From: Thermococcus sp. JdF3
Lineage (GTDB): Archaea > Methanobacteriota_B > Thermococci > Thermococcales > Thermococcaceae
Length of the DNA: 64,000 bases
Assembly: GCF_012027495.1 (NCBI RefSeq)
Contig: NZ_SNUK01000001.1
Span: 372,001 to 436,000 of the forward strand
Direction of reading: 5' to 3'
Numbering within the stretch: position 1 is the first letter of the stretch; each line of letters starts with the position of its first letter. The translations under genes and the position numbers were made by a program. Of this stretch, positions 1 through 64,000 are shown piece by piece. The notes beneath the pieces are model-generated. The model made no database searches. It saw only the letters and a list, made by a program, of their open reading frames with translations, and was not told the DNA's origin.

Positions 1-278
1 TATGGAAGGACGTTGCCTGGCGCCTTGAGGGGCCCAGGAGGCAGAGGGCTGAGGTGAACGTCAGCAGGATCAACCGCTACACCAAGGACGGCGACACCGT
101 CATCGTTCCCGGAAACGTCCTCGGTGCAGGAAAGCTCGAGCACAAGGTCACCGTTGCCGCCTGGAAGTTCAGCGAGACTGCCAAGAGGAAGATAGTCGAG
201 GCCGGTGGAGAGGTCCTCACGATTGAGGAGCTCATCGAGAGAAACCCGAAGGGTAGTGGAGTAATCATAATGGAGTGA
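1..278 (+). CDS. rpl18e: 50S ribosomal protein L18e, 5'-truncated
   Basis: This is the C-terminal part of the archaeal/eukaryotic large-subunit protein eL18. The reading frame is open from base 3 with no start codon, so the gene begins upstream of the window; about 91 residues are visible of a family length near 120. The visible part contains the conserved core around [13 protein letters not shown] and the basic tail. It is followed after 6 bases by L13, the usual archaeal order L18e-L13-S9-RpoN-RpoK-S2. Family assignment rests on sequence recognition and on this gene order. Confidence 0.95.
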
Positions 279-284
279 TGGGCC

Positions 285-713
285 ATGAGGATAATTAACG
301 CTGAAGGACTCATACTCGGAAGGCTCGCCTCGAAGGTCGCCAAGATGCTCCTTGAGGGCGAGGAAATCGTCATAGTCAACGCCGAGAAGGCCATCATCAC
401 CGGAAACCGCGAGGACATCTTCGCCAAGTACAAGCAGAGGACCGGACTGAGGACCAGGACCAACCCGAGGAAGGGTCCGTTCTACCCGAAGAGGAGCGAC
501 GAGATAGTCAGGAGAACCGTCAGGGGAATGCTCCCCTGGAAGACCGACCGCGGAAGGAAGGCCTTCAAGAGGCTCAAGGTTTACGTCGGCGTTCCGAAGG
601 AGTTCGAGGGCAGGGAGCTTGAGACGATAAGCGAGGCCCACAGCTCGAGGATCGCAACCCCGAAGTACGTTACCGTTGGCGAGGTTGCCAAGTTCCTCGG
701 TGGAAAGTTCTGA
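285..713 (+). CDS. rpl13: 50S ribosomal protein L13 (uL13)
   Basis: Large-subunit ribosomal protein uL13, 142 residues, normal for archaea. The N-terminal core ([12 protein letters not shown], residues about 9-20, then [15 protein letters not shown]) and the basic central region with [20 protein letters not shown] are characteristic. The ATG lies 6 bases after the L18e stop and 11 bases before S9, so the genes are co-transcribed and probably translationally coupled. Nothing is unusual about it. Confidence 0.97.
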
Positions 714-724
714 GGTGAGAGAAG

Positions 725-1132
725 ATGAAGGTCATCCAGACTGCTGGTAAGAGGAAGACGGCCATCGCGAGGGCCACCATCAGGGAAGGAAAGGGTCGCG
801 TCAGGATCAACCACAAGCCGGTTGAGATAATCGAGCCGGAGATAGCGCGCTTCACCATCATGGAGCCGCTCGTCCTCGCCGGAGAGGAGATAGTTGGCAA
901 GGTTGACATAGACGTCAAGGTCGAGGGCGGAGGCTTCATGGGACAGGCCGAGGCCGCTAGGGTTGCCATAGCCAGGGCTCTCGTCGAGTGGACCAATGAC
1001 ATGAACCTCAAGGACAAGTTCATGAAGTACGACAGGACCATGCTCGTCGGCGACAGCAGGAGAACCGAGATGCACAAGCCCAACCGCTCGACCAAGGGTC
1101 CGCGTGCCAAGAGGCAGAAGTCCTACCGCTGA
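725..1132 (+). CDS. rps9: 30S ribosomal protein S9 (uS9)
   Basis: Small-subunit protein uS9, 135 residues, binding the head of the 30S particle with its C-terminal tail reaching the P-site tRNA. Recognised by the [12 protein letters not shown] start and the conserved lysine/arginine-rich C-terminus ([10 protein letters not shown]), which ends in the typical K-x-Y-R. The ATG is preceded by GAGGTGAGAGAAG. Third gene of the ribosomal operon, directly upstream of rpoN. Confidence 0.97.
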
Positions 1133-1167
1133 CCGCTTTCCTTTAATATTCGGAGAAGGTGATACGG

Positions 1168-1365
1168 GTGATAGTCCCCGTCAGGTGCTTCACGTGTGGA
1201 AAGGTCATAGGAGATAAATACTACGAGTTTAAGGCCCGCGTTGGGAAGGGCGAGGATCCCGAGAGGGTGCTCGACGACCTCGGGATCGAAAGATACTGCT
1301 GCAGGAGGACCCTCCTCAGCCACGTCGAGCTCGTGGATAGCGCCATGAAGTACAGGGTGTATTAA
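1168..1365 (+). CDS. rpoN: DNA-directed RNA polymerase subunit N (Rpb10)
   Basis: Small zinc-binding subunit of archaeal RNA polymerase, equivalent to Rpb10, that helps assemble the RpoD/L platform. I chose the GTG at 1168, giving 65 residues starting [12 protein letters not shown], because this is the family N-terminus and a GGTGAT ribosome binding site lies just upstream; the in-frame GTG at 1159 overlaps that site. The zinc ligands are visible as C7-x2-C10 and the adjacent C44-C45 pair (YCCRR). Sixteen bases after its stop a tRNA-Pro begins on the same strand. Confidence 0.96.
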
Positions 1366-1381
1366 AAACCGCACTTCTTGG

Positions 1382-1459
1382 GGGGCCGTGGGGTAGCTTG
1401 GTCTATCCTCCCGGCTTGGGGTGCCGGAGACCCGGGTTCAAATCCCGGCGGCCCCACCA
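1382..1459 (+). tRNA. tRNA-Pro (anticodon GGG)
   Basis: The acceptor arms GGGGCCG and CGGCCCC pair perfectly, the anticodon stem CCGGC/GCCGG closes the loop TTGGGGT with anticodon GGG, and the T-loop reads GGTTCAAATC. CCA is encoded. It sits in the ribosomal/RNAP operon between rpoN and rpoK, so it is either processed from the operon transcript or read from its own promoter inside the rpoN end. Confidence 0.97.
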
Positions 1460-1511
1460 AATGTTTGCAGTGGATGTTTGATGCGGAATGTGGAAGGCAG
1501 GGGTGGTAGTC

Positions 1512-1685
1512 ATGTTTAAGTATACCCGCTTTGAGAAGGCCCGTATCATCGGAGCAAGGGCCCTCCAGATAGCGATGGGTGCGCCCATACTCATCGACGT
1601 CCCGGAAGGAATCACGCCGCTCGACGCCGCGATGCTCGAGTTTGAAAAAGGAATAATCCCGCTCACCGTAATAAGGCCGAGCTGA
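1512..1685 (+). CDS. rpoK: DNA-directed RNA polymerase subunit K (Rpb6)
   Basis: Archaeal counterpart of Rpb6/omega, a core assembly subunit of RNA polymerase. The ATG at 1512 gives 57 residues starting MFKYTRFEKARIIGARALQ, the family N-terminus; upstream in-frame codons would add eight unconserved residues and overlap the GGGGTGGT ribosome binding site. The conserved ARALQIAMGAPILI core and the C-terminal GIIPLTVIRP are present. It is followed after 6 bases by the enolase-like gene. Confidence 0.95.
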   Translation: MFKYTRFEKARIIGARALQIAMGAPILIDVPEGITPLDAAMLEFEKGIIPLTVIRPS

Positions 1686-1691
1686 TGAGAG

Positions 1692-2717
1692 ATGACCGTG
1701 ATAGAGAACGTGATCGGCAGGGTTGCGGTGCTCAAGGGTGGCAGATACTCCGTTGAGGTAGACGTTGTGACGAGCTCCGGCTTCGGCCGCTTTGCCGCGC
1801 CCGTGGACGAGAACCCGGGCCTTTACATAGCGGAGGCCCACCGGGCAGTCAGTGAGGTCGACGAGATAATAGGGCCGGAACTCATAGGATTCGACTCGAG
1901 CGAGCAGGAGCTCATAGACAGCTACCTCTGGGAGATAGACGGCACCGATAACTTCAGCCACATTGGGGCCAATACTGCGCTGGCAGTCTCGATGGCGGTT
2001 GCCAAAGCCGCTGCCAGCGTCAAGAGAATGCCCCTCTACAACTATATCGGTGGCACATTCACCACCGAACTTCCTGTGCCCATACTTGAGATTGCGAGCG
2101 GTGAGGCCTTCGACTACTACGTCATGGTCAGGGACCTCATGGAGATAACCGACGTCGTCGATGCGGTTAACAAGGTCCTTGAACATGCAGAGGCCGGAAC
2201 GGTGGAGGCCTTCTCGAAGGCCACCGAGAAAGCAACCGACGAACTCGGCCTCGAGGTTGCCCTCGGCCTCGTGCAGAGGGTTCCAATGGATATGGAGGAA
2301 GTGCTCTCCGTAGTCGAGGACAACAACGTGGCCTACATAAAGCCCCTCGGCGATGAGGAGCTGTTCCTTGAGCTGATAGCAGGTACCCACGAGGTGTTCG
2401 TTGACGGCGAGCACCTCTTCCGCGAGAAGGACATACTGGACAGGCGCTACTACAATGCCCTATCGATAAAGCCGATAAACCTGGGCACGCTCACCGACTT
2501 ATACAACCTCGTGAACGACGCGAAGTCGGAGAGGATAACCCCCATCCTCGCGGAGGCTCGCTACGAGTCCTCCGACGAGGCCCTGGCCCACGTAGCCGTG
2601 GGCCTTCGCTGTCCGGCGATGGTGCTCCGCAAGGATTCCATCGCCAAGCTGAACGAGTTGATTCGCATAGCCGAAGATTTGGGTGAAAGGGGTAGGATAA
2701 TAACCTTTGAAGGATGA
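1692..2717 (+). CDS. Enolase-like protein, probably non-catalytic
   Basis: A 341-residue relative of enolase (true enolases are about 430). The N-terminal domain aligns well: EIIGPELIGFDSSEQELID and LWEIDGTDNFSHIGANTALAVSMAVAKAA match the enolase N-domain. The barrel part is shortened and degenerate. The region matching the KVNQIGT strand keeps a lysine (SIKPINLGTLTD), but the SHRSGETED stretch that supplies the catalytic histidine reads EARYESSDE, and the downstream lysine after VGL is missing. The classical SGASTG substrate loop is not recognisable. Gene order (rpoK, this gene, S2) is, from memory, conserved in Thermococcales, which implies a maintained but different role. Glycolytic activity is unlikely; a structural or regulatory role is inference. 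Confidence 0.85.
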   Translation: MTVIENVIGRVAVLKGGRYSVEVDVVTSSGFGRFAAPVDENPGLYIAEAHRAVSEVDEIIGPELIGFDSSEQELIDSYLWEIDGTDNFSHIGANTALAVSMAVAKAAASVKRMPLYNYIGGTFTTELPVPILEIASGEAFDYYVMVRDLMEITDVVDAVNKVLEHAEAGTVEAFSKATEKATDELGLEVALGLVQRVPMDMEEVLSVVEDNNVAYIKPLGDEELFLELIAGTHEVFVDGEHLFREKDILDRRYYNALSIKPINLGTLTDLYNLVNDAKSERITPILAEARYESSDEALAHVAVGLRCPAMVLRKDSIAKLNELIRIAEDLGERGRIITFEG

Positions 2718-2730
2718 GGAGGTGTGAAAA

Positions 2731-3336
2731 ATGGAGGAATACCTCGTTCCACTCGACCAGTACCTTGCCGCCGGTGTCCACATCGGAACCCAGCAGAAGA
2801 CCCAGGACATGAAGAGGTTTATTTACCGTGTCAGGCAGGACGGCCTCTACGTGCTTGACGTCAGGAAGACCGACGAGAGGCTCAGGGTCGCCGGCAAGTT
2901 CCTCGCCAAGTTCGACCCCGAGAACATTCTCGCCGTCAGCGTCAGGCTCTACGGCCAGAAGCCGGTCAAGAAGTTCGGTGACGTTACCGGTGTCCGCTCG
3001 ATACCCGGCCGTTTCCTCCCGGGAACCATGACCAACCCGCAGGTCAAGAACTTCATGGAGCCGGACGCCCTCATAGTCACCGACCCGAGGGCCGACCACC
3101 AGGCCATGAAGGAGGCCATCGAGATTGGCATACCGATAGTGGCCCTCGTCGACACTGAGAACTTCCTCAGCTACGTTGACGTTGCGATCCCGACCAACAA
3201 CAAGGGTAGGAAGGCCCTTGCTCTCATCTACTGGATCCTCGCGAGGGAGATACTCTACAACAGGAAGGAGATCGAGAGCAGGGAGGACTTCAAGGTTCCG
3301 GTCGAGGACTTCGAGATGAGGATTATCAGGACCTGA
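2731..3336 (+). CDS. rps2: 30S ribosomal protein S2 (uS2)
   Basis: Small-subunit protein uS2 (the eukaryotic RPSA family), 201 residues. The starting segment [14 protein letters not shown], the strand [14 protein letters not shown] and [16 protein letters not shown] identify it. The ATG follows GAGGTGTGAAAA. It closes the ribosomal operon; a GAGGGG/CCCCTC inverted repeat (3336-3341 with 3354-3359) spans an ATTTTTAA stretch that is probably the TATA element of the next tRNA. Confidence 0.97.
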
Positions 3337-3376
3337 GGGGAAGATTTTTAACGCCCCTCGCTTTACACTCCCTCGC

Positions 3377-3464
3377 GCGGGGGTGCCCGAGCCTGGCCAA
3401 AGGGGGCGGACTTAAGATCCGCTGCCGAAGGGCTACGCGGGTTCGAATCCCGTCCCCCGCACCA
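3377..3464 (+). tRNA. tRNA-Leu (anticodon TAA)
   Basis: Class II tRNA with a long variable arm. Acceptor GCGGGGG pairs with CCCCCGC, anticodon stem GCGGA/TCCGC closes the loop CTTAAGA with anticodon TAA, and the T-arm reads GGGTTCGAATCCC. CCA is encoded at 3462-3464. Confidence 0.97.
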
Positions 3465-3522
3465 AAGCTTTAAAAGCCGAGTCGTGTAGGTGAAGACGGT
3501 TTAGGATCATGAGGTGATCACG

Positions 3523-3681
3523 ATGGCGAGATTCCCCGAGGCTGAGGCCAGAATCTTTAGGAAGTACGTGTGCATGCGCTGCGGTGCCACTAACCCGTGG
3601 AAGGCCAAGAAGTGCAGGAAGTGCGGCTACAAGGGTCTCCGCCCGAAGGCGAGAGAGCCGCGCGGTGGAATGGGACGCTGA
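3523..3681 (+). CDS. rpl40e: 50S ribosomal protein L40e (eL40)
   Basis: Zinc-ribbon ribosomal protein of 52 residues, the archaeal form of the protein fused to ubiquitin in eukaryotes. It starts [12 protein letters not shown] and has C17-x2-C20 and C31-x2-C34 as zinc ligands, with a basic tail ending GGMGR. The ribosome binding site is GAGGTGATCACG just before the ATG. A TATA-like CTTTAAAAG follows the tRNA-Leu CCA, so it probably has its own promoter. Confidence 0.96.
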
Positions 3682-3783
3682 AGTCCCAATCTTTTGCTTC
3701 CTATTTCTACGCTTCTCAGTTCTATGCTTTTCTGGAGAACCCTTCAGAAACGCAAAAATTATTTGCGGGCGAGGTTGCCCCCT

Positions 3784-4113
3784 TCAGACACCTTTCAGCT
3801 TCTCAACCATGTCCTCAAGAAAAGCTATTCCATCCTCAAGGAGCCTCTCTCCCTCAGGGGTGAGCTTGTAGTACTTCCTGGAGGGTTTTCCCGTCTGGCT
3901 CTCCTGCCACTCCGCGGTAACGTACCCATCTTTCTCGAGCTTGTAGAGGACAACGTATGAGCTGACGGTCGCGGGCTCGAAGTTGAATGCCTCCCTTATC
4001 CTCTCTTTCAGTTCGTAGGCGTACATGGGCCTCTCCCGCAGTAGCCGGAGTATGTACAGCCAGAGAACCTCTTTAGTTATCTTGTTCTTGAGCCTTTCCA
4101 TGGGGGTTGTCAT
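3784..4113 (-). CDS. PadR-family transcriptional regulator
   Basis: A 109-residue PadR-type winged-helix regulator. The features are ERPMYAYELKERI (helix 2), ATVSSYVVLYKLEKDGYV (recognition helix region), the wing with GKPSRKYYKLTPEGE, and a short C-terminal dimerisation helix. It is divergent from the FUN14-type gene at 4221, and the 107-base gap contains a perfect 15-base palindrome (4154-4168) next to its TATA element (about 4138-4147), which suggests autoregulation and control of the neighbour. The effector is unknown. Confidence 0.9.
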   Translation of the reverse strand: MTTPMERLKNKITKEVLWLYILRLLRERPMYAYELKERIREAFNFEPATVSSYVVLYKLEKDGYVTAEWQESQTGKPSRKYYKLTPEGERLLEDGIAFLEDMVEKLKGV

Positions 4114-4153
4114 GCTCTCACCCGACTTTTATGATCTGTAAATATTTTGGCTC

Positions 4154-4168
4154 CGTTTAATTTAAACG
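4154..4168. promoter_or_regulatory. Perfect palindrome between padR and FUN14 gene, candidate PadR operator
   Basis: CGTTTAATTTAAACG is a perfect palindrome about a central T. It lies on the upstream (BRE) side of the padR TATA element and about 12 bases upstream of the TATA-like GTTTTTATCC (about 4180-4189) of the FUN14 gene. Its position between a regulator and its divergent neighbour makes it the likely PadR binding site; this is inference. Confidence 0.55.
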
Positions 4169-4220
4169 TTTTGGCAACAAGTTTTTATCCGATGAAGTGC
4201 AAGGATTTTAGGGTGGTAGA

Positions 4221-4520
4221 ATGGAGTTCGACCTGAACGCTATGATGGGCGACATGGGAGTTGGGGCGGTGGTTGGGTTTGTAACCGGCTACGCCGTCAA
4301 AAAAATGATGAAGCTGGCACTTGCCCTCATCGGTGCCTACGTTGCCAGTTTGCTGTGGCTTGAACAGAAGGGTGTCCTCATAATCGATAAGGACAGACTC
4401 TTCAATCTCGTTGGCGACTGGACGCACGAAATAATGACCGCGAGCCAGAAGTTCATAGCTCTCCTGCCCGGTACCGCCGCTTTCGCTGGAGGCTTTGCGC
4501 TGGGATTCCACAAAGGTTAA
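4221..4520 (+). CDS. FUN14-family membrane protein
   Basis: A 99-residue small membrane protein of the FUN14 family. Visible are an N-terminal glycine-rich transmembrane helix (GVGAVVGFVTGYAVKKMMK), a second helix (LALALIGAYVASLLWL), and a C-terminal helix with the family GFALGFHKG ending. Its biochemical role in archaea is not known. The ATG follows GGGTGGTAGA. It is divergent from the PadR regulator and is followed 25 bases later by the flippase gene, so the two may be co-transcribed. Confidence 0.85.
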   Translation: MEFDLNAMMGDMGVGAVVGFVTGYAVKKMMKLALALIGAYVASLLWLEQKGVLIIDKDRLFNLVGDWTHEIMTASQKFIALLPGTAAFAGGFALGFHKG

Positions 4521-4545
4521 AATCCGGCACCTGTTTATTATTTCC

Positions 4546-5856
4546 ATGAGCTATGAACGTAGGGTCCTGCTACGTCACTCCCTGGCTTCCATAGTTGCCC
4601 TTGGAATAACGGGCCTCAGCAGGTTCCTGTATAGTGTAATAATAGCCAGACGGTTTGGTGTGGACGTTCTTGGAACGGCCAATTCACTCATCTCAAAGGC
4701 GTTTTTTGTGGCAATACCGCTGAGCTTTTTTGCGGTGGCCCTCGGTAAGTATTCCTCGGAGTTCCTTGGGAGGGATGACATAGATGCCGTGCGTTCCATT
4801 ACCCTGCCCGCGTTTTTGATGCCCGTTATTGGATTGTTGCTCCTTCCGTTTAACATGTACCTTTCCCTGCTGGCTGTCTTCCGCGCCGTTCAGCTGACCT
4901 TTCGGAGCTTCCTGTACGGGATTCACCGGGGGGAGCACTACGCGTATGTGATAGTGGTCTCCTTCATTGGATTTGCCTTAGGATTCCTTGTTCCCGATGT
5001 CTTTGCGCCATACCTGGTTTTCCTGGGCGTTATAGCCTTTGTCTCCGCCGTGTACCTATGGGTCGCTGGCTTTGTGGTACGGCCTCGCTGGGAATACCTC
5101 AGGCTGATGGTTACGTATTCCTCTTTCGCTTTCTTGGGAACCCTGTCGGGGGTCTTTCTGGTTCAGGGACCCTACTTCATGAGCGAGCGTCTTCTTGGGT
5201 CTGAGGCTGCTGGAGAGGTGTCCGCTGTTCTCTCCGCAGTTTTTTTGCTGACGTACATCCCCCAGGTTCTTCAGTCCGCGATAATGCCGATGTTCTCGTA
5301 TAAACACGGTCGGGCCGAGAGAGGATACGTTAAAAACCTGGCGGAGGAGGTTACGGAGTTTATAGTGTTAATCACTGGGAGTCTGGTTTTCATCCTCATG
5401 ATTTTCGGCAGGGAAATTCTGTCAGCGGTCTTTGGATTTGAAATCGGCCCATCTTTCTACCTGGCCCTGATGGCCATTGAAATTTATGTGGCGTACAACC
5501 CAAGTATAGTGGCCCTCAACTCCACTGCCTACGTAAAACGCGGGACCCTGGTTTCTCTCCTTGGAGCGGGGGTGGCTCTCGTTTCATGGTTCCTTCTGGT
5601 GCCAGTTACGGGGTCTGTGGGTGTGATGGGGGGTCTTTTATTGGCGTATGCGACCATCCTTGCCGGCGTGGTTTATTACTCAAAGAGCTTGCTTGGGATC
5701 TCTCCCTATGTTTATCTTCCCCTCATTGCCGCACTGATTCTCCAGGCGAGTGTTTTCGTATCAAAGTACCTTCTCCTGATGGCGTTTGGAGTGTTCCTCT
5801 TTCTTGAGTTGCCAGTAGTCAGGTCTTTGCTTGAACTGATTCGTGGTGTTAGTTAA
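4546..5856 (+). CDS. Polysaccharide/lipid-linked oligosaccharide flippase (MOP superfamily)
   Basis: Integral membrane protein of 436 residues with about 12-14 hydrophobic helices, resembling the polysaccharide transport (PST/Wzx) branch of the MATE/MOP superfamily. The N-terminus contains ITGLSRFLYSVIIARRFGVDVLG, the typical first-helix segment that flippases share. The ATG at 4546 (MSYERRVLLRH) avoids overlap with the FUN14 gene. It probably moves lipid-linked glycans across the membrane for N-glycosylation or surface polysaccharide; the substrate is not readable from sequence. Base composition and codon use are more AT-rich and less regular than the ribosomal genes before it. Confidence 0.82.
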   Translation: MSYERRVLLRHSLASIVALGITGLSRFLYSVIIARRFGVDVLGTANSLISKAFFVAIPLSFFAVALGKYSSEFLGRDDIDAVRSITLPAFLMPVIGLLLLPFNMYLSLLAVFRAVQLTFRSFLYGIHRGEHYAYVIVVSFIGFALGFLVPDVFAPYLVFLGVIAFVSAVYLWVAGFVVRPRWEYLRLMVTYSSFAFLGTLSGVFLVQGPYFMSERLLGSEAAGEVSAVLSAVFLLTYIPQVLQSAIMPMFSYKHGRAERGYVKNLAEEVTEFIVLITGSLVFILMIFGREILSAVFGFEIGPSFYLALMAIEIYVAYNPSIVALNSTAYVKRGTLVSLLGAGVALVSWFLLVPVTGSVGVMGGLLLAYATILAGVVYYSKSLLGISPYVYLPLIAALILQASVFVSKYLLLMAFGVFLFLELPVVRSLLELIRGVS

Positions 5857-5895
5857 GTTTATAAGTTTTCGACGGTTTATACACTCTGCCACGGT

Positions 5896-5983
5896 GCGGG
5901 GGTTGCCGAGCCTGGTCAAAGGCGGTGGACTCAAGATCCACTCCCGCAGGGGTTCAGGGGTTCAAATCCCCTCCCCCGCACCA
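5896..5983 (+). tRNA. tRNA-Leu (anticodon CAA)
   Basis: Class II tRNA. Acceptor GCGGGGG/CCCCCGC, anticodon stem GTGGA/TCCAC with loop CTCAAGA (anticodon CAA), long variable arm, GGTTCAAATCC T-arm, encoded CCA. A TATA-like TTTATAAG lies about 40 bases upstream. Confidence 0.97.
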
Positions 5984-6147
5984 CAGTTCCTTTTCAAGAA
6001 CGTGTTCTGGCGCCTTTTGGAAAGTTCCCCACTTTGAAGGGTGTTGTTTGTTGAAAGAATTAAGCGGTGATAGGTTGCGCGCCTCCATATCAGGGGTCAA
6101 GATGGGGGTGTGAATTTTTGAATTCGGACTCAACGCAGAACAGGTTA

Positions 6148-6225
6148 TGGCGGACCGGCGGGGATTCGAACCCCGGACCTGCGGCTTAGGAGGCCGCCGC
6201 CCTATCCTAGCTAGGCTACCGGTCC
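6148..6225 (-). tRNA. tRNA-Arg (anticodon CCT)
   Basis: Read on the minus strand: acceptor GGACCGG pairs with CCGGTCC, anticodon stem GCGGC/GCCGC closes CTCCTAA (anticodon CCT), T-loop GGTTCGAATCC, discriminator G, encoded CCA at 6148-6150. Its promoter must lie in the 70-base gap shared with the divergent Lrp-family gene. Confidence 0.97.
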
Positions 6226-6236
6226 ACTGCCCGCTA

Positions 6237-6251
6237 TTCCCTCCAAGGGAA
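6237..6251. promoter_or_regulatory. Inverted repeat upstream of Lrp-family gene
   Basis: TTCCCT-CCA-AGGGAA is a perfect inverted repeat, 1-2 bases upstream of the TATA element GTATTTAAAG (about 6253-6262) of the Lrp-family gene and 12 bases from the 5' end of the divergent tRNA-Arg. It could be an autoregulatory operator; no functional evidence beyond position. Confidence 0.35.
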
Positions 6252-6295
6252 GGGTATTTAAAGTTTACGGTCTACTCGGGAGGGGGTGGGATACG

Positions 6296-6745
6296 GTGGA
6301 CGAACTTGACCTAAGGATACTCTCACTGCTTCAGGAAAACGCCCGCCTGTCGTACCGTGAGATAGCGCGGGAGCTCAAAGTGGCCGTTGGAACCGTGTAC
6401 AACCGCATCAAAAAGATGGAGGAGGAGGGTGTAATCAGGGGATTTGCCCCGATCCTTGACTACGAGAAGCTTGGCTTTGGGCTGACCGCGGTTATAGGTG
6501 TCAAGGCCCAGGGGAGGCGCATCCTGGATATAGAGCGCGAGATAGCCAAAAACGAAAGGGTAATGCTGGTCTACGACATAACCGGTGAGTTCGATATAGT
6601 CCTGGTGGCGAAGTTCAGGGACAGGGCAGACATGAACCGCTTCGTTAAGTGGCTGCTCTCTCTCGATGGGGTGGAAAAAACGAACACGAGCGTTGCGATG
6701 CAGGTGGTTAAAGAGGACACGAGGCTAAAGCTAACGGAGGACTAG
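6296..6745 (+). CDS. Lrp/AsnC-family transcriptional regulator
   Basis: A 149-residue regulator with a GTG start. The N-terminal helix-turn-helix is in residues about 1-55 (DLRILSLLQENARLSYREIA, then VAVGTVYNRIKKMEEEGVI), followed by a RAM ligand-binding domain of alternating strands (TAVIGVKAQGR, VMLVYDITGEFDIVLVAKF). Such proteins form octamers and respond to amino acids or other small metabolites; the ligand here is not evident. The last 15 bases overlap the end of the convergent gene at 6731. Confidence 0.93.
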   Translation: MDELDLRILSLLQENARLSYREIARELKVAVGTVYNRIKKMEEEGVIRGFAPILDYEKLGFGLTAVIGVKAQGRRILDIEREIAKNERVMLVYDITGEFDIVLVAKFRDRADMNRFVKWLLSLDGVEKTNTSVAMQVVKEDTRLKLTED

Positions 6746-7057
6746 AACCTCGTCCAGGAATCGCTTCGCAAAGTCGTCGAAGCTCTCAACCGGAAGGATG
6801 ACTTCCTTCCCGTTGACTTTGCCCTCAAAAATCAGGTTTCTCGCCGTTATCTCCAGTATCTTTTTGAAGTCGGGGTTTTCCGCGATGGTGTTCCTGAGAA
6901 CCCGCGTGAACTCTGCCTCCTCCGCGTGCCGCACCACTCCCTCTATGACCACCTCTTTCCCGCACTCTTCCTCGGTGCATCTGAATTTAAAAGGGAGGCC
7001 GGGTTCGACCTCCACCGGAATCGTCAGGCCGTCGGCGTTGTATATGAACACCTTCAT
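6731..7057 (-). CDS. Conserved hypothetical protein (108 aa)
   Basis: Unrecognised 108-residue soluble protein. The ATG at 7057 is preceded by GGAGTGATTCCC on the minus strand, which favours it over the GTG at 7066. The sequence begins with beta-strand character (MKVFIYNADGLTIPVEV), has a C-x5-C pair (CTEEECGKEV) that might bind a metal or form a disulfide, then mixed helix/strand. It starts 5 bases after the GfcR stop, so it belongs to that operon and may serve the same pathway. No function is assigned. Confidence 0.7.
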   Translation of the reverse strand: MKVFIYNADGLTIPVEVEPGLPFKFRCTEEECGKEVVIEGVVRHAEEAEFTRVLRNTIAENPDFKKILEITARNLIFEGKVNGKEVILPVESFDDFAKRFLDEVLVLR

Positions 7058-7062
7058 GGGAA

Positions 7063-7779
7063 TCACTCCAGCCTTATGAGGCTCTCCACGGGGATGCTGT
7101 ACTCCTCACGCAGCCGCTCTATAACGTCCCCGACGCTTATGAGGAAGAACATCCCGACGGGCTTCGCCCCCGCCTGCCGGCACATCTCCAGGAGCGCCCT
7201 CTGCGTCTCGCCGCTCCTTATGACGTCGTCAACTATGAGGACGTTTTCGCCCTTCTTGAGGGCCCACTGCGGGAGGTACAGCGTCGTGACGCTTCCCGAG
7301 GCGCTCGGCACGTAGCTGACCTCGTAGAACTTCTCAACACCGACTTCCTTCTTCTTCTTGGCGTAGACAACATCGACGTTCAGCTCCCTCGCCACGTGGA
7401 CGCCGAGGGCTATTCCGTCCGTTGCGGCTGTGAGGACCCTATCGACGTTCTTGTCCATGTACCTGCTCGCCACGTCCTCCGCTATGAGGCTCATCAGGGC
7501 CGTGTCGCTGAGGACGGGCATGTTGTCAAAGAACCCGTACTCGTCGAATTTTATCCTCTTCCTGACCTCCTCCTCTACGTTGATGTACGGGAGGAGCAGA
7601 CTGAGGAGCTCCTTCGTTCTCTCGGCGCTCGGCAGGACCTTTCCCCTCACGTACCTGTTCAGCACGGTGATGGGGAGGCCGGTTATCTTGGAGAGCTCCT
7701 CGTAGGTGTAGGTCTTCTTGAGCAGTCTGAGCACCCTGACCAGTCTCAGCTTCTCCTGCACGGACTTCAGCTGACTCAT
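7063..7779 (-). CDS. gfcR: GfcR-type regulator: helix-turn-helix plus phosphoribosyltransferase domain
   Basis: A 238-residue protein of the family once annotated as PyrE-like protein. Residues about 25-55 form a helix-turn-helix (YEELSKITGLPITVLNRYVRG). The rest is a type I phosphoribosyltransferase fold with the PRPP-binding signature VLIVDDVIRSGETQRALL near residue 190. In haloarchaea GfcR activates sugar-degradation genes in response to phosphorylated intermediates; the Thermococcales role is not established. The ATG follows GGAGGTGAGAGC. It leads a two-gene operon with the 108-residue hypothetical protein. Confidence 0.88.
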   Translation of the reverse strand: MSQLKSVQEKLRLVRVLRLLKKTYTYEELSKITGLPITVLNRYVRGKVLPSAERTKELLSLLLPYINVEEEVRKRIKFDEYGFFDNMPVLSDTALMSLIAEDVASRYMDKNVDRVLTAATDGIALGVHVARELNVDVVYAKKKKEVGVEKFYEVSYVPSASGSVTTLYLPQWALKKGENVLIVDDVIRSGETQRALLEMCRQAGAKPVGMFFLISVGDVIERLREEYSIPVESLIRLE

Positions 7780-7833
7780 GCTCTCACCTCCGGTGCCCCT
7801 GAATTAACAAGAAAATGTATAAATAGGTTTCGG

Positions 7834-8334
7834 TCACTCCCGGCTCTTCACAACTTTCCTGCGGTACTCTTCCACAACGTCGCCGTACTCCCTGAGGAGG
7901 AACCCCTTCGTCACGGGCTCCCCCTCGGGATGGTCGATGCCGGGGCAGAAGGAGTCCTGTTTGACGTAGATTTCCATCTTTTTTCCGTGCTTCACGAAGA
8001 CGAATGGGTAGAGCCTGCACGCGAGGGGTCGGTGGTCGTAGATTTTGCAGCGCATGGTCTCGGGATCAAGGAAAACGCAGCCCCCGTCGAAGGGACGCTT
8101 TTTGAGGGCGTAGCTGAGGAACTTGTCCCCGCGGTAGAACATCTTATCGTAGTCCACGAATTCCCAGGCACTGTAGCCCAGTTCCTCTATCCTGGCTATA
8201 TCCTCATCCCGGATGGGTATCTCCAGCTCGTAGCAGCATTTCCCGCAGTTTTCGAGGCACTTAAATTTAAAGGTGGGGTCGTGCTCGACCTCCAGGGTCT
8301 CGAGGTCGATGGTGGCGACCCACCGCCTCTCCAA
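7834..8334 (-). CDS. YkgJ-family cysteine-cluster protein
   Basis: A 166-residue protein with the YkgJ/Fli-B type cysteine cluster: C26-x3-C30-x2-C33-C34 near the N-terminus, a middle CVFLDPETMRCKIYDHRPLACRLYPF block, and a late cysteine in SFCPG. The family is thought to bind zinc or an iron-sulfur cluster; the function is not settled. It starts with TTG (8334) behind GGGGGTGAGGGG, which overlaps the stop of the preceding Lrp-like gene, so it is translationally coupled in the srp54 operon. Confidence 0.85.
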   Translation of the reverse strand: MERRWVATIDLETLEVEHDPTFKFKCLENCGKCCYELEIPIRDEDIARIEELGYSAWEFVDYDKMFYRGDKFLSYALKKRPFDGGCVFLDPETMRCKIYDHRPLACRLYPFVFVKHGKKMEIYVKQDSFCPGIDHPEGEPVTKGFLLREYGDVVEEYRRKVVKSRE

Positions 8335-8338
8335 CCCC

Positions 8339-8578
8339 TCACCCCCTGTAGGAGCTCGCTATCAGCGTCTCCGTCATTTCGATGTTCTTTATCCTCCTCA
8401 GAACCTCGTCGTGGAACCTGTCCAGCTCATCTATGCTGCCGACCTCCACGCGGAGAATCAGGTCGTACTCCCCATAGACCCTGTATATCTCGTTTATCTT
8501 CTCGTTGCCCCGGAGTATCTCATAGACCTTCTCCTCGGTTCCGGGCTTAACAACAACCAGGACAAACGCTTCCATCAT
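8339..8578 (-). CDS. Stand-alone Lrp/AsnC ligand-binding (RAM) domain protein
   Basis: A 79-residue protein that is only the RAM domain of Lrp/AsnC regulators, without a helix-turn-helix. It has the strand-helix-strand-strand-helix-strand pattern ([19 protein letters not shown], then [19 protein letters not shown]). Such single-domain proteins form rings and can bind amino acids or mix with full-length Lrp proteins. The ATG overlaps the srp54 stop (ATGA), so it is translationally coupled to SRP54. Confidence 0.88.
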
Positions 8579-9921
8579 ATTCCGAACCCCCCGAAGTTAA
8601 ACCTCTTGGCCATCTTGGCCAGCTTCCTCTTGTCCATGCTCTTGAACATCTTCTTCATCTGATTGTACTGGTTGAGGAGCTCCCTTACTTCGGCGGTGCT
8701 GGTTCCCGAGCCGCGGGCTATGCGTTTGATCCTCGAGTAGTTGATTATCTCCGGGTGCTCGAGCTCCTCCTCGGTCATGGAATCCATGATTATCCTGTAC
8801 CTCCGGAGCTTCTCCTCACCCACCCTGACGGCGTCATCCGGCAGGGAGTAGCCCAGTCCCGGGATCATCTGAAGAACCTGCTTCAGCGGTCCCATCTTCT
8901 GCATCGCCTCGAGCTGGGCGTACATGTCCTTCAGGTTGAACTTACCCTTGAGGAACTTCTCCAGGTCTTCCTCGCTGACGGCCTGCTGTTTCTGGAGCTC
9001 CTCGAGCTTCTCCAGAAGTCCCTCGATGTCTCCCATTCCCAGGAGCCGCGAAACAAAGCGCTTCGGGTCGAAGGCTTCGAGGTCGTCTATCCTCTCGCCA
9101 ACACCGATGAACTTTATCGGGGCGCCAGTTGCGGCGACGGCCGAGAGGGCCCCACCCCCCTTGGCCGAACCGTCGAGCTTGGTGACTATTATCGAGCCTA
9201 TTGGCGTTGCCTCTTTGAATGCCAGGGCCTGGTTATACGCCTGCTGCCCGATTGTTCCGTCTATGACAAGTATGACCTCGTGGGGCTTTATAGCCTGGCT
9301 TATCTGCTTCATCTCCTCTATAAGGCCGGACTCCTCCTTGTGCCTTCCTGCGGAGTCAACGATTATGACATCCACGTCCTTTTCCCTGAAGTATTCGACG
9401 CCCTCGCGGGCAAGTTTGACCGCGTCCTTCTCCTCGGGATCGCCGGAGACCTCTATTCCGTACGGTTCGAGGAGCTGCTTGAGCTGGTAGTAAGCGCCCG
9501 GACGCCAGGTGTCCGAGCAGACGACACCCACCTTATAGCCCCTCTTCTGGAGGTGCCTCGCAAGTTTCGCCACGCTGGTTGTTTTACCTGAACCCTGGAT
9601 TCCAACGGTGAGCAGGACGGTGGGCTTCTCCTTCACCTCGAGGGGCTTGGCCTCCTTTCCGAGAAATTTGGTCAGCTCCTCGTAGACTATCTGGATTATG
9701 TGCTCCTTCTTTGAGGCTCCTGCAGGGGGCTCCTCCTCAAGGGCCCTCTTTTCTATGGTTTTGGTCAGCTGGAGAACGAGCCTTACGTTAACGTCCGCCT
9801 GGATGAGTGCCCTCTGTATATCTCGCACTACCTCCTTTATCGTCGCCTCGTCCACGGTCTTCGAGCGGGCGAGCTTTTTCAGGGCGCTGTTCAGTGCCTT
9901 CCCAAGCTTCTCTAGGGCCAT
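8575..9921 (-). CDS. srp54: Signal recognition particle protein SRP54
   Basis: GTPase subunit of the signal recognition particle that binds signal peptides and 7S RNA and docks with FtsY; 448 residues, normal length. The N domain covers residues about 1-85. The G domain has the P-loop [13 protein letters not shown], the DSAGR box, [11 protein letters not shown] and a [12 protein letters not shown] end. The M domain is methionine-rich ([24 protein letters not shown]). The ATG is preceded by GGTGAGAGAAA. It is the first gene of an operon with the RAM-domain and YkgJ proteins. Confidence 0.97.
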
Positions 9922-10201
9922 TTTCTCTCACCGTAGTGATGGCGTCTCCAAAGTTTATAAACAGTTGGGTCGGTTCCCGGAACAATGCAATGTTCTAATG
10001 TGCGCTTTCTCCATAATCGGGAACGTCAGAGCAGATTTCATCGAACATATATGTGCATTTAACTACAAAGGCGGACGACGCTGCTTTTTTGAAGGAGTAA
10101 AGAACTCTAGAGGTCATTTGTGGAAATTTGCGGGCCGACAAAGCTTTTAAACCTCTACAGAACCATATATTACTGGGAATGGCGGAACGGAGGTGACACA
10201 G

Positions 10202-10312
10202 ATGATGTGGATGGCCCATCTGTACGGGTACATGCTCGAGAGGGAGATGGAGAGGAGGAAGCGTAAGTCCATCCCCGAGGAGCTCGCGTACGTTGAAACG
10301 CTGAGGGCTTGA
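10202..10312 (+). CDS. Small conserved-looking protein (36 aa)
   Basis: An open frame of 36 residues beginning MMWMAHLYGYMLEREME, with a very strong ribosome binding site GGAGGTGA at 10189-10196, five bases before the first ATG (eight before the second). A TATA-like GCTTTTAAAC at 10142-10151 places a transcription start near 10172. The protein would be an amphipathic helix with a highly charged middle (EREMERRKRK) and a PEELAYVETLRA end. The signals are as good as those of the ribosomal genes here. No family is recognised; a DNA/RNA- or protein-binding micropeptide is possible. Confidence 0.65.
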   Translation: MMWMAHLYGYMLEREMERRKRKSIPEELAYVETLRA

Positions 10313-10370
10313 TGGTTGAATCATCCCTCACTTTAATAAGGTGCGGTTCTATTTTTACCCCGGTGGTGTC

Positions 10371-11234
10371 ATGAGGATTCACTACGAGTGCATTGCCTGT
10401 GCTGTTAATCAGGCTCAGAAAATAACAGAAATGAGTGCAGGAGACTTTGAAAAGCGCAGGAGGGCCATGCTTTTCGTGGCTGGAAAACTCGGTGAGCTCT
10501 TCGGAGAGGATTCTATTCCCGCGGTGAGCGGGGGCATGCTATTCCTTGAACTGTACCGCTTCCTTGGGGACGATGACCCGTTCAGCGGTTACAAGGAGAC
10601 CTCCACAAAGCTGGCCCGAAGGGCGGCCGGGGATCTCGGGGTTCCCGGGGACTTCAAAACCGCCCTCAAGCTGGCGATAGCGGGCAACATCATAGACTTC
10701 GCCGTTGGCTACGACCCCTCAAAGATAGAGAAGGACATCATTGGAGTAACCGGGGAGGAGCTTAGCATAGACCACAGCGATGAGCTTCTCAGGGCGCTCG
10801 AGAACGCCGGGGTGCTGCTCTACCTCACCGATAACTGCGGGGAGGTGTACTTTGACAGGTTGTTGCTCAAGTTCATACGCGGGAGATTTCCTGGCCTGAG
10901 GATATACGTGGCCGCGAAGGACGGCCCAATAATCAATGACGCCACGGTCGGGGACCTGCTGGAGGCGGGGTTCGACGAGTTTGCTGGGGTCGTCTCCACG
11001 GGCTCCCGGCTCCCTGGTACTCCCCTGGAATACGCCTCCGAGGAGTTCCGGAGAATCTTCAACGCCGCCGACGTCATAATTGCCAAGGGACAGGCCAACT
11101 TTGAGACCCTGAGCGACTTGGGGGACAGTAGGGTGTTCTTCCTCCTCAAGGCCAAGTGCCCTCCAATCGCCCGCGAGCTTGGTGTCGAGAGGGGCTCACT
11201 GCTCTGTGTGAGGGGCGGAAAAATAGACGATTGA
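10371..11234 (+). CDS. DUF89 (ARMT1-like) damage-control phosphatase
   Basis: A 287-residue protein of the DUF89 family, metal-dependent phosphatases believed to hydrolyse damaged or surplus sugar phosphates. The N-terminus carries the YECIACAVNQA cysteine pair of the archaeal subfamily. The active-site features are the LTDNCGEVYFDRLL strand-loop (metal-binding aspartate and asparagine) and the AKGQANFE motif near residue 245. The ATG at 10371 follows GGTGGTGTC; an upstream in-frame start would overlap this site. It has its own promoter (ACTTTAATAAGG near 10330). Confidence 0.88.
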   Translation: MRIHYECIACAVNQAQKITEMSAGDFEKRRRAMLFVAGKLGELFGEDSIPAVSGGMLFLELYRFLGDDDPFSGYKETSTKLARRAAGDLGVPGDFKTALKLAIAGNIIDFAVGYDPSKIEKDIIGVTGEELSIDHSDELLRALENAGVLLYLTDNCGEVYFDRLLLKFIRGRFPGLRIYVAAKDGPIINDATVGDLLEAGFDEFAGVVSTGSRLPGTPLEYASEEFRRIFNAADVIIAKGQANFETLSDLGDSRVFFLLKAKCPPIARELGVERGSLLCVRGGKIDD

Positions 11235-11308
11235 CGATATTATCTTTGACGAATGTCTATTAGAAACCTTTTTATATTTTCAAGTGGTATATGCTCATGG
11301 TGATATCT

Positions 11309-11518
11309 ATGACAACGATAATTCGGAAAGATGCGGAAAGGTTTTTGAGGGAGTTAAAGGCTCATTACGGCGATGCCTGGAGGATGCCGCGCAGTAACTA
11401 CCTGTCCAAGCCAGATTTTGTTGTGGTCGACCCCAAGAGCGGCAAAAAGACAAAAGTAAGCTTCGTTTCCCTTGACGATGGTGAGGTCGTCGGTGTCGTT
11501 TACGACGACCTTGGCTGA
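11309..11518 (+). CDS. Hypothetical protein (69 aa)
   Basis: A 69-residue protein starting MTTIIRKDAERF at the ATG preceded by GGTGATATCT; earlier in-frame starts overlap the likely TATA/transcription start region (CTTTTTATATTT at about 11268). One long N-terminal amphipathic helix is followed by four short beta strands (DFVVVDPKSGKKTKVSFVSL, then EVVGVVYDDLG). I do not recognise a family. It is monocistronic between the DUF89 and helical-repeat genes. Confidence 0.7.
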   Translation: MTTIIRKDAERFLRELKAHYGDAWRMPRSNYLSKPDFVVVDPKSGKKTKVSFVSLDDGEVVGVVYDDLG

Positions 11519-11608
11519 ACTTTCGCTTTTTGACTAATTGTGCCTGTTCTGTTTTGACCGTTGGAAACCATTAAATACTTCCGTGTCGTAAATTTTCCGG
11601 TGGAAATA

Positions 11609-12910
11609 ATGGCGGCTGACGTTTATCGCGAGGCTCTGCGACTGGCCTCCGACATAAGGGATAAGTATCTGCGAGCGGTTACCTACGCTAAAATTGGGTA
11701 CTACATGTATCGGGTTAAAGACCCCGAATACAAAAGCGCTTTTAAGTACGCCGTAAATGCCGCGTCCATAATAGAGAATCCCGTAGTGATGGCAAAGGCC
11801 CTCATAGAGATCGCATTCTATTTGAATTCGGTAAACCCCAAAACCGCGATGAAGGTGTTTCAGCAGGCACATGATGCGATTGTTGGGTTTCCCCAGCCTG
11901 TGAGGGATGACCTGCTTCTGGAACTTGTATCGAAACTTCTGAACCTCGAGCGGATTGACGATGCGTTCTTTTATGCCGGTGACATTAAGGATCAGGTAAA
12001 GCGGAACGACAGTTTGCTCAAAATACTCGGGGCGTACCTCCAACGTGGCAACATGCGCAGGGCCAGACTTGTCGTTGAGGGCATTGAGGGTGAACCGTGG
12101 CACTCCATCGCCGCGGTTGAGACCATAAAAACCCACCTCAAAAGGGAGGAGTTTGGAAGCGCGATCAGGGTGCTCTCGGAGCTTAAGAGCGAGTACTGGC
12201 TTGGAGAGGCGATGAGGGAAGTTGCGGTTCATCTCAAACACTCCGACGTTCCGAAGGCCACCTACGAGAAGTTCGTTGATATAGCGCTGTCTCTCTCGGG
12301 CGAGACAGGTTTTGATGTGCTGAAATCCCTTCTTGTTGGGCTGGGCAACCAGGGGGAACTGGACTTTGTGATGAACATCGTGGAGAAGCTTCCCCCGGAG
12401 CAGCGCTGGGCCGTCCTTGAGGGCATAGTGGAAACCTCACTCGACAAGACAGACGTCCTCTCCGGACTCCTTGACCGTGTCGAGGGGGAAGAGTTTGAAC
12501 AACTGGCCGGACGCATAATGGTGGGACTTCTCTCAGGGAACATCGATCGGAGGTACGTTGACCTGGTCAGGAGGATTGGAGACGCGACTAAAGACGACGC
12601 GGTCCGGGTCAAAGTCGCCACGTACCTCTCCAAGCTTGGAGACTTTGACGGTGCATGGGAATTCGCCTCCCGCGTTCGCGGCCACTACCTCCGCTCGTTG
12701 GCCTTTGGCAGCATAGCCGTGGCGAAGCTCAATGCAGGGGATATAGACGGGGCCATTGACGCCGCCCTCGAGGTGAAGGACGCCAAGTGGGGCTCCTGGC
12801 TTCTCAGCGAGATACTGACGAAGATACTGGAACTCCAGACTGATGGTGAGGTTAGGGAGGACATTGAGGAACGGGCGGAGTACCAGAGGGGGCTCTGGGA
12901 AAAGGGCTAA
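11609..12910 (+). CDS. Alpha-helical (TPR-like) repeat protein
   Basis: A 433-residue protein made entirely of helix pairs of about 33-36 residues with the recurring pattern A-x2-A-x2-I-x-D-x3-R (ALRLASDIRDKYLRAVTYAKI, then DGAWEFASRVRGHYLRSLAF). It resembles the TPR/HEAT-type repeats found in many Thermococcales proteins and would act as a protein-binding scaffold. The ATG at 11609 follows GGTGGAAATA. No signal peptide, so it is cytoplasmic. It shares the repeat style with the minus-strand protein at 15721-16803. Partner unknown. Confidence 0.75.
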   Translation: MAADVYREALRLASDIRDKYLRAVTYAKIGYYMYRVKDPEYKSAFKYAVNAASIIENPVVMAKALIEIAFYLNSVNPKTAMKVFQQAHDAIVGFPQPVRDDLLLELVSKLLNLERIDDAFFYAGDIKDQVKRNDSLLKILGAYLQRGNMRRARLVVEGIEGEPWHSIAAVETIKTHLKREEFGSAIRVLSELKSEYWLGEAMREVAVHLKHSDVPKATYEKFVDIALSLSGETGFDVLKSLLVGLGNQGELDFVMNIVEKLPPEQRWAVLEGIVETSLDKTDVLSGLLDRVEGEEFEQLAGRIMVGLLSGNIDRRYVDLVRRIGDATKDDAVRVKVATYLSKLGDFDGAWEFASRVRGHYLRSLAFGSIAVAKLNAGDIDGAIDAALEVKDAKWGSWLLSEILTKILELQTDGEVREDIEERAEYQRGLWEKG

Positions 12911-12950
12911 CGTTTTAAGACCGCCGCCCTTTCATCTTCCAGGTGATGCT

Positions 12951-13754
12951 ATGCCGAGGATAGCCATTATTGGAGGTTCCGGAGTATACGACCCCAAGCT
13001 GCTTCAGAACGTCAGGGAGGAGTTCGTGAACACCCCCTATGGAAGGGTCAGGGTGAAGATCGGGGAGTACGACGGGGAGGAGATAGCCTTCCTCGCGAGG
13101 CACGGTGAGGGGCACAGCGTTCCACCGCACAAGATAAACTACCGCGCCAACATCTGGGCGCTCTACGAGCTCGGTGTGGAGAGGATTCTTTCCACGTCTG
13201 CCGTCGGCTCCCTCAACGAGGCCATGAAGCCGGGTGACTTCGTCGTTCTCGACCAGCTTCTGGACTTTACCAAGACAAGGCACTACACATTCTACGACGG
13301 TGACGAGAGCCCCCACGACAGGAAGTTCGTTGCCCACGTCGATTTCACCGACCCATACTGCCCCGAGCTCAGGAAGGCACTGATAACTGCCGCCAAGGAG
13401 CTTGGCTTTGACTATCACCCAACGGGCACCTACGCCTGCATGGAGGGTCCGAGGTTCGAGACTAGGGCGGAGATACGGGCGCTCAAGATACTCGGCGCCG
13501 ATCTGGTCGGCATGACCCAGTGCCCCGAGGCCGCCTTGGCTAGGGAGCTGGAGATGTGCTACGCCAGCGTCGCCATCGTCACCAACTTCGCCGCCGGCAT
13601 AAGCACTCAGAAGCTCACCCACACCGAGGTCGTCGAACTTATGGCCAAGAAGAGCGAGGAGATAAAGTACCTCCTCATGAAGTCCATCAAGTACATCCCG
13701 AAGGAGAGGCACTGTGGGTGTAAGGACGCCCTGAAGGGTGCGACCGGGGAATGA
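12951..13754 (+). CDS. Purine nucleoside phosphorylase (MTAP/PNP family; guanosine phosphorylase)
   Basis: A 267-residue type II nucleoside phosphorylase that splits purine nucleosides with phosphate. Motifs are IIGGSGVYD, the phosphate-binding RHGEGHSVPPHKINYRAN, TSAVGSLNE, ACMEGPRFETRAEIR and GMTQCPEAALARE. The base-binding strand reads VTNFAAGI, with asparagine where methylthioadenosine phosphorylases usually have aspartate, which favours 6-oxopurines such as guanosine. A C-terminal CGC motif (HCGCKD) matches the thermostabilising CxC of Pyrococcus enzymes. With the uridine phosphorylase at 16805 it fits the Thermococcus pentose-bisphosphate route of nucleoside degradation; this assignment is inference from order and family. 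Confidence 0.88.
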   Translation: MPRIAIIGGSGVYDPKLLQNVREEFVNTPYGRVRVKIGEYDGEEIAFLARHGEGHSVPPHKINYRANIWALYELGVERILSTSAVGSLNEAMKPGDFVVLDQLLDFTKTRHYTFYDGDESPHDRKFVAHVDFTDPYCPELRKALITAAKELGFDYHPTGTYACMEGPRFETRAEIRALKILGADLVGMTQCPEAALARELEMCYASVAIVTNFAAGISTQKLTHTEVVELMAKKSEEIKYLLMKSIKYIPKERHCGCKDALKGATGE

Positions 13755-13799
13755 CTCCCCTGCTATTTTTTCTTCATCGCTGAAACCTTCAGTACCCGC

Positions 13800-13827
13800 G
13801 TTTTGAACCAGAGGTTAACGAAAGGTT
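13800..13827. promoter_or_regulatory. SurR operator upstream of CoA-disulfide/sulfur reductase
   Basis: GTTTTGAACCAGAGGTT (13800-13816) matches the extended SurR site GTTn3AACn5GTT exactly. A further AAC-n5-GTT unit (13817-13827) continues it with an 11-base period. The repeat runs into the likely BRE/TATA element (GGTTAAAATC, about 13824-13833) of the gene starting at 13878. SurR is the redox-responsive regulator of Thermococcales that releases DNA when sulfur oxidises its CxxC; its P. furiosus targets include the NAD(P)H sulfur reductase gene. The SurR gene itself is not in the window. Confidence 0.8.
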
Positions 13828-13877
13828 AAAATCCTTTGGTGTGTAAATATAGCCGAAAACCTTTAGGGGGGTCTAAC

Positions 13878-15215
13878 ATGAAGTACGATGTTGTTATCAT
13901 AGGAGCGAGCGCCGGGGGCCTGACCACAGCGATCTCGGCCCGGAAGTTCTACCCCGACAAAAGCGTTTTGGTCATCAAGAGGGAAGATATCGCCATGATT
14001 CCATGTGGCATCCCGTACATCTTTGGCACGCTGAATAGTGTTGACGATGACATTCTCCCGGTCGAGAAGTTCCTGGAGCCTCTTGGCGTGGACATATTGA
14101 CGGATGAGGTTACTGAGATCGACCCGAGGGCAAAGCTCGTGAGGACTGCCTCAGGGAAGGAGATCGCCTGGGAGAAGCTCGTCCTTGCGACCGGTTCAAA
14201 ACCCGTGAAGCCGGAGTTCCCGGGCTCGGAGCTGGAGGGAGTCTACACCGTCCCGAAAGACTACCGCTACCTGAAGGAGTTCCGCGAGAGGGTTAAAACT
14301 GCGGAGCGGGTCGTCATCGTTGGCGGCGGCTTCATAGCCCTCGAGGTCGGCGATGAGATAAGAAAGCTCGGAAAGGACGTGACGATTCTCGTGAGGAGCA
14401 GGCTCCTGAGAAGCTCCTTCGATAGGGAGTTCAGCGAGATGGTCGCGGAACGGCTTGAGGAGAGGGGCATAAAGGTCGTCTATGGGCAGGTTGAGCGGAT
14501 CCTTGGTGGGGAAAGTGTCGAGCGGGTGAGGCTCATCGACGGAAGCGAGCTCCCCGCGGACCTCGTTATATTCTCCATCGGCTACCGCCCGAACGTTGAC
14601 CTGGCGGTCAAGGCGGGCCTCAAGGTTACGCGCTACGGCATCTGGACCGACGAATACATGAGAACCTCTCACCCGGACATCTTTGCCGTCGGCGACTGCG
14701 TGGAGCACAGGGACTTCTTCACGGGCAAGCCCTACGGTCTGATGCTTGCTTCGACCGCCACCTTCGAAGCCAGAATAGCCGGTGCGAACCTCTTCAAGCT
14801 TCAGATAGTTCGCGAGAACAGAAGGACGATAGGCGTTTACTCCACCCACGTTGCGGGACTCACACTGGCCGCCGCTGGGCTGACGGAGGAGGCCGCCAAG
14901 AGGGAAGGCTTCGAGGTCATAGTTGGCTATGGAAAAGGCCCCGACAGGCATCCGGCGAAGTTCCAGGACACCTCGATAGTGACGGTTAAGCTCATCTTCT
15001 CCCGCGACAGGGGAGCGATACTCGGGGCACAGATAGCTGGTGGAAAGAGCGTTGGTGAGATGATAAACATTCTCGCCCTCGCGATACAGAAGAGACTCAC
15101 CGCGAGCGAGCTCTACACCCTCCAGATAGCGACCCACCCGCTCCTAACGGCTTCTCCTGTTGGCTACCAGATACTCCAAGCGGCTGAGGATGCGTTGGCG
15201 AAGCTGAGAACCTGA
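13878..15215 (+). CDS. CoA-disulfide reductase / NAD(P)H:sulfur oxidoreductase
   Basis: FAD-dependent pyridine nucleotide-disulfide oxidoreductase of 445 residues. The N-terminal FAD site is VVIIGASAGGLT. The single redox cysteine is C43 (MIPCGIPY), as in CoA-disulfide reductases and the Thermococcales NAD(P)H sulfur reductase. The NAD(P) site is VVIVGGGFIALEVG, the second FAD motif is IFAVGDCVE, and a C-terminal dimerisation domain follows. It uses NAD(P)H to reduce CoA disulfides, polysulfide or sulfur. The start follows AGGGGGGTCTAAC. The perfect SurR site upstream supports a role in the sulfur response. Confidence 0.93.
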   Translation: MKYDVVIIGASAGGLTTAISARKFYPDKSVLVIKREDIAMIPCGIPYIFGTLNSVDDDILPVEKFLEPLGVDILTDEVTEIDPRAKLVRTASGKEIAWEKLVLATGSKPVKPEFPGSELEGVYTVPKDYRYLKEFRERVKTAERVVIVGGGFIALEVGDEIRKLGKDVTILVRSRLLRSSFDREFSEMVAERLEERGIKVVYGQVERILGGESVERVRLIDGSELPADLVIFSIGYRPNVDLAVKAGLKVTRYGIWTDEYMRTSHPDIFAVGDCVEHRDFFTGKPYGLMLASTATFEARIAGANLFKLQIVRENRRTIGVYSTHVAGLTLAAAGLTEEAAKREGFEVIVGYGKGPDRHPAKFQDTSIVTVKLIFSRDRGAILGAQIAGGKSVGEMINILALAIQKRLTASELYTLQIATHPLLTASPVGYQILQAAEDALAKLRT

Positions 15216-15404
15216 GGGGTCGTGCGGTTTCACTTCCCTTTTGTTTGCTCTATTTGGAGAACACTTGAGCAACGCGTTTGCCGGGATCGGGTTTTCTTAG
15301 AAGGTGATTCTGCGGACTTACGCCGGGAACAAAAGTCACCCGCGGGAAGCTCCACAAAAGACGCACATAATACCTGCCCGGAAAGCCTTGCCGGAGAATT
15401 GGAA

Positions 15405-15482
15405 TGGTGCGGTGGCCGGGATTTGAACCCGGGCCAGCGGCGTGGCAGGCCGCTGTCCTAGACCAGGCTAGACTACCACCGC
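15405..15482 (-). tRNA. tRNA-Gly (anticodon GCC)
   Basis: Minus strand: acceptor GCGGTGG pairs with CCACCGC, anticodon stem GCGGC/GCCGC closes CTGCCAC (anticodon GCC), T-arm GGGTTCAAATCCC, encoded CCA at 15405-15407. It is divergent from tRNA-Arg at 15589; the gap has TATA-like TTTATAAA elements for both. Confidence 0.97.
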
Positions 15483-15588
15483 ACTCCGCGGCCCGTTACA
15501 TACTCACCTGCGGGTGATTTATAAATCTTTCGGTCCCGCGGGACGGTTAAATTTATAAAGCGTTCTCCGGAAGGTTTAGCTGGCAAGT

Positions 15589-15666
15589 GCCCCGGTGGCC
15601 TAGTCTGGATAGGGCGCAAGGCTGCGGACCTTGAGGTCCGGGGTTCGAATCCCCGCCGGGGCGCCA
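15589..15666 (+). tRNA. tRNA-Arg (anticodon GCG)
   Basis: Acceptor GCCCCGG/CCGGGGC, anticodon stem CAAGG/CCTTG closing CTGCGGA (anticodon GCG), T-arm GGGGTTCGAATCCCC, encoded CCA at 15664-15666. A TATA element TTTATAAAG lies at about 15552-15560. Confidence 0.97.
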
Positions 15667-15711
15667 CAATCCCTGTTCTAACCGCTGACGTGTTTCCCCG
15701 AATGTCCCTTC

Positions 15712-15718
15712 AAAAAAA
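15712..15718 (-). terminator. U-tract terminator of the helical-repeat gene
   Basis: A run of seven A on the plus strand (T7 on the minus strand) directly after the stop codon of the minus-strand gene ending at 15721. Oligo-U tracts are the usual archaeal termination signal; no strong hairpin precedes it. Confidence 0.55.
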
Positions 15719-15720
15719 GT

Positions 15721-16803
15721 TCACGACTTAATGAGTGAACCCTTCTCTATGCGTTTTCCCAGCTCGAAGAGGCTTTTTGAGGTTTTTCTCAGGCCATCAT
15801 CGCCGGTACGTTTAGCCTCGTTCAGCATTTCAAACGCCAGGAACTTCAAAATCCTGCCGAGCTTCCATTCATCCGTGGCCCAGAGAAGGGTTCTTCTAAG
15901 GAAGTCCTCCCTCACACCCTTCCTCTTTGTGGCTTCGTAGATAACCAAAAGTCTGGTCGCGGGGTTGTACACCTTGGAGAGATAGTACGGTATCCTGTTT
16001 TCGTCCTCGGGGTGAACCCCGATTAGTGCTGCCCCCAGCATGTCCGCTCGCACCAGTTCCTCGAATATCTTCTCGGCGGTCTCAACGTTGCCCCTTTTGA
16101 GATACCTCATTCCAATCTCTTCCAGCAGGGCGCTTCTCATGGGCTCGGCCAGCCCCTTGGCGAGTTTCCTTGCCCCCTCGAGGTCTCCCCCATCGATGAG
16201 CTTGAGTATGTACTCTGAGACGTACTCGGTTTTCTCGGTATTTTCCCCCGCGAAAACCGGCTTTGGGGGGGTTCTGCCCTCGAGCCTTTTTTCAAACCGC
16301 GGTATTATTCCCATCTTCATTTCGCCTTTGATCGGCAGAATTTTGGCGCCCGGCATTATCTTTCCGTCCTTGTACGCCAGTCCGTACGGGAGGGGCTTCA
16401 GATCCTCGATGTCGCGGTCAGTGAGATCGAGCTCACTCAGCCTTACCTCTGAAACGCCTTTCTGTATGATGCTCTTTGCGAGGTAGTTGCTCACAGTCCT
16501 AAATGCCTTTTTCCGTGTGAACTGATTTGTTATCATCCTCGCCGCCTCGAGGGCTGCTTTGAAGTTCCCCGCCTTTGAAAATAAATACGAGAGGGAGCGC
16601 AGGGCCTCGTCTCTTATGGTGGGGGCCACGATTCTTTGGGCTATCTCCAGGGCCCTCTCGGGGTTTTCGGCGTAGGCCTCGGCCACCCATTTGAAGGCGT
16701 AGTCGCGCCAGTATCTGTCGGTTATGTCCTCTGCAATGTTTAGGGCCTCTTCTCGTTTTCTCTCTGCCAGCAGGCTTTTGACGGTGAGGAGTTTTGTGTC
16801 CAT
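15721..16803 (-). CDS. Alpha-helical (TPR-like) repeat protein
   Basis: A 360-residue protein with two blocks of helical repeats (residues about 1-115 and 190-350) separated by a proline- and charge-rich linker (DRDIEDLKPLPYGLAYKDGK and following). Repeat units such as ALNIAEDITDRYWRDYAFKW and ALEIAQRIVAPTIRDEALRS have the same spacing as in the protein at 11609-12910. It starts one base upstream of the udp stop (ATG at 16803, previous gene ends 16805), so it is the second gene of a uridine phosphorylase operon. Probably a cytoplasmic scaffold; no catalytic motif is visible. Confidence 0.75.
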   Translation of the reverse strand: MDTKLLTVKSLLAERKREEALNIAEDITDRYWRDYAFKWVAEAYAENPERALEIAQRIVAPTIRDEALRSLSYLFSKAGNFKAALEAARMITNQFTRKKAFRTVSNYLAKSIIQKGVSEVRLSELDLTDRDIEDLKPLPYGLAYKDGKIMPGAKILPIKGEMKMGIIPRFEKRLEGRTPPKPVFAGENTEKTEYVSEYILKLIDGGDLEGARKLAKGLAEPMRSALLEEIGMRYLKRGNVETAEKIFEELVRADMLGAALIGVHPEDENRIPYYLSKVYNPATRLLVIYEATKRKGVREDFLRRTLLWATDEWKLGRILKFLAFEMLNEAKRTGDDGLRKTSKSLFELGKRIEKGSLIKS

Positions 16804-16804
16804 A

Positions 16805-17638
16805 TCAACCCCTCAGCCCCGGGAACCAGACTTTCTTTCCTGCCCTCTCTTTCTCCTCGTCCCACTCCGCGAGTATCTTCACGGCCTCGCTGGCAACGAG
16901 GGCGGCCTCCTTCTCCCCGGCCTTTCCGAACTCGTTGGTTACTCTGTTGGCGAAGACGGAGCAGACGCAGCCGGCCCTCAGCCCGTAGATGCTGGAAAGT
17001 GTGTAGAGCGTCGCGGCCTCCATCTCGAAGTTGGTGACGTTGGCCTGCCTCAGGTCGTCCATTATGTTCTTCGCAAAGCTCGGGAAGTATCCCTTGAGTC
17101 CCGGCCTTCCCTGGCCGAGGTAGAAGCTGTCGGTCGAGGCGGTGATACCGATGTGGTAGCGCACGCCCAAAGTCTCCGCGGCCTCGATAAGGGCGAGGGT
17201 AACTTCGAGGTCCGCAGCGGCAGGATACTCAATGCGGACGTACTGCTTCGATGTCCCCTCAAGCCTCACGGCGGCCTTCGCTATAATCAGGTCTCCGATT
17301 TCCATTCCCGGCTGGATTGCACCGGTGGAGCCAACGCGGATGAATGTGTCCGCGCCTATCGCGGCCAGCTCCTCTACCGCTATCGCCGTCGAGGGGCCGC
17401 CTATTCCCGTCGAGGTCACGCTTATCGGCACGCCTTTGTACTTTCCGGTGTGCGTTCTGTATTCCCTGTGGAATGCTATCTCCCTCGCCTCGTCCCAGAG
17501 GGAGCTTATCTTTGGCACCCTCTCGGGGTCTCCCGGCAGGAGGACGTACCTCGAAACGTCCCCCGGCTTGCAGGCTATGTGATACTGATAACCCTCTTCC
17601 GTCTGGGGCCTCTCGGCTGAAACGAACTTCTCAACCAT
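16805..17638 (-). CDS. udp: Uridine phosphorylase
   Basis: Type I nucleoside phosphorylase, 277 residues. Diagnostic segments are YVLLPGDPERV near residue 35, STGIGGPSTAIAVEEL, IRVGSTGAIQPGMEIGDL (phosphate/ribose site), and TNFEMEAATLYTLSSIYG (the ribose-binding glutamate-methionine-glutamate). It converts uridine and phosphate to uracil and ribose 1-phosphate. The ATG at 17638 follows GGTGGTTGCC; a GTG nine bases upstream overlaps that site. Together with the purine nucleoside phosphorylase at 12951 it would feed ribose 1-phosphate into central metabolism. Confidence 0.93.
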   Translation of the reverse strand: MVEKFVSAERPQTEEGYQYHIACKPGDVSRYVLLPGDPERVPKISSLWDEAREIAFHREYRTHTGKYKGVPISVTSTGIGGPSTAIAVEELAAIGADTFIRVGSTGAIQPGMEIGDLIIAKAAVRLEGTSKQYVRIEYPAAADLEVTLALIEAAETLGVRYHIGITASTDSFYLGQGRPGLKGYFPSFAKNIMDDLRQANVTNFEMEAATLYTLSSIYGLRAGCVCSVFANRVTNEFGKAGEKEAALVASEAVKILAEWDEEKERAGKKVWFPGLRG

Positions 17639-17707
17639 GGCAACCACCTTTTTATTCTCTGTGCGTTATGTATTGCCGCCGGAACCTAAAAACCCTTGGG
17701 TGGTACC

Positions 17708-18772
17708 ATGCTCGTCTGTTCACACTGCGGAAAGGTGTACCCCGAGACGTTTCGCCTGACCTGTGACTGCGGCGGCACTCTGCTTGTGGAGAGGGACCAC
17801 GTCGATTTCTTTGGTAGCCTCAGGCCCCATATTGATATGCGGCGCTACCTCAATTTCCTTCCGGTGGACGGGGATTACCTCCCTCCAGCAACGCCGGCGA
17901 TAACCCCTGTGAGCGCCCTTCGGATCGGCCAAGTCAGTGGGTTCCTCAAGCTCGAATACCTCCAGCCAACCGGTTCCTTTAAGGACAGGGGCACCTACGT
18001 GACGGTGGCGAAGCTGAGGGAGGAGGGCATCACCGAGGTCGTCCTCGACAGCTCCGGAAACGCCGCCCTGAGCTTTGCCCTCTACGGCCTCGCTTCCGGG
18101 ATCAGGGTTCATGGGTTCGTTTCCTACGATACAAGCCCCGGAAAGCTCTCACTCCTCCAGCGCCTTGGAGCGGTGATGCACTTCGTCGACGGTGACAGGA
18201 TGGCCGTTCACAGGAGGGCAGTGGAGTTCGCGGAGCGGAGCGGTCTGACCTACGTCTCCCACTGGCTCAATCCATACTTCATCGAGGGTACGAAGACGGT
18301 CGCCTTCGAGACCTACGAGCAACTCGGCGTTCCCGACTACGTCCTATCGCCGGTGGGCAGCGGGACGCTCTTCCTTGGCCTTTGGAAGGGGTTTAATGAA
18401 CTTAAGGACATGGATGAAATTGATAGGCTCCCAAGACTTGTGGCCGTTCAGGCTTCGGGCTACGAGAGCCTCTGCGAGCGCTCATCAATGAAGAACGACA
18501 CTGCGGAGGGTATAACGATTCCTGAACCTCCCCGGCTTCATGAGATGAAGAGGGCACTTAAGGAAACCAGCGGCCTGTGCGTAAGTGTGGATGAGCTTGA
18601 AACAATAGGCGCGCTCAACTGGCTCAAAAGACATGGCTTCCTCGTCGAGCCGACCTCCGCGGTGGTTCTCGCGGCGCTCTGGAAGCTAATGGAATCGGGG
18701 AAGATTGAGGGCGGGTCAAGAGTGCTCCTCCCGCTTACAGGCTCCGGGCTAAAGACGGTTGAAGGTATTTAA
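17708..18772 (+). CDS. Threonine synthase-type PLP enzyme
   Basis: Fold-type II PLP enzyme of 354 residues. A zinc-ribbon-like start (CSHCGKVY, CDCGG) precedes the catalytic domain. The PLP lysine is K92 in PTGSFKDRG, the asparagine of SSGNAALSFALYG contacts PLP, the phosphate loop is SPVGSGTLFLG, and the final LTGSGLKTVEG matches threonine synthase. It probably converts O-phosphohomoserine to threonine, although a related beta-replacing activity cannot be excluded. Divergent from udp. A second threonine-synthase-like protein at 53577 lacks the catalytic lysine, so this copy is the one in the window able to do the chemistry. Confidence 0.85.
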   Translation: MLVCSHCGKVYPETFRLTCDCGGTLLVERDHVDFFGSLRPHIDMRRYLNFLPVDGDYLPPATPAITPVSALRIGQVSGFLKLEYLQPTGSFKDRGTYVTVAKLREEGITEVVLDSSGNAALSFALYGLASGIRVHGFVSYDTSPGKLSLLQRLGAVMHFVDGDRMAVHRRAVEFAERSGLTYVSHWLNPYFIEGTKTVAFETYEQLGVPDYVLSPVGSGTLFLGLWKGFNELKDMDEIDRLPRLVAVQASGYESLCERSSMKNDTAEGITIPEPPRLHEMKRALKETSGLCVSVDELETIGALNWLKRHGFLVEPTSAVVLAALWKLMESGKIEGGSRVLLPLTGSGLKTVEGI

Positions 18773-18806
18773 GGATTGAATCCCAAAAATTGCTGGAGGT
18801 GAGAGA

Positions 18807-19688
18807 ATGGCGGAGGTAAGGTATCCGGCTGTCGCAGGAAGCTTCTATCCCGCTGATGACGGCCTTATCAAGATGCTGGAGGAGTTCTTCAGCAACCTTG
18901 GCGGGGAGGGAAGCGAGAGACGGATCACGGCCGGAGTTGCACCGCATGCGGGTTATGTCTTTTCGGGCTACACGGCTTCGAGAACCTACAGGGCGATATT
19001 CGAGGACGGTCTTCCTGAAACGTTCGTAATCCTCGGCCCGAATCACACCGGCCTGGGCTCTCCGATAGCCGTCTACCCGGCCGGAAAATGGCGCACACCG
19101 CTCGGTGACGTCGAGGTTGATTCCGAGATGGCCAGAGCTATAGCGAAGCTCTCTGGCATAGCCGACCTCGATGAGCTGGCCCACAAATACGAGCACTCGA
19201 TAGAGGTTCAGCTCCCGTTCATCCAGTACCTCAGCGAGCTCGCAGGGAAGGAAGTTAGAATAGTTCCGATAGCCCTCGGCATTCAGGACGAGGAGGTTTC
19301 CGAAGACCTCGGAAAGGCTGTCTTTGAGGCCTCCAGGGAGCTCGGCAGGGACGTTGTTGTGGTAGCGAGCACCGACTTCATGCACTACGGCCCAATGTAC
19401 GGCTACGTGCCCTTCAGGGCGAGGGCCGACGAGCTTCCACATAGGATTAAGGAGTGGGACTTCCGCGTAATAAGGAGAATCCTCGACTTCGACGTTAAGG
19501 GCATGTTCAGGGAACTGAGGGAGATGAGCCACACCATGTGCGGGCCTGGAGGAGTCGGAACTGCCATCGTTTACTCCCGCCTTGCCGGAGCGCTTGAGAC
19601 AGAACTGTTGCACTACACGACGAGCTTCGAGGTCAGCAGGAGCACCGATGCCATCGTCGGCTACGCGAGCATCGTGATGAGGAGGTGA
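18807..19688 (+). CDS. MEMO1-family protein (AmmeMemoRadiSam system protein B)
   Basis: A 293-residue protein of the MEMO1 family, structurally related to class III extradiol dioxygenases. Motifs are AGSFYPAD at the start, [39 protein letters not shown] and [13 protein letters not shown]; the histidines fit the conserved metal site. Human MEMO1 binds iron/copper, but the archaeal role is unknown. The ATG follows GGAGGTGAGAGA. It is separated by 50 bases from mevalonate kinase and may be co-transcribed with the isoprenoid genes. AMMECR1 and the radical-SAM partner are not in the window. Confidence 0.93.
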
Positions 19689-19738
19689 GACCAAAAGCCA
19701 CATAAACTTTCACTCCTCTTACATGGGGAGGGTCGAAA

Positions 19739-20743
19739 ATGAGGGTTTTAGCTTCCGCTCCCGCCAAGATCATCCTCTTTGGAGAACACAGCGTCGTTTA
19801 CGGTAAACCAGCGATAGCCGCAGCTATAGACCTCAGAACCTATGTGTGGGCAGGGTTCAACGATAGGGGTGCGATAAAGATAGAGGCCAAGGACATACGC
19901 GTTCCAGGCCTTACCGTCTCCTTCTCCGAGGACGAGATTTACTTCGAGAGCGACTACGGAAAGGCCGCTGAAGTCCTCAGCTACGTCCGCCAGGCCATAG
20001 AGCTGGTGAGGGAGGAGGCAGATGCGAACGGTAAGGGTGTAACCGTCTCGATAACCTCTCAGATTCCCGTCGGTGCAGGCCTCGGCTCGTCCGCTGCGGT
20101 GGCCGTCGCGACCATCGGTGCGGTCTCAAAACTTCTCGGCCTTGAGCTGACCAACGAGGAGATAGGAAAGCTCGGCCATAAGGTCGAACTCCTCGTCCAG
20201 GGGGCATCGAGCGGTATAGACCCAACGGTTTCGGCCATAGGCGGCTTCATCCACTACGAGAAGGGGGACTTCGAGCACCTGCCCTTCATGGAGCTGCCCA
20301 TAGTCGTCGGCTACACGGGTTCGAGCGGTTCAACAAAGGAGCTCGTGGCTATGGTGAGGAGAACCTACGAGGAGATGCCAGAGGTTATAGAACCGGTGCT
20401 CGTTGCGATGGGCAAGATAGTCGAGAAGGCCCGCGACGTTATAACCTCTGACCTCGACGAGGAGCTCCGCTTCAGCCGGCTCGGAAGGCTCATGAACCTC
20501 AATCACGGCCTCCTCGATGCCCTCGGAGTTTCAACGAAAAAGCTCAGCGAGCTGGTCTACGCCGCGAGGGTTGCCGGGGCAATAGGAGCAAAGATAACCG
20601 GTGCAGGTGGCGGCGGCTGCATGTACGCCCTGGCCCCGGAGAACCAGAGCGAAGTTGCAACTGCCATAACGATAGCCGGCGGAACGCCGATGATAACGAG
20701 GATAAGCCGCGAGGGACTCAGGATAGAGGAGGTCCTGCCATGA
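19739..20743 (+). CDS. mvk: Mevalonate kinase
   Basis: GHMP kinase of 334 residues that phosphorylates mevalonate for archaeal lipid synthesis. Motif 1 is [21 protein letters not shown] near the start, motif 2 the ATP loop [15 protein letters not shown] near residue 110, and motif 3 [14 protein letters not shown] near residue 285; the catalytic aspartate lies in [15 protein letters not shown]. The last four bases overlap the start of the isopentenyl phosphate kinase gene (ATGATAA at 20740), giving tight coupling. Confidence 0.97.
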
Positions 20744-21531
20744 TAATCGTCAAAGTCGGCGGCAGCGTCTTCAGCAATAAGAAGGGTGAGCCCGAGAATT
20801 TTGACCATGAAACCGTCAGGAACATAGCGAAGGAGATAGCCAAGTTTTATCCCCGTGAGAACTTCATCGTCGTTCACGGAGGCGGGAGCTTCGGCCACCC
20901 TGAGGCGAAAAAATACGGTATACGTGACGGCCTCCCTGAGGACTGGGGGACCGCCAACTTCCGGAGGATAGGCTTCACCGAGACCCATCAGGCCATGCTC
21001 CGGGCAAACGCGAAGTTTATCCGGGAGTTCGTCGGAGAGAACCTGCCGGCCTTCTCAGTCTCCACGTCTTCAGTCTTCATAACCGAGAACGGCGAGGTCG
21101 CCTACGGAGACCTTGAGGTCGTGGAAAGGCTGCTGGAGCTTGGGTTCATCCCCGTTCTCTTCGGGGACGTCTCGATAGACCTCGCGAAGGGCATCGACAT
21201 ACTCTCCGGCGACCAGATCATTACCTACCTCGCCAAGATGCTTGAGCCGGACAAGGTTATCTTCCTCATGGACGTTGACGGAATCTACGACGGCAAGCCT
21301 GGCGAGGGAGGACTGATTCAGAGTCTCGGCAGAGGGGAGATAGATTCCCTCCTCGAAAGGCTCCACTGCACCGCCGCCGGAACCGACGTCACCGGGGGAA
21401 TCTGCAACAAGCTGGAGGAAGCGAAGAAGATAGCGGAGCACTCAGAGGTCTGGTTTGTCAACGGGAAGGTTCCGGGAAGGCTGAGCGGGGCGATAAGGGG
21501 CGACGGCTTCGGCACGAGAATTAAAGGGTAA
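20740..21531 (+). CDS. ipk: Isopentenyl phosphate kinase
   Basis: Amino-acid-kinase-fold enzyme of 263 residues that phosphorylates isopentenyl phosphate to IPP, the last step of the archaeal modified mevalonate pathway. Visible are the N-terminal [13 protein letters not shown], the catalytic histidine in [17 protein letters not shown] (about residues 45-60), and the nucleotide-binding [12 protein letters not shown] and [14 protein letters not shown]. It is coupled to mvk by overlapping stop and start codons. Confidence 0.96.
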
Positions 21532-21588
21532 CGCCTGCAAAGCGTAAACTTTTTATTTTCGTCCGGGTATTCACCACGGGGATTCGTG

Positions 21589-22326
21589 ATGGGTAGAAAG
21601 GCTCTCGCCGTTGTACTTATCCTTGTGATCTTCGGATGGACGTTCCTCGGCATTGAAACGGCCGCCAGAATGGGCGCTCTGAACGACTTCATGGCCGGTC
21701 CGGAGGGCCTCTGGGTCACTGGCTCCGTTGTGGAGACGTCGAACGGGTCTGTACTCGTCATCGAGTGGCATCTCCAGAGAAAGCCCCTGGAGCGGCTCCT
21801 GAACGGTCGTGATTCGATGTTCCTGTTCTATCCTTTCGGCGTTTCCCTGCCTCACGGGATTTATAACTTCCTGTATGGCGTTCCCCGGGTGAATCTCACG
21901 GTTTACCCCTCGGGGAGGCTGGTAACTGGGAGTGAGATGGGATATGATATCTGGTATTACGATACCCCGGGCTTTGCCACGCCCCGCGTTGAGATGGTGA
22001 GGGCTTCATACCTCGTCCCCTCAAACGTGACCGGTGGCAGAATTGAGCTTCCTCTGCGGGCGATGAACTATTCCCGCTGTTCGGTTATCCCCGTTGTCCT
22101 GGTTTACTTCCATGAGACGGGTGGGCGTGAAGTCGAACCCGGTCACATCAGCACCCGCCTGACCATCCGCCCGGGGCCAGAATATCCCATTTTCGGCAAC
22201 GGCACCATCGAGACGCTCTTCAACTTTAACGTCTCCAAATGGGTCGAGTTCACCTACTGGGAGAAACGCGGCGGCTGGGTCGAGGTTAGAGTCTTCAACG
22301 CGACACTCCCGTGTGAAGGTGGTTGA
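21589..22326 (+). CDS. Hypothetical membrane-anchored exported protein
   Basis: A 245-residue protein with one N-terminal hydrophobic helix (ALAVVLILVIFGWTFLGIE) and an extracytoplasmic part rich in beta strands and in N-x-S/T sites (NGSVL, NLTV, NVTGG, NYSR, NGT, NVSK, NATL), consistent with an N-glycosylated cell-surface protein. No enzymatic motif is recognised. The ATG at 21589 lies in GTGATGG, so a GTG start three bases upstream is also possible. It lies between ipk and IPP isomerase and has its own TATA-like TTTTTATTTT at about 21549. Confidence 0.7.
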   Translation: MGRKALAVVLILVIFGWTFLGIETAARMGALNDFMAGPEGLWVTGSVVETSNGSVLVIEWHLQRKPLERLLNGRDSMFLFYPFGVSLPHGIYNFLYGVPRVNLTVYPSGRLVTGSEMGYDIWYYDTPGFATPRVEMVRASYLVPSNVTGGRIELPLRAMNYSRCSVIPVVLVYFHETGGREVEPGHISTRLTIRPGPEYPIFGNGTIETLFNFNVSKWVEFTYWEKRGGWVEVRVFNATLPCEGG

Positions 22327-22500
22327 TTGCCTTAACCCCCGCTTCCTTTATTCTGATGTGACGCGCCCTGAACACTGCCAGCATTCCGTCGGGTGGTGCT
22401 GTCAAAGTCTTGTTGCGGCTATTGCCGGGGCGGTTGAGAAATTCGGCTGTGCTCCAAAAACCTCTTAACCTTCTGCTCCGTTCTCTCTCCGGTGGTTGGA

Positions 22501-23619
22501 ATGGAGGCTTTTGATAGGGAGGAACTCACTGTCATCAGGAAGTTTGAGCACATAGAGCACTGCCTCAAGAGGAACGTCCAGGCCCACGTTTCCAACGGTT
22601 TTGAGGATGTTCACTTCGTCCATATGAGCCTGCCCGAGATAGACAAGGACGAGGTTGATTTGAGCGTCGAGTTTCTCGGGCGGAAGTTCGATTACCCGAT
22701 TTTCATAGCCGGAATGACCGGCGGAACGAGGGGCTCTCAGCTCGCGGGTAAGATAAACAAGACTTTAGCGAAGGCGGCCCAGGAGCTGAACATACCGATG
22801 GGCGTCGGAAGCCAGAGGGCGATGATAAGGAAGCCTGAAACCTGGGAGAGCTACTACGTCCGCGACGTAGCTCCAGACGTTTTCCTCGTCGGCAACCTCG
22901 GGGCACCGCAGTTCGCCGAGACGATGCCCGACAGATACGGGGTTGATGAGGCCCTGAAAGCGGTCGAGACCATTCAGGCCGATGCTCTGGCGATACACCT
23001 CAACCCGCTCCAGGAGAGCGTCCAGCCGGAGGGCGATACGCAGTACAGGGGCGTTTTGAATGCCCTGGCGGAACTCAAGGCTGAGTTCCCCTACCCGATT
23101 ATAGCGAAGGAAACCGGTGCCGGCGTTTCGATGGAGGTTGCGATAAGGCTCGAGGGCATCGGTATAGACGGCATCGACGTCGGCGGCCTCGGTGGGACGA
23201 GCTGGAGCGGTGTTGAGTACTACAGAGCAAAGGACGAGATGGGCAGAAACCTTGCCCTTCGGTTCTGGGACTGGGGTATAAAGACTGCAATAAGCGTCGC
23301 CGAGGTTCGCTACGCCACTGACCTGCCGATTATAGCCACCGGCGGAATGCGCGACGGGATAACGATGGCGAAGGCTCTGGCGATGGGTGCTACGTTCGCC
23401 GGCGTTGCACTGCCCCTCCTCAAGCCGGCGGTGAAAGGCGATGTCGATGGAGTAATCAAAGTCCTCCAGCGCTATATCGAGGAGATTCGCAATGCGATGT
23501 TCCTCGTCGGGGCGAGGAACGTCGAGGAACTTAGGAAAGTTCCGCTCGTAATCACCGGCTTCACGAGGGAGTGGCTTGAGCAGAGGATTGACCTGAAGGA
23601 CTATCTGCGGGCCAGGTAA
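22501..23619 (+). CDS. fni: Type 2 isopentenyl-diphosphate isomerase
   Basis: FMN-dependent IDI-2 of 372 residues interconverting IPP and DMAPP. Visible motifs are [10 protein letters not shown] near residue 70, the FMN site [26 protein letters not shown] (the Q-E-G-D-T-Q metal/diphosphate motif), [21 protein letters not shown] and [10 protein letters not shown]. The ATG follows GGTGGTTGGA. It supplies the starter for the GGPP synthase at 25483. Confidence 0.97.
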
Positions 23620-23675
23620 CGCATCTTTTAAGTTATCTTTTTAAACTCCATGTTGTATCTATCTTGGGGGCAATT

Positions 23676-23963
23676 ATGGGGAGAGAATCAAGGGTCCGAC
23701 TCATTGCAGACTTCATAGAGGGCTTTGCGCTCACATGTAACCCCTTTACGATGGCCCTTTCCGTTGCGGTATCCTTTATTGAAGCGATTATTATGAAGTT
23801 TAAAATCACCCCTCGGAGGAACGCTTTCTATCTCCTGGGTGCGTTGGTGGGGACCCTTTACTCCTACTATGCTGATGGAACCTGGTTCATGGAGTGGAGC
23901 GGAATCTGGTGGATGCCATTTGGTCTCATCTTAGCATCGCTGGTTGGGATACTTGTCGTGTGA
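23676..23963 (+). CDS. Small hypothetical membrane protein
   Basis: A 95-residue protein with about three hydrophobic segments (FTMALSVAVSFIEAIIMKF, FYLLGALVGTLYSYYA, MPFGLILASLVGILVV). The ATG at 23676 follows GGGGGCAATT; an in-frame GTG/ATG upstream would overlap it. A TATA-like CTTTTTAAAC lies at about 23637. No family is recognised. Confidence 0.65.
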   Translation: MGRESRVRLIADFIEGFALTCNPFTMALSVAVSFIEAIIMKFKITPRRNAFYLLGALVGTLYSYYADGTWFMEWSGIWWMPFGLILASLVGILVV

Positions 23964-24035
23964 TACTTGGGAAGAGGAAGCCAGACTTGAAATGCACACC
24001 TTTTTAAACCCCTGCCCACAACTAAGACCAACGCA

Positions 24036-24064
24036 GCCCCACGCCTCAGGAGAGGCCTGGGGGC
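24036..24064 (+). promoter_or_regulatory. Hairpin at predicted 5' end of RNase J mRNA
   Basis: GCCCCA-C-GCCT pairs with AGGC-C-TGGGGGC around a six-base loop, giving about ten base pairs with one C/C mismatch and a G bulge. The TATA element TTTTTAAA at 24001-24008 predicts transcription starting near 24030, so the mRNA would begin within a few bases of this stem. It ends just before the AAGGAGG ribosome binding site. A 5'-terminal stem would resist a 5'-3' exonuclease such as RNase J itself. Confidence 0.6.
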
Positions 24065-24080
24065 GTAAGGAGGAATAGAC

Positions 24081-25415
24081 ATGATAAAAATCTACACCAT
24101 TAGCGGTTACGAGGAAGTCGGCAAGAACATGACCGCCGTCGGCTACTCCAACGGCGGCCGGGAAGAGGTCGTTATAATCGATATGGGGATAAGGCTCGAC
24201 CGCGTTCTCATCCACGAGGACGTCAACATCCAGCAGTTTCCGGCCAAGGAGCTTCAGAAGCTCGGTGCCATTCCCGACGATTCCATTCTCAGGAACAAGA
24301 AGGTCGTCGCCATAACCTTCACCCACGGTCACCTCGACCACATCGGGGCCATCGGCAAGCTCGCGCCCCACTATCCCGACGTGCCCATATACGGAACGCC
24401 GTACACAATAAAGCTCGCCAAGAGTGAGGTCAAGAGCGAGCAGTATTTCGAGGTCAAGAACCCGATGTACGAGACCCAGTTCGGTGAGATAGTCCAGGTG
24501 AGCGAGAACCTGGCGATAGAGTTCGTGCAGATAACCCATTCGATACCCCAGGCGGCTATGGTCGTCGTCCACACGCCCGAGGGCGCGGTCGTCCACACCG
24601 GCGACTTCAAGTTCGACAACAACAATCCCCTCGGCGAGAAGCCCGACTACAAACGTCTCAAGGAGCTCGGTAGGGAGGGCGTCAAGGTTCTCATTCCGGA
24701 ATCCACGCGCGTCTCCGAGCCGACCAAAACCCCGAGCGAGGCCGTTGCCCAGATGCTTCTGGAGGACTTCTTCCTCTACGAGGGCATGGAGGCGGACGGG
24801 CTGATAGCGACCACCTTCGCCAGCCACATCCCCAGGCTCCAGGAGCTCATATGGATAGCCAACAAGATGGGCAGGCAGGCGGTCTTCGTGGGCCGCTCCC
24901 TGGCCAAATACACCGGCATCGCCAAGCAGCTCGGGCTGATAAGAATGAAGGGCGCCCGCGCTGTCAGGAGCCCCAACGCCATAAGGAAGGTTCTCGCGGA
25001 GGTCTCGGGCGCGAGGGAGAATTACCTTCTCGTGGTCACCGGTCATCAGGGCGAGCCAGGGGCGGTCCTCACGAGGATGGCCAACGGCGAGCTCTACGAC
25101 ATCGGCAAGCGCGACACCGTTGTCTTCTCAGCCGGAACGATACCGAACCCGCTCAACAAGGCCCAGCGCTACGTCCTTGAGACCAAGCTCAAGATGAAAA
25201 ACGTCAGGATGATAAAGGACCTCCACGTTTCGGGCCACGCCAGCAGGGAAGATCACAGGTACCTCATCAGGATGCTGAACCCGGAGAACATCGTCCCCGC
25301 CCACGGTGAGTTCAGGATGCTCACACACTACGCCGAACTGGCCGAGGAGGAGGGATACCTCATAGGCCGGGACGTTTTCGTGTCGCGGAACGGCTACCTG
25401 GTCGAGATAAGGTAG
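24081..25415 (+). CDS. rnj: Ribonuclease J (beta-CASP 5'-3' exoribonuclease)
   Basis: Metallo-beta-lactamase/beta-CASP nuclease of 444 residues, orthologous to the archaeal RNase J that degrades RNA 5' to 3'. Motifs are the start VGKNMTAV, the zinc site FTHGHLDHIGAIG (residues about 73-85), VVHTGDFKFDN, the beta-CASP block with STRVSEPTKTPSE, VVTGHQGEPGAVL and the final GHASREDHRYLI and VPAHGEFRML. No KH domains, unlike FttA at 51605. The start follows AAGGAGGAATAGAC. It lies just upstream of the GGPP synthase gene. Confidence 0.95.
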   Translation: MIKIYTISGYEEVGKNMTAVGYSNGGREEVVIIDMGIRLDRVLIHEDVNIQQFPAKELQKLGAIPDDSILRNKKVVAITFTHGHLDHIGAIGKLAPHYPDVPIYGTPYTIKLAKSEVKSEQYFEVKNPMYETQFGEIVQVSENLAIEFVQITHSIPQAAMVVVHTPEGAVVHTGDFKFDNNNPLGEKPDYKRLKELGREGVKVLIPESTRVSEPTKTPSEAVAQMLLEDFFLYEGMEADGLIATTFASHIPRLQELIWIANKMGRQAVFVGRSLAKYTGIAKQLGLIRMKGARAVRSPNAIRKVLAEVSGARENYLLVVTGHQGEPGAVLTRMANGELYDIGKRDTVVFSAGTIPNPLNKAQRYVLETKLKMKNVRMIKDLHVSGHASREDHRYLIRMLNPENIVPAHGEFRMLTHYAELAEEEGYLIGRDVFVSRNGYLVEIR

Positions 25416-25482
25416 GGTAAAACTGATAAAGAGTTGCCCTATTTTTCCTTTAGGTTGCTTTCATCACTCACGGGGTGATATA

Positions 25483-26514
25483 ATGGGGAAGTACGATGAG
25501 CTGTTCGCAAGGGTTAAGACCATGGCAAAGGACGTTGATGAGGTCATCTTTGAGCTTATCCCCGGGAAGGAGCCGAGGGCCCTCTACGACGCATCCAGAC
25601 ACTATCCGCTCGCCGGGGGAAAGCGCGTTAGGCCCTTCGTGGTTCTCCGTGCGGCCGAGGCCGTCGGGGGAGACCCGGAGAAGGCGCTCTATCCCGCGGC
25701 GGCGGTCGAGTTCATCCACAACTACTCCCTCGTCCACGACGACATAATGGACATGGACGAGCTGAGGCGCGGAAGGCCCACCGTTCACAAGCTCTGGGGC
25801 GTGAACATGGCCATTCTGGCAGGGGACCTCCTCTTCAGCAAGGCCTTCGAGGCCATCGCTAGGGCGGAGGTGAGCCCCGAGAAGAAGGCCCGCATTCTTG
25901 ACGTTCTCGTCAGGACCTCCAACATGCTCTGCGAGGGACAGGCCCTCGACATCGAGTTCGAGACCAGGGAGGAAGTTACGGTCGATGAGTACCTCAAGAT
26001 GATAAGCGGCAAGACAGGGGCGCTCTTTGAGGGCTCGGCCGAGATAGGCGCGATAGTCGGGACCGACAACGAGGAGTACATAAAGGCCCTTGCCAAGTGG
26101 GGAATGAACGTCGGGGTAGCCTTCCAGATATGGGACGACGTGCTCGACTTGATAGCCGATGAAGAAAAGCTTGGAAAACCCGTCGGAAGCGACATAAGGA
26201 AGGGCAAGAAGACGCTCATAGTCAGCCACTTCTTCAGCAAAGCCAGCGAAGAGGACAAGGCCGAGTTCCTGAAGGTCTTCGGAAAGTACGCCGGCGACGC
26301 CAAGGGCGACGCCCTCATACACGATGAGAAAGTAAAGGAGGAAGTCGCTAAGGCCATTGAACTCCTCAGGAAGTACGGGAGCATAGACTACGCGGCGGAA
26401 TACGCCAAGAACCTTGTCAGGGAGGCCAACGAAGGCCTGAAGATACTCCCCGAGAGCGAAGCCAGGAAGGATTTGGAGCTGCTCGCCGAGTTCCTCGTCG
26501 AGAGGGAGTTCTGA
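25483..26514 (+). CDS. idsA: Bifunctional FPP/GGPP synthase
   Basis: Trans-prenyltransferase of 343 residues making the C15/C20 chains for archaeol lipids. The first aspartate-rich motif is LVHDDIMDMDELRRG near residue 85, with GGKRVRPF before it; the second is FQIWDDVLDLIADEEKLGKP near residue 215. The tyrosine preceding the first motif (NYSLVHDD) is in the region that sets chain length. The ATG follows GGGGTGATATA. The stop overlaps the start of the next gene (TGATG). Confidence 0.95.
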   Translation: MGKYDELFARVKTMAKDVDEVIFELIPGKEPRALYDASRHYPLAGGKRVRPFVVLRAAEAVGGDPEKALYPAAAVEFIHNYSLVHDDIMDMDELRRGRPTVHKLWGVNMAILAGDLLFSKAFEAIARAEVSPEKKARILDVLVRTSNMLCEGQALDIEFETREEVTVDEYLKMISGKTGALFEGSAEIGAIVGTDNEEYIKALAKWGMNVGVAFQIWDDVLDLIADEEKLGKPVGSDIRKGKKTLIVSHFFSKASEEDKAEFLKVFGKYAGDAKGDALIHDEKVKEEVAKAIELLRKYGSIDYAAEYAKNLVREANEGLKILPESEARKDLELLAEFLVEREF

Positions 26515-27125
26515 TGGGGGAGCTGAGGCTCTCGGATTATTCCTCCGACGTCGTTATTCTCTCTTTTCTGCTACTCGTCGTTTCGGCCCTGGCGGTGCCG
26601 TGGCTGGAGGTCTCGATAGGTTCCCCCGGTGATTTCCTTTACCTCCTTGTTCTACCTTGGGTGGTTCTCGTTCCGCTCCACGAAGGGCTGCATGCCCTTG
26701 TTGCCAGAGTTTTTGGTGCCAAGGTTCGGTTCGGAATTACCACCTTTGGAAGGCTCATCGTTGCCCCTTTCATAGCCATTGAAACTCCCCTTCGCGCGAG
26801 GGAATACGCCGTTGTCTCGCTTGCCCCGCTCCTCCTATCGGCCACCTTCCTGTCCTTGGCCTGGCTCCTCCGTTCTAACTTCTGGGCTCTCGCCTATGTC
26901 TTCAACACGGCTGGCATGGCGGGTGATTTCCTCATGGTCCTTTCGCTCCTCAGAATGCACCCCGATGCGAAAGTCTTCGACGATGGGACGACCCTCCGCT
27001 CCGATGCAGATGTCTCCCTCTCGTATCCGAGGTGGCTTTCAACTGCCCTGAGGGTCGCGATTCTTTTGCTCTTTCTCATGGTAATAATCATGGGCCGCGT
27101 TGAAGTCGTCGTTGAGAATGGTTAG
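26514..27125 (+). CDS. Membrane protein with metalloprotease-like motif (DUF3267 type)
   Basis: A 203-residue membrane protein with about five hydrophobic helices. The second carries PLHEGLHALVARVFGAK, an HExxH-type zinc motif within the membrane (H-E-G-L-H), followed by a strand region and APFIAIETPLRAREY, as in DUF3267 proteins related to site-2-protease-like peptidases. The second metal ligand is not obvious, so activity is uncertain. Its start codon overlaps the idsA stop, so it is the last gene of that operon. Confidence 0.75.
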   Translation: MGELRLSDYSSDVVILSFLLLVVSALAVPWLEVSIGSPGDFLYLLVLPWVVLVPLHEGLHALVARVFGAKVRFGITTFGRLIVAPFIAIETPLRAREYAVVSLAPLLLSATFLSLAWLLRSNFWALAYVFNTAGMAGDFLMVLSLLRMHPDAKVFDDGTTLRSDADVSLSYPRWLSTALRVAILLLFLMVIIMGRVEVVVENG

Positions 27126-27172
27126 GCAAGTTTTATAACATCACTCCCCCTAATTATCCTCTGGTGGACAGA

Positions 27173-28735
27173 ATGAGTCATTCGAAGTGGAGAGTTCTCT
27201 ACATAATGAGTGCCGCACTCTTCATCATGTTCATCGATACGACGATGATGAACGTCTCCATAAGCGCCCTCGTCGCCGACCTCAACACGACCGTGACGGG
27301 TGTCCAGAGCGCGATAACCCTCTACGCCCTTGTAATGGCGGCGTTCATGATAACAGGCGCGAAGCTGGCCGACATCTGGGGCACGAAGAGGGTCTTCTTC
27401 CGCGGGCTGGTCATCTACACGGTTGGAACGCTCATGGCGGCCCTCGCTCCAAACCTCGCCGTTCTTCTCCTGGGGTGGTCAATCCTGGAGGGCATCGGCG
27501 CCTCGATGATGATGCCCGCGACGGTCACCTATATAACGAAGGAGTACACCGGCAAGGACAGGGCCTTCGCCTTCGGCGTCTGGGGCGGCGTCGGCGGTGC
27601 CGCCGCGGCATTCGGTCCGATTATTGGTGGTTTCTTCACGACCTACATTACCTGGCGTCTCGGCTTCTTCATGGAGGCCTTCATCGCCGCGGCGATATTC
27701 GCCTACATGAAGATACTATCCGACTACAGGCCGGAGAAGGAGATGAAGCTCGACGTGGTCGGGGCGGTTCTGGTTGGTGTCGGCCTCTTCCTGCTCACCC
27801 TCTCAGTGCTCATAATGGACCCGCTCTCCAACCCGCCGGTTCTGCTCCTCATGGTGGCGGGTCTCGCTGTCCTCGTCGCCTTCTGGAAGTACGAGAAGCG
27901 CAGGAAGGAGCGGGGACTGGACGTTCTCATAGACGTGGACATCTTCAAGTCGAAGGTCTTCACAGCGGCCAACTTGGTGAGCATCTTCTTCCAGATAACC
28001 CTCGCGGGCATAATGTTCACGATTCCAGTGTTCGTCCAGCAGTACCTCCACTACAACGCCATCCAGACGGGTTTCGTCATAGTTCCGCTCTCGATAATGA
28101 TGTTCATATTCTCCATGAGCGGCCAGAGGTTCGCGGGGTATCTCACGCCGAAGCAGATAATCCAGCTCGGCATAGCCCTCACCTTCGTCGGCCTCTACCT
28201 CGTCCTGCGCGTCCTCAAGCCCGGAGTTGAAGGGAGCGACTTCGCCCTCGGCCTGGCCCTCTACGGAACGGGCTTCGGGCTGATATTCTCCCAGATAACC
28301 AACCTGGCAATGATGGGGGCGAAGCCGGAGCAGCAGGCAGATGCTTCGGGGATATTCAACGCCCAGAAGCAGTTCGGCCTCTCCCTTGGAACGGCCTTCA
28401 TCGGTGCCGTCCTCGTCCTCGGCATAATTCACAGCATCGCGAGGCAGATCTACGAGTCCGGCATCATCGAGGGGAGCAAGGAGCAGATAAAAGACGCTGT
28501 CATACAGTGGATACTCAAGATGCAGCAGGGCGAGCTGAACATCCCGCCCGAGTACCACGACATCGTGGTGAAGATGGTGAACACATCATTCATCGACACG
28601 ATGAAGGTGGCGGTAATCTTTATGATTGGCATCCTCGTCATCAGCGCCCTGCTCTCCTTCCTCCTGCCGAAGGGGGAGAAGGCGGAGGTGACGGCAACGC
28701 CCGAGAATACTGAAGACGGGGAAAACGCGGAATGA
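27173..28735 (+). CDS. MFS transporter, DHA2 (14-helix) drug-exporter family
   Basis: A 520-residue major facilitator with 14 predicted helices. The first helix carries FIMFIDTTMMNVSISALVAD, a typical DHA2 motif (D1-like); motif A is KLADIWGTKRVFFRG; motif C-like GAAAAFGPIIGG is in helix 5. It probably exports toxic compounds by proton antiport. The ATG at 27173 gives MSHSKWRVLY; a GTG nine bases upstream lies in the GGTGG ribosome binding site. The stop codon abuts the end of the disrupted methyltransferase gene on the other strand, without a gap. Confidence 0.9.
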   Translation: MSHSKWRVLYIMSAALFIMFIDTTMMNVSISALVADLNTTVTGVQSAITLYALVMAAFMITGAKLADIWGTKRVFFRGLVIYTVGTLMAALAPNLAVLLLGWSILEGIGASMMMPATVTYITKEYTGKDRAFAFGVWGGVGGAAAAFGPIIGGFFTTYITWRLGFFMEAFIAAAIFAYMKILSDYRPEKEMKLDVVGAVLVGVGLFLLTLSVLIMDPLSNPPVLLLMVAGLAVLVAFWKYEKRRKERGLDVLIDVDIFKSKVFTAANLVSIFFQITLAGIMFTIPVFVQQYLHYNAIQTGFVIVPLSIMMFIFSMSGQRFAGYLTPKQIIQLGIALTFVGLYLVLRVLKPGVEGSDFALGLALYGTGFGLIFSQITNLAMMGAKPEQQADASGIFNAQKQFGLSLGTAFIGAVLVLGIIHSIARQIYESGIIEGSKEQIKDAVIQWILKMQQGELNIPPEYHDIVVKMVNTSFIDTMKVAVIFMIGILVISALLSFLLPKGEKAEVTATPENTEDGENAE

Positions 28736-29530
28736 CTATTTCGCAAGCAGCCAGCCAATCGGTGGATGCTCCGCCCCTTCCCTCCACTTCTCATAGGCCC
28801 TATCCCACCGCTCCAGAAGTTTGGCACGCTTTTCTCCTCTTTTATCCGCTCCACGTACTCCCTTGGGATGTAGGCTAGATAGTGCGGCAGGCCCGGCTCA
28901 AAGGCTCCGCTTTCGATTATCCTCCCACCGGCCTTTTCCACCAGTTCCTTCAGCCTTTCCAGCCGGAGGTAATGCAGGTCATCCTTCTCGCCAAAGAGCG
29001 CCTCAAAGATACCCTCACGGGGGTTGTAGAGCTCAAGGTGTGCCTGACGCTCGTTGTTGGTTATGGGAAGACTCTCCGCTATGAAGACCTTCTCCGCGAC
29101 CCGGAGCATCTCTGAGAAGACCCTAACCATCGTTTTCTCATTTTTCAGGCTTCTAACTCCATGAACGAGAACGGCTAAATCGAAGGCCTTAAATGGAAAC
29201 GGCAGCTCCCTCGCATCGGCCTTGAGCGGGATTATCCTGCGCTTTAAGCCAGCCGCAGAGGTTATCTCCTCGAAGAAGCGCCATCTGCTCAGGTCCACGG
29301 CAACAACGCGGCCGGTTTCGCCGAGGGGGTAGGCGAGCGGGACAGTCGTTAATGCGTGCGCACCACAGCCGATTTCAAGACGTTCATTCCTTCCTCAGCG
29401 GTGCGTGCTGGAGGACGCGGAAGCGTTCAAGCATCTCCGTGCGGACCCAGTCGGGAGGTAGCGGCGGCTCGCTTCGGAGTGGAATTCTGGAGAGAACATC
29501 CTTCTTAAACGTTTCCTCGTCAGCGGGCAT
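28736..29530 (-). pseudogene. SAM-dependent methyltransferase interrupted by three frameshifts
   Basis: The intact product would be 265 residues: an N-terminal part from the ATG at 29530 (MPADEETFKKDVL), motif I EIGCGAHALTTVPLA, the middle VVAVDLSRWRFFEE with FDLAVLVHGVRSL, and a C-terminus ending RAYEKWREGAEHPPIGWLL. These pieces lie in two frames. Reading them together needs one missing base restored in the GG run near 29388, one near the CTT about 29375, and one in the AAAA run near 28840. Each fits a lost base within or next to a short homopolymer, so genuine decay and sequencing error are both possible. No close partner genes; convergent with the MFS transporter. Confidence 0.8.
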
Positions 29531-29665
29531 GGAAAACACCGAAAATGGCTAAAAGCCTTCCCTTTAAGGAGTTTTCTGAGAAAAGGTTTTACAGGGTGGG
29601 GTTGAATTAATGGTGGCCGGGAATTTTCGTGGTTCTTAACGGGAGTAAGGGATAAGACACTCTGC

Positions 29666-29698
29666 CGGGCTTTGCTGCCCGTTGCATCGTCATGCAAC
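29666..29698. other. Two adjoining hairpins followed by a T-rich stretch
   Basis: CGGGC-TTTGCT-GCCCG (29666-29681) is followed, sharing one base, by a perfect seven-pair stem GTTGCAT-CGTC-ATGCAAC (29681-29698), then TCTTTTAC. It lies in the 335-base gap between the disrupted methyltransferase and the secreted protein. It might be the 3' end of a small RNA or a terminator read on the plus strand; no promoter could be fixed with certainty. Confidence 0.4.
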
Positions 29699-29783
29699 TC
29701 TTTTACTCGGGCTTCTTTCGACCAATTCTAAAAGCAAAATCAAACTCTGAATAAATTTGTACTTTGAAAAGAATAGAAGAATT

Positions 29784-29800
29784 TTTTACTAAAAGTAAAA
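29784..29800. promoter_or_regulatory. Inverted repeat next to the promoter of the secreted-protein gene
   Basis: TTTTACT-AAA-AGTAAAA is a perfect seven-base inverted repeat ending five to six bases upstream of the TATA element ATTTATAAGG (about 29807-29816). It is a candidate operator; the binding protein is unknown. The surroundings are strongly AT-rich, so chance is more likely here than elsewhere. Confidence 0.4.
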
Positions 29801-29865
29801 GGAAGAATTTATAAGGATAAGTTGCTTTAGAAGATACTGCAAACAACTTAAAGGAAGTGAACTGG

Positions 29866-31047
29866 ATGAAGTGGACGCCTTTGCTGGCGATCCTTCTCGG
29901 ACTGCTGATGATTGGTGGTATGGTTTTTGCAGGCGCATTGCAGAACAACAGAGGTGGAATTTTTGAACCACCGTCTAAAGGGCAACCCCCAATTTCACCA
30001 ACCCCTGGAAAAGAAGTTATCATAAAAACGTTTGTTGGGAAATCCAGTATGCACGTGGCAGAGCAGTTCCTTCAGAAGTACTGGGACAAATTAACTCTCA
30101 GAATAAATCTGGAGGAGTTTGGGGATTGTACTTTTATAGGAATAGCACTCAGACCCCTGCCGGGTGGTATGTACGCCCCGCTCTACTACTTTGCCAACGA
30201 GAGTTCCGGGTATGCCAGCCTGCGGATTCTGAACGAATCGTTTACTTCCGAGGCCACCAAGTTTGTAGACCTTCCACTCGGGGTAAAAGGGGCACTTGGA
30301 GATGAACCCCGCAGAGAATGGGACTCAATAGGTCGTATCAGCACGATAACCACTTCTCAGGATATCACAACATGGAGGGGAGACAAAGTCACTGTGTACA
30401 ACAAACTGGGAGTGGACTTTTGGGTAACTGAGGCGAAAATGGGGTACTACTACTATGTGTACCTGAGCCATGAGGCAAAAGTGCCCAGTGAGAAAGATTT
30501 CCCAAAAGATTTCAGGGTAGCGGTAAAAGAAGTCAGGGAACGGGCCACTATTCTGAACCCCTCACGCGAACAGGCATATTTTGGAATTGGAAGCTTTAAA
30601 CCCGAAGGCAGTGGCTCTTCATCCGAACCTACGGTTACGTGGGGCCTGAATGTTGGTATTGATACTACTGGGCTTCCAAACGCTGGAGCGGGATTCAGTG
30701 AAACCTATACTAAAGGACTTACGTTCAAATGGTACACCGACGATATTGATGCTAATAGAGATATCGAGTTTGAGTTTTATGGTCTGAATAAGAAAGAATG
30801 GCTGGGAAGCTCTCCAGCGTGGGGCCAGATATTTATAACACATCCAGTAGTTGTTCCCTTTGTGAAAAAAGGAACACCCTTCCACATGGTTGAGATGAAA
30901 CTACGGGCTGAGGCAGACTTCATCTATGAAGAAACTAGGCCATACTGCGGTCTGGGATGTGGAACCTATACCGTCAAAAAAAGCACGAGTGCGCCGCCCA
31001 TAGAGTTTACCGTCGAACTGTACCCCTGGTTCGTAAACAGGAAGTGA
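29866..31047 (+). CDS. Orphan secreted protein (393 aa) in AT-rich DNA
   Basis: A 393-residue protein with a signal peptide or membrane anchor (LLAILLGLLMIGGMVFAGA). The mature part is rich in beta strands, aromatic residues and glycine (VTWGLNVGIDTTGLPNAG, then FSETYTKGLTFKWYTDD), with a C-terminal pair CGLGCG. The ATG at 29866 is preceded by AAGGAAGTGAACTGG. The gene and its flanks are clearly poorer in GC than the rest of the window, suggesting recent acquisition. I recognise no family; a surface-layer, adhesion or antagonism factor are all possible. Confidence 0.7.
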   Translation: MKWTPLLAILLGLLMIGGMVFAGALQNNRGGIFEPPSKGQPPISPTPGKEVIIKTFVGKSSMHVAEQFLQKYWDKLTLRINLEEFGDCTFIGIALRPLPGGMYAPLYYFANESSGYASLRILNESFTSEATKFVDLPLGVKGALGDEPRREWDSIGRISTITTSQDITTWRGDKVTVYNKLGVDFWVTEAKMGYYYYVYLSHEAKVPSEKDFPKDFRVAVKEVRERATILNPSREQAYFGIGSFKPEGSGSSSEPTVTWGLNVGIDTTGLPNAGAGFSETYTKGLTFKWYTDDIDANRDIEFEFYGLNKKEWLGSSPAWGQIFITHPVVVPFVKKGTPFHMVEMKLRAEADFIYEETRPYCGLGCGTYTVKKSTSAPPIEFTVELYPWFVNRK

Positions 31048-31144
31048 TGGAGTTTTGATTTATATCTGTTTTTCTTTCTTGTTGGAGCTTCTAGTGTTGG
31101 GAGAATACAGGGATCCCCCCACAATTTGAGAAAAAAGTAAAAAA

Positions 31145-34045
31145 TTACTCAACAAACACCGCCGGCTTCAGCGGCATCGCGGCCTTCTTCTTTCCTCCCT
31201 TGTCCTCCTCAGGGTTGATGATTATCTCGATGCCGAGCTCCTTCTCCATGAAGTCCTTGGCTTCCCTCAGGGCCTTCTCCTCGTCTATGCGCTTGACTTC
31301 GAAGGCCCTCTCCTTTATCAGCTTCTGGATGAGCTTGCCTATCTCCTTGCCGTGCTTCCTCATCTCCGGGTCTTTCATCAGCTCGGCCATGGCGCTCTTA
31401 AAGTCCCTCTTCTCCGCGACCACCTCGACGACCTTCCACTTCCACTCCGGGGCGGTGTAGACGTAGGCCCTCTTGGCGTCCTCTATCTTTGCCACGCGGA
31501 TTATCTCCTTGATGTCCTCGATGAGGGCCTTGACGAACTCCTCCTCGGCCTCGATGGTTTCGTTCCACCACTCTGGAACCGGCTCCGGCCACTTCGCCAG
31601 GCTGACGAAGCCCTCTCCGCCCAGTTTCTCCCAGAGCTCCTCGCTGATGTGCGGGGTGAACGGGGCCATGAGCCTTACCCAGACCTCGGCGAGCTTCCTC
31701 AGGACGAAGCGCTTGGCCTTGTCGTCCCTGCCCTCGGTTCTCCTCATGTACCAGCGCAGGTCGTTGAGGACGCTGTAAAACGCCCACTGCACGGCCGTTC
31801 TCGTCCTGAACTCCTCGAGCGCCTGAGTAGCACCTTCTATGGCCCTGTTCAGCCTGTGCAGCATCCACTTATCGATATCCTTAAGGTCGGTCTCCTCAGC
31901 CTCATAGGTGGCGAACTCGTTTATCAGCTCGTAGAAGCGCTCGACCTGCCTGCGGAGCTTCCCAACCTCCTTCCTGCGCCAGTCGAAGTCGCTGTCGTGC
32001 TCGGCCAGGCCCATTATGTAGAGCCTGACGACGTCCGCACCGTTCTCCTCGATGGCGTCGATGAAGTTCAGCACGTTGCCCTTGCTCTTGCTCATCTTCG
32101 TTCCTTCGAGCGTTCCGAAGCCGTTCACCGCTATGCCCCTCGGCCAGTGCTCCTTCCTGAAAATCGCCGTGTGGTTGAAGATGAAGAACGTCAGGTGGTT
32201 CGGTATCAGATCCTTCGCCGAGCAGCGCCAGTCGAGCGGATACCAGTACTCGAACTCCTCCTTCATCTCGTGGATCGTCTCCGCCGGGATTCCGGTCTTC
32301 TCGGCCAGCTCCCTCTCCTTCTCCTCGCTGAACTCCTCCAGGAACAGGTAGTCGAAGAACTCCCTTGTGAGCTTCTCGGGGTCGAGCCTGCCCTCTTCCC
32401 TCAGCCTGTTCATCTGCCTGCTTATCGTGTAGTACGCCATGTAGATGGTCGAGTCGCTCAGGCTCTCGATGACCCAGTCGGGATCCCACGGGAGCGGCGT
32501 TCCCAGTCCAACCTTCCTCGCGCAGGCCTTCTTGTCGAGCCAGTCAACTATGGCCTCGAACTGAGTGCGCCTGCTCTCGGGGTAGATGGTCATGTTCGCG
32601 AGGGCCTCACGGGCCTTCTCCTTCCACTCGGGATTGCCGTAGTCTATGAACCACTGGTCGTGGATTATCTTGATGACCGCCTGGTTGCCGAAGCGCGAGA
32701 CGACCGGCTTCTCGGCGAACTCGTACATTATCTCCGCGGTTCCCTTCTCCTGGAGCTCCTTGGCTATGAGGTCTTTGGCCTCCTGGACGGGCTTTCCTGC
32801 GTAGGGCTCGATCTTGAAGACTCCCTTGTGGTACTCGGCCTTGTAGATGTTCTTGGTGGCCTCTTCGAGCTTCTCAACGTCCTTCTGGCTCCTCACGCCG
32901 AGCCTCTCAGCCTCCTCAACCGCCGGGAAGTCGCCGTAGCCCTCGAGCTTTATAAGCGAGATGTAGCTTATCTCCTCAACCACGCGCGGGTCTATGTCGT
33001 ATTTGAGCAGAATCTCGGTCTCCTTCTTCAAATCCTCCAGGGCCACGTGGTCGAAGGGCGCATGAGCCGGGACGCTCATAACGACGCCGGTTGCGTTGTC
33101 CGGGTCAACGAACTCTGCAGGCAGGATGATGACCTCGTCGCCGGTGACCGGGTTCTTCACGTACTTTCCGATCAGCCTCTCGCCCTTGAACTCCTCCGAT
33201 ACTTCAATCTCCCTGTCCTGGAAGGAGAGCTTGTAGGCTGCCTCCTTGCTAATTATCCACGTCTCCACCTTCTCGCCGCGCTTGACCTTTGCTTTGACGT
33301 AGGTGGCGTTGGGGTTCAGCCACATGTTGGTAACGCCGTAAACGGTCTCGGGCCTCAGCGTCGCAGCGGGCATGTAGATTTCCTCGCCGTCCTCCTCCAG
33401 GATGAACTTGATGATGACGTAGTCCAGTATCTGGACGTCTTCGCCCTCCATTATGTCGTGGTCCCCGAGGGCAGTTCCAACGACCGGATCCCATCTGACC
33501 CTGTGCGCTCCCTTAACGACCAGCCCCTCCTCCTTGAGCGTCCAGAACTGCCACTCTATGAACTTGCTGAACGGCGGGAAGAGGCTCGTCGTGTGGAACT
33601 CGCGGGTCCAGTCAACTGAGAAGCCGGCGCGTATGAAGGTCTCCTTTGCGGCCTTCATGAAGTAATTGACTATCTCCTTCGGGTCCTCGAACTTCCAGAG
33701 TATCTCCTCGGGGACTTTATAGACGTCGCGGTAGATGTGTATGGTCTTGGGATCGCGGTGCTTTATCCTCTCGGCGATTCCGACTATCGGGGCTCCTGTG
33801 ATGTGCCACGCCATCGGGAAGAGGACGTTGTAGCCCTGCATGCGCTTGAAGCGCGCTATGACGTCGGGAATAGTGTAGGTTCTCGCGTGGCCGACGTGGA
33901 GGTGCCCCGAGAGGTACGGGAAGGCGACCGTGATGTAGAACTTCTTCTCCTTGGGCTTTTCATTCGCTTTCGGCTCGAAGGCCTTTTCCTCCAGCCAGCG
34001 CTTCTGCCACTTCTCCTCAATGGCTTTGAAGTTAAGCTCAGCCAT
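31145..34045 (-). CDS. leuS: Leucyl-tRNA synthetase
   Basis: Class I aminoacyl-tRNA synthetase of 966 residues, archaeal/eukaryotic type. The HIGH-like motif is [14 protein letters not shown] (residues about 42-55), the CP1 editing domain is inserted after it ([14 protein letters not shown]), and the KMSKS signature is [10 protein letters not shown] near residue 650. The C-terminal extension binds tRNA-Leu. I chose the ATG at 34045 ([13 protein letters not shown]), six bases behind GAGGAGGT; the ATG two codons upstream touches that site. Confidence 0.97.
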
Positions 34046-34097
34046 GGTCATACCTCCTCAGAATTTTTTCAAAAGAGCGTGAGCGATACTCCAGAAT

Positions 34098-34161
34098 AGG
34101 GGGGTTATCCGGGAAATCAGGCACGGTTGCGATTCGAGCGATGGAGAAGACACTCCCCCCT
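34098..34161 (-). promoter_or_regulatory. Structured long leader of leuS (candidate)
   Basis: The leuS TATA element (GATTTAAATATC on the minus strand, about 34188-34199) predicts transcription near 34170, a leader of about 125 bases, long for this genome. Within it AGGGGGG (34155-34161) can pair with CCCCCCT (34098-34104), closing a domain of some 50 bases. The meaning is unknown; antitermination by uncharged tRNA as in T-boxes is not known in archaea. Confidence 0.3.
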
Positions 34162-34295
34162 CATTGGCATCGGAGCGAGTAGGATTCCTGATATTTAAAT
34201 CTTTTGGAATTCTCGGATGATGATTTGCCAACCGCGGCATGGATGTATCCACGGAAAGGAAAAATAAATGTGCTCGGGGCTCGCGTGGCATGTCT

Positions 34296-35366
34296 TCAGA
34301 GCCGGATAAGCTCCCTCTCCGCCCTCGTCAGCCTTTTTCCTCTTCCATCGTGAACGACGACGTCGTCCTCTATGCGAACACCACCCAGGCCCGGAACGTA
34401 GATTCCCGGCTCTATCGTGAAGGTCATACCGTTCTCCAGGGCCACGTTTCCGTCCGGGCCAATGTATGGCTCTTCGTGGACATCCAGCCCGAGTCCGTGC
34501 CCGGTTCTGTGGGTGAAGTACTCGCCGTAGCCGGCTTTCGCTATCGTCTCCCTCGCGGCTCCGTCCACCTCCCTTGCAAGAACACCCTCACGGACGGCCC
34601 GGTATGCCCTCTCCTGTGCCTCTTTGACGACTTCGTAAATCTCCACCAGCCTCTCGTCCGGCCGTCCAAGGGCGATGGTTCTCGTGATGTCCGAGCAGTA
34701 GCCCTTCCACTTCGCCCCGTAGTCGAGTATCACCAGGTCGCCCTTCCTGAGCCTCCTGTCCCCGGGCGCGTGGTGGGGGTTGGCGGCGTTCTCACCACTG
34801 GCCACTATCGGCTCGAAGGAAATCCCATCGCTGAGCTCCCTTATTGCCAACTCTATCTTCAAAGCCAGCTCCCGCTCGCGCATACCGAGCAGGTCCCAGC
34901 TCAGAATCTCATCGAAGGCCCTGTCCGCTGCCCTGGCGGCGTGTCCCATCATCTCTATCTCGTGCTTGTCCTTTCTCATGCGGAGCTCCCTCATGAGCGA
35001 GCTCAGGGGGTGGAACTCGAAGCTGCCGAGGTGGATGACTTTCATGAGCCAGTCGGCACGCATCGTGTCCTCTATGAGAAGTCTCCCGCCCGACAGGTGG
35101 AACTCCGCCAGGATCCAGGCGAGCTTGTCGTAGGGGTTCTCCCCGTCGCGCCAGAACGTAACCGGGAAGTTCCTGACGACGTTTTCGTAGAGGCTGGGGG
35201 CCAGGAGCCGGTAGTCGCCGCCGGCGCTCACAACCAGAACGGTGAGCCTCTCGCCGGCCTCGTGGATGTGGAGGCCCGTGAGGTAGTAGAGATTGGTCCC
35301 GGGACTGATCAGGGCACCGTCGAAGTTCCTTTCCTTCATGAGGGAAACCAGGTTGCTGAGCCGCAT
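34296..35366 (-). CDS. pepQ: Xaa-Pro dipeptidase (M24 family)
   Basis: Cobalt/manganese-dependent prolidase of 356 residues. The C-terminal pita-bread domain has the metal ligands in LVILDYGAKWKGYCSDITRT (two aspartates), HRTGHGLGLDVHEEPYI (histidine), FTIEPGIYVPG and GVRIEDDVVV (two glutamates). The ATG at 35366 (MRLSNLVSLMKER) follows GGTGATGAA. It cleaves dipeptides with C-terminal proline, matching peptide growth of Thermococcales. Confidence 0.94.
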   Translation of the reverse strand: MRLSNLVSLMKERNFDGALISPGTNLYYLTGLHIHEAGERLTVLVVSAGGDYRLLAPSLYENVVRNFPVTFWRDGENPYDKLAWILAEFHLSGGRLLIEDTMRADWLMKVIHLGSFEFHPLSSLMRELRMRKDKHEIEMMGHAARAADRAFDEILSWDLLGMRERELALKIELAIRELSDGISFEPIVASGENAANPHHAPGDRRLRKGDLVILDYGAKWKGYCSDITRTIALGRPDERLVEIYEVVKEAQERAYRAVREGVLAREVDGAARETIAKAGYGEYFTHRTGHGLGLDVHEEPYIGPDGNVALENGMTFTIEPGIYVPGLGGVRIEDDVVVHDGRGKRLTRAERELIRL

Positions 35367-35493
35367 TTCATCACCGCTACCCATTATTCCGCAACCCTTA
35401 AAAACTCAACCTCGAACCCCGACCGACTGGGCGGGGCAAACCCGCGGGATGTTCCCGTAAGGGAGAACCACAAACAGGGAAGAGGTGAACGAG

Positions 35494-36078
35494 ATGAGCA
35501 TGTACAAGTACATTAGGGAAGCCTGGAAGAGCCCCAAGAAGAGCTACGTCGGGGATCTTCTCAAGGTCAGGATGATCAAGTGGAGGAGGGAGCCGGTCGT
35601 CGTCCGCGCCGAGAGGCCGACCAGGCTCGACCGCGCTCGCTCGCTCGGCTACCAGGCCAAGCAGGGCTACGTTATCGTTCGCGTCCGCGTCAGGAAGGGC
35701 GGAAGGAAGAGGCCCAGGTGGAAGGGCGGAAGGAAGCCGAGCAAGATGGGTCAGGTTAAGTACAGCCCGAAGAAGAGCCTCCAGTGGATCGCCGAGGAGA
35801 AGGCCGCCAGAAAGTTCCCGAACCTCGAGGTTCTCAACAGCTACTGGGTCGGCGAGGATGGAATGTACAGGTGGTTCGAGGTCATCATGGTCGACCCGCA
35901 CCACCCGGTCATCAAGGCTGACCCCAAGATCAACTGGATAGCCGGCAAGGCCCACAAGGGTCGCGTCTTCCGCGGACTCACCAGCGCAGGCAGGAAGAGC
36001 CGCGGCCTGAGGAACAAGGGCAAGGGCGCTGAGAAGGTCAGGCCCAGCATAAGGGCCAACAAGGGCAAGGGCAAGTGA
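35494..36078 (+). CDS. rpl15e: 50S ribosomal protein L15e (eL15)
   Basis: Large-subunit protein eL15, 194 residues, very basic. It begins [19 protein letters not shown], with [20 protein letters not shown] and [17 protein letters not shown] in the middle and a lysine/glycine-rich end. The ATG follows GAGGTGAACGAG. In many archaea it precedes the COG1325 RNA-binding protein and Rpp30; here a VapBC module on the opposite strand lies between, starting 6 bases after the L15e stop. Confidence 0.97.
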
Positions 36079-36084
36079 TTTCCT

Positions 36085-36456
36085 CTAATCTTCTTCCGGT
36101 TTCTCAAGCTTTATCCTTTTGATTCCCAACTTGTCAAAGGCCTTGTCAGAGCTGATTATCGTCCCGCCGCACTTTGCCGCGTGGAGGGCATCGAAGGGAT
36201 TTAGTCCGTGCTCCTTCATATAGTAGGCCGCCCTGAGGTAGGCCTCATCTTCGATGTCCGTCATCGCCATGACTGCGGCCATGAGCTTTACCGGGTCGAG
36301 GCTGAACCTCTTCGAGAGTATCAGGAGTTCCATTAATGTCGCCTCGGAGGTCGTTATCTGACCCCGGTACCTCTCGTAGATTTTCCTGGCGTTTTCCTTG
36401 AGCCAGTCGCTGGGTTTCAGCAGGGCAAGGAAAAGATCCGTGTCTGCGTAGACCAT
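36085..36456 (-). CDS. vapC: VapC-type PIN-domain toxin
   Basis: PIN-domain ribonuclease of 123 residues, the toxin of a type II module. Acidic active-site residues are visible in MVYADTDLFLALL (D5/D7), ATLMELLIL (glutamate near residue 42) and NPFDALHAAKCGGTIISSDKAFD (aspartates near 94 and 107). VapC enzymes cleave initiator tRNA or rRNA. The start lies two bases past the vapB stop, so it is translationally coupled. Confidence 0.92.
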   Translation of the reverse strand: MVYADTDLFLALLKPSDWLKENARKIYERYRGQITTSEATLMELLILSKRFSLDPVKLMAAVMAMTDIEDEAYLRAAYYMKEHGLNPFDALHAAKCGGTIISSDKAFDKLGIKRIKLEKPEED

Positions 36457-36457
36457 C

Positions 36458-36688
36458 TCACCCACCCGCGAGCCTCTCCGCCTCCTTTAGGATTTCCCTC
36501 CTCAGCTCTTCGATCGGAACGTCGGGGAGGTCCTTCCCGAGCTCTTCGAGTTCCTTTACCGGATCATCGGGCTTTGGGACTATGAGTATGCCATCATCGA
36601 CCCTGACCAGGTAAACCTCCCTCGGTAGGTTTTCCCTGAGCTCCTTGGGGAGGTACAACCTTCCCCTTGAATCCACCCTTGCCAGCAT
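36458..36688 (-). CDS. vapB: VapB antitoxin, AbrB/SpoVT type
   Basis: A 76-residue antitoxin with an N-terminal swapped-hairpin AbrB domain (MLARVDSRGRLYLPKELREN, then VYLVRVDDGILIVPKPDDP) and an acidic helical C-terminus (ELEELGKDLPDVPIEELRRE) that would wrap the PIN toxin. The ATG follows GGTGGGAAA. It probably represses its own promoter through the inverted repeat at 36691-36715. Confidence 0.9.
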   Translation of the reverse strand: MLARVDSRGRLYLPKELRENLPREVYLVRVDDGILIVPKPDDPVKELEELGKDLPDVPIEELRREILKEAERLAGG

Positions 36689-36690
36689 TT

Positions 36691-36715
36691 TCCCACCATT
36701 AGCTGATTAGTGGGA
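36691..36715. promoter_or_regulatory. Candidate operator of vapBC
   Basis: TCCCAC (36691-36696) and GTGGGA (36710-36715) form an inverted repeat that lies between the TATA element (CTTAAATAAAA on the minus strand, about 36717-36727) and the vapB ATG. A repressor bound here would block initiation, as expected for autoregulated toxin-antitoxin promoters. Confidence 0.5.
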
Positions 36716-36794
36716 TTTTATTTAAGTTTTCCCCACCAACGCGCGCGGCAGTTACCTTTTAAAGCGCGGCATCGAATCAACCCCGGTGAGAGTG

Positions 36795-37250
36795 ATGGTC
36801 AAGATAAGGGCGCACCACGTCAGGATAACCACCTTCATCCACGCCACCGAGGACGAGGACAAGGTTCTGGAGGCGATAGCGACCTTCATCCCCGAGGAGA
36901 TAGATGAGGAGGACATAATCTTCGATATCGACGAGACCACGGGGTTCTTCGGCAACCCCATTAAGGTCGTCAACGTCGAGATAAAGCGGAGTAAGGCCGT
37001 TAGGCTGTTCATAGACTACTTCAAAGAGTTGCTGAGCGAGGAGGACAGGCGCTACCTCCTGGACCACCTTGATGAGAAGGTGGATGAGGAGGGAACCTTC
37101 TACGTCCGCTTCAACAAGCAGAAGGCCTACCTCGGCGAGCCTGAAATAGATGAGGGGTCGGACGTGGTGCAGGTCAGGGTAAAGGTCAAGGCCTTCCCGA
37201 TGAGGAAGGAAGCAGTTGTGAAAGCCGTCAGGGAGTGGCTGGAGGAATGA
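36795..37250 (+). CDS. COG1325-type archaeal RNA-binding protein
   Basis: A 151-residue protein of the conserved archaeal family described as predicted exosome-associated RNA-binding protein. It begins MVKIRAHHVRITTFIHATED, with FDIDETTGFFGNPIKVV and a YVRFNKQKAYLGEP strand. The ATG at 36795 follows GGTGAGAGTG. Its stop overlaps the start of the Rpp30 gene (ATGA), an arrangement common in archaea where RNA-processing genes cluster. Exact RNA target unknown. Confidence 0.88.
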   Translation: MVKIRAHHVRITTFIHATEDEDKVLEAIATFIPEEIDEEDIIFDIDETTGFFGNPIKVVNVEIKRSKAVRLFIDYFKELLSEEDRRYLLDHLDEKVDEEGTFYVRFNKQKAYLGEPEIDEGSDVVQVRVKVKAFPMRKEAVVKAVREWLEE

Positions 37251-37963
37251 GCGGGGAGGTTTTCTTCGGTGAATCGGGGGTGGAGGAGGTCTCCTTCTCA
37301 AGGAACTATTTCGTTGAGATGGACGTGAGGAGCGAGGAAGCCTACGAGCTGGCCAGTGAGTGGTTTGATGAGGTCGTGTTCACAAAAAAGCTCGTCCTCG
37401 AAGGCCCGCCCGACTGGAATGCCCTCAAGGAGGAGCTCAAACTGCTCCGCGAGAGGTACGGGAAGGTCGCCCTCCTGCTCGTTACAAGCAGGCCGGGTCT
37501 GATAAAGGAGGTAAAGAAGAGGAACCTCCGTGCCCTCCTCTACGTTCAGGGCGGCGATATGAGGGTGAACCGTCTTGCCATTGAGAATGGTGTTGATGCC
37601 CTCATAAGCCCCTGGTTCGGGAGAAAGGATCCGGGATTTGACCACACCCTCGCGGGAATGGCTGCCAGGAGGGGAGTCGCCATAGGGTTCTCCCTCGCGC
37701 CCCTGCTCTCTGCTGGCCCCTACGAGAGGGTTCAGATCCTCCGCTTCATGACGAAGACCTGGCAGCTGGTGGACAAATACGGTGTGCCGAGGTTCATCAC
37801 GAGCTCCGCGGAGACGAGGTGGGAGGTTCGCGGACCCGGTGATCTGATGGGTCTCGGGAGAAACATAGGCATGGACGCCCCAAGGGCGAGGGCGAGCCTG
37901 AACTTCTATCCGAGGACGATACTGGCCGGACTCAGGGCCCCCACTGCCACCAGCCGTACCTGA
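37247..37963 (+). CDS. rnp3: RNase P protein component 3 (Rpp30)
   Basis: Archaeal Rpp30 subunit of RNase P with a TIM-barrel fold, 238 residues. Recognisable segments are LEGPPDWNALKEELKLLRER, VTSRPGLIKEVKKRN, ALISPWFGRKDPGFDHTLA, GVAIGFSLAPLLS and ITSSAETRWEVRGPGDLMGL. It pairs with Pop5 in 5' maturation of tRNA. The start overlaps the stop of the preceding gene. The last 32 bases overlap a small convergent gene on the minus strand (37932-38045). Confidence 0.93.
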   Translation: MSGEVFFGESGVEEVSFSRNYFVEMDVRSEEAYELASEWFDEVVFTKKLVLEGPPDWNALKEELKLLRERYGKVALLLVTSRPGLIKEVKKRNLRALLYVQGGDMRVNRLAIENGVDALISPWFGRKDPGFDHTLAGMAARRGVAIGFSLAPLLSAGPYERVQILRFMTKTWQLVDKYGVPRFITSSAETRWEVRGPGDLMGLGRNIGMDAPRARASLNFYPRTILAGLRAPTATSRT

Positions 37964-38045
37964 GGACGAGGAACGCTATCCCGACCCCGAGAACCATCAG
38001 CACCAGTAAAATCGCAACCAGCTTCTTTCTGTTTTGGGCCTCCAT
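37932..38045 (-). CDS. Small single-span membrane protein (37 aa)
   Basis: A 37-residue protein: a short basic N-terminus (MEAQNRKK), one hydrophobic helix (LVAILLVLMVLGVGIAFLVL) and the tail RYGWWQWGP. The ATG follows GGTGATCCC, and a TATA element (TTTTTATAATCC on the minus strand, about 38079-38090) would start transcription near 38055, so expression signals are complete. The coding region overlaps the 3' end of rnp3. No family is recognised. Confidence 0.6.
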   Translation of the reverse strand: MEAQNRKKLVAILLVLMVLGVGIAFLVLRYGWWQWGP

Positions 38046-38200
38046 GGGATCACCTTCTATTAACTTGGGTTCCGGATTATAAAAACCTTCCCGACGGTCG
38101 GACTGGAAACCCGTTTCCACCAATCACGGAGGCGTTAGGGCGGCGGAAATTTGTTCCGGAAATGTTATTAAGTTAGAATGCCCATTAATCCTGAGGTCCA

Positions 38201-39208
38201 ATGCTGCGCCTTGAGGTCTACTGCGACGAGGGTGAGGGTGAGGGTGAGAAGGTCAGGGATGTTCTGACCAAGTGGAGTCTTCAGTTCTACGCCGAGGAAG
38301 TGCAGAGCAACGAGCACCGGGCGCTCAAATTCACCGTCCTCGTGCCGGATTTCGTGATTAACGACGTCGTCGACGAGCTGATGAAGGCTGTTGACCTTCG
38401 GAAGGGGCATTCATCGATAACCTGGGCCCCCGTCAGCGGGAAGTCCGTGAAGTACGCCAATTCCGTCAAATCGCTCAAAAAGTTCAAGCGCCGCTGGACC
38501 TTGGCGGCCATAGAGGGGCTCATCGAAAACGCCAACACCCAGGCTCGGGTTGATCCAATCCAGCTCACTCTCGGTGCCGTTGCCTCGATTATAGCCCTCT
38601 TCGGCCTCATCAACGACAGCATAGTCATGATAATCTCGGCCATGCTCCTCTCGCCGATTCTCGGCCCGCTCTACGGATTCTCCCTCAACATCGTCATGGG
38701 CAAGGGCAGGGATGCCCTCGACGCGGTTTCCTCCATTCTCAAACTCCTCGGCGTTATATTCCTCTCGGCCCTTGTGGTGTCCTTGATCCTCAATCTTGCT
38801 GGCTCGATGCCGGCGGAGCCGACCCACGAGATACTGTTGAGGGGCCAGTCGGGACTGGTTTACATACTCCTCGCGATAATCCTCGGCTACGCCGGAATAG
38901 TTGCCATAGTTAGCAGGATTCCCGAGATTCTGGCGGGGGTTTCGATAGCTGCCGCACTGGTTCCTCCAACGACGGTGGTTGGAATATCCCTCGCCATGGG
39001 CTGGTGGGACGTTTTCGGGGGCTCGCTTGTTCTGACAGTGGAGAACGTTCTCGGTCTTCTCAGCGGCTCTCTCCTCGGACTCTACGTCCTGAACGTCTCC
39101 CCCAGGAGCTACTACGAGAGGAGGGCTGCGAAGCTATACACGAAGAGGACGATGCTGGTGCTGGCCATCATGCTCGTCACTCTCGTCCTTGTGGAGCTCC
39201 TCAGCTAG
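38201..39208 (+). CDS. DUF389 / TIGR00341 family membrane protein
   Basis: A 335-residue protein with a soluble N-terminal domain (residues about 1-105) and a C-terminal membrane domain with about six helices. The start of the latter, VDPIQLTLGAVASIIALFGL followed by IISAMLLSPILGPLYGFSL, is the typical DUF389 signature, and SIAAALVPPTTVVGISLAMG follows. Function is unknown in this family. The stop overlaps the end of the convergent gene at 39205. Confidence 0.88.
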   Translation: MLRLEVYCDEGEGEGEKVRDVLTKWSLQFYAEEVQSNEHRALKFTVLVPDFVINDVVDELMKAVDLRKGHSSITWAPVSGKSVKYANSVKSLKKFKRRWTLAAIEGLIENANTQARVDPIQLTLGAVASIIALFGLINDSIVMIISAMLLSPILGPLYGFSLNIVMGKGRDALDAVSSILKLLGVIFLSALVVSLILNLAGSMPAEPTHEILLRGQSGLVYILLAIILGYAGIVAIVSRIPEILAGVSIAAALVPPTTVVGISLAMGWWDVFGGSLVLTVENVLGLLSGSLLGLYVLNVSPRSYYERRAAKLYTKRTMLVLAIMLVTLVLVELLS

Positions 39209-39651
39209 GCCACTTCGGTCTGCTCATAGATTGGCTTTCCCTGCCGGTGCTTCACCAGGAGCCCGTAGAAGAACTCCTTGAGGTCGGGCCCCATCTCATC
39301 GTCCATGAGCAGGTCCGCCCTGCCGGGATACTCTCTCTCCGCCCTCGTTATCAGGAGGGCTATGGCTGGTGTCAGCTGCCCGAGGAGGATTTTAACGAGC
39401 TCGGGGTAGGCGTCTTCGTCTATCTCCTCGTCCGCCTCCATGCCGAGGTACACCACGAAGCCCTTCATCTGGACGGCGAGGACGAATTCGTTCTCGCTCA
39501 GCTCGAAGAAGGAGAAGTTGTAGCCCTTGGAGTCGGTCCTCGCGAGAAGGACGCCCCTTATTGAAACCGTCACTGGCTCCTCCTCGATCTCGAACACCAG
39601 GTCCTTGGCCAGCTCCCTCTGGGCTATTGCGTAGAGTTCCTCTATCGTCAT
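39205..39651 (-). CDS. Conserved hypothetical protein (148 aa)
   Basis: Soluble, acidic 148-residue protein starting [17 protein letters not shown], with beta-strand segments ([31 protein letters not shown]) and a helical C-terminal half ([20 protein letters not shown]). No known family. Divergent from nikR with an 81-base gap, so it might share regulation with NikR; this is speculation. Confidence 0.65.
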
Positions 39652-39732
39652 GTGGCTACTTTCTCGGGCCCGAATAAAAGGGTTTCGCGTCACGTTTTTA
39701 ACGATGACGTCCAAAGGAATTACGGTGGTGTC

Positions 39733-40149
39733 ATGAAGATCACTCGCTTTGGCGTCTCCGTTCCCGACGAGCTGCTCGAAAGGTTCGACCGTATAATCGA
39801 GGAGAAGGGCTACGTGAACAGGAGCGAGGCAATACGGGACATGATGAGGGACTTCATAGTCCGGTACGAGTGGGAACAGGGTGAGGGTGAGGTCGCCGGC
39901 ACGATAACCATGCTCTACAACCACGACGAGGCAGAAGTGGTCAAGGAGCTCCTTGACCTCCAGCACGACTACCTGAGCGAGATAATCTCCAGCATCCATG
40001 TCCACATGGATGAACACAACTGCCTTGAGGTCATCATAGTTAAGGGTAAGGCCAACAGGATAAAGGAGATAGCGGACAGGCTGCTGAGCCTCAAGGGTGT
40101 AAAGCACGGCAAGCTGGTGATGACTGGGACGGGGAAGGAGCTGGTTTAA
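39733..40149 (+). CDS. nikR: Nickel-responsive regulator NikR
   Basis: A 138-residue ribbon-helix-helix regulator. The DNA-binding part is [19 protein letters not shown] with [15 protein letters not shown]; the ACT-like C-terminal domain has the square-planar nickel ligands H78 (LQHDYL), H89 and H91 (SIHVHMD) and C97 (HNCLEV), matching E. coli NikR with a two-residue offset. It controls nickel uptake or nickel enzyme genes such as hydrogenases; none is in the window. Confidence 0.95.
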
Positions 40150-40163
40150 ATGAGGGCTTCTGG

Positions 40164-40527
40164 ATGAGGATATTGAGCTTTCTGACGTCTCTGATCGTCA
40201 TCCTTTCCTTTGTTCTCCCCTGGCTCAAGCCCCCCTCTGGGGAAATGACGTTCATCGCGATCTTCGATCAGGTCTGACCACCCCCATGCCTTTGGGGGCG
40301 GCTTCTGGTGGCTCTTCGCGGGACTGTTCCTCGTGCTCCCGGGCGTTTTTTGGAATATCCTGCTGGAGGCTCGGTCCGGGCATTGGGCTGGTAGGATGTT
40401 CCTCTTCACCACCGTGGCGTGGTACATGTACGGTGAGGGATTCGTGGATATAATCGGGGAGGGCTACCTTCTGGGACTCGGCGGCTTTGTGGCGGGGTTT
40501 TTCTTGGGCGGTGGCAAGTACCTCTAG
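40164..40527 (+). pseudogene. Small membrane protein gene with a frameshift
   Basis: The frame from the ATG at 40164 encodes a hydrophobic start (MRILSFLTSLIVILSFVLPW) and stops at a TGA near 40274. The next frame continues with DHPHAFGGGFWWLFAGLFL, FLFTTVAWYMYGEG and GYLLGLGGFVAGFFLGGGKY to 40527. Removing one G from the GG at about 40271-40272 would give one open frame of about 120 residues with three or four membrane helices. It is either a decayed gene or a sequencing error. It overlaps the rqcH stop by four bases. Confidence 0.6.
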
Positions 40528-42476
40528 CCCACAACCTCGACCACATCGCCGTTCCCAGGCGGCAGGGCGGACATGACGTCCTCCTCCCGGACCTTGTAGC
40601 CCCACTTTTCGAGGATGTGTTTTATCCTCTTCACCAGCTCGCTCTTCCTGAGTGGGCCGGGGCGGATCACGATGTATCTATTCGTGTGGGCTTTTATGGC
40701 ATCAACCGGGGCGCAGACGATGAAGTCCTCGCCCTCGTAGTTGATTATACCGACGGCGAGCTTGAGCGGAAGCCCGTGGAGCCAGTTCCTCTTGCCGTAG
40801 ACCATGAAGGCCCCCTTGCCCAGGTACTCGCCGCTCGGCGTCTGCTTGGTGACCTGGTTTGGATACGCCCAGTAGGCGTCCTCGCTGTAAACGCCCCTGC
40901 TCCATGCCTTGCTCATCGAAACCGCGAACTGGCAGGCCTCGAAGATGGTCTTTTCTCCCGCTTTTTGCCCCTCTTTGATGACGACGTGGGGGGCGCCGTA
41001 AACGTCGGCGTGGCAGTAGAGGTCGTTCTCGGTCATGTGTCTCTTTATGAGGATCTCGTTGGTGCCAGCGTCCTTACCTGCCAGAACAAGGAAGCCCTCG
41101 CTCGAAACGAACCAGCGGAACTTCTCGAACCACTTCTTCTTTCTCCTCTCAATTCTCTTAACGTTGAGCTCCTTCTTGAGTTCCTCCTCGATGAGCCTCT
41201 CTACCTCGTCCAGCTTCCTCTTCGTGTCCTCGTAGGCCTTAAGCGCTCCCTCGTGCTTGTGCCTGAACTTCTTGGCCTTTTCGTAGTACAGCTCGGCGTT
41301 CTCGCCTATGCTCCTGTTGAGGTAAAGCTTCACCTTCTTCCCCTCAATCTCCACCGTCACCGCCTTCTCCTTCGGGTCAATTCCCTTCACCATGAGCGCG
41401 ACCCTGTTGCCGGCCTTCTTGCCCTCCTCTATCCTCCTCTTGAACTCGTCCCAGCCGAGGGTCTCCGTGGCTTTCCTGAACTCCTCTAGAAGCCTCTCTA
41501 TGAGGGCGTAGTTCGCGTAGATCAGGTCTCCTATCTCCTGGTTGGCCTTCGCCCCCTCCTCGAAGCCTCTGAGCATCTCCTCCTGCTTCCTGAGCGTCAT
41601 GAGAAGCTGTCTCTTCTTGGCCTCGAGCCTCTTCGTCTGCTCAATCCTTGCCTTCTCGAGGGTTATCTTTCCAAAGTACTCGTCGAGGGCCTCGCTGAAG
41701 GTGTTGAAATAGCGCTTCTCGAACCCCTCGTAGATCCTCAGCTCTATCGGAACGACGTCGTGCATGTTTCCGCCCTTGAAGACTATGTTGGGCCTCGGTT
41801 CATCGTTGAACGTGTTCATCATCGCCCCGTAGACCCTCAGTAGGTCGTCGTCGCTGAGTTCCTTAACCGGCGTCGTCTTGTCAAAGCCGGCCCGTATGGA
41901 GATCTCCTCGGCGTACATGCCCCCCATGTTGAGCTTCCTCGCCAGAGCGCGCACGAGCTCGAGTTCTTCCTCTTCACGCATAAGCTCGAGGAACCTCTCC
42001 CGCGTTACCTCGAGCGGGTTCTCCCTGGCGGGAGGATACTGGTATTCTGCCTTAGGCATTATCCTTCTGTCCTTGTACTCCTCGTAGCGAAGGGCCGCCA
42101 GTATTCTGTTCTCGGGATCCAGGAGGATCACGTTTCCCCTCCTGAAGAGCTCGCCGATGAGGGTGTAGTCCCCAACGCGAACCTTCACTATTCTGTCGAA
42201 GCCGTGCTGCTCTATCGCGTCTATGAACCCGCCGCTTAGGTGCTTCCTGAGGAGCATGGTGAAGCTCGACGGCTGCTTCGGCGCCTCCTTGACGTAGGTG
42301 GTCACGTGAAACCTCTTGCCTGCCTGGAGGATTAAGTCTGCTCTTCCTTCCTTTGTCCTGAGTTTTATCCTAATCTCGTCGCCGTCGTGATAGACCTTAT
42401 CCACGCGAGAACCGACAAGCCACTGCAGTTCCCTCACGATGTAGCGGATATCAACGCTGCTCATCTCTTCCTTCAT
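40524..42476 (-). CDS. rqcH: Ribosome rescue factor RqcH/NEMF-like protein
   Basis: A 650-residue member of the Rqc2/NEMF/FbpA family that binds 60S/50S-nascent chain complexes with peptidyl-tRNA. The N-terminal NFACT-N domain (SSVDIRYIVRELQWLVGSRV), two helix-hairpin-helix elements, a long charged coiled coil (residues about 290-460) and the NFACT-R domain (WFEKFRWFVSSEGFLVLAGK, then DAGTNEILIKRHM) are visible. Bacterial and eukaryotic relatives recruit tRNA-Ala for tailing of stalled chains. The ATG at 42476 follows GGGGTGAGAGG. Confidence 0.93.
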   Translation of the reverse strand: MKEEMSSVDIRYIVRELQWLVGSRVDKVYHDGDEIRIKLRTKEGRADLILQAGKRFHVTTYVKEAPKQPSSFTMLLRKHLSGGFIDAIEQHGFDRIVKVRVGDYTLIGELFRRGNVILLDPENRILAALRYEEYKDRRIMPKAEYQYPPARENPLEVTRERFLELMREEEELELVRALARKLNMGGMYAEEISIRAGFDKTTPVKELSDDDLLRVYGAMMNTFNDEPRPNIVFKGGNMHDVVPIELRIYEGFEKRYFNTFSEALDEYFGKITLEKARIEQTKRLEAKKRQLLMTLRKQEEMLRGFEEGAKANQEIGDLIYANYALIERLLEEFRKATETLGWDEFKRRIEEGKKAGNRVALMVKGIDPKEKAVTVEIEGKKVKLYLNRSIGENAELYYEKAKKFRHKHEGALKAYEDTKRKLDEVERLIEEELKKELNVKRIERRKKKWFEKFRWFVSSEGFLVLAGKDAGTNEILIKRHMTENDLYCHADVYGAPHVVIKEGQKAGEKTIFEACQFAVSMSKAWSRGVYSEDAYWAYPNQVTKQTPSGEYLGKGAFMVYGKRNWLHGLPLKLAVGIINYEGEDFIVCAPVDAIKAHTNRYIVIRPGPLRKSELVKRIKHILEKWGYKVREEDVMSALPPGNGDVVEVVG

Positions 42477-42584
42477 CCTCTCACCCCTTCCGGATTGTCC
42501 CTCTCCCCTTTAAACCTAACCGGTGTCCGCAAGTGTTCACACGCTCAACTCTGTTCCGAATAAGGTTAAATACTCCGAGTGCGA

Positions 42585-42601
42585 TAACACTCCCGGTGAT
42601 A
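42585..42601. promoter_or_regulatory. TGM-like site in branching enzyme leader
   Basis: TAACAC-TCCCG-GTGATA differs by one base from the Thermococcales glycolytic motif TATCAC-n5-GTGATA bound by TrmBL1/Tgr. It lies between the TATA element GGTTAAATACT (about 42564) and the ATG at 42606, the position expected for repression. The right half also contains the ribosome binding site GGTGAT, which lowers its weight. Confidence 0.35.
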
Positions 42602-42605
42602 CACA

Positions 42606-44600
42606 ATGAGAGGCTATTTCACCTTCGTCCTGCACACCCACCTTCCCTACGTTCGGAAGCACGGTAAATGGCCCTTTGGAGAGGAGTGGCTCTACGAGGC
42701 CATGAGCGAAACTTACCTGCCTCTTCTTATGGAGTTCGAGCGCCTCCGCTCCTCCGGGGTGAGGTTTCAGCTCGTGATCAACATAACCCCCGTTCTGGCA
42801 GAGCAGCTGGCCGACGACTACATCAAGGCCGAGTTCGAGAGGTACCTAACCCGGAAGATTGAGACCACCGAGGAAGACCTGAAATCGGGCAGGTACGACG
42901 AAAGGGCCGTCAAAGCCTCCCTCGACCACTTCAGGAAGGTCTACGACTACTGGAGGGCCATAAACGGTGACATCGTAGGAAAGTTCCGTGAGTTCCAGGA
43001 TGCGGGGTACATCGAGGTGATAACCTCCGCGGCAACGCACGGCTATCTTCCGCTCCTCGGCAGGGACGAGGCGATAAGGGCGCAGCTGGCCAACGGCATA
43101 GCGACCTACGAAAAGCACTTCGGCAGGAGGCCGAGGGGAATATGGCTGCCCGAGTGCGCCTATCGGCCGGCCGGCGAGTGGGGACTGCCCGGTGGAAGGA
43201 GGGTTAAGCGGGCCGGCATAGAGAAGTTCCTCGAGGAGTTCGGGCTGGAGTACTTCTTCGTTGAGAGCAGGCTCATAGACGAGGGGCCTGTGACCGGGGG
43301 CTACGGTGAGGTTGTCCCCCACGGGGGTGAGAGGAGCACGCTGAGGCCGTACTGGATAAGGGGCTCCCGCGTGGCAGTCTTCGCCCGCAACCGGGAGACC
43401 GGCCACCAGGTCTGGAGCGCGCACTACGGCTATCCCGGCGACTTCTGGTACAGGGAGTTCCACAGGAAGGCACCAAAGAGCGGCGGCCAGTACTGGCGCG
43501 TGACGGGCAGGGACGTTGAGCTGGGTGAAAAGGACTTCTACGACCCCGAGAGGGCGATGGAGCGGGTTGAGGAGCACGCCAGGCACTTTGTAAGCCTGGT
43601 TGAGAGGCTCCTGAGCGAGTTCGGGGAGAAAACTGGGGAGAAGGGCATAGTGGTCTCACCATACGACACCGAGCTCTTCGGCCACTGGTGGTTTGAGGGG
43701 GTTAAATGGCTCGGGCGCGTTCTCGAGCTGATGACGGAGAGGGGAATAGTCACCACGACGCTCTCTTCCTACCTCGACAACTACACCGGCGGGAGGTACG
43801 AGATTGAACTGCCGGAGGGTTCGTGGGGGGCCAACTCCGACCACTCCACCTGGTGGAACGCGGAGACGGAGTGGACCTGGGAGCACGTCTACCGTGCTGA
43901 AGATAGAATGGTGGCACTGGCGAGTGCGTACTACGGAAAGGACAGGACCACCGGTAGAATCCTTGAACAGCTGGCCAGGGAGCTACTGATACTCGAAGCC
44001 AGCGACTGGGGGTTCCTCATAACCACGGGGCAGGCGAAGAAGTACGCCGAGCGCAGGATACTGCTCCACAGCAGGGAATTCCACAGGCTGGCCAACGAGC
44101 TGGTGAGGTACGTCAAAACTGGAGACTTCGACGTTAAGCTCCTCGAGGAGCTTGAGCGGCGCGACAATCCATTCAAACCTGTGGTGGTTGCTCACTACGT
44201 GAGCGAAAGTCCCCCGGAGGTTCCGGAATACGTCGAACCGCCCGAGGTTCCGCCCGAAAGGGACGAAGAGCCGGCTGAACGACCGGGGAAGGAGCTTCCG
44301 GAGAGGGCCTACGCCACCGCGGTAGTCAAGGAGATGGCAGTTAAGCCAGTAAAAAGGACTGTAGAGCGGGTGAAATCCAGTGGGATTGAGAGGCCCAGGC
44401 CGGCGAGAAAGAGAGACTCCGGCAGGGCCGGGAGCGACCTCCTGCGGATAAAGGGCATCGGGCCGAAGACGCTGGCAAAGCTTCGGGGCGCTGGGGTGTA
44501 CACCACCCAAGACCTCAGGATGGCGGACATTGACGAACTGGCCAGAAAAACGCGCATTTCGCCAAAAAGGCTGAGGAAGTTCTTGGCCCAGATTTCCTGA
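42606..44600 (+). CDS. GH57 1,4-alpha-glucan branching enzyme
   Basis: A 664-residue GH57 enzyme matching the Thermococcus kodakarensis branching enzyme. The catalytic nucleophile is E183 (GIWLPECAYRP) and the acid/base D354 (VVSPYDTELFGHWW), the same numbers as in that enzyme. FVLHTHLPYVR at the start and ANSDHSTWWN further on are family motifs. A proline/glutamate-rich linker (about residues 535-565) leads to a C-terminal helix-hairpin-helix region (LLRIKGIGPKTLAKLRGAGV). It introduces alpha-1,6 branches into glycogen. Confidence 0.93.
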   Translation: MRGYFTFVLHTHLPYVRKHGKWPFGEEWLYEAMSETYLPLLMEFERLRSSGVRFQLVINITPVLAEQLADDYIKAEFERYLTRKIETTEEDLKSGRYDERAVKASLDHFRKVYDYWRAINGDIVGKFREFQDAGYIEVITSAATHGYLPLLGRDEAIRAQLANGIATYEKHFGRRPRGIWLPECAYRPAGEWGLPGGRRVKRAGIEKFLEEFGLEYFFVESRLIDEGPVTGGYGEVVPHGGERSTLRPYWIRGSRVAVFARNRETGHQVWSAHYGYPGDFWYREFHRKAPKSGGQYWRVTGRDVELGEKDFYDPERAMERVEEHARHFVSLVERLLSEFGEKTGEKGIVVSPYDTELFGHWWFEGVKWLGRVLELMTERGIVTTTLSSYLDNYTGGRYEIELPEGSWGANSDHSTWWNAETEWTWEHVYRAEDRMVALASAYYGKDRTTGRILEQLARELLILEASDWGFLITTGQAKKYAERRILLHSREFHRLANELVRYVKTGDFDVKLLEELERRDNPFKPVVVAHYVSESPPEVPEYVEPPEVPPERDEEPAERPGKELPERAYATAVVKEMAVKPVKRTVERVKSSGIERPRPARKRDSGRAGSDLLRIKGIGPKTLAKLRGAGVYTTQDLRMADIDELARKTRISPKRLRKFLAQIS

Positions 44601-44665
44601 ATTCCCCTTTTGTTTCGTTTCGAAAGCCTTTTTTGAAGTTTCTACCAACTATCCATGTGGTTGCC

Positions 44666-44983
44666 ATGAAAAAGGTTGAGGCCATTATCCGGGGAAACGA
44701 TTTCGACCGCGTGAAGAACGCCCTCAAGCAGGTGGGCATCGTGCCCCTGACGGCCTATCCTGTACAGGGGAGGGGAGTTCAGGGGGGCGTCCCGCCCTAC
44801 GACCTTCTGCCCAAGATGAAGCTCGAGATCGTTGTGAAGGACAGGGACCTTGAGAAGGTGATTGACGTCATCGTCAGGAACGCAAGGAGCGGAACACCCG
44901 GAGACGGGAAGATATTCATCCTCCCTGTGGAGGACGCGATCAGGATAAGGACAGGGGAGAAGGGCAACGAAGCCCTCTACTGA
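44666..44983 (+). CDS. P-II family signalling protein with a short T-loop
   Basis: A 105-residue P-II/GlnK-like protein. The start MKKVEAIIRGNDFDRVKNAL, the middle LPKMKLEIVVKDRDLEKVI and the end GDGKIFILPVEDAIRIRTGE are classic. The T-loop segment (VQGRGVQGGVPPYDLLPKM) is about eight residues shorter than usual and lacks the GxxxLYRGxEY stretch that contacts ammonium transporters and is uridylylated. No amtB or glutamine synthetase gene is adjacent, so its partner differs from the classical one. The stop codon is inside a terminator hairpin. Confidence 0.87.
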   Translation: MKKVEAIIRGNDFDRVKNALKQVGIVPLTAYPVQGRGVQGGVPPYDLLPKMKLEIVVKDRDLEKVIDVIVRNARSGTPGDGKIFILPVEDAIRIRTGEKGNEALY

Positions 44984-44997
44984 GGGCTTCTTTTTTT
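44969..44997 (+). terminator. Hairpin plus T7 intrinsic-type terminator
   Basis: GAAGCCCTC-TACT-GAGGGCTTC is a perfect nine-pair stem with a four-base loop, directly followed by seven T (44991-44997). The P-II stop codon (44981-44983) straddles the loop and the start of the right arm, and the T-tract reaches the stop of the convergent gene. This has the form of a bacterial rho-independent terminator; archaeal termination normally needs only the U-tract and FttA. Confidence 0.75.
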
Positions 44998-45731
44998 CAC
45001 AGGAACGCGTGCCTGTGCCTGTAGAGCTCGACGAGGGAGCTGGCTATCAGGTATATCTCTACCGCAGAGAGTATGACGAGGAATATCAGATATCCCTGTG
45101 CAAAGGATACGCTCTTTCCCAGGTTCTCCGCTATTGTGCTCACTTGGTTGGGGTCACGAAGGGCACTCAGGGAATAGACTATCGCGTTGAAACCCACAAC
45201 CAGGGGAATTGGGGCGGAGGCATATGCCAGCAGGAGTCCGGTGTAGCCCCTTCTCTGAAGGGACAGCATCGAAAGGATTATCGGGATGGCCAGGATGAGC
45301 GCGGTTATTGCGAAGAACTGATTGAGATACGCCCCCGTCAGGATGAAGAACGACGTCATTCCGAAGATGTATTTCCGGTATGCTCTCTTCAGCTCGGCGA
45401 GCTTCTTGGGAATGAAGTCGTAATCGGCCGACCTGGAGTACAGGAGGATCTTGTTCACTGCCTTCAGGTAGTTCTTTTTGCCCTCCTTTTCTATGGCCTT
45501 GTCCGTGCTCATCAGTTTGAGTTCCTTGGCTTTTTTGTAGAAGAACTCGGCCAGCTCCTCGTTGTCCTTTTCGACCCTTGAGGCAACCTCCCGGAAGTTC
45601 CCCGCGGCCTCCTCCAGGGATTTTTTGACTTTCGTCTTCTCCTTTTCACTTAGGCTGCCGAGCCTCTCGATCTTCTCAAGGGTTGATTCGAGAACGTCGG
45701 CTGTTTCAAGAAGTATTCTTTCGCTTTTCAC
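44997..45731 (-). CDS. Hypothetical membrane protein with N-terminal coiled coil
   Basis: A 244-residue protein. The first 120 residues are highly charged helices with coiled-coil character (LEKIERLGSLSEKEKTKVKK, then KDNEELAEFFYKKAKELKL). Four hydrophobic helices follow (FGMTSFFILTGAYLNQFF, ITALILAIPIILSML, LLLAYASAPIPLVVGFNAI, AQGYLIFLVILSAVEIYLIA). No family recognised. It lies 33 bases beyond the end of the small transporter-subunit gene and could be in its transcript. Confidence 0.7.
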   Translation of the reverse strand: MKSERILLETADVLESTLEKIERLGSLSEKEKTKVKKSLEEAAGNFREVASRVEKDNEELAEFFYKKAKELKLMSTDKAIEKEGKKNYLKAVNKILLYSRSADYDFIPKKLAELKRAYRKYIFGMTSFFILTGAYLNQFFAITALILAIPIILSMLSLQRRGYTGLLLAYASAPIPLVVGFNAIVYSLSALRDPNQVSTIAENLGKSVSFAQGYLIFLVILSAVEIYLIASSLVELYRHRHAFL

Positions 45732-45764
45732 CTATACCCCCCCAAAAGGAGAAAGAAAAAGGGT

Positions 45765-45872
45765 TTAAGACACTTCCCCTCTTTCCGCCTTGAGCAGCTT
45801 GTTGATGCTCCAGCCCATCATGGCGAATATTGCCAGCCACGCTATCAGCATGTAGATTATCCAGCTTTCCAT
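45765..45872 (-). CDS. Small subunit of NSS transporter (MetS-like, 35 aa)
   Basis: A 35-residue single-helix membrane protein: MESWIIYMLIAWLAIFAMMG followed by WSINKLLKAERGEVS. The ATG follows GAGGTGATCACA and lies 10 bases past the stop of the NSS transporter gene. Bacterial methionine/alanine NSS importers of the MetP/MetS type have just such a tiny second subunit encoded downstream, which supports both reality and function. Confidence 0.75.
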   Translation of the reverse strand: MESWIIYMLIAWLAIFAMMGWSINKLLKAERGEVS

Positions 45873-45882
45873 TGTGATCACC

Positions 45883-47442
45883 TCAGACCCTTATGATGAC
45901 CTCGTTCTTCTCGATCTCCTCGTTGTACTTGCGCTTGATGGAGTAGTAGCTCTCCACTGCACCGACGATCCACATGAAGATTATTGCCAGCCTGGCCGGC
46001 CACTCGAGGGTTGCTCCAACGAGGCTCTGGGCGGATCCTATCAGCGGTATCAGCAGGAGTACTGGGGCTATGTAGAGCAGTATCGGCTTGTACCATCCGG
46101 GGACTTTCATGTAGGCTCCCTGGTGCAGCTCCTTCCAGAAGTTGTCGGGCTTGAAGAGGTACACCGCCACTATGATGTCGAAGAGCGCCAGCAGCGTCAG
46201 CTGGAAGCTGACCCACGCGTCAACCTGGTCGAGGTAGCCGCTGATGTACACCACAGGAAGGCCCGCGATGAAGTAGAGCACGAGCACTACCCAGGTTCCG
46301 ACCTTTCTCTTGATGTTGAGGTCCTCCTCGAGGAGGGCGGTGAGGTAGTTGTACATGGCTATGGCGGAGGTGAAGCCCGCGAACCAGAGGAGGAGGAACC
46401 ACATTGCTCCGAAGAGCTTGCCTATGTCGCCCATGCTGACGAAGACGTTGGGCAGGCTGGTGTAGGAGAATCCAAGGCCGAACTTCTGGCCTATCCACGC
46501 GAGGGCCTCGCTCTTACCCTGGGCAAGAACCTCGGGCGGCACGATCTTGGGGGCGTAGGCAGTCGCCAGCGGGACGGCGAGTGAACCGCCGAGGACGACC
46601 TCCGCGAACTCGTTCAGGGAAACCGTTGCGAGACCGCTGAGGGCGACGTCGTCATCCGGACCGAGGTAGCTGGCGTAGTTCTGGATGATACCCATACCAA
46701 GGGACAGCGTGAAGAATATCTGTCCCGTGGCTGCCAGCATGACCGTCGCGAAGTGGTCCTTGAGGTACGCCCAGTTGGGGCTCCAGATGAACCTGAATCC
46801 GTCAATGGTGCTCCAGTTGGGGTCTATTGGTGAGCCGAGGACGAACACGTAGCCGACCATTATGATGGCGAAGACGTAGAGGAGCGGCATCATTACCTTA
46901 ACCCAGCGCTCTATACCCTTGCTGACGCCCTGTCCGACGGCTATGGCGAGGAGGATAACGGTTATGCCCCAGAATAACATAACCTGGGCGTGGTTGCCGA
47001 GGTAGTTGCCGAAGAACTCTCCTGTGTTCTGGCCGAAGTAGGCGCCTGTGGCGCTGAAGTAGGAGTAAGCCGCGGACCAGCCGATGAGGTGGAGGTAGTA
47101 GCTGTTCAGGAGAACGGTTAGTGAGAAGGCCAGCATTCCGCTGATGACTCCCCACCACAGTGCGCTCTTTGGCTTAACGCGCTCCCTGGCCATGAGGTAG
47201 TACGTGGGACCGAGGGTACCGTGACCATACTTTCCACCGTAGCGACCGGCGACCCACTCAATCCACATCACTGGTATTCCCAGGAAGAACAGAGCTATAA
47301 AGTACGGCACCATAAAGGCTCCGCCACCGTTCTGGGCAACCTGCGTTGGGAACCTCACGAAGTTGCCCAAACCGACGGCGTTTCCAGCCATTGCTAAAAT
47401 CAAACCAATCTTAGTTGCCCATTGATCCCTCTGTTGTTCCAC
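45883..47442 (-). CDS. Sodium-dependent amino acid transporter (NSS/SNF family)
   Basis: A 519-residue LeuT-fold transporter with about 12 helices. The first helix has the unwound sodium/substrate motif LILAMAGNAVGLGNFVRFP, followed by NGGGAFMVPYFIALFFLGIP. I chose the GTG at 47442 (EQQRDQWATK after the initiator) because GGGGGTGA lies just upstream; the GTG three codons earlier overlaps that site. The TATA element is CTTTTTATAG on the minus strand (about 47527-47537). It imports amino acids with sodium, together with the small subunit encoded downstream. Confidence 0.93.
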   Translation of the reverse strand: MEQQRDQWATKIGLILAMAGNAVGLGNFVRFPTQVAQNGGGAFMVPYFIALFFLGIPVMWIEWVAGRYGGKYGHGTLGPTYYLMARERVKPKSALWWGVISGMLAFSLTVLLNSYYLHLIGWSAAYSYFSATGAYFGQNTGEFFGNYLGNHAQVMLFWGITVILLAIAVGQGVSKGIERWVKVMMPLLYVFAIIMVGYVFVLGSPIDPNWSTIDGFRFIWSPNWAYLKDHFATVMLAATGQIFFTLSLGMGIIQNYASYLGPDDDVALSGLATVSLNEFAEVVLGGSLAVPLATAYAPKIVPPEVLAQGKSEALAWIGQKFGLGFSYTSLPNVFVSMGDIGKLFGAMWFLLLWFAGFTSAIAMYNYLTALLEEDLNIKRKVGTWVVLVLYFIAGLPVVYISGYLDQVDAWVSFQLTLLALFDIIVAVYLFKPDNFWKELHQGAYMKVPGWYKPILLYIAPVLLLIPLIGSAQSLVGATLEWPARLAIIFMWIVGAVESYYSIKRKYNEEIEKNEVIIRV

Positions 47443-47742
47443 AATATTCACCCCCGTTCTTAAATGTCCGGATCATGAAACCCCTGTGTATGGCTTTGGG
47501 GCATTATGTATAAGGCAAGGCATTCTATAAAAAGCTTTCTAATAGTTTTTTTCGACAAAAGACGATTTACTCAAGCGTTAAACTGTGGCAGTTCCTTTCT
47601 CGTCATTTCTTTAATGTGTTGAAAAAACCTTAATTTTGGCTTTGGCATTATGGCAATTATAGTGTCCAAATGCTGCAGAATGACAGATCATTCTCGGTGA
47701 ATTTCCATCAAGTATTTAACCTCGTGATGCTACCCCTGGGAT
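47443..47742. other. Intergenic region without a protein gene
   Basis: AT-rich stretch holding the promoter and leader (about 68 bases) of the NSS transporter on the minus strand, centred on 47527-47537. The remaining 200 bases up to the C/D-box sRNA candidate show no convincing ORF, repeat or hairpin; a TATA-like TATTTAACC near 47713 could drive the sRNA. Confidence 0.5.
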
Positions 47743-47806
47743 GGTGCCCGATGATTGGAACAAGAGTGAGCTGATGGGTGATGACCGACTTCTCGCTGAG
47801 GGCGCC
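47743..47806 (+). ncRNA. Candidate C/D-box methylation guide sRNA
   Basis: All elements of an archaeal C/D sRNA occur in order within 64 bases: terminal stem GGTGCCC/GGGCGCC, box C CGATGA (47749-47754, one mismatch to TGATGA), box D' CTGA (47771-47774), three-base spacer, box C' GTGATGA (47778-47784), box D CTGA (47796-47799). The guides would be TTGGAACAAGAGTGAG before D' and CCGACTTCTCG before D. Targets are expected in rRNA or tRNA, five bases from the D/D' boxes; I could not identify them. A promoter-like TATTTAACC lies about 30 bases upstream. Confidence 0.6.
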
Positions 47807-48007
47807 GCATCCGAATCGTTCTGGGGTTTGGTGGGTTCTGTTTTGGGTTCATTGATGCAGTTTTGTGTTCTCCAATGTATAGAAAATCTTGGATGTACAT
47901 CCCTCTTTTTGCCCGAAGATTTCGGGAGGGTTTTTCTTTCCGCCGAAAATTTCCGTACATAACTTTTTGTTTGAAATCAACCGTTCTCCTGCCTCCTTTA
48001 TCGAAAG

Positions 48008-48017
48008 GTTTATATAT
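48008..48017 (+). promoter_or_regulatory. TATA element of gdhA
   Basis: AAAGGTTTATATATG is a near-consensus BRE/TATA element, the strongest in the window, as expected for the highly expressed glutamate dehydrogenase gene. It predicts a start near 48036 and a leader of about 30 bases. No convincing ORF was found between the sRNA candidate (47806) and this element. Confidence 0.8.
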
Positions 48018-48067
48018 GCAAATGCCTAAGAGTACCTCGCAAATTACCGAAACCCGAGGTGGTAAAG

Positions 48068-49327
48068 ATGGTCGAGATTGACCCCTTTGAGATGGCCGTT
48101 CAGCAGCTCGAGAGGGCTGCCCAGTTCATGGAGATAAGCGAAGAGGCCCTCGAGTGGCTCAAGAAGCCCATGAGGATTGTTGAGGTCAGCGTCCCGCTCG
48201 AGATGGACGACGGTTCTGTTAAGGTTTTCACCGGTTTCCGCGTTCAGCACAACTGGGCCCGCGGTCCGACCAAGGGTGGTATAAGGTGGCACCCGGCCGA
48301 GACCCTCAGCACCGTTAAGGCCCTCGCCACCTGGATGACCTGGAAGGTCGCCGTTGTTGACCTCCCCTACGGTGGAGGTAAGGGTGGTATCATCGTCAAC
48401 CCGAAGGAGCTCAGCGAGAGGGAGAAGGAGAGGCTCGCCAGGAACTACATAAGGGCCATCTACGACGTCATCAGCCCGTACACCGACATTCCGGCTCCTG
48501 ACGTTTACACCAACCCGCAGATCATGGCCTGGATGATGGACGAGTACGAGGTCATCAGCAGGAGGAAGGGCCCGAGCTTCGGTATAATAACCGGTAAGCC
48601 GCCTGGCGTCGGCGGTATCGTCGCCAGGATGGACGCCACCGCCAGGGGCGCCAGCTACACCGTCCGTGAGGCCGCCAAGGCCCTCGGCATGGACCTCAAG
48701 GACAAGACCATCGCCATCCAGGGTTACGGTAACGCCGGCTACTACATGGCCAAGATCATGAGCGAGGAGTACGGCATGAAGGTCGTCGCCGTCAGCGACA
48801 GCAAGGGCGGCATCTACAACCCGGACGGCCTCAACGCCGATGAGATCCTCGAGTGGAAGAAGAAGAACGGCAGCGTCAAGGACTTCCCGGGAGCCACCAA
48901 CATCACCAACGAGGAGCTCCTCGAGCTCGAGGTTGACGTCCTCGCCCCGAGCGCCATCGAGGGTGTTATCACCAAGGACAACGCCGACAAGATCAAGGCC
49001 AAGATCGTCGCCGAGCTCGCCAACGGTCCGACCACCCCGGAGGCCGACGAGATCCTCCACGAGAAGGGCGTCCTCATCATACCGGACTTCCTCTGTAACG
49101 CCGGCGGTGTTACCGTCAGCTACTTCGAGTGGGTCCAGAACATCAACGGCTTCTACTGGACCGTCGAGGAGACCAGGAAGAGGCTCGACGACAAGATGAC
49201 CAAGGCCTTCTGGGACGTCTACAACACCCACAAGGAGAAGGCCATCCCGATGAGGGATGCCGCCTATGTCGTCGCCGTCCAGAGGGTCTACGACGCCATG
49301 AAGCACCGCGGATGGGTGAAGAAGTGA
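48068..49327 (+). CDS. gdhA: Glutamate dehydrogenase
   Basis: Hexameric NAD(P)-dependent glutamate dehydrogenase of 419 residues, the usual Thermococcales length. Catalytic features are [16 protein letters not shown] (two lysines), [19 protein letters not shown], the dinucleotide loop [12 protein letters not shown] and [14 protein letters not shown]. It interconverts glutamate and 2-oxoglutarate and is a major protein during peptide growth. The ATG at 48068 follows GAGGTGGTAAAG; an in-frame start 9 bases upstream overlaps the site. Codon use is strongly biased to C-ending codons. Confidence 0.98.
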
Positions 49328-49347
49328 TTTCTTCCCCTTTTTCTCTC

Positions 49348-49698
49348 TTAGAATTTCCCGAGCCTATCCCTGTAGAGCCTTTCTATGGCTTTCATAGCCG
49401 CCGCAACCATTATGCCGGTGAATATCATCCCCAGAAGGGGGAGGACAAAGGCCGCCAGGAACTTCGTGACGGCCGTCGTGGGGGTTATGTCGCCGTATCC
49501 AACGGTGTAGGCCGATATGAAGGCGAAATATATGCCGTCCCCGATACTGAGGCCTTCTTCCCTTGCTATCAGAACCCCCATGGCGGCTATTATCGCAAAG
49601 AGGCCGAGCAATATGCTCCTGACGTAGTAGAGAACCCCCAAAAATTCGCGGAAAAAGGTGCGAAAGCCAACGAGCTCGAAATCCTCTTCCATCCCCAT
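49348..49698 (-). CDS. Two-helix potassium channel protein
   Basis: A 116-residue ion channel subunit. Transmembrane helix 1 (SILLGLFAIIAAMGVLIA), pore helix and the K+ selectivity filter TVGYGD (residues 65-70), then helix 2 (FLAAFVLPLLGMIFTGIMVAA) form the minimal KcsA-type pore. It has no RCK or voltage domain. It starts three bases past the stop of the upstream fusion gene at 49702, so the two are co-transcribed. Confidence 0.9.
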   Translation of the reverse strand: MGMEEDFELVGFRTFFREFLGVLYYVRSILLGLFAIIAAMGVLIAREEGLSIGDGIYFAFISAYTVGYGDITPTTAVTKFLAAFVLPLLGMIFTGIMVAAAMKAIERLYRDRLGKF

Positions 49699-49701
49699 GG
49701 T

Positions 49702-50865
49702 TTACACCTTGGCCCAGTACTCCTTCTCCTCAACCATCGCCCGTATCATTTCATCCTCATCCCTGAACATCGTCCTCCTTGATGGATTTTGCATGCCGTA
49801 GAACTCCATGAAAGGGCTTGGCCTCCTGTTGAACGGATAGTAGAGGTATATCGCCGCAAGCGTCCTGTACGCCTCGGCCATCTCGCTGATGACGCCGGCG
49901 GAGACGCCCTCCGCGTAGTGGTAAACCGCTATGGCCTTGCTGACATCGACGAGGTTGAAGTCCCTCTCGACGAGCTGGCGCCGCAGTATATCCGTGGCCT
50001 GCTCTATGTCCTCCCTGTCAAGCTCCTCCACCTGCTCTCCGTCCAGGAGGTGCTTTATCCTGATGCTTGTTATGGACGGGTCTCTGTTAACCTGGGCGTC
50101 GTACTCGGCGACCACCCACCAGTCGTCCAGCGCCCCCGGGTCGAGAACCGTGAAGTGCTCGCTGAGCTTGGAATAGAAGTCCCTCACGCGGTGGTAGTAC
50201 TCCTCCTCGTGGCCCGTCATTGGATAGCTGAGATAGACGAGGGGTTTTTCGGCCTCGCGGAATATCAGGTCGAGGAAAACCTCATAGGGGTGCCTTATGC
50301 CGAACTGGAGGATGTAGCGAACTTCGATCCCCTCCTTTTTCAGCTCGTGTATCAGGGTTTTGACGTGGTTTATGGCATCCTCGCGCCACATGACCAGCGT
50401 TGTGAGCTTGATGTTCTCGGGATTCTCACCGAAGCGCTCGAACCACTCCGGGTCGTTGATGATGCGCCTCCTGACCGAGAGGACGTCGTCGAGGACTATT
50501 ATGACACGGTTAGGCCTCAGGAGCTTCAGATTGCTGGTCGTGAACCCGATGACGCTTCCACTTCCCCACCGGAAGAGGCTCGGCGTTGAAACGAGATGGA
50601 ACTTTTCCCCGCTTTCATCTATCTCCTTTCTTATTCTGTTGAAGGCCTCGTCCCGTATCTCGTTCATCAAATCCTGGTGGCTTATGGCGAAGTCTAGAAC
50701 GTTCTTCCTCGTTATCTTGACGCCCAGCTCCTTTCCGACCTCCCTGATGTAGTCGAAGACGTGGTAGTAGGCGTAGCTCTCCCCGTCGGCGAGCTTCAGC
50801 GCCTCGGTTATGTACTCGTCACGCCCGTTGAGCGGCGGCCCGGTTAGGAGTATTATCTCCTTCAT
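49702..50865 (-). CDS. P-loop kinase-like domain fused to a deoxyribosyltransferase-like domain
   Basis: A 387-residue protein with two parts. Residues about 1-195 look like a nucleoside/adenylate-kinase fold: IILLTGPPLNGRDEYI has the shape of a P-loop but with arginine where lysine is expected, and RVIIVLDDVLSVRRRI follows as a late strand and helix. Residues about 205-370 (VYLSYPMTGHEEEYYHRVRD, then VDVSKAIAVYHYAEGVSAGV and SEMAEAYR) resemble the nucleoside 2-deoxyribosyltransferase fold, with the glutamate of the G-x-x-x-E-M segment. Substrate unknown; nucleotide recognition is likely. The start at 50865 is the methionine of MKEIILL. Confidence 0.65.
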   Translation of the reverse strand: MKEIILLTGPPLNGRDEYITEALKLADGESYAYYHVFDYIREVGKELGVKITRKNVLDFAISHQDLMNEIRDEAFNRIRKEIDESGEKFHLVSTPSLFRWGSGSVIGFTTSNLKLLRPNRVIIVLDDVLSVRRRIINDPEWFERFGENPENIKLTTLVMWREDAINHVKTLIHELKKEGIEVRYILQFGIRHPYEVFLDLIFREAEKPLVYLSYPMTGHEEEYYHRVRDFYSKLSEHFTVLDPGALDDWWVVAEYDAQVNRDPSITSIRIKHLLDGEQVEELDREDIEQATDILRRQLVERDFNLVDVSKAIAVYHYAEGVSAGVISEMAEAYRTLAAIYLYYPFNRRPSPFMEFYGMQNPSRRTMFRDEDEMIRAMVEEKEYWAKV

Positions 50866-50982
50866 TTCACCACCCCACTGCATCTAAAAGGCCATTTTGG
50901 ACGAAACCTTTAAATACTATTCCCCTAAAGTGGCGTTGTAGGGTTTTTCTGTTCTAAAAACATACCAGCAGGGGTGTTGTAA

Positions 50983-51594
50983 TTGACTGAAAAGCTAAAG
51001 GGAACGACTACGGTCGGCATTGTATGTAAGGACGGCGTAGTCCTGGCAGCGGACAGAAGGGCATCGCTGGGCAACATGGTGCTCTCAGAGAACGTTACCA
51101 AGGTCTTCTGGATAGACGAACATCTGGCCCTGGCCGGTGCCGGCAGCGTCGGCGACATTCTCAGCCTCGTCAGGCTTCTGAGGGCCGAGGCCAAACTCTA
51201 CCGGGCCAAGGTGGGTAAGGAAATGAGCGTTAAGGCCCTCGCGACCCTGACTTCTAACGTGCTTCACGGGAGCAGGTTCATGCCGTACTTTGGGTGGTTT
51301 CTCATAGCGGGCCACACCGGAAAGCCCGGGCTTTATTCGGTGGACATGGCCGGCGGGGTTACCGAGGACAGGTTCACGGCCGCCGGTTCAGGTATGGAGT
51401 TCGCCTTTTCGATACTTGAGGCGGAGTTTAAGGAGGAGATGACGCTGGAAGAGGGCGTTAAGCTCGCGCTCAAGGCAATAAAAGCCGCCACCAGAAGGGA
51501 CGTTTTTACGGGCGGCGGCGTTACCCTCGTTACCGTTACGGATGAAGGATACAAAGAATGGAGCGAGGAGGAAATAAAGGGTCTTCTGGAATGA
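50983..51594 (+). CDS. psmB: Proteasome beta subunit
   Basis: Catalytic beta subunit of the archaeal 20S proteasome, 203 residues. After a seven-residue propeptide (MTEKLKG) the nucleophile threonine starts [22 protein letters not shown] carries the conserved aspartate-arginine region, and [10 protein letters not shown] and GGVTLVTVT are typical. Translation seems to start at TTG (50983), preceded by GGGGTGTTG. The TATA element is CTTTAAATACT near 50910. It lies directly upstream of fttA with an 11-base gap. Confidence 0.95.
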
Positions 51595-51604
51595 GGTGGT
51601 ACAG

Positions 51605-53551
51605 GTGATAAGAAGAGAGACCTTCGTCGATGATATACTACGCGACATAAAAGCTGTAATAAGCCAGATGGTCCCGCCCGAGGCGAGGATAACCGACGTT
51701 GAGTTCGAGGGTCCCGAGCTGGTCATATACGTCAGGAACCCGGAGGCCATAATGCGGGACGGGGAGCTGATAAAGAACCTCGCCAAGGTTCTCAAAAAGC
51801 GCATAAGCGTCCGCCCCGACCCGGATGTTCTCCTTCCGCCAGAAAAGGCGGAGGACATGATAAAGACCCTGGTTCCCGCCGAGGCGGAGATAACCAACAT
51901 AAGCTTTGACCCGTCCGTCGGTGAGGTCATCATAGAGGCCAAGAAGCCGGGTCTGGTTATCGGGAAGAACGGCGAAACCCTGAGGCTCATAACCCAGAAG
52001 GTTCACTGGGCGCCGAGGGTCGTCAGAACCCCTCCGCTCCAGAGCCAGACCATCTACTCGATAAGGCAGATACTCCAGGCGGAGGCGAAGGACAGGAGGA
52101 AGTTCCTCCGCCAGGCGGGCAGGAACATATACCGTAAGCCGGAGGTCAAGAGCGATTGGATACGCATAACCGGTCTGGGAGGCTTCCGTGAGGTCGGAAG
52201 AAGCGCCCTCCTTGTCCAGACCAACGAGAGCTACGTTCTGGTCGACTTCGGTGTCAACATAGCTGCCCTCCGCGATCCCAAGAAGGCCTTCCCGCACTTC
52301 GAGGCCCCGGAGTTCCGCTACGTCCTCGACGCGGGTCTCCTGGATGCCATCATCATAACCCACGCCCACCTTGACCACAGCGGAATGCTGCCCTACCTCT
52401 TCCGCTACAAGCTCTTCGACGGGCCGATATACACAACTCCTCCGACCCGGGATTTGATGGTTCTTCTCCAGCAGGACTTCATCGAGATTCAGAAGATGAA
52501 CGGCGTTGAACCTCTCTACCGGCCCAGGGACATCAAGGAGGTCATCAAACACACCATAACCCTCGACTACGGTGAGGTCCGCGACATCGCTCCCGACATG
52601 CGTCTGACACTCCACAACGCCGGCCACATACTTGGCTCCTCGATAGTCCACCTCCACATAGGCAACGGCCTCCACAACATAGCCATAACCGGCGACTTCA
52701 AGTTCATCCCCACGAGGCTCTTCGAGCCGGCCGTCAGCAGGTTCCCGCGCCTTGAAACCCTCGTCATGGAGTCCACCTACGGTGGAAGCAACGACTACCA
52801 GATGCCCAGGGAGGAGGCGGAGAAGAGGCTCATAGAGGTTATCCACCAGACCATCAGGCGCGGCGGAAAGGTGCTCATTCCGGCCATGGCCGTCGGTAGG
52901 GCGCAGGAGATAATGATGGTGCTCGAGGAGTACGCCAGGATAGGCGGCCTTGAGGTTCCGATTTACCTGGACGGCATGATATGGGAGGCGACTGCCATAC
53001 ACACTGCCTATCCGGAGTACCTCAGCAGGCACCTGCGCGAGCAGATATTCCACGAGGGCTACAACCCGTTCCTCAATCCGATATTCAAGAGCGTAGCCAA
53101 CTCACGCGAGAGGCAGGACATCATAGACTCCGGCGAGCCGGCCATAATAATAGCCACCTCGGGCATGCTCGTCGGCGGACCGAGCGTCGAGTACTTCAAG
53201 CAGCTCGCCTCGGATCCAAAGAACAGCATGGTCTTCGTGAGCTACCAGGCGGAGGGAACCCTCGGAAGGCAGGTGCAGCGCGGCCTCCGCGAGATACCGC
53301 TCGTCGGAGAGGGCGGAAAGACCGAGGTGGTCAACGTCAACATGGAGGTTCACACCATAGACGGCTTCTCCGGTCACGCCGACAGGAGGGAGCTCATAAG
53401 CTACATCGCGAGGCTCAGGCCCAGGCCGGAGCGCGTCATAACCGTCCACGGCGAGGCCCACAAGTGCCTCGACCTCAGCACGAGCATACACAAGAAGTTC
53501 GGCCTCTCAACGAGGGCCCCCAACAACCTCGACGCCATAAGGCTCAAGTGA
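51605..53551 (+). CDS. fttA: FttA / aCPSF1, archaeal transcription termination factor
   Basis: Beta-CASP ribonuclease of 648 residues with N-terminal KH domains, the archaeal CPSF73 homologue that terminates transcription. The KH part ends with KPGLVIGKNGETLRLITQKV (about residue 125); metal site HAHLDHSGM (about residue 255), GDFKFIPTRLFEPA, the beta-CASP segment ESTYGGSNDYQMPREEAE, and the final DGFSGHADRREL and VHGEAHKCLDL. The GTG at 51605 (then IRRETFVDD) matches the family start and has GAGGTGG upstream; the GTG at 51596 overlaps that site. Confidence 0.96.
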   Translation: MIRRETFVDDILRDIKAVISQMVPPEARITDVEFEGPELVIYVRNPEAIMRDGELIKNLAKVLKKRISVRPDPDVLLPPEKAEDMIKTLVPAEAEITNISFDPSVGEVIIEAKKPGLVIGKNGETLRLITQKVHWAPRVVRTPPLQSQTIYSIRQILQAEAKDRRKFLRQAGRNIYRKPEVKSDWIRITGLGGFREVGRSALLVQTNESYVLVDFGVNIAALRDPKKAFPHFEAPEFRYVLDAGLLDAIIITHAHLDHSGMLPYLFRYKLFDGPIYTTPPTRDLMVLLQQDFIEIQKMNGVEPLYRPRDIKEVIKHTITLDYGEVRDIAPDMRLTLHNAGHILGSSIVHLHIGNGLHNIAITGDFKFIPTRLFEPAVSRFPRLETLVMESTYGGSNDYQMPREEAEKRLIEVIHQTIRRGGKVLIPAMAVGRAQEIMMVLEEYARIGGLEVPIYLDGMIWEATAIHTAYPEYLSRHLREQIFHEGYNPFLNPIFKSVANSRERQDIIDSGEPAIIIATSGMLVGGPSVEYFKQLASDPKNSMVFVSYQAEGTLGRQVQRGLREIPLVGEGGKTEVVNVNMEVHTIDGFSGHADRRELISYIARLRPRPERVITVHGEAHKCLDLSTSIHKKFGLSTRAPNNLDAIRLK

Positions 53552-53576
53552 CAGCCTGGATTAAGAAGTGGTGAAA

Positions 53577-54908
53577 ATGAAGGTCCGCTGTCCGGGCTGC
53601 GGGCGCCTCTATTCTTCCCTTATTCCCCCCGGGTGCTCCTGCGGTGAGCGTCTGGAGATATCCTACGATTACGAGAAAGTTGACCCGTCCGGGTGGCGGA
53701 ACCGTGAACTCGGCGTCTGGAGATACAGGGAGCTTCTGCCGGACGTCCCCGAGGTCGTGAGCCTTCGGGAGGGGGGCACGCCCCTCATAAGGGCCAAACT
53801 CGGCCGCGAGCTTGGACTCAGCGTCTTCATCAAGGACGAGACCCGGAACCCCACCGGCTCCTTCAGGGACCGGCTCGCGACAGTCGCCGTCTCCCATGGC
53901 ATGCCCCACGCAGAAAACGGCTTTGTGGTTGCCAGCAATGGGAACGCCGCTGCGTCCCTTGCCGCGTACGCTGCGAGGGCCGGCAGGTCCGCCTACACCG
54001 TCGTGCCGAAGCTCGTGGAGCAGGGCAAGCTCAATCAGATAGTGGCCCTCGGGGCGAAGATCATACGATACGGGGAGAGCGTGGACGAGGGCATAAGCTA
54101 CGCGGAGGGGCTCGCGGAGGGCAAGGGGCTCTACAACGTCACCCCCGAGAGCAACCTCATCGGCCTGGAGGGTCAGAAGACGCTGGCCTTTGAGCTGTGG
54201 GAGGATCTGAATCCCACGCACGTGGTAGTCCCGACAGGGAGCGGCAGCAACCTTTACAGCATCTACAAAGGCTTTATGGAGCTCATTGAGGTGGGTGCGA
54301 TTGACGAGATGCCGAAGCTGATCGCCGTTCAGGCCGAGAAGTGCTCGCCTATAGCGAGCGAGGTGCTGGGGGTCGAACCCCGGGCCGAGCCGACCAAGGC
54401 GCTGGCCCTCTACGTCAAGAGCCCCGTCATGAAAGAGCTCGCCCTTGAGGCTATACACGCCAGCGGGGGAACGGCGGTTCTCGTCGGTGAGGACGAGCTT
54501 GACCTGGGGCAGCGGCTCCTTGCACGTGAAGGGATATTCGCGGAGTACGCCTCCTCGGTTATCGTTCCGGCACTCCTCAAACTCGCTGAGGAGGGTTATT
54601 TCGAACGTGACGATAGGATAGCCCTTATAGTGACAAGTTCGGGCCTCAAGGGGCATTATTCAGAGAGCAGGGAGAAGTTCAGCGTCGGCGGAACCAAGCT
54701 CGAGATACTGAAGCTGCTGAGCGGGGGGAGCATGTACGGCTATGAGGTGTGGGAGGCGCTGGAGAAGCCTCTCAGGTACCAGGCAGTTTACCAGCACCTT
54801 CGCGAACTCGAGAGCATGGGGCTTATCGAGGAGACCCACAGAAGGGGAAGACGGGTCTATTACGGGCTGACGGAGAGGGGCAGGAGGTTCCTTGAGACCA
54901 TGGGGTAG
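53577..54908 (+). CDS. Threonine synthase-fold protein lacking the PLP lysine, fused to a winged helix
   Basis: A 443-residue two-domain protein. Residues 1-35 hold a zinc ribbon (CPGC, CSC). Residues about 60-360 follow threonine synthase closely (REGGTPLIRAKL, NPTGSF, ASNGNAAASLAAYAARAG, VVPTGSGSNLYS, VTSSGLKGHY). The Schiff-base lysine of SFKDR is arginine (R97, codon AGG), so normal PLP catalysis is not expected, although the phosphate-binding loops remain. Residues about 370-443 form a PadR-like winged helix (MYGYEVWEALEKPL, AVYQHLRELESMGLIE, GRRVYYGLTERGRRFL). It probably senses an amino acid, PLP or phosphohomoserine and binds DNA. It follows fttA after 25 bases. Confidence 0.88.
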   Translation: MKVRCPGCGRLYSSLIPPGCSCGERLEISYDYEKVDPSGWRNRELGVWRYRELLPDVPEVVSLREGGTPLIRAKLGRELGLSVFIKDETRNPTGSFRDRLATVAVSHGMPHAENGFVVASNGNAAASLAAYAARAGRSAYTVVPKLVEQGKLNQIVALGAKIIRYGESVDEGISYAEGLAEGKGLYNVTPESNLIGLEGQKTLAFELWEDLNPTHVVVPTGSGSNLYSIYKGFMELIEVGAIDEMPKLIAVQAEKCSPIASEVLGVEPRAEPTKALALYVKSPVMKELALEAIHASGGTAVLVGEDELDLGQRLLAREGIFAEYASSVIVPALLKLAEEGYFERDDRIALIVTSSGLKGHYSESREKFSVGGTKLEILKLLSGGSMYGYEVWEALEKPLRYQAVYQHLRELESMGLIEETHRRGRRVYYGLTERGRRFLETMG

Positions 54909-54953
54909 AAAGGTTTTAAAGCCCCTTTTAAAAGCTAGTCGTAGGTGAAGAAT

Positions 54954-55322
54954 GTGAAACTGGCTATCGAGCATAAATTTTCACTCACGGTTTATCTCTG
55001 GGGGATCATAACGGGGTTAATCAGCGGAGTGGCCGCGGCAAAGATACAGTACGGGTGGCTCATAGGCCTGGCCCTGTACTTCGTCATCGACAGGTTCGTG
55101 CTCGCGGTCATCAAGGGGCTGCCGCCGGATATACCCGAGGAGCGGGCAGTGCTCAAGAAGGCCTTCTGGGGCTGGGCGCTGTTCTGGCTCTACTTCACGA
55201 TGCTCAGCTATTCACTCATGATCAGCTTTACCCCGCAGTGTTACTCCAATCAGAGCCTGCTGTACAAGATGGTGGTGAACGGGAACGCCACCGTGACCTG
55301 TAACCTGACTTCCGTGGGGTGA
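54954..55322 (+). CDS. Hypothetical membrane protein (122 aa)
   Basis: A 122-residue protein with about three hydrophobic helices (VYLWGIITGLISGVAAAKI, GWLIGLALYFVIDRFVLAVI, AFWGWALFWLYFTMLSYSLM) and a polar tail with two cysteines and N-x-S/T sites (CYSNQS, NGNATVTCNLTS) that would be outside the cell. The GTG at 54954 follows AGGTGAAGAAT. A TATA-like GGTTTTAAAG lies at about 54911. It ends four bases before rpiA, so the two are co-transcribed. No family recognised. Confidence 0.7.
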   Translation: MKLAIEHKFSLTVYLWGIITGLISGVAAAKIQYGWLIGLALYFVIDRFVLAVIKGLPPDIPEERAVLKKAFWGWALFWLYFTMLSYSLMISFTPQCYSNQSLLYKMVVNGNATVTCNLTSVG

Positions 55323-55326
55323 TTGT

Positions 55327-56010
55327 ATGGAGGAACTCAAAAGGTCCGTCGCGAGGGAGGCGCTGAAGTTCATCGAGGACGACATGATAGTCGGCCTCGG
55401 CACCGGCTCGACCACGGCCTACTTCATCGAGTACCTCGGCAAGCTCATCATGGAGGAGGAGCTTGAGGACGTCTACGGCGTCCCGACTTCGTATCAGGCG
55501 AGGCTCCTGGCCCTCGAGAACGGCGTACCCGTTGTCGGCCTGGACGAGGTCGATGCGATTGATATAGCCGTCGACGGCGCCGACGAGGTTGACCCCCACC
55601 TCAACCTCATCAAAGGACGCGGTGCCGCCCTGACGATGGAGAAGATAATCGAGTACCGGGCAGGGACTTTCCTCGTCCTCGTTGACGAGAGCAAGCTCGT
55701 CGAGAGGCTTGGCCAGAGGATGCCCGTTCCCATCGAGGTCATCCCGGCTGCATGGCGCGCCATAGCGGAGGAGATAGAGGTCTTCAACGCCACCGCCGAG
55801 CTGAGGATGGCGAGCAAGAAGGACGGGCCGGTTGTTACGGACAACGGCAACTTCATCCTCGACGCCAGGTTCCACCGCATAGACGACCCGCTTGACCTGG
55901 AGATAGAGCTCAACAACATCCCGGGCGTCGTTGAGAACGGCATCTTTGCGGACATAGCCGACATAGTCCTCGTCGGCACGAGGGAAGGCGTCAAGAGGCT
56001 CGAGCGCTGA
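55327..56010 (+). CDS. rpiA: Ribose-5-phosphate isomerase A
   Basis: A 227-residue RpiA interconverting ribose 5-phosphate and ribulose 5-phosphate. Motifs are GLGTGSTTAYFIEYL near residue 25, DIAVDGADEVDPHLNLIKGR with the catalytic aspartates near residue 85, GAALTMEKII, LVDESKLVERLG and VTDNGNFILDARF. In Thermococcales, which lack the oxidative pentose pathway, it works with the ribulose monophosphate route. Co-transcribed with the membrane protein before it. Confidence 0.96.
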   Translation: MEELKRSVAREALKFIEDDMIVGLGTGSTTAYFIEYLGKLIMEEELEDVYGVPTSYQARLLALENGVPVVGLDEVDAIDIAVDGADEVDPHLNLIKGRGAALTMEKIIEYRAGTFLVLVDESKLVERLGQRMPVPIEVIPAAWRAIAEEIEVFNATAELRMASKKDGPVVTDNGNFILDARFHRIDDPLDLEIELNNIPGVVENGIFADIADIVLVGTREGVKRLER

Positions 56011-56166
56011 AGTTTTCCTTTCTGCCGCTCTGTTTTGGTTCTCCCGTTGTCGCCATCTTGCGTGTTCTAATATTTGGGCGCTTATTCAAAGAGAAACCAC
56101 TCATGAACTTGCACTTCGGGGGGAGCTACAAACTTTGATGAACCTTTTCGCCAGAAAAGTTTCCTA

Positions 56167-56244
56167 TGGTGGGGCCGCCGAGATTCGAACTCGGGTCCCC
56201 GGCTCCCGAAGCCGGAAGGATAGGCCAAGCTACCCCACGGCCCC
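56167..56244 (-). tRNA. tRNA-Pro (anticodon CGG)
   Basis: Minus strand: acceptor GGGGCCG pairs with CGGCCCC, anticodon stem CCGGC/GCCGG closes TTCGGGA (anticodon CGG), T-arm GAGTTCGAATCTC, encoded CCA at 56167-56169. Its acceptor and anticodon stems equal those of tRNA-Pro(GGG) at 1382. Confidence 0.97.
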
Positions 56245-56318
56245 ACTGCCCGCTCTTAAGGACTTCGCAGTGTTTATAAAGTTTACGGATGTATTCAGGT
56301 GCACCGGAGGGAAGGGCG

Positions 56319-57377
56319 GTGAAGGTTTCTGTAATCATCCCGACGTACAATGAGAGAGACAACCTTGCGGAGCTTTTTGAAAGGATAGACGGGGCCCTGA
56401 AGGGCTACAACTACGAAATCATCGTCGTTGACGACGACTCCCCCGATGGGACATGGGAGTTCGCCGAGAGCCTGGCGGAGAAGTACCCGGTTAAGGTTAT
56501 CCGCAGGACCGAGAAAAAGGGGCTCTCCTCCGCGGTTATCAGGGGCTTCAGAGAAGCCGCCGGCGACATCTTCGTCGTTATGGACGCCGACCTGCAGCAC
56601 CCTCCGGAGGTTATTCCGGAACTCTTGAACGCCATTGAAAAAGGAGCCGACGTTGCCATAGCGAGCAGATACGTTCCTGGCGGCGGCGTTAAGAACTGGT
56701 ACTGGTACAGAAGGCTCATATCGAAGGGCGCGATAATGATAGGCCGCCTGGCGCTTCCAAAGATACGGGACGTCAAGGACCCGGTGAGCGGCTTTTTCGC
56801 CCTCAGAAGGGAGGTCCTTGAGGGGATCGAGCTCAATCCAATAGGCTTCAAAATACTCATGGAGATTCTCATAAAAGGTAGATACAGGGAAGTCAGGGAG
56901 GTTCCCTTCACCTTCGGCCTGAGGCACGCCGGCGAGAGCAAACTGGGAACGAAGACCATGGTGAACTACCTCAAGCACGTTTACAGGCTCATGCGCTGGG
57001 AGGGTGAGCTTGACAGGCTCATCAAGTTCACCCTCGTTGGCCTCTCGGGTGTCGTCGTGAACGAGGGCTTTCTGTGGGCCTTCGTGAACTTCCTCGGCTG
57101 GGACAAGATACTCGCCAACATCCCGGCGACCGAGCTGGCGATACTCAACAACTTCACCTGGAACGACCTATGGACTTTCAGGGACCTCAAGAGAAAGCCC
57201 CTCTGGAGGAGGCTCGCCACATTCCACGTCGCTGCCCTCACGGGCGCCCTCGTTCAGTGGGTCATCTACGCGGGTCTTGTCTATCTGGGCATGAACTACC
57301 TCGTCGCGAACCTCATCGGTATAGTGGTTTCCTTCATCGTCCGCTTCATCGTTAACCGGCACGTTACGTGGGGCTGA
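56319..57377 (+). CDS. Dolichol-phosphate mannosyltransferase-like (GT2 plus GtrA domain)
   Basis: A 352-residue glycosyltransferase. Residues about 1-225 are a GT2 domain (VSVIIPTYNERDNLAELF, VDDDSPDGTWE, the DxD-type VVMDADLQHPPEVI, DPVSGFFALRREV). Residues about 230-352 are a GtrA-like domain with four membrane helices (FTLVGLSGVVVNEGFLWAFV and following). It makes dolichol-phosphate sugars as donors for N-glycosylation and shows close likeness to the P. furiosus DPMS. It starts at the GTG in GGCGGTGAAGG, behind GGAGGGAAG. Confidence 0.92.
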   Translation: MKVSVIIPTYNERDNLAELFERIDGALKGYNYEIIVVDDDSPDGTWEFAESLAEKYPVKVIRRTEKKGLSSAVIRGFREAAGDIFVVMDADLQHPPEVIPELLNAIEKGADVAIASRYVPGGGVKNWYWYRRLISKGAIMIGRLALPKIRDVKDPVSGFFALRREVLEGIELNPIGFKILMEILIKGRYREVREVPFTFGLRHAGESKLGTKTMVNYLKHVYRLMRWEGELDRLIKFTLVGLSGVVVNEGFLWAFVNFLGWDKILANIPATELAILNNFTWNDLWTFRDLKRKPLWRRLATFHVAALTGALVQWVIYAGLVYLGMNYLVANLIGIVVSFIVRFIVNRHVTWG

Positions 57378-57473
57378 GCTTGTGGCGGTTGCAAGAGTTT
57401 GTTCTTTTTCCAATTTAGCTGCCCACATGCTTAAATATACCCTCCGTTTATTACCCAATGGGAGGTGAGTCCG

Positions 57474-58187
57474 ATGTACGTTGGTGAGCTCCTTAAGAGC
57501 CTCGATAGGGCCTCATCCGGCGTCCCCGGACTGGATGATCTAATCGGTGGGGGGTTTCTTCCGGGAAGAGTTTACCTCGTGGTCGGTCCCCCTGGTAGCG
57601 GTAAGACAACCCTGGGTATCCAGTTTTTGATGAGTGGGGTGAAAAACGGTGAGAAGGGTCTCTTCGTGTCTCTGTTTGAGAATCCCCAGCTGATAACTCA
57701 GGACATGCTCCGCTACAACTTTGGGCTGCTCGGTCATGTTCAGGCCAAAAAAATTGTTTTCAGTGACTTTGGGCAAATCCTGTTCGGGGCAGGTAGGAAG
57801 TTTGCCTGGGACGAACTCCTGAGGTCCCTGCTGGAGATAATCCGCAAAGAGGAAGCGAAGCGGGTTGTCATAGATTCATTCAATTCCCTGGAGTACTCGG
57901 TGGTGGATCCGGAGAACAAGAGGATGGCGCTGGGCAAGCTCATGCGCAAGCTGCATGAACTCGACGTGACGACACTTATAACCTCCGAAATGATGAGTTC
58001 CGAGAGCTATACCGATGAGTACTACCTCGCCGATGGTGTTATCGTCCTCCACCACTTCATGCGCAATTTCCAGATGGTGCGGGCGCTGCAGGTTCTCAAA
58101 ATGCGCGGAGTTCCCCACGACAGCAACCTGAAAAGAATACGCTTTACGGAGGATGGCATCAGAGTTTATCCGGAGGCCCCGTTCTGA
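57474..58187 (+). CDS. KaiC-like (RecA-superfamily) ATPase
   Basis: A 237-residue single-domain KaiC-type ATPase. It starts with SSGVPGLDDLIGGGFLPGRV; Walker A is VGPPGSGKTTLG (residues 38-49), the catalytic region FVSLFENPQLITQDM keeps one glutamate of the usual pair, and Walker B is RVVIDSFNSLEYSVV. Such proteins are common in Thermococcales, and their clients are largely unknown. The ATG at 57474 follows GGAGGTGAGTCCG. The next gene starts 9 bases after its stop, forming a clear operon. Confidence 0.88.
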   Translation: MYVGELLKSLDRASSGVPGLDDLIGGGFLPGRVYLVVGPPGSGKTTLGIQFLMSGVKNGEKGLFVSLFENPQLITQDMLRYNFGLLGHVQAKKIVFSDFGQILFGAGRKFAWDELLRSLLEIIRKEEAKRVVIDSFNSLEYSVVDPENKRMALGKLMRKLHELDVTTLITSEMMSSESYTDEYYLADGVIVLHHFMRNFQMVRALQVLKMRGVPHDSNLKRIRFTEDGIRVYPEAPF

Positions 58188-58196
58188 GGTGGTACC

Positions 58197-58628
58197 ATGG
58201 GGAAGCGGGATGCAAAACGGCTCGTGAAAGAGGCCTATGAGTTCGGATACTTCGTGGGTTACAAAGGACACAGTGACTGGGCAGAATGGGTCAGAAGCAC
58301 AAAGGAGGATCTGTACGCCCGCGCTGAGGAATTGGGTGTGTACCAGCTGGTCAAGGAGGCCTATGGCAGGGGCAGGATTGAGGGTGCCAAAAGGCGCGAG
58401 GAGGAGATACACTTAAGTCTCATTGAGAAGGGCAGGATAGAGGGTGAGCGGGAAGAAAAACCCCTTAAGCCTGCCCCTCCGGAGGAAGAGCGCACCGAAG
58501 AGGAAACAATGCGCGTTGAGTTCGCCAGGTTCATTGAAACGACGCGGATTCTCACGCCCCCCGACCTCCTTGACAGCCTGAGGTTTGTCAAACCTCCCAA
58601 GATGCTCCATCTGGGTGATAAGGAATGA
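58197..58628 (+). CDS. Hypothetical charged protein, partner of KaiC-like ATPase
   Basis: A 143-residue, highly charged protein. The first 80 residues are helical with a twofold internal likeness (LVKEAYEFGYFVGYKG and LVKEAYGRGRIEGAKR), then a proline/glutamate-rich hinge (PLKPAPPEEERTEEE) and a C-terminal amphipathic stretch (FARFIETTRILTPPDLLDSL). Its place between the KaiC-like ATPase and the peptidase, with a four-base overlap with the latter (58625-58628), suggests that it links the two or regulates the ATPase. No family recognised. Confidence 0.7.
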   Translation: MGKRDAKRLVKEAYEFGYFVGYKGHSDWAEWVRSTKEDLYARAEELGVYQLVKEAYGRGRIEGAKRREEEIHLSLIEKGRIEGEREEKPLKPAPPEEERTEEETMRVEFARFIETTRILTPPDLLDSLRFVKPPKMLHLGDKE

Positions 58629-60313
58629 GACGTTTCCTGAAGGAAGCCGAGGTTTTTGATCCGAACAACGTGCTGCACTACATCGCTGAGATAAGCCAGT
58701 TCCACCGCATACAGGGCTCGAAGGAGCTCCCTGAGGCGGTCCGCTTCATACTGGAGGAGCTCCGCATCTGGGGGATCGGCGCGAACCTCTACGAGGAGAC
58801 CTACGACGGCGAGAGCAGGTACCTGACGCTCAAGTCGCCGATAGCCTGGGACGTCGTTAGGGGTGCCGTTGAGGTTCTCGGCAGGACCCTGACCACAGCG
58901 GGCACTCCCCTGGTGGTCATGGCCCATTCCCCCAGCGGGAGTGCAGAGGGTGAGGTCGTTCACGTTGCCCGGGAGGAGGACTGGAAAAAAGCGCGGGGCA
59001 GGATAGTACTGGTGGGACGCGAGTGGAGGGACGCCTACCGCAGGGCCAACGAGATGGGGGCGGTCGGCTTCATAGCCTACCGTGAGGGTACCGGGGAAGA
59101 GGTGCCCTACATAGGGCTCTTCCTCACAAAGGACGACCTTGAATGGGCCAGGATTCCCGCGGTGGCCGTCCCCGAGACCCTGGCCAGGAAAATCATCGGA
59201 AAGCTGAACTCGGGGGAGAGCGTGAGTGCGAGGATTGAGGTTGAGACGATGATAAACGAGCGCCAGGTCCTTCCGATCCTCTACGCCGAGATTGGGAGGC
59301 CGCCGTTCCTTCTGTTCACCGCCCACATCTGCCACCCGAAGCCGGGGGCGAACGACAACGCGAGCGGCAGCGCGATGCTGATGGAGCTGGCGCGCGTTCT
59401 GTCCCGCCTCTACGATGATTCATTCCGCTTTGGCTTCGCGTTTCTATGGGTTCCTGAATACTACGGAACGCAGGCATTCATCGAGCGCCACGCCGACGTG
59501 GGGAAGTACTACGCGGCCATAAACCTCGACATGGTGGCGGGCAGTCCGGACAGGGCCGGCTCGACGATAATGCTGGTTAGAACCCCCGTCTCCCGTTTCT
59601 CGGTGGTCTCGGGGATCCTCGAGTACTACCTCGACCTGGCGAACGAGGCTGGAAAAAGCTTCTCGGGGAGCCCGCTGCCCAGGCTCAGAGTGAAGAGCTT
59701 CCCGTACGAGATGGGCAGCGACCACGATGTCTTCAACTTCTTCGGAATCCCGGGAACGATGCCCATAACCTGGCCCGACCGCTTCTACCACTCCAGCGGG
59801 GACACCATCGATAAGGTCAGCAGGGAGAGCGTTGAGGTCATTGGGAGGGCCGTCCTCGCGACCGCCCTGGCCCTTGCGAAGGGTGATGGGGAGGAGCTCC
59901 AGCGCTTTGCGCGTGGATACGCCATGAAATACCTGGGTGAGCTATCGAGGGAGAGAAAAACGGACGAGGTTGAGCGCCTTGTGATGACGGGCCTCGCCAG
60001 GGACTCGCGGTTCCTGGGCATTGAGAGCGGCCACAGGTTTGAGCCGGAGCCCTGGCTGACATGGAAGGTCAGGGGCTTACTGTCGGAGCGCCTCATAAGG
60101 GAGGCCGACGAAAAGCTCGCCGAGGAGTTCGGTTCGCTGACCCGGGACCGGCGGGTTCTGGTACATCTCCATGAACTGCTGATGCTCGCGGAACTACTTC
60201 CCAGGGAGCGGGCCTTTGAGGCGCTCAGGGAGGAGTACGGGGAAATCGATGAAGAAAAGCTGGAAAAGCTCGTGGGAATCCTGGAGGCTGTGGGAATCGT
60301 GGAGCGGGCTTAG
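58625..60313 (+). CDS. M28-type metallopeptidase
   Basis: A 562-residue aminopeptidase-like protein. A PA-like insertion lies at residues about 70-200; the M28 zinc site is read as FTAHICHPKPGANDNASGSA (histidine and bridging aspartate), WVPEYYGTQAF (glutamate), INLDMVAGSP (aspartate) and ITWPDRFYHSSGDT (histidine). The C-terminal 150 residues are helical. No signal peptide, so it is cytoplasmic and likely an aminopeptidase for peptide utilisation. Its gene overlaps the preceding hypothetical by four bases and the convergent regulator gene at the end by four. Confidence 0.85.
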   Translation: MRRFLKEAEVFDPNNVLHYIAEISQFHRIQGSKELPEAVRFILEELRIWGIGANLYEETYDGESRYLTLKSPIAWDVVRGAVEVLGRTLTTAGTPLVVMAHSPSGSAEGEVVHVAREEDWKKARGRIVLVGREWRDAYRRANEMGAVGFIAYREGTGEEVPYIGLFLTKDDLEWARIPAVAVPETLARKIIGKLNSGESVSARIEVETMINERQVLPILYAEIGRPPFLLFTAHICHPKPGANDNASGSAMLMELARVLSRLYDDSFRFGFAFLWVPEYYGTQAFIERHADVGKYYAAINLDMVAGSPDRAGSTIMLVRTPVSRFSVVSGILEYYLDLANEAGKSFSGSPLPRLRVKSFPYEMGSDHDVFNFFGIPGTMPITWPDRFYHSSGDTIDKVSRESVEVIGRAVLATALALAKGDGEELQRFARGYAMKYLGELSRERKTDEVERLVMTGLARDSRFLGIESGHRFEPEPWLTWKVRGLLSERLIREADEKLAEEFGSLTRDRRVLVHLHELLMLAELLPRERAFEALREEYGEIDEEKLEKLVGILEAVGIVERA

Positions 60314-60654
60314 TTTCTGCTGGATTTGGAGCCGCTTTTCAACTCCTGCTCCAGCTCGTTTATTCTCTTTACGAGGCTCTGCTTGATGTTTTCAAGGACC
60401 TCGCTCGGGGAAACTGCGCTGTACGTGTAGCCGAGCCAGCCCTGCTCGATGAGGGTTCTCCTCAGAATGCCCCTCCGGTAGAGGCTGAGCACGTGCTCTC
60501 TGACCGAGCGTTCGCTTATCCCGAGCTCCCTCTGTATCTCTGTTATCCTCATAGGTTCCTTTTTGTCGAGCAGAAGCCGGTAAATCCTCAGTTCGGTCTT
60601 TTTGACCCCAAGGGAACGAAGCAGCGCCTCAAGCTTTTCGTAGACATCACTCAT
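60310..60654 (-). CDS. Winged helix-turn-helix regulator
   Basis: A 114-residue protein starting MSDVYEKLEALLRSLGVKK, with the winged-helix segment ELRIYRLLLDKKEPMRITEI, LGISERSVREHVLSLYRRGI, and a C-terminal coiled coil (VLENIKQSLVKRINELEQEL) for dimerisation. It resembles the N-terminal part of TrmB-family regulators without a sugar-binding domain. The ATG at 60654 follows AGGTGAGCGGG. TATA-like TTTATAACC lies upstream near 60710. Target unknown; the adjacent peptidase operon is a candidate. Confidence 0.82.
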   Translation of the reverse strand: MSDVYEKLEALLRSLGVKKTELRIYRLLLDKKEPMRITEIQRELGISERSVREHVLSLYRRGILRRTLIEQGWLGYTYSAVSPSEVLENIKQSLVKRINELEQELKSGSKSSRN

Positions 60655-60741
60655 CCCGCTCACCTGATATGTCCATTTTCCCACCTATGAAGGATTATTT
60701 TCATATGGGTTATAAACTTTGCCCGCGATGTTTGGAACCCC

Positions 60742-61392
60742 TCATCGGAGGTTCACCCTGCCCAGGTAAATTCCCTCCGGGAGGAACAGCTCCACCGAGC
60801 CAACTCCTTTCAGAAACGGCACCATTCTTATTCCGTCCCCCACGTTGAAGCCCTCTATGAAAGGGTTTATCGTGGGCAGTATAAGGAACTTCCCGGAGCG
60901 GACGAAGACCTTTATCTTCCTCGAAACACCGCCCCTTTTGAGGGTGTACGCGGGATGGATGTGGCCGAGGTACGCCTCCTCGAACTCTACCCCGGGCAGT
61001 CCGGTGTGGCCGTGGAGGAAGAGCCTGTCGTCCACCAGCAGGTGGTCGGTCACCTCGACGTGGGGGAACTTCCCGGCGACCTCCTCTATCCTCCCGTCGT
61101 GGTTTCCCTTCGTCACAATCGTTGGAATTTCCCTGATGTCTGAGAAGAATCCCATGAGGAGGCGCTTCACAGTGAAGCTCATACCTATCGGCTCTTTAAG
61201 GTCTCCAAGGATTATCAGGAGGTCAGGGTCCGTTTCGGATATGAACCCGGCCAGCTGTTCCTCGAAGCGCGTTCTTACCCTCAGCCCGCGCGACAGCTCG
61301 AAACCTATGTGAGGATCCGCTATAAGAAGCGTCCTCCCGCGGGAGGTCTCAATCTCCAGTGAGAGGCTCTCGAAGTCCTTAAAAGAGTGCAT
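60742..61392 (-). CDS. Metallophosphoesterase
   Basis: Calcineurin-like phosphoesterase of 216 residues. All five metal motifs are visible: LLIADPHIG (D-x-H), IILGDLKEP (G-D), VTKGNHDGR (G-N-H-D), FLHGHTG and YLGHIHPAY (G-H-x-H). It resembles archaeal proteins often annotated as predicted phosphoesterases or DNA-repair-associated; the substrate is unknown. The ATG at 61392 follows GGTGGTTCC. It lies 35 bases downstream of the L41e gene on the same strand, so it could be co-transcribed with it. Confidence 0.88.
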   Translation of the reverse strand: MHSFKDFESLSLEIETSRGRTLLIADPHIGFELSRGLRVRTRFEEQLAGFISETDPDLLIILGDLKEPIGMSFTVKRLLMGFFSDIREIPTIVTKGNHDGRIEEVAGKFPHVEVTDHLLVDDRLFLHGHTGLPGVEFEEAYLGHIHPAYTLKRGGVSRKIKVFVRSGKFLILPTINPFIEGFNVGDGIRMVPFLKGVGSVELFLPEGIYLGRVNLR

Positions 61393-61427
61393 GGAACCAC
61401 CGAAAACGGTGGAGAAAAGGAGGAGCA

Positions 61428-61541
61428 TCAGATGAGTCCGCGCTCCTTCCTGCGCTGCCTCTTGAGTCTCCTGACCCTCTTCTTGATCCACTTCCACCTC
61501 ATTCTTCCCTTCTTCTTCCACTTCCTCGGGCGCCTCTTCAT
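61428..61541 (-). CDS. rpl41e: Ribosomal protein L41e (eL41), 37 aa
   Basis: A 37-residue, extremely basic peptide starting [18 protein letters not shown] and ending [14 protein letters not shown]. This is the eL41 protein, a single helix bridging the ribosomal subunits, routinely missed in annotation because of its length. The ATG at 61541 follows GGGGTGATGATC; an in-frame ATG two codons upstream is part of that spacer. The leader consists of a perfect hairpin at 61550-61570. Confidence 0.92.
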
Positions 61542-61549
61542 GATCATCA

Positions 61550-61570
61550 CCCCTGAGTTTCTCTCAGGGG
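61550..61570 (-). promoter_or_regulatory. Leader hairpin of the L41e gene
   Basis: On the minus strand CCCCTGAG-AGAAA-CTCAGGGG forms a perfect eight-pair stem with a five-base loop. Its right arm contains the GGGG of the ribosome binding site (GGGGTGA). The TATA element (CTTAAAAAGG, about 61587-61596) predicts transcription starting at about 61567-61570, so the mRNA begins with this hairpin. It could hide the ribosome binding site and control synthesis of L41e. Confidence 0.65.
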
Positions 61571-61896
61571 TTAGCTCCGGAGGTTCCTTTTTAAGCTTTT
61601 CCGTGGGGAAGGGTCGGTACTTTTCGTACGGCTAAAAAGGTGCATGGACACCCGTAAGCGGGGAAAACGGCACGGGAGAGAGGGTTTCCGGTTCTTCAAT
61701 TTCTCGCCGGTTTGTGTCCTTGTTATGGCAAGTAGGAAGTCTAAAATGGGCGCTGGCATGTATGCGTTGCTGTTGATATCGCAATCATGTTTTGGTGCCG
61801 TTTGGAGTGATTTACATCCTGTTGCTGTGGTATGCTTCCTGGAAATCCATCCGCTAACCTTATCAACTTCTCAGCCCAACACCGAACGGTGATGGC
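61571..61896. other. Intergenic region without a gene
   Basis: Holds the L41e promoter (about 61587-61596, minus strand) and, at its end, the promoter of the nitrilase gene (about 61855-61863, CTAACCTTATC). The rest is irregular sequence; an open stretch on the plus strand (61644-61892) lacks a ribosome binding site and has no coding-like composition. No repeat or hairpin stands out. Confidence 0.5.
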
Positions 61897-62691
61897 ATGA
61901 AGGTGGCTTACGTTCAGATGGAACCCGTTTTTCTAGAACCGGAAGCGAACTACTCCAGGGCAGAGGAGCTGATACGTGCCGCCGCCGACGAAGGCGCGGA
62001 ACTCATCGTCCTTCCGGAGCTCTTTGATACGGGCTACAACTTCAGAAGCAGAGAGGAGGTCCTGGAAGTCGCGGGTCAGATACCCGACGGACCCACAACC
62101 CAGTTCCTCATGGAGCTCTCCAGAGAGCTTGGTGTCTTCATCGTCGCGGGGACCGCGGAGAAGGACGGGAGGGGAAGGCTGTACAATTCCGCGGTCGTTA
62201 CCGGCCCAATAGGCAGCGGCTACATAGGCAAATACCGCAAGGTTCACCTCTTCTACCGTGAGAAGCTCTTCTTTGAGCCGGGGGATCTGGGCTTTCATGT
62301 TTTCAACCTCGGGATTGCAAAGGTTGGCGTTATGATATGCTTCGACTGGTTCTTTCCGGAGTCCGCGAGAACACTCGCCCTCAAAGGGGCCGACATCATA
62401 GCCCACCCCAGCAACCTGGTGATGCCCTACGCTCCCAGGGCGATGCCTATACGGGCCCTAGAGAACCGTGTCTACACGATAACCGCCAACAGGATCGGCG
62501 AGGAGTTTGGATTGAGGTTCATAGGTAAGAGCACGATAGCATCGCCGAAGGCAGAAGTGCTGGCGATGGGGAGTGAGGATGAGGAGGAGGTCGCCGTTGT
62601 TGAGATAGACCTCGGAATGGCAAGGAACAAAAAGCTCAACGAGATGAACGACGTCTTCAGGGACAGGCGCCCCGAGCACTATGCCCTGTGA
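61897..62691 (+). CDS. Carbon-nitrogen hydrolase (nitrilase superfamily)
   Basis: A 264-residue nitrilase-superfamily enzyme. The triad is visible as E41 (VLPELFDTGYN), the lysine of GKYRKVHLF (about residue 115) and C148 (VMICFDWFFPESAR). It closely resembles the thermostable Pyrococcus abyssi nitrilase, which acts on small aliphatic nitriles, but amidase or omega-amidase activity is equally possible. The ATG follows GGTGATGGC. Confidence 0.9.
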   Translation: MKVAYVQMEPVFLEPEANYSRAEELIRAAADEGAELIVLPELFDTGYNFRSREEVLEVAGQIPDGPTTQFLMELSRELGVFIVAGTAEKDGRGRLYNSAVVTGPIGSGYIGKYRKVHLFYREKLFFEPGDLGFHVFNLGIAKVGVMICFDWFFPESARTLALKGADIIAHPSNLVMPYAPRAMPIRALENRVYTITANRIGEEFGLRFIGKSTIASPKAEVLAMGSEDEEEVAVVEIDLGMARNKKLNEMNDVFRDRRPEHYAL

Positions 62692-62916
62692 TTGGGTCTC
62701 TCCCTTTTCTTCTGTATTTGTATGCTGCATCATCGTACTGTTCTGATCACAAAACCCCATTTTTTGGAAAGTGATCAATACCTCTGTCAGCAGGTTCCGG
62801 ATTTTCCAGTGGTGGAGCGGTGTATGTTGGAGATTTTACATCAATGGGCTCTGTGGGGGCTCCGCTTTCTGTTTGGGGGGCTGTTTCGAAAGGGTTTTAA
62901 GAATAAAAGCCGTAGA

Positions 62917-63312
62917 ATGTCGATGGTGACGAAAATCAGGGGCTACATCCTTGTGGGGGTTCTCCTGCTGGTGGCACTGGGCGTGGGGCTGGCCGCCAAT
63001 GCCGCGGTGTTCCTGCCTGGCGCAACGTATCAGAGGGGCTACTTTGGAGCAGGCGCACTTCAGGCCGAGCGGCTTCCCGCGGGCTCCCACGTGACGGGAC
63101 ACGTGAGGGCGGAGTACCCGTTCTCCGTCTACATCGTCACCTCTGAATCCGGTTATTTTGAGAACGTCACCGCTGGCAGTGTCATCCTCAGCTGGGAGAA
63201 CGTGACGGAGGTTAACCTTGATCTTATCACGCAGGAGGGGGCAAGGTATCTCGTCGTAAAGAATGGGAACACGGGACAGGAGATAGAGATAGCGTTCAGC
63301 GCGGACCGCTGA
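62917..63312 (+). CDS. Hypothetical exported protein (131 aa)
   Basis: A 131-residue protein with an N-terminal membrane helix (GYILVGVLLLVALGVGLAA) and an extracellular beta-rich domain (GSHVTGHVRAEYPFSVYIV, then SVILSWENVTEVNLDLIT) with two N-x-T sites. The TATA element GGGTTTTAAGA (about 62892-62902) puts transcription start near 62923, so the mRNA could be nearly leaderless; an ATG at 62923 is the alternative start. The end overlaps the convergent methyltransferase gene by 17 bases. Confidence 0.65.
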   Translation: MSMVTKIRGYILVGVLLLVALGVGLAANAAVFLPGATYQRGYFGAGALQAERLPAGSHVTGHVRAEYPFSVYIVTSESGYFENVTAGSVILSWENVTEVNLDLITQEGARYLVVKNGNTGQEIEIAFSADR

Positions 63313-64000
63313 AGTCATCGAGGACGAGCGCGGCGATGTCCTTTCTTGGGCGTTTGAAGTAGAGGACGTCTCCCACGCGCGTGAATCCGTGCTCCCCCGG
63401 CCGTATCAGTCTGGCCTCCCCGAAGAATATCCGCCCGATCGCCAACTGGGTCGCCAGGTCCCAGTGGTGGAAGTCGAACTCTCCCACTTTCTCAAATCCC
63501 GGCAGGAGGTAGTAGGCTCTTTTGAACGTCCCCCTTCTGACGTCGTATCCCTCGTGGACGGAGGCGAGGGTGTGGTTTTCTCCCTTGCTCTCGACGAAGA
63601 ATTCCTTGTAGCCTATGCTGTATAATATCCTGTAAACCCTGTCGGTGTCCTCTACCATGAAGATCCCGTCCCCGCTCAGTGTTAGAGCGACGCCGGCGAA
63701 TATCCTGACCGCGTCGAAGGGATCGAAGTGTATCATGGTGTTGCCAAAGAGCACCGCCACATCGTGTTCCTCCACAAGACCGGGAATTTTCCTCACATCT
63801 CCTTGAACTTTGGTGGGTATTGTGCTCAGACCTGCCGACTCGAGCCACTCGTGAACCCTTTCGAGGTCCTCGGCCCGGGCATCTAGGACGGTTAACCTGC
63901 TCGCTCCAGTGGCCCTGGCGGCGGCCGCTCCAGCTATGCCAGTGCCGGCGCACAGGTCAAGGATCCTTCCCCCTCTGGGGAGCTCCAGCTTTTCAAAGAA
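63296..64000 (-). CDS. SAM-dependent methyltransferase, 5'-truncated by the window
   Basis: The frame is open to the window edge; about 234 C-terminal residues are visible. Motif I is ILDLCAGTGIAGAAAA, the acidic ribose-binding end of strand 2 is LTVLDARAEDLERV, and the post-II segment is HDVAVLFGNTMIHFDPFDAV. The later part (FFVESKGENHTLASVHEGYD, FDFHHWDLATQLAIG) is strand-rich. Class I methyltransferase; substrate unknown. Confidence 0.85.
   Translation of the reverse strand, partial: FFEKLELPRGGRILDLCAGTGIAGAAAARATGASRLTVLDARAEDLERVHEWLESAGLSTIPTKVQGDVRKIPGLVEEHDVAVLFGNTMIHFDPFDAVRIFAGVALTLSGDGIFMVEDTDRVYRILYSIGYKEFFVESKGENHTLASVHEGYDVRRGTFKRAYYLLPGFEKVGEFDFHHWDLATQLAIGRIFFGEARLIRPGEHGFTRVGDVLYFKRPRKDIAALVLDDFSGPR

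Follow-up and report, generated by a model that had tools for sequence, protein, structure and literature searches.

A threonine-synthase-like protein fused to a PadR-like winged helix is a predicted vitamin B6 regulator in Thermococcales and other archaea

What might a protein do that combines the fold of threonine synthase, an arginine at the position of the catalytic lysine, and a C-terminal winged helix? The question is raised by a gene in a stretch of 64,000 nucleotides of Thermococcus sp. JdF3 (contig NZ_SNUK01000001.1, positions 372,001 to 436,000, here C1:372001-436000), hereinafter the window, to which all coordinates refer unless a contig is named. The open reading frame extends from an ATG at 53577 to a stop codon at 54906-54908, with an alternative GTG start at 53568, and the 443-residue product consists of a PALP domain (residues 61-353, Pfam E 3e-66) followed by a winged helix of the PadR type (residues 377-440, PF03551, E 1.7e-9, 37.9 bits against a curated cut-off of 27), as a preliminary description of this DNA had suggested. 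The whole protein, winged helix included, matches the NCBIfam model NF004170/PRK05638, 'threonine synthase' (736 bits against a cut-off of 421, E 1e-221), which takes in this protein and its Thermococcales orthologues. The fusion is already catalogued, but with an enzyme name, and the activity that this name denotes is not supported by the sequence. We propose that the fusion is a one-component repressor that senses vitamin B6, probably PLP, a prediction to which we assign a probability of roughly 0.8. The relevant features are the following.

50983..51594, + strand: psmB, upstream neighbour (TIGR03634)
51596..53551, + strand: fttA/aCPSF1, 25 bp upstream of the fusion gene (TIGR03675)
53577..54908, + strand: PALP-winged-helix fusion gene, the proposed vitamin B6 regulator (443 aa, P0001; assigned by NF004170 and by orthologues)
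53589..53642, + strand: zinc-ribbon cysteines C5, C8, C20 and C22, invariant in the cross-lineage alignment A3
53757..54635, + strand: threonine-synthase-like PLP fold (PALP, 61-353), the proposed B6 sensor (Pfam; Foldseek with a low-confidence model)
53865..53867, + strand: codon 97 (AGG, Arg), position of the Schiff-base lysine (sequence and orthologue comparison)
53943..53945, + strand: N123, equivalent of the PLP-contacting asparagine of threonine synthase, invariant in A3
54162..54164, + strand: G196, where the true threonine synthases compared have arginine (NPxR-[LIV]-EGQKT), which is absent in all compared fusions
54231..54251, + strand: PTGSGSN (219-225), PLP-phosphate loop, with G221 and G223 invariant
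54633..54650, + strand: TSSGLK (353-358), with T353, G356, L357 and K358 invariant in A3
54705..54896, + strand: PadR-like winged helix (377-440; PF03551), the best-modelled part (pLDDT mostly 67-90)
54780..54809, + strand: recognition helix QAVYQHLREL (402-411), whose residue 402 varies in step with the base preceding the operator AAG

Both neighbours named in the preliminary description, psmB and fttA, are confirmed by their family assignments. The fusion gene and fttA are probably one transcription unit, and the proximity to psmB and fttA seems to reflect nothing more than co-transcription. The zinc ribbon and the SNGNAA, GSGSN and SSGLKG segments are all present, as described previously, and the best Foldseek match, obtained with a low-confidence structure model, is threonine synthase 2d1f (E 5e-20). 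The AlphaFold model, built from a shallow alignment, is weak in the PALP domain (mean pLDDT 64) and was kept out of the arguments on the pocket.

In threonine synthase, the equivalent of N123 contacts the O3' group of PLP, and in homologues T353 lies opposite the PLP ring nitrogen; these two residues and G221 and G223 are invariant across lineages in alignment A3. The Schiff-base lysine of SFKDR is missing: the sequence reads NPTGSFRDR, with AGG as codon 97, exactly as first noted. Arginine occupies position 97 in all Thermococcales orthologues that extend over it, except for lysine in two genomes of genus g2 (G002 and G003), and all six arginine codons are in use (AGG 34, AGA 17, CGC 6, CGT 2, CGA 2, CGG 1). 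Given this order-wide conservation and codon diversity, R97 is neither an error nor a private mutation, and the use of all six codons argues for selection that keeps the arginine. Another arginine, that of the NPxR-EGQKT motif, which in threonine synthase serves the substrate phosphate, is missing as well (SNLIGLEGQKT); it is missing in all fusions compared and is kept by the stand-alone synthases compared, apart from one encoded in the same window (17708-18754, L003). The latter (NCBIfam PRK08329, 'threonine synthase') had been taken for an intact threonine synthase, which is correct as regards SFKDR; given that NPYFIEGTKT replaces NPxR-EGQKT, its substrate may be other than phosphohomoserine. 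Its paralogue in L002 (G000:C7) keeps the arginine of the motif.

Loss of the lysine had also been regarded as the defining mark of the regulator, a view that comparison within the wider family does not support. The position holds arginine in families f2, f14, f115 and f28, lysine in f57, leucine in f65 and isoleucine in f42; the expected joint conservation of R97 and the winged helix is seen in Thermococcales, G002 and G003 excepted, but not in those fusions of other families that have lysine, isoleucine or leucine. The lysine-bearing orthologues (G002, G003 and f57) possess the same winged helix and the same genomic context or operator (see below), and the full-length ones have no threonine-synthase arginine motif, so that, judging from sequence, they also look like regulators. 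The lysine thus appears to be neither needed for the regulatory role nor excluded by it. Within genus g2, where the gene is distant from fttA, G001 has arginine at the site, and a recent change from arginine to lysine inside the genus is possible. In a tree of PALP domains, fusions and synthases are separated by branches with ultrafast bootstrap values of 99-100, and the lysine forms are nested inside the arginine group, so that either lysine may have been regained or arginine may have arisen more than once.

A protein search detected the fusion, complete or fragmentary, in about 68 of 94 Thermococcales genomes (including G052, where it lies at a contig end), and, genus g2 aside, it is located directly behind fttA wherever a single contig contains both genes. 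The regulator-less Thermococcus genomes probably share, for the most part, one loss. A clear second, separate loss, and no other such, is seen in G058, whose fttA, 96% identical to that of JdF3, places it in the regulator-bearing group and where the regulator gene, pdxS and the ecfS site have all been lost; a 259-aa ORF lies there at the place of the regulator, with fttA on one side and, downstream, the conserved gene for a membrane protein on the other (L274, G058:C7:1-2500). A profile search over other archaea, with several hundred genomes compared in all, identified fusions of the same layout in other archaeal families, and 214 genomes of the phylum of G224 yielded many more full-length ones. 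Beside one of these (L117), reading of an ORF identified a Rab-like GTPase gene, from which we infer that this phylum may be the Asgard archaea. A search of plasmid proteins returned only matches below 60% identity which, among the matches listed, end by about residue 382, before the winged helix. In f2 and f14 (L105-L108, L114), the fusion is found near apparent replication genes (GINS and MCM, from reading of ORFs), perhaps an old shared location; an ECF S gene was not seen near the fusion in f2.

Elsewhere, genes next to the fusion point to vitamin B6. At locus L118, pdxS and pdxT lie downstream of the fusion, and at seven of the other loci tested (L114, L116, L117, L120, L121, L122 and L124) the fusion adjoins an ECF S gene of PF07155 (ecfS); in the phylum of G224, such a gene occurs within about 1.5 kb at 23 of 30 loci, and pdxST at one. 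In Pfam, PF07155 is named a riboflavin transporter. The best solved relative of the JdF3 protein is HmpT (4HZU chain S, E 6e-17), the substrate of which has been identified as pyridoxamine (PMC4860826). The operator and the gene context suggest that the PF07155 S component of Thermococcales carries a B6 vitamer, not riboflavin. In the set of genomes with a completeness of at least 90%, all 52 that have the regulator also have ecfS, versus 12 of 23 that lack the regulator (p 3e-7); ecfS is kept in all 11 genomes without pdxS, as would be expected if it were a B6 salvage route, and is never absent together with pdxS. The presence of the regulator showed no significant association with that of pdxS (p 0.11-0.16), and a tie between the two was rejected, the link being with ecfS and the operator instead.

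The putative operator is an inverted repeat, TTCAAG-N6-CTTGAA, located upstream of Thermococcales pdxS at the 3' end of a TATA-like box. It precedes pdxS (at least 14/16) in 44 of the 47 genomes with the regulator and in none of the 22 without (p 4e-15), and ecfS (at least 13/16) in 50 of 58 and in none of 12, respectively (p 1e-8), although these p-values ignore the relatedness of genomes that are not independent and overstate the case, given that most regulator-less Thermococcus probably share a single loss. The ecfS site is weak or missing in 8 of the 58 regulator-bearing genomes, and the stricter cut-off of 14/16 was reached in 0% of shuffled upstream sequences. G052 was rejected as an exception to this rule, as the regulator is present there and cut by the contig end. 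In the 2.14-Mb genome of JdF3, the sole sites with no or one mismatch (C1:207562-207579 and C1:207586-207603) both lie upstream of pdxS; the predicted operator is TTCAAGTTTTTCCTTGAA, with a second copy 24 bp further on. The ecfS site (C5:42874-42891) has three mismatches to the consensus, a level at which the pattern search gave 30 matches in this genome versus 26 in the reversed control, so that weight is placed only on sites with 0-1 mismatches, and the case for the ecfS site is made by its conservation, not by the pattern match. Given the boundaries of the window, both targets lie outside it; members of the regulon beyond pdxS and ecfS were sought by pattern search alone. A palindrome at the gene's own promoter had been anticipated as well; no operator-like site was found beside psmB-fttA, and the single match in the window (5818, three mismatches) is at the chance level, so that autoregulation through an operator near psmB-fttA was rejected. 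The pdxS genes of regulator-less Thermococcus (G019, G020, G021, G033, G041, G050, G055, G065 and G067) have a different conserved imperfect palindrome near the promoter, such as TTCAGATTTTGATTTGAA, which may be either a decayed old site or a site of another regulator.

Upstream of ecfS in other lineages, the Thermococcales matrix detected sites in f14 and f28 (p 5e-4 each, the lowest value that the test can give) and in f115 (p 0.0025), and gave no significant result in f42, f57 and the f65 locus; f57 has a TAAG variant of the operator. In the phylum of G224, AAG-N6-CTT precedes ecfS at 17 of 23 loci against 1.2 expected, with 0-3 for other spacings. Residue 402 of the recognition helix is glutamine where mostly C or A stands before AAG, and alanine, proline or serine where T does (43 of 46 half-sites), a correspondence that may rest on few evolutionary changes. 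This covariation ties the PadR-like winged helix of the fusion to the AAG-N6-CTT repeat.

Under the proposed scenario, the threonine-synthase-like domain would have lost its chemistry and kept the pocket that holds PLP, so that PLP or a close B6 vitamer would be bound, probably non-covalently in the arginine, isoleucine and leucine forms. A dimer would contact the inverted repeat NAAG-N6-CTTN, in Thermococcales TTCAAG-N6-CTTGAA, through its C-terminal winged helices, and from the placement of the repeat over the pdxS promoter we infer repression, with occupancy of the site at the TATA-like box and of the copy 24 bp on blocking transcription of the PLP synthase gene pdxS. The related site before the ECF S component, a probable B6-vitamer importer, would bring transport under the same control: when B6 is abundant, the protein with its ligand bound would silence pdxS as well as ecfS, and under B6 shortage both genes would be open.

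Several other readings have to be weighed against this one. That the repeat is bound by another transcription factor and the fusion merely shares its distribution is unlikely: gains and losses common to related genomes mean that co-occurrence alone could mislead, but the pairing of repeat and fusion is seen in two groups that are far apart, in one of which the fusion lies next to the target genes, and the recognition helix of the fusion covaries with the repeat. A shade less probable is a regulator that acts on the same operator in response to another vitamin or precursor, for example, riboflavin, after which PF07155 is named, or hydroxymethylpyrimidine, once a candidate substrate of HmpT (PMC4860826); the operator in front of Thermococcales pdxS, the adjacency of pdxST in L118 and the fact that the sensor fold is a PLP-binding one all speak against it.

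The remaining readings stay closer to threonine. A regulator of amino-acid genes sensing threonine, phosphohomoserine or another amino acid would fit the descent from threonine synthase and the winged helix, but is quite improbable given that the substrate-motif arginine is lost, the best sites genome-wide are at pdxS and the neighbours in other genomes are pdxST and ECF S genes. That the protein functions as a threonine synthase, or as some other PLP enzyme, with the winged helix as a minor addition, is highly improbable: PRK05638 is an equivalog model and both fold and zinc ribbon are conserved, but many fusions have arginine, isoleucine or leucine for the catalytic lysine, none of those compared has the arginine that the true synthases compared keep, this genome encodes two other lysine-bearing members of the threonine synthase family, and context and operator concern B6 genes. 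The original idea of a dead enzyme turned sensor and regulator is strongly supported, PLP having been among the ligands listed for it, with vitamin B6, not threonine or phosphohomoserine, as the theme.

To our knowledge, fold type I, that of the MocR proteins, is the only PLP fold so far known in transcription factors. As the preliminary description pointed out, these bacterial parallels differ in fold from the present protein: MocR proteins combine an N-terminal helix of the GntR type with an aminotransferase domain of fold type I, whereas the fusion, which is archaeal and often without the lysine, has a fold type II PALP domain first and the PadR-like helix last. Authentic threonine synthases (2d1f, 2zsj, 1uim/1v7c) share with it the fold, the PLP-pocket asparagine, the Gly-rich loop and the threonine, but have the Schiff-base lysine and the NPxR-EGQKT arginine and no winged helix. 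RbkR and ThiR, also archaeal vitamin regulators, for riboflavin and thiamin, respectively, rather than B6, have folds that are presumably unrelated to the fusion family. Bacterial PdxR belong to the MocR proteins; they govern pdxST and pdxU, with PLP as the signal, and like the fusion they join a PLP-enzyme domain to a winged helix (PMC5320631). For the fusion, control of PLP synthesis and uptake genes is a prediction from operator, gene context and covariation. Several characterised PdxR activate pdxST, whereas the fusion is predicted to repress. RbkR, which carries an HTH domain at its N terminus, is listed both as a gene regulator and as an enzyme (PMC8305020), and predicted regulons of RbkR and ThiR have been described in Pyrococcus (PMC10746257). 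No archaeal B6 transcription factor or threonine-synthase fusion regulator was found in the open literature, outside which subscription journals mostly lie, and a 2023 survey states that for most species the B6 transporters have yet to be identified (PMC9997740).

The findings propose a B6 regulator for archaea and, by way of its operator, also a B6 importer, namely an ECF S component, and they correct the name 'threonine synthase' that the whole family bears in databases. We are inclined to regard the fusions of Thermococci and of a distant, probably Asgard, phylum as one family of archaeal B6 regulators derived from a fold type II PLP enzyme that turned into a PLP sensor, which would add this fold to those that serve in transcription factors. 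Given that the lysine position varies (R, K, I or L) while the B6 context is kept, with the operator in many lineages, covalent capture of PLP would be dispensable for sensing, and the natural series of arginine, lysine, isoleucine and leucine forms may show how a PLP pocket senses without the lysine. We rate the predicted regulator among the enzyme-derived cofactor regulators.
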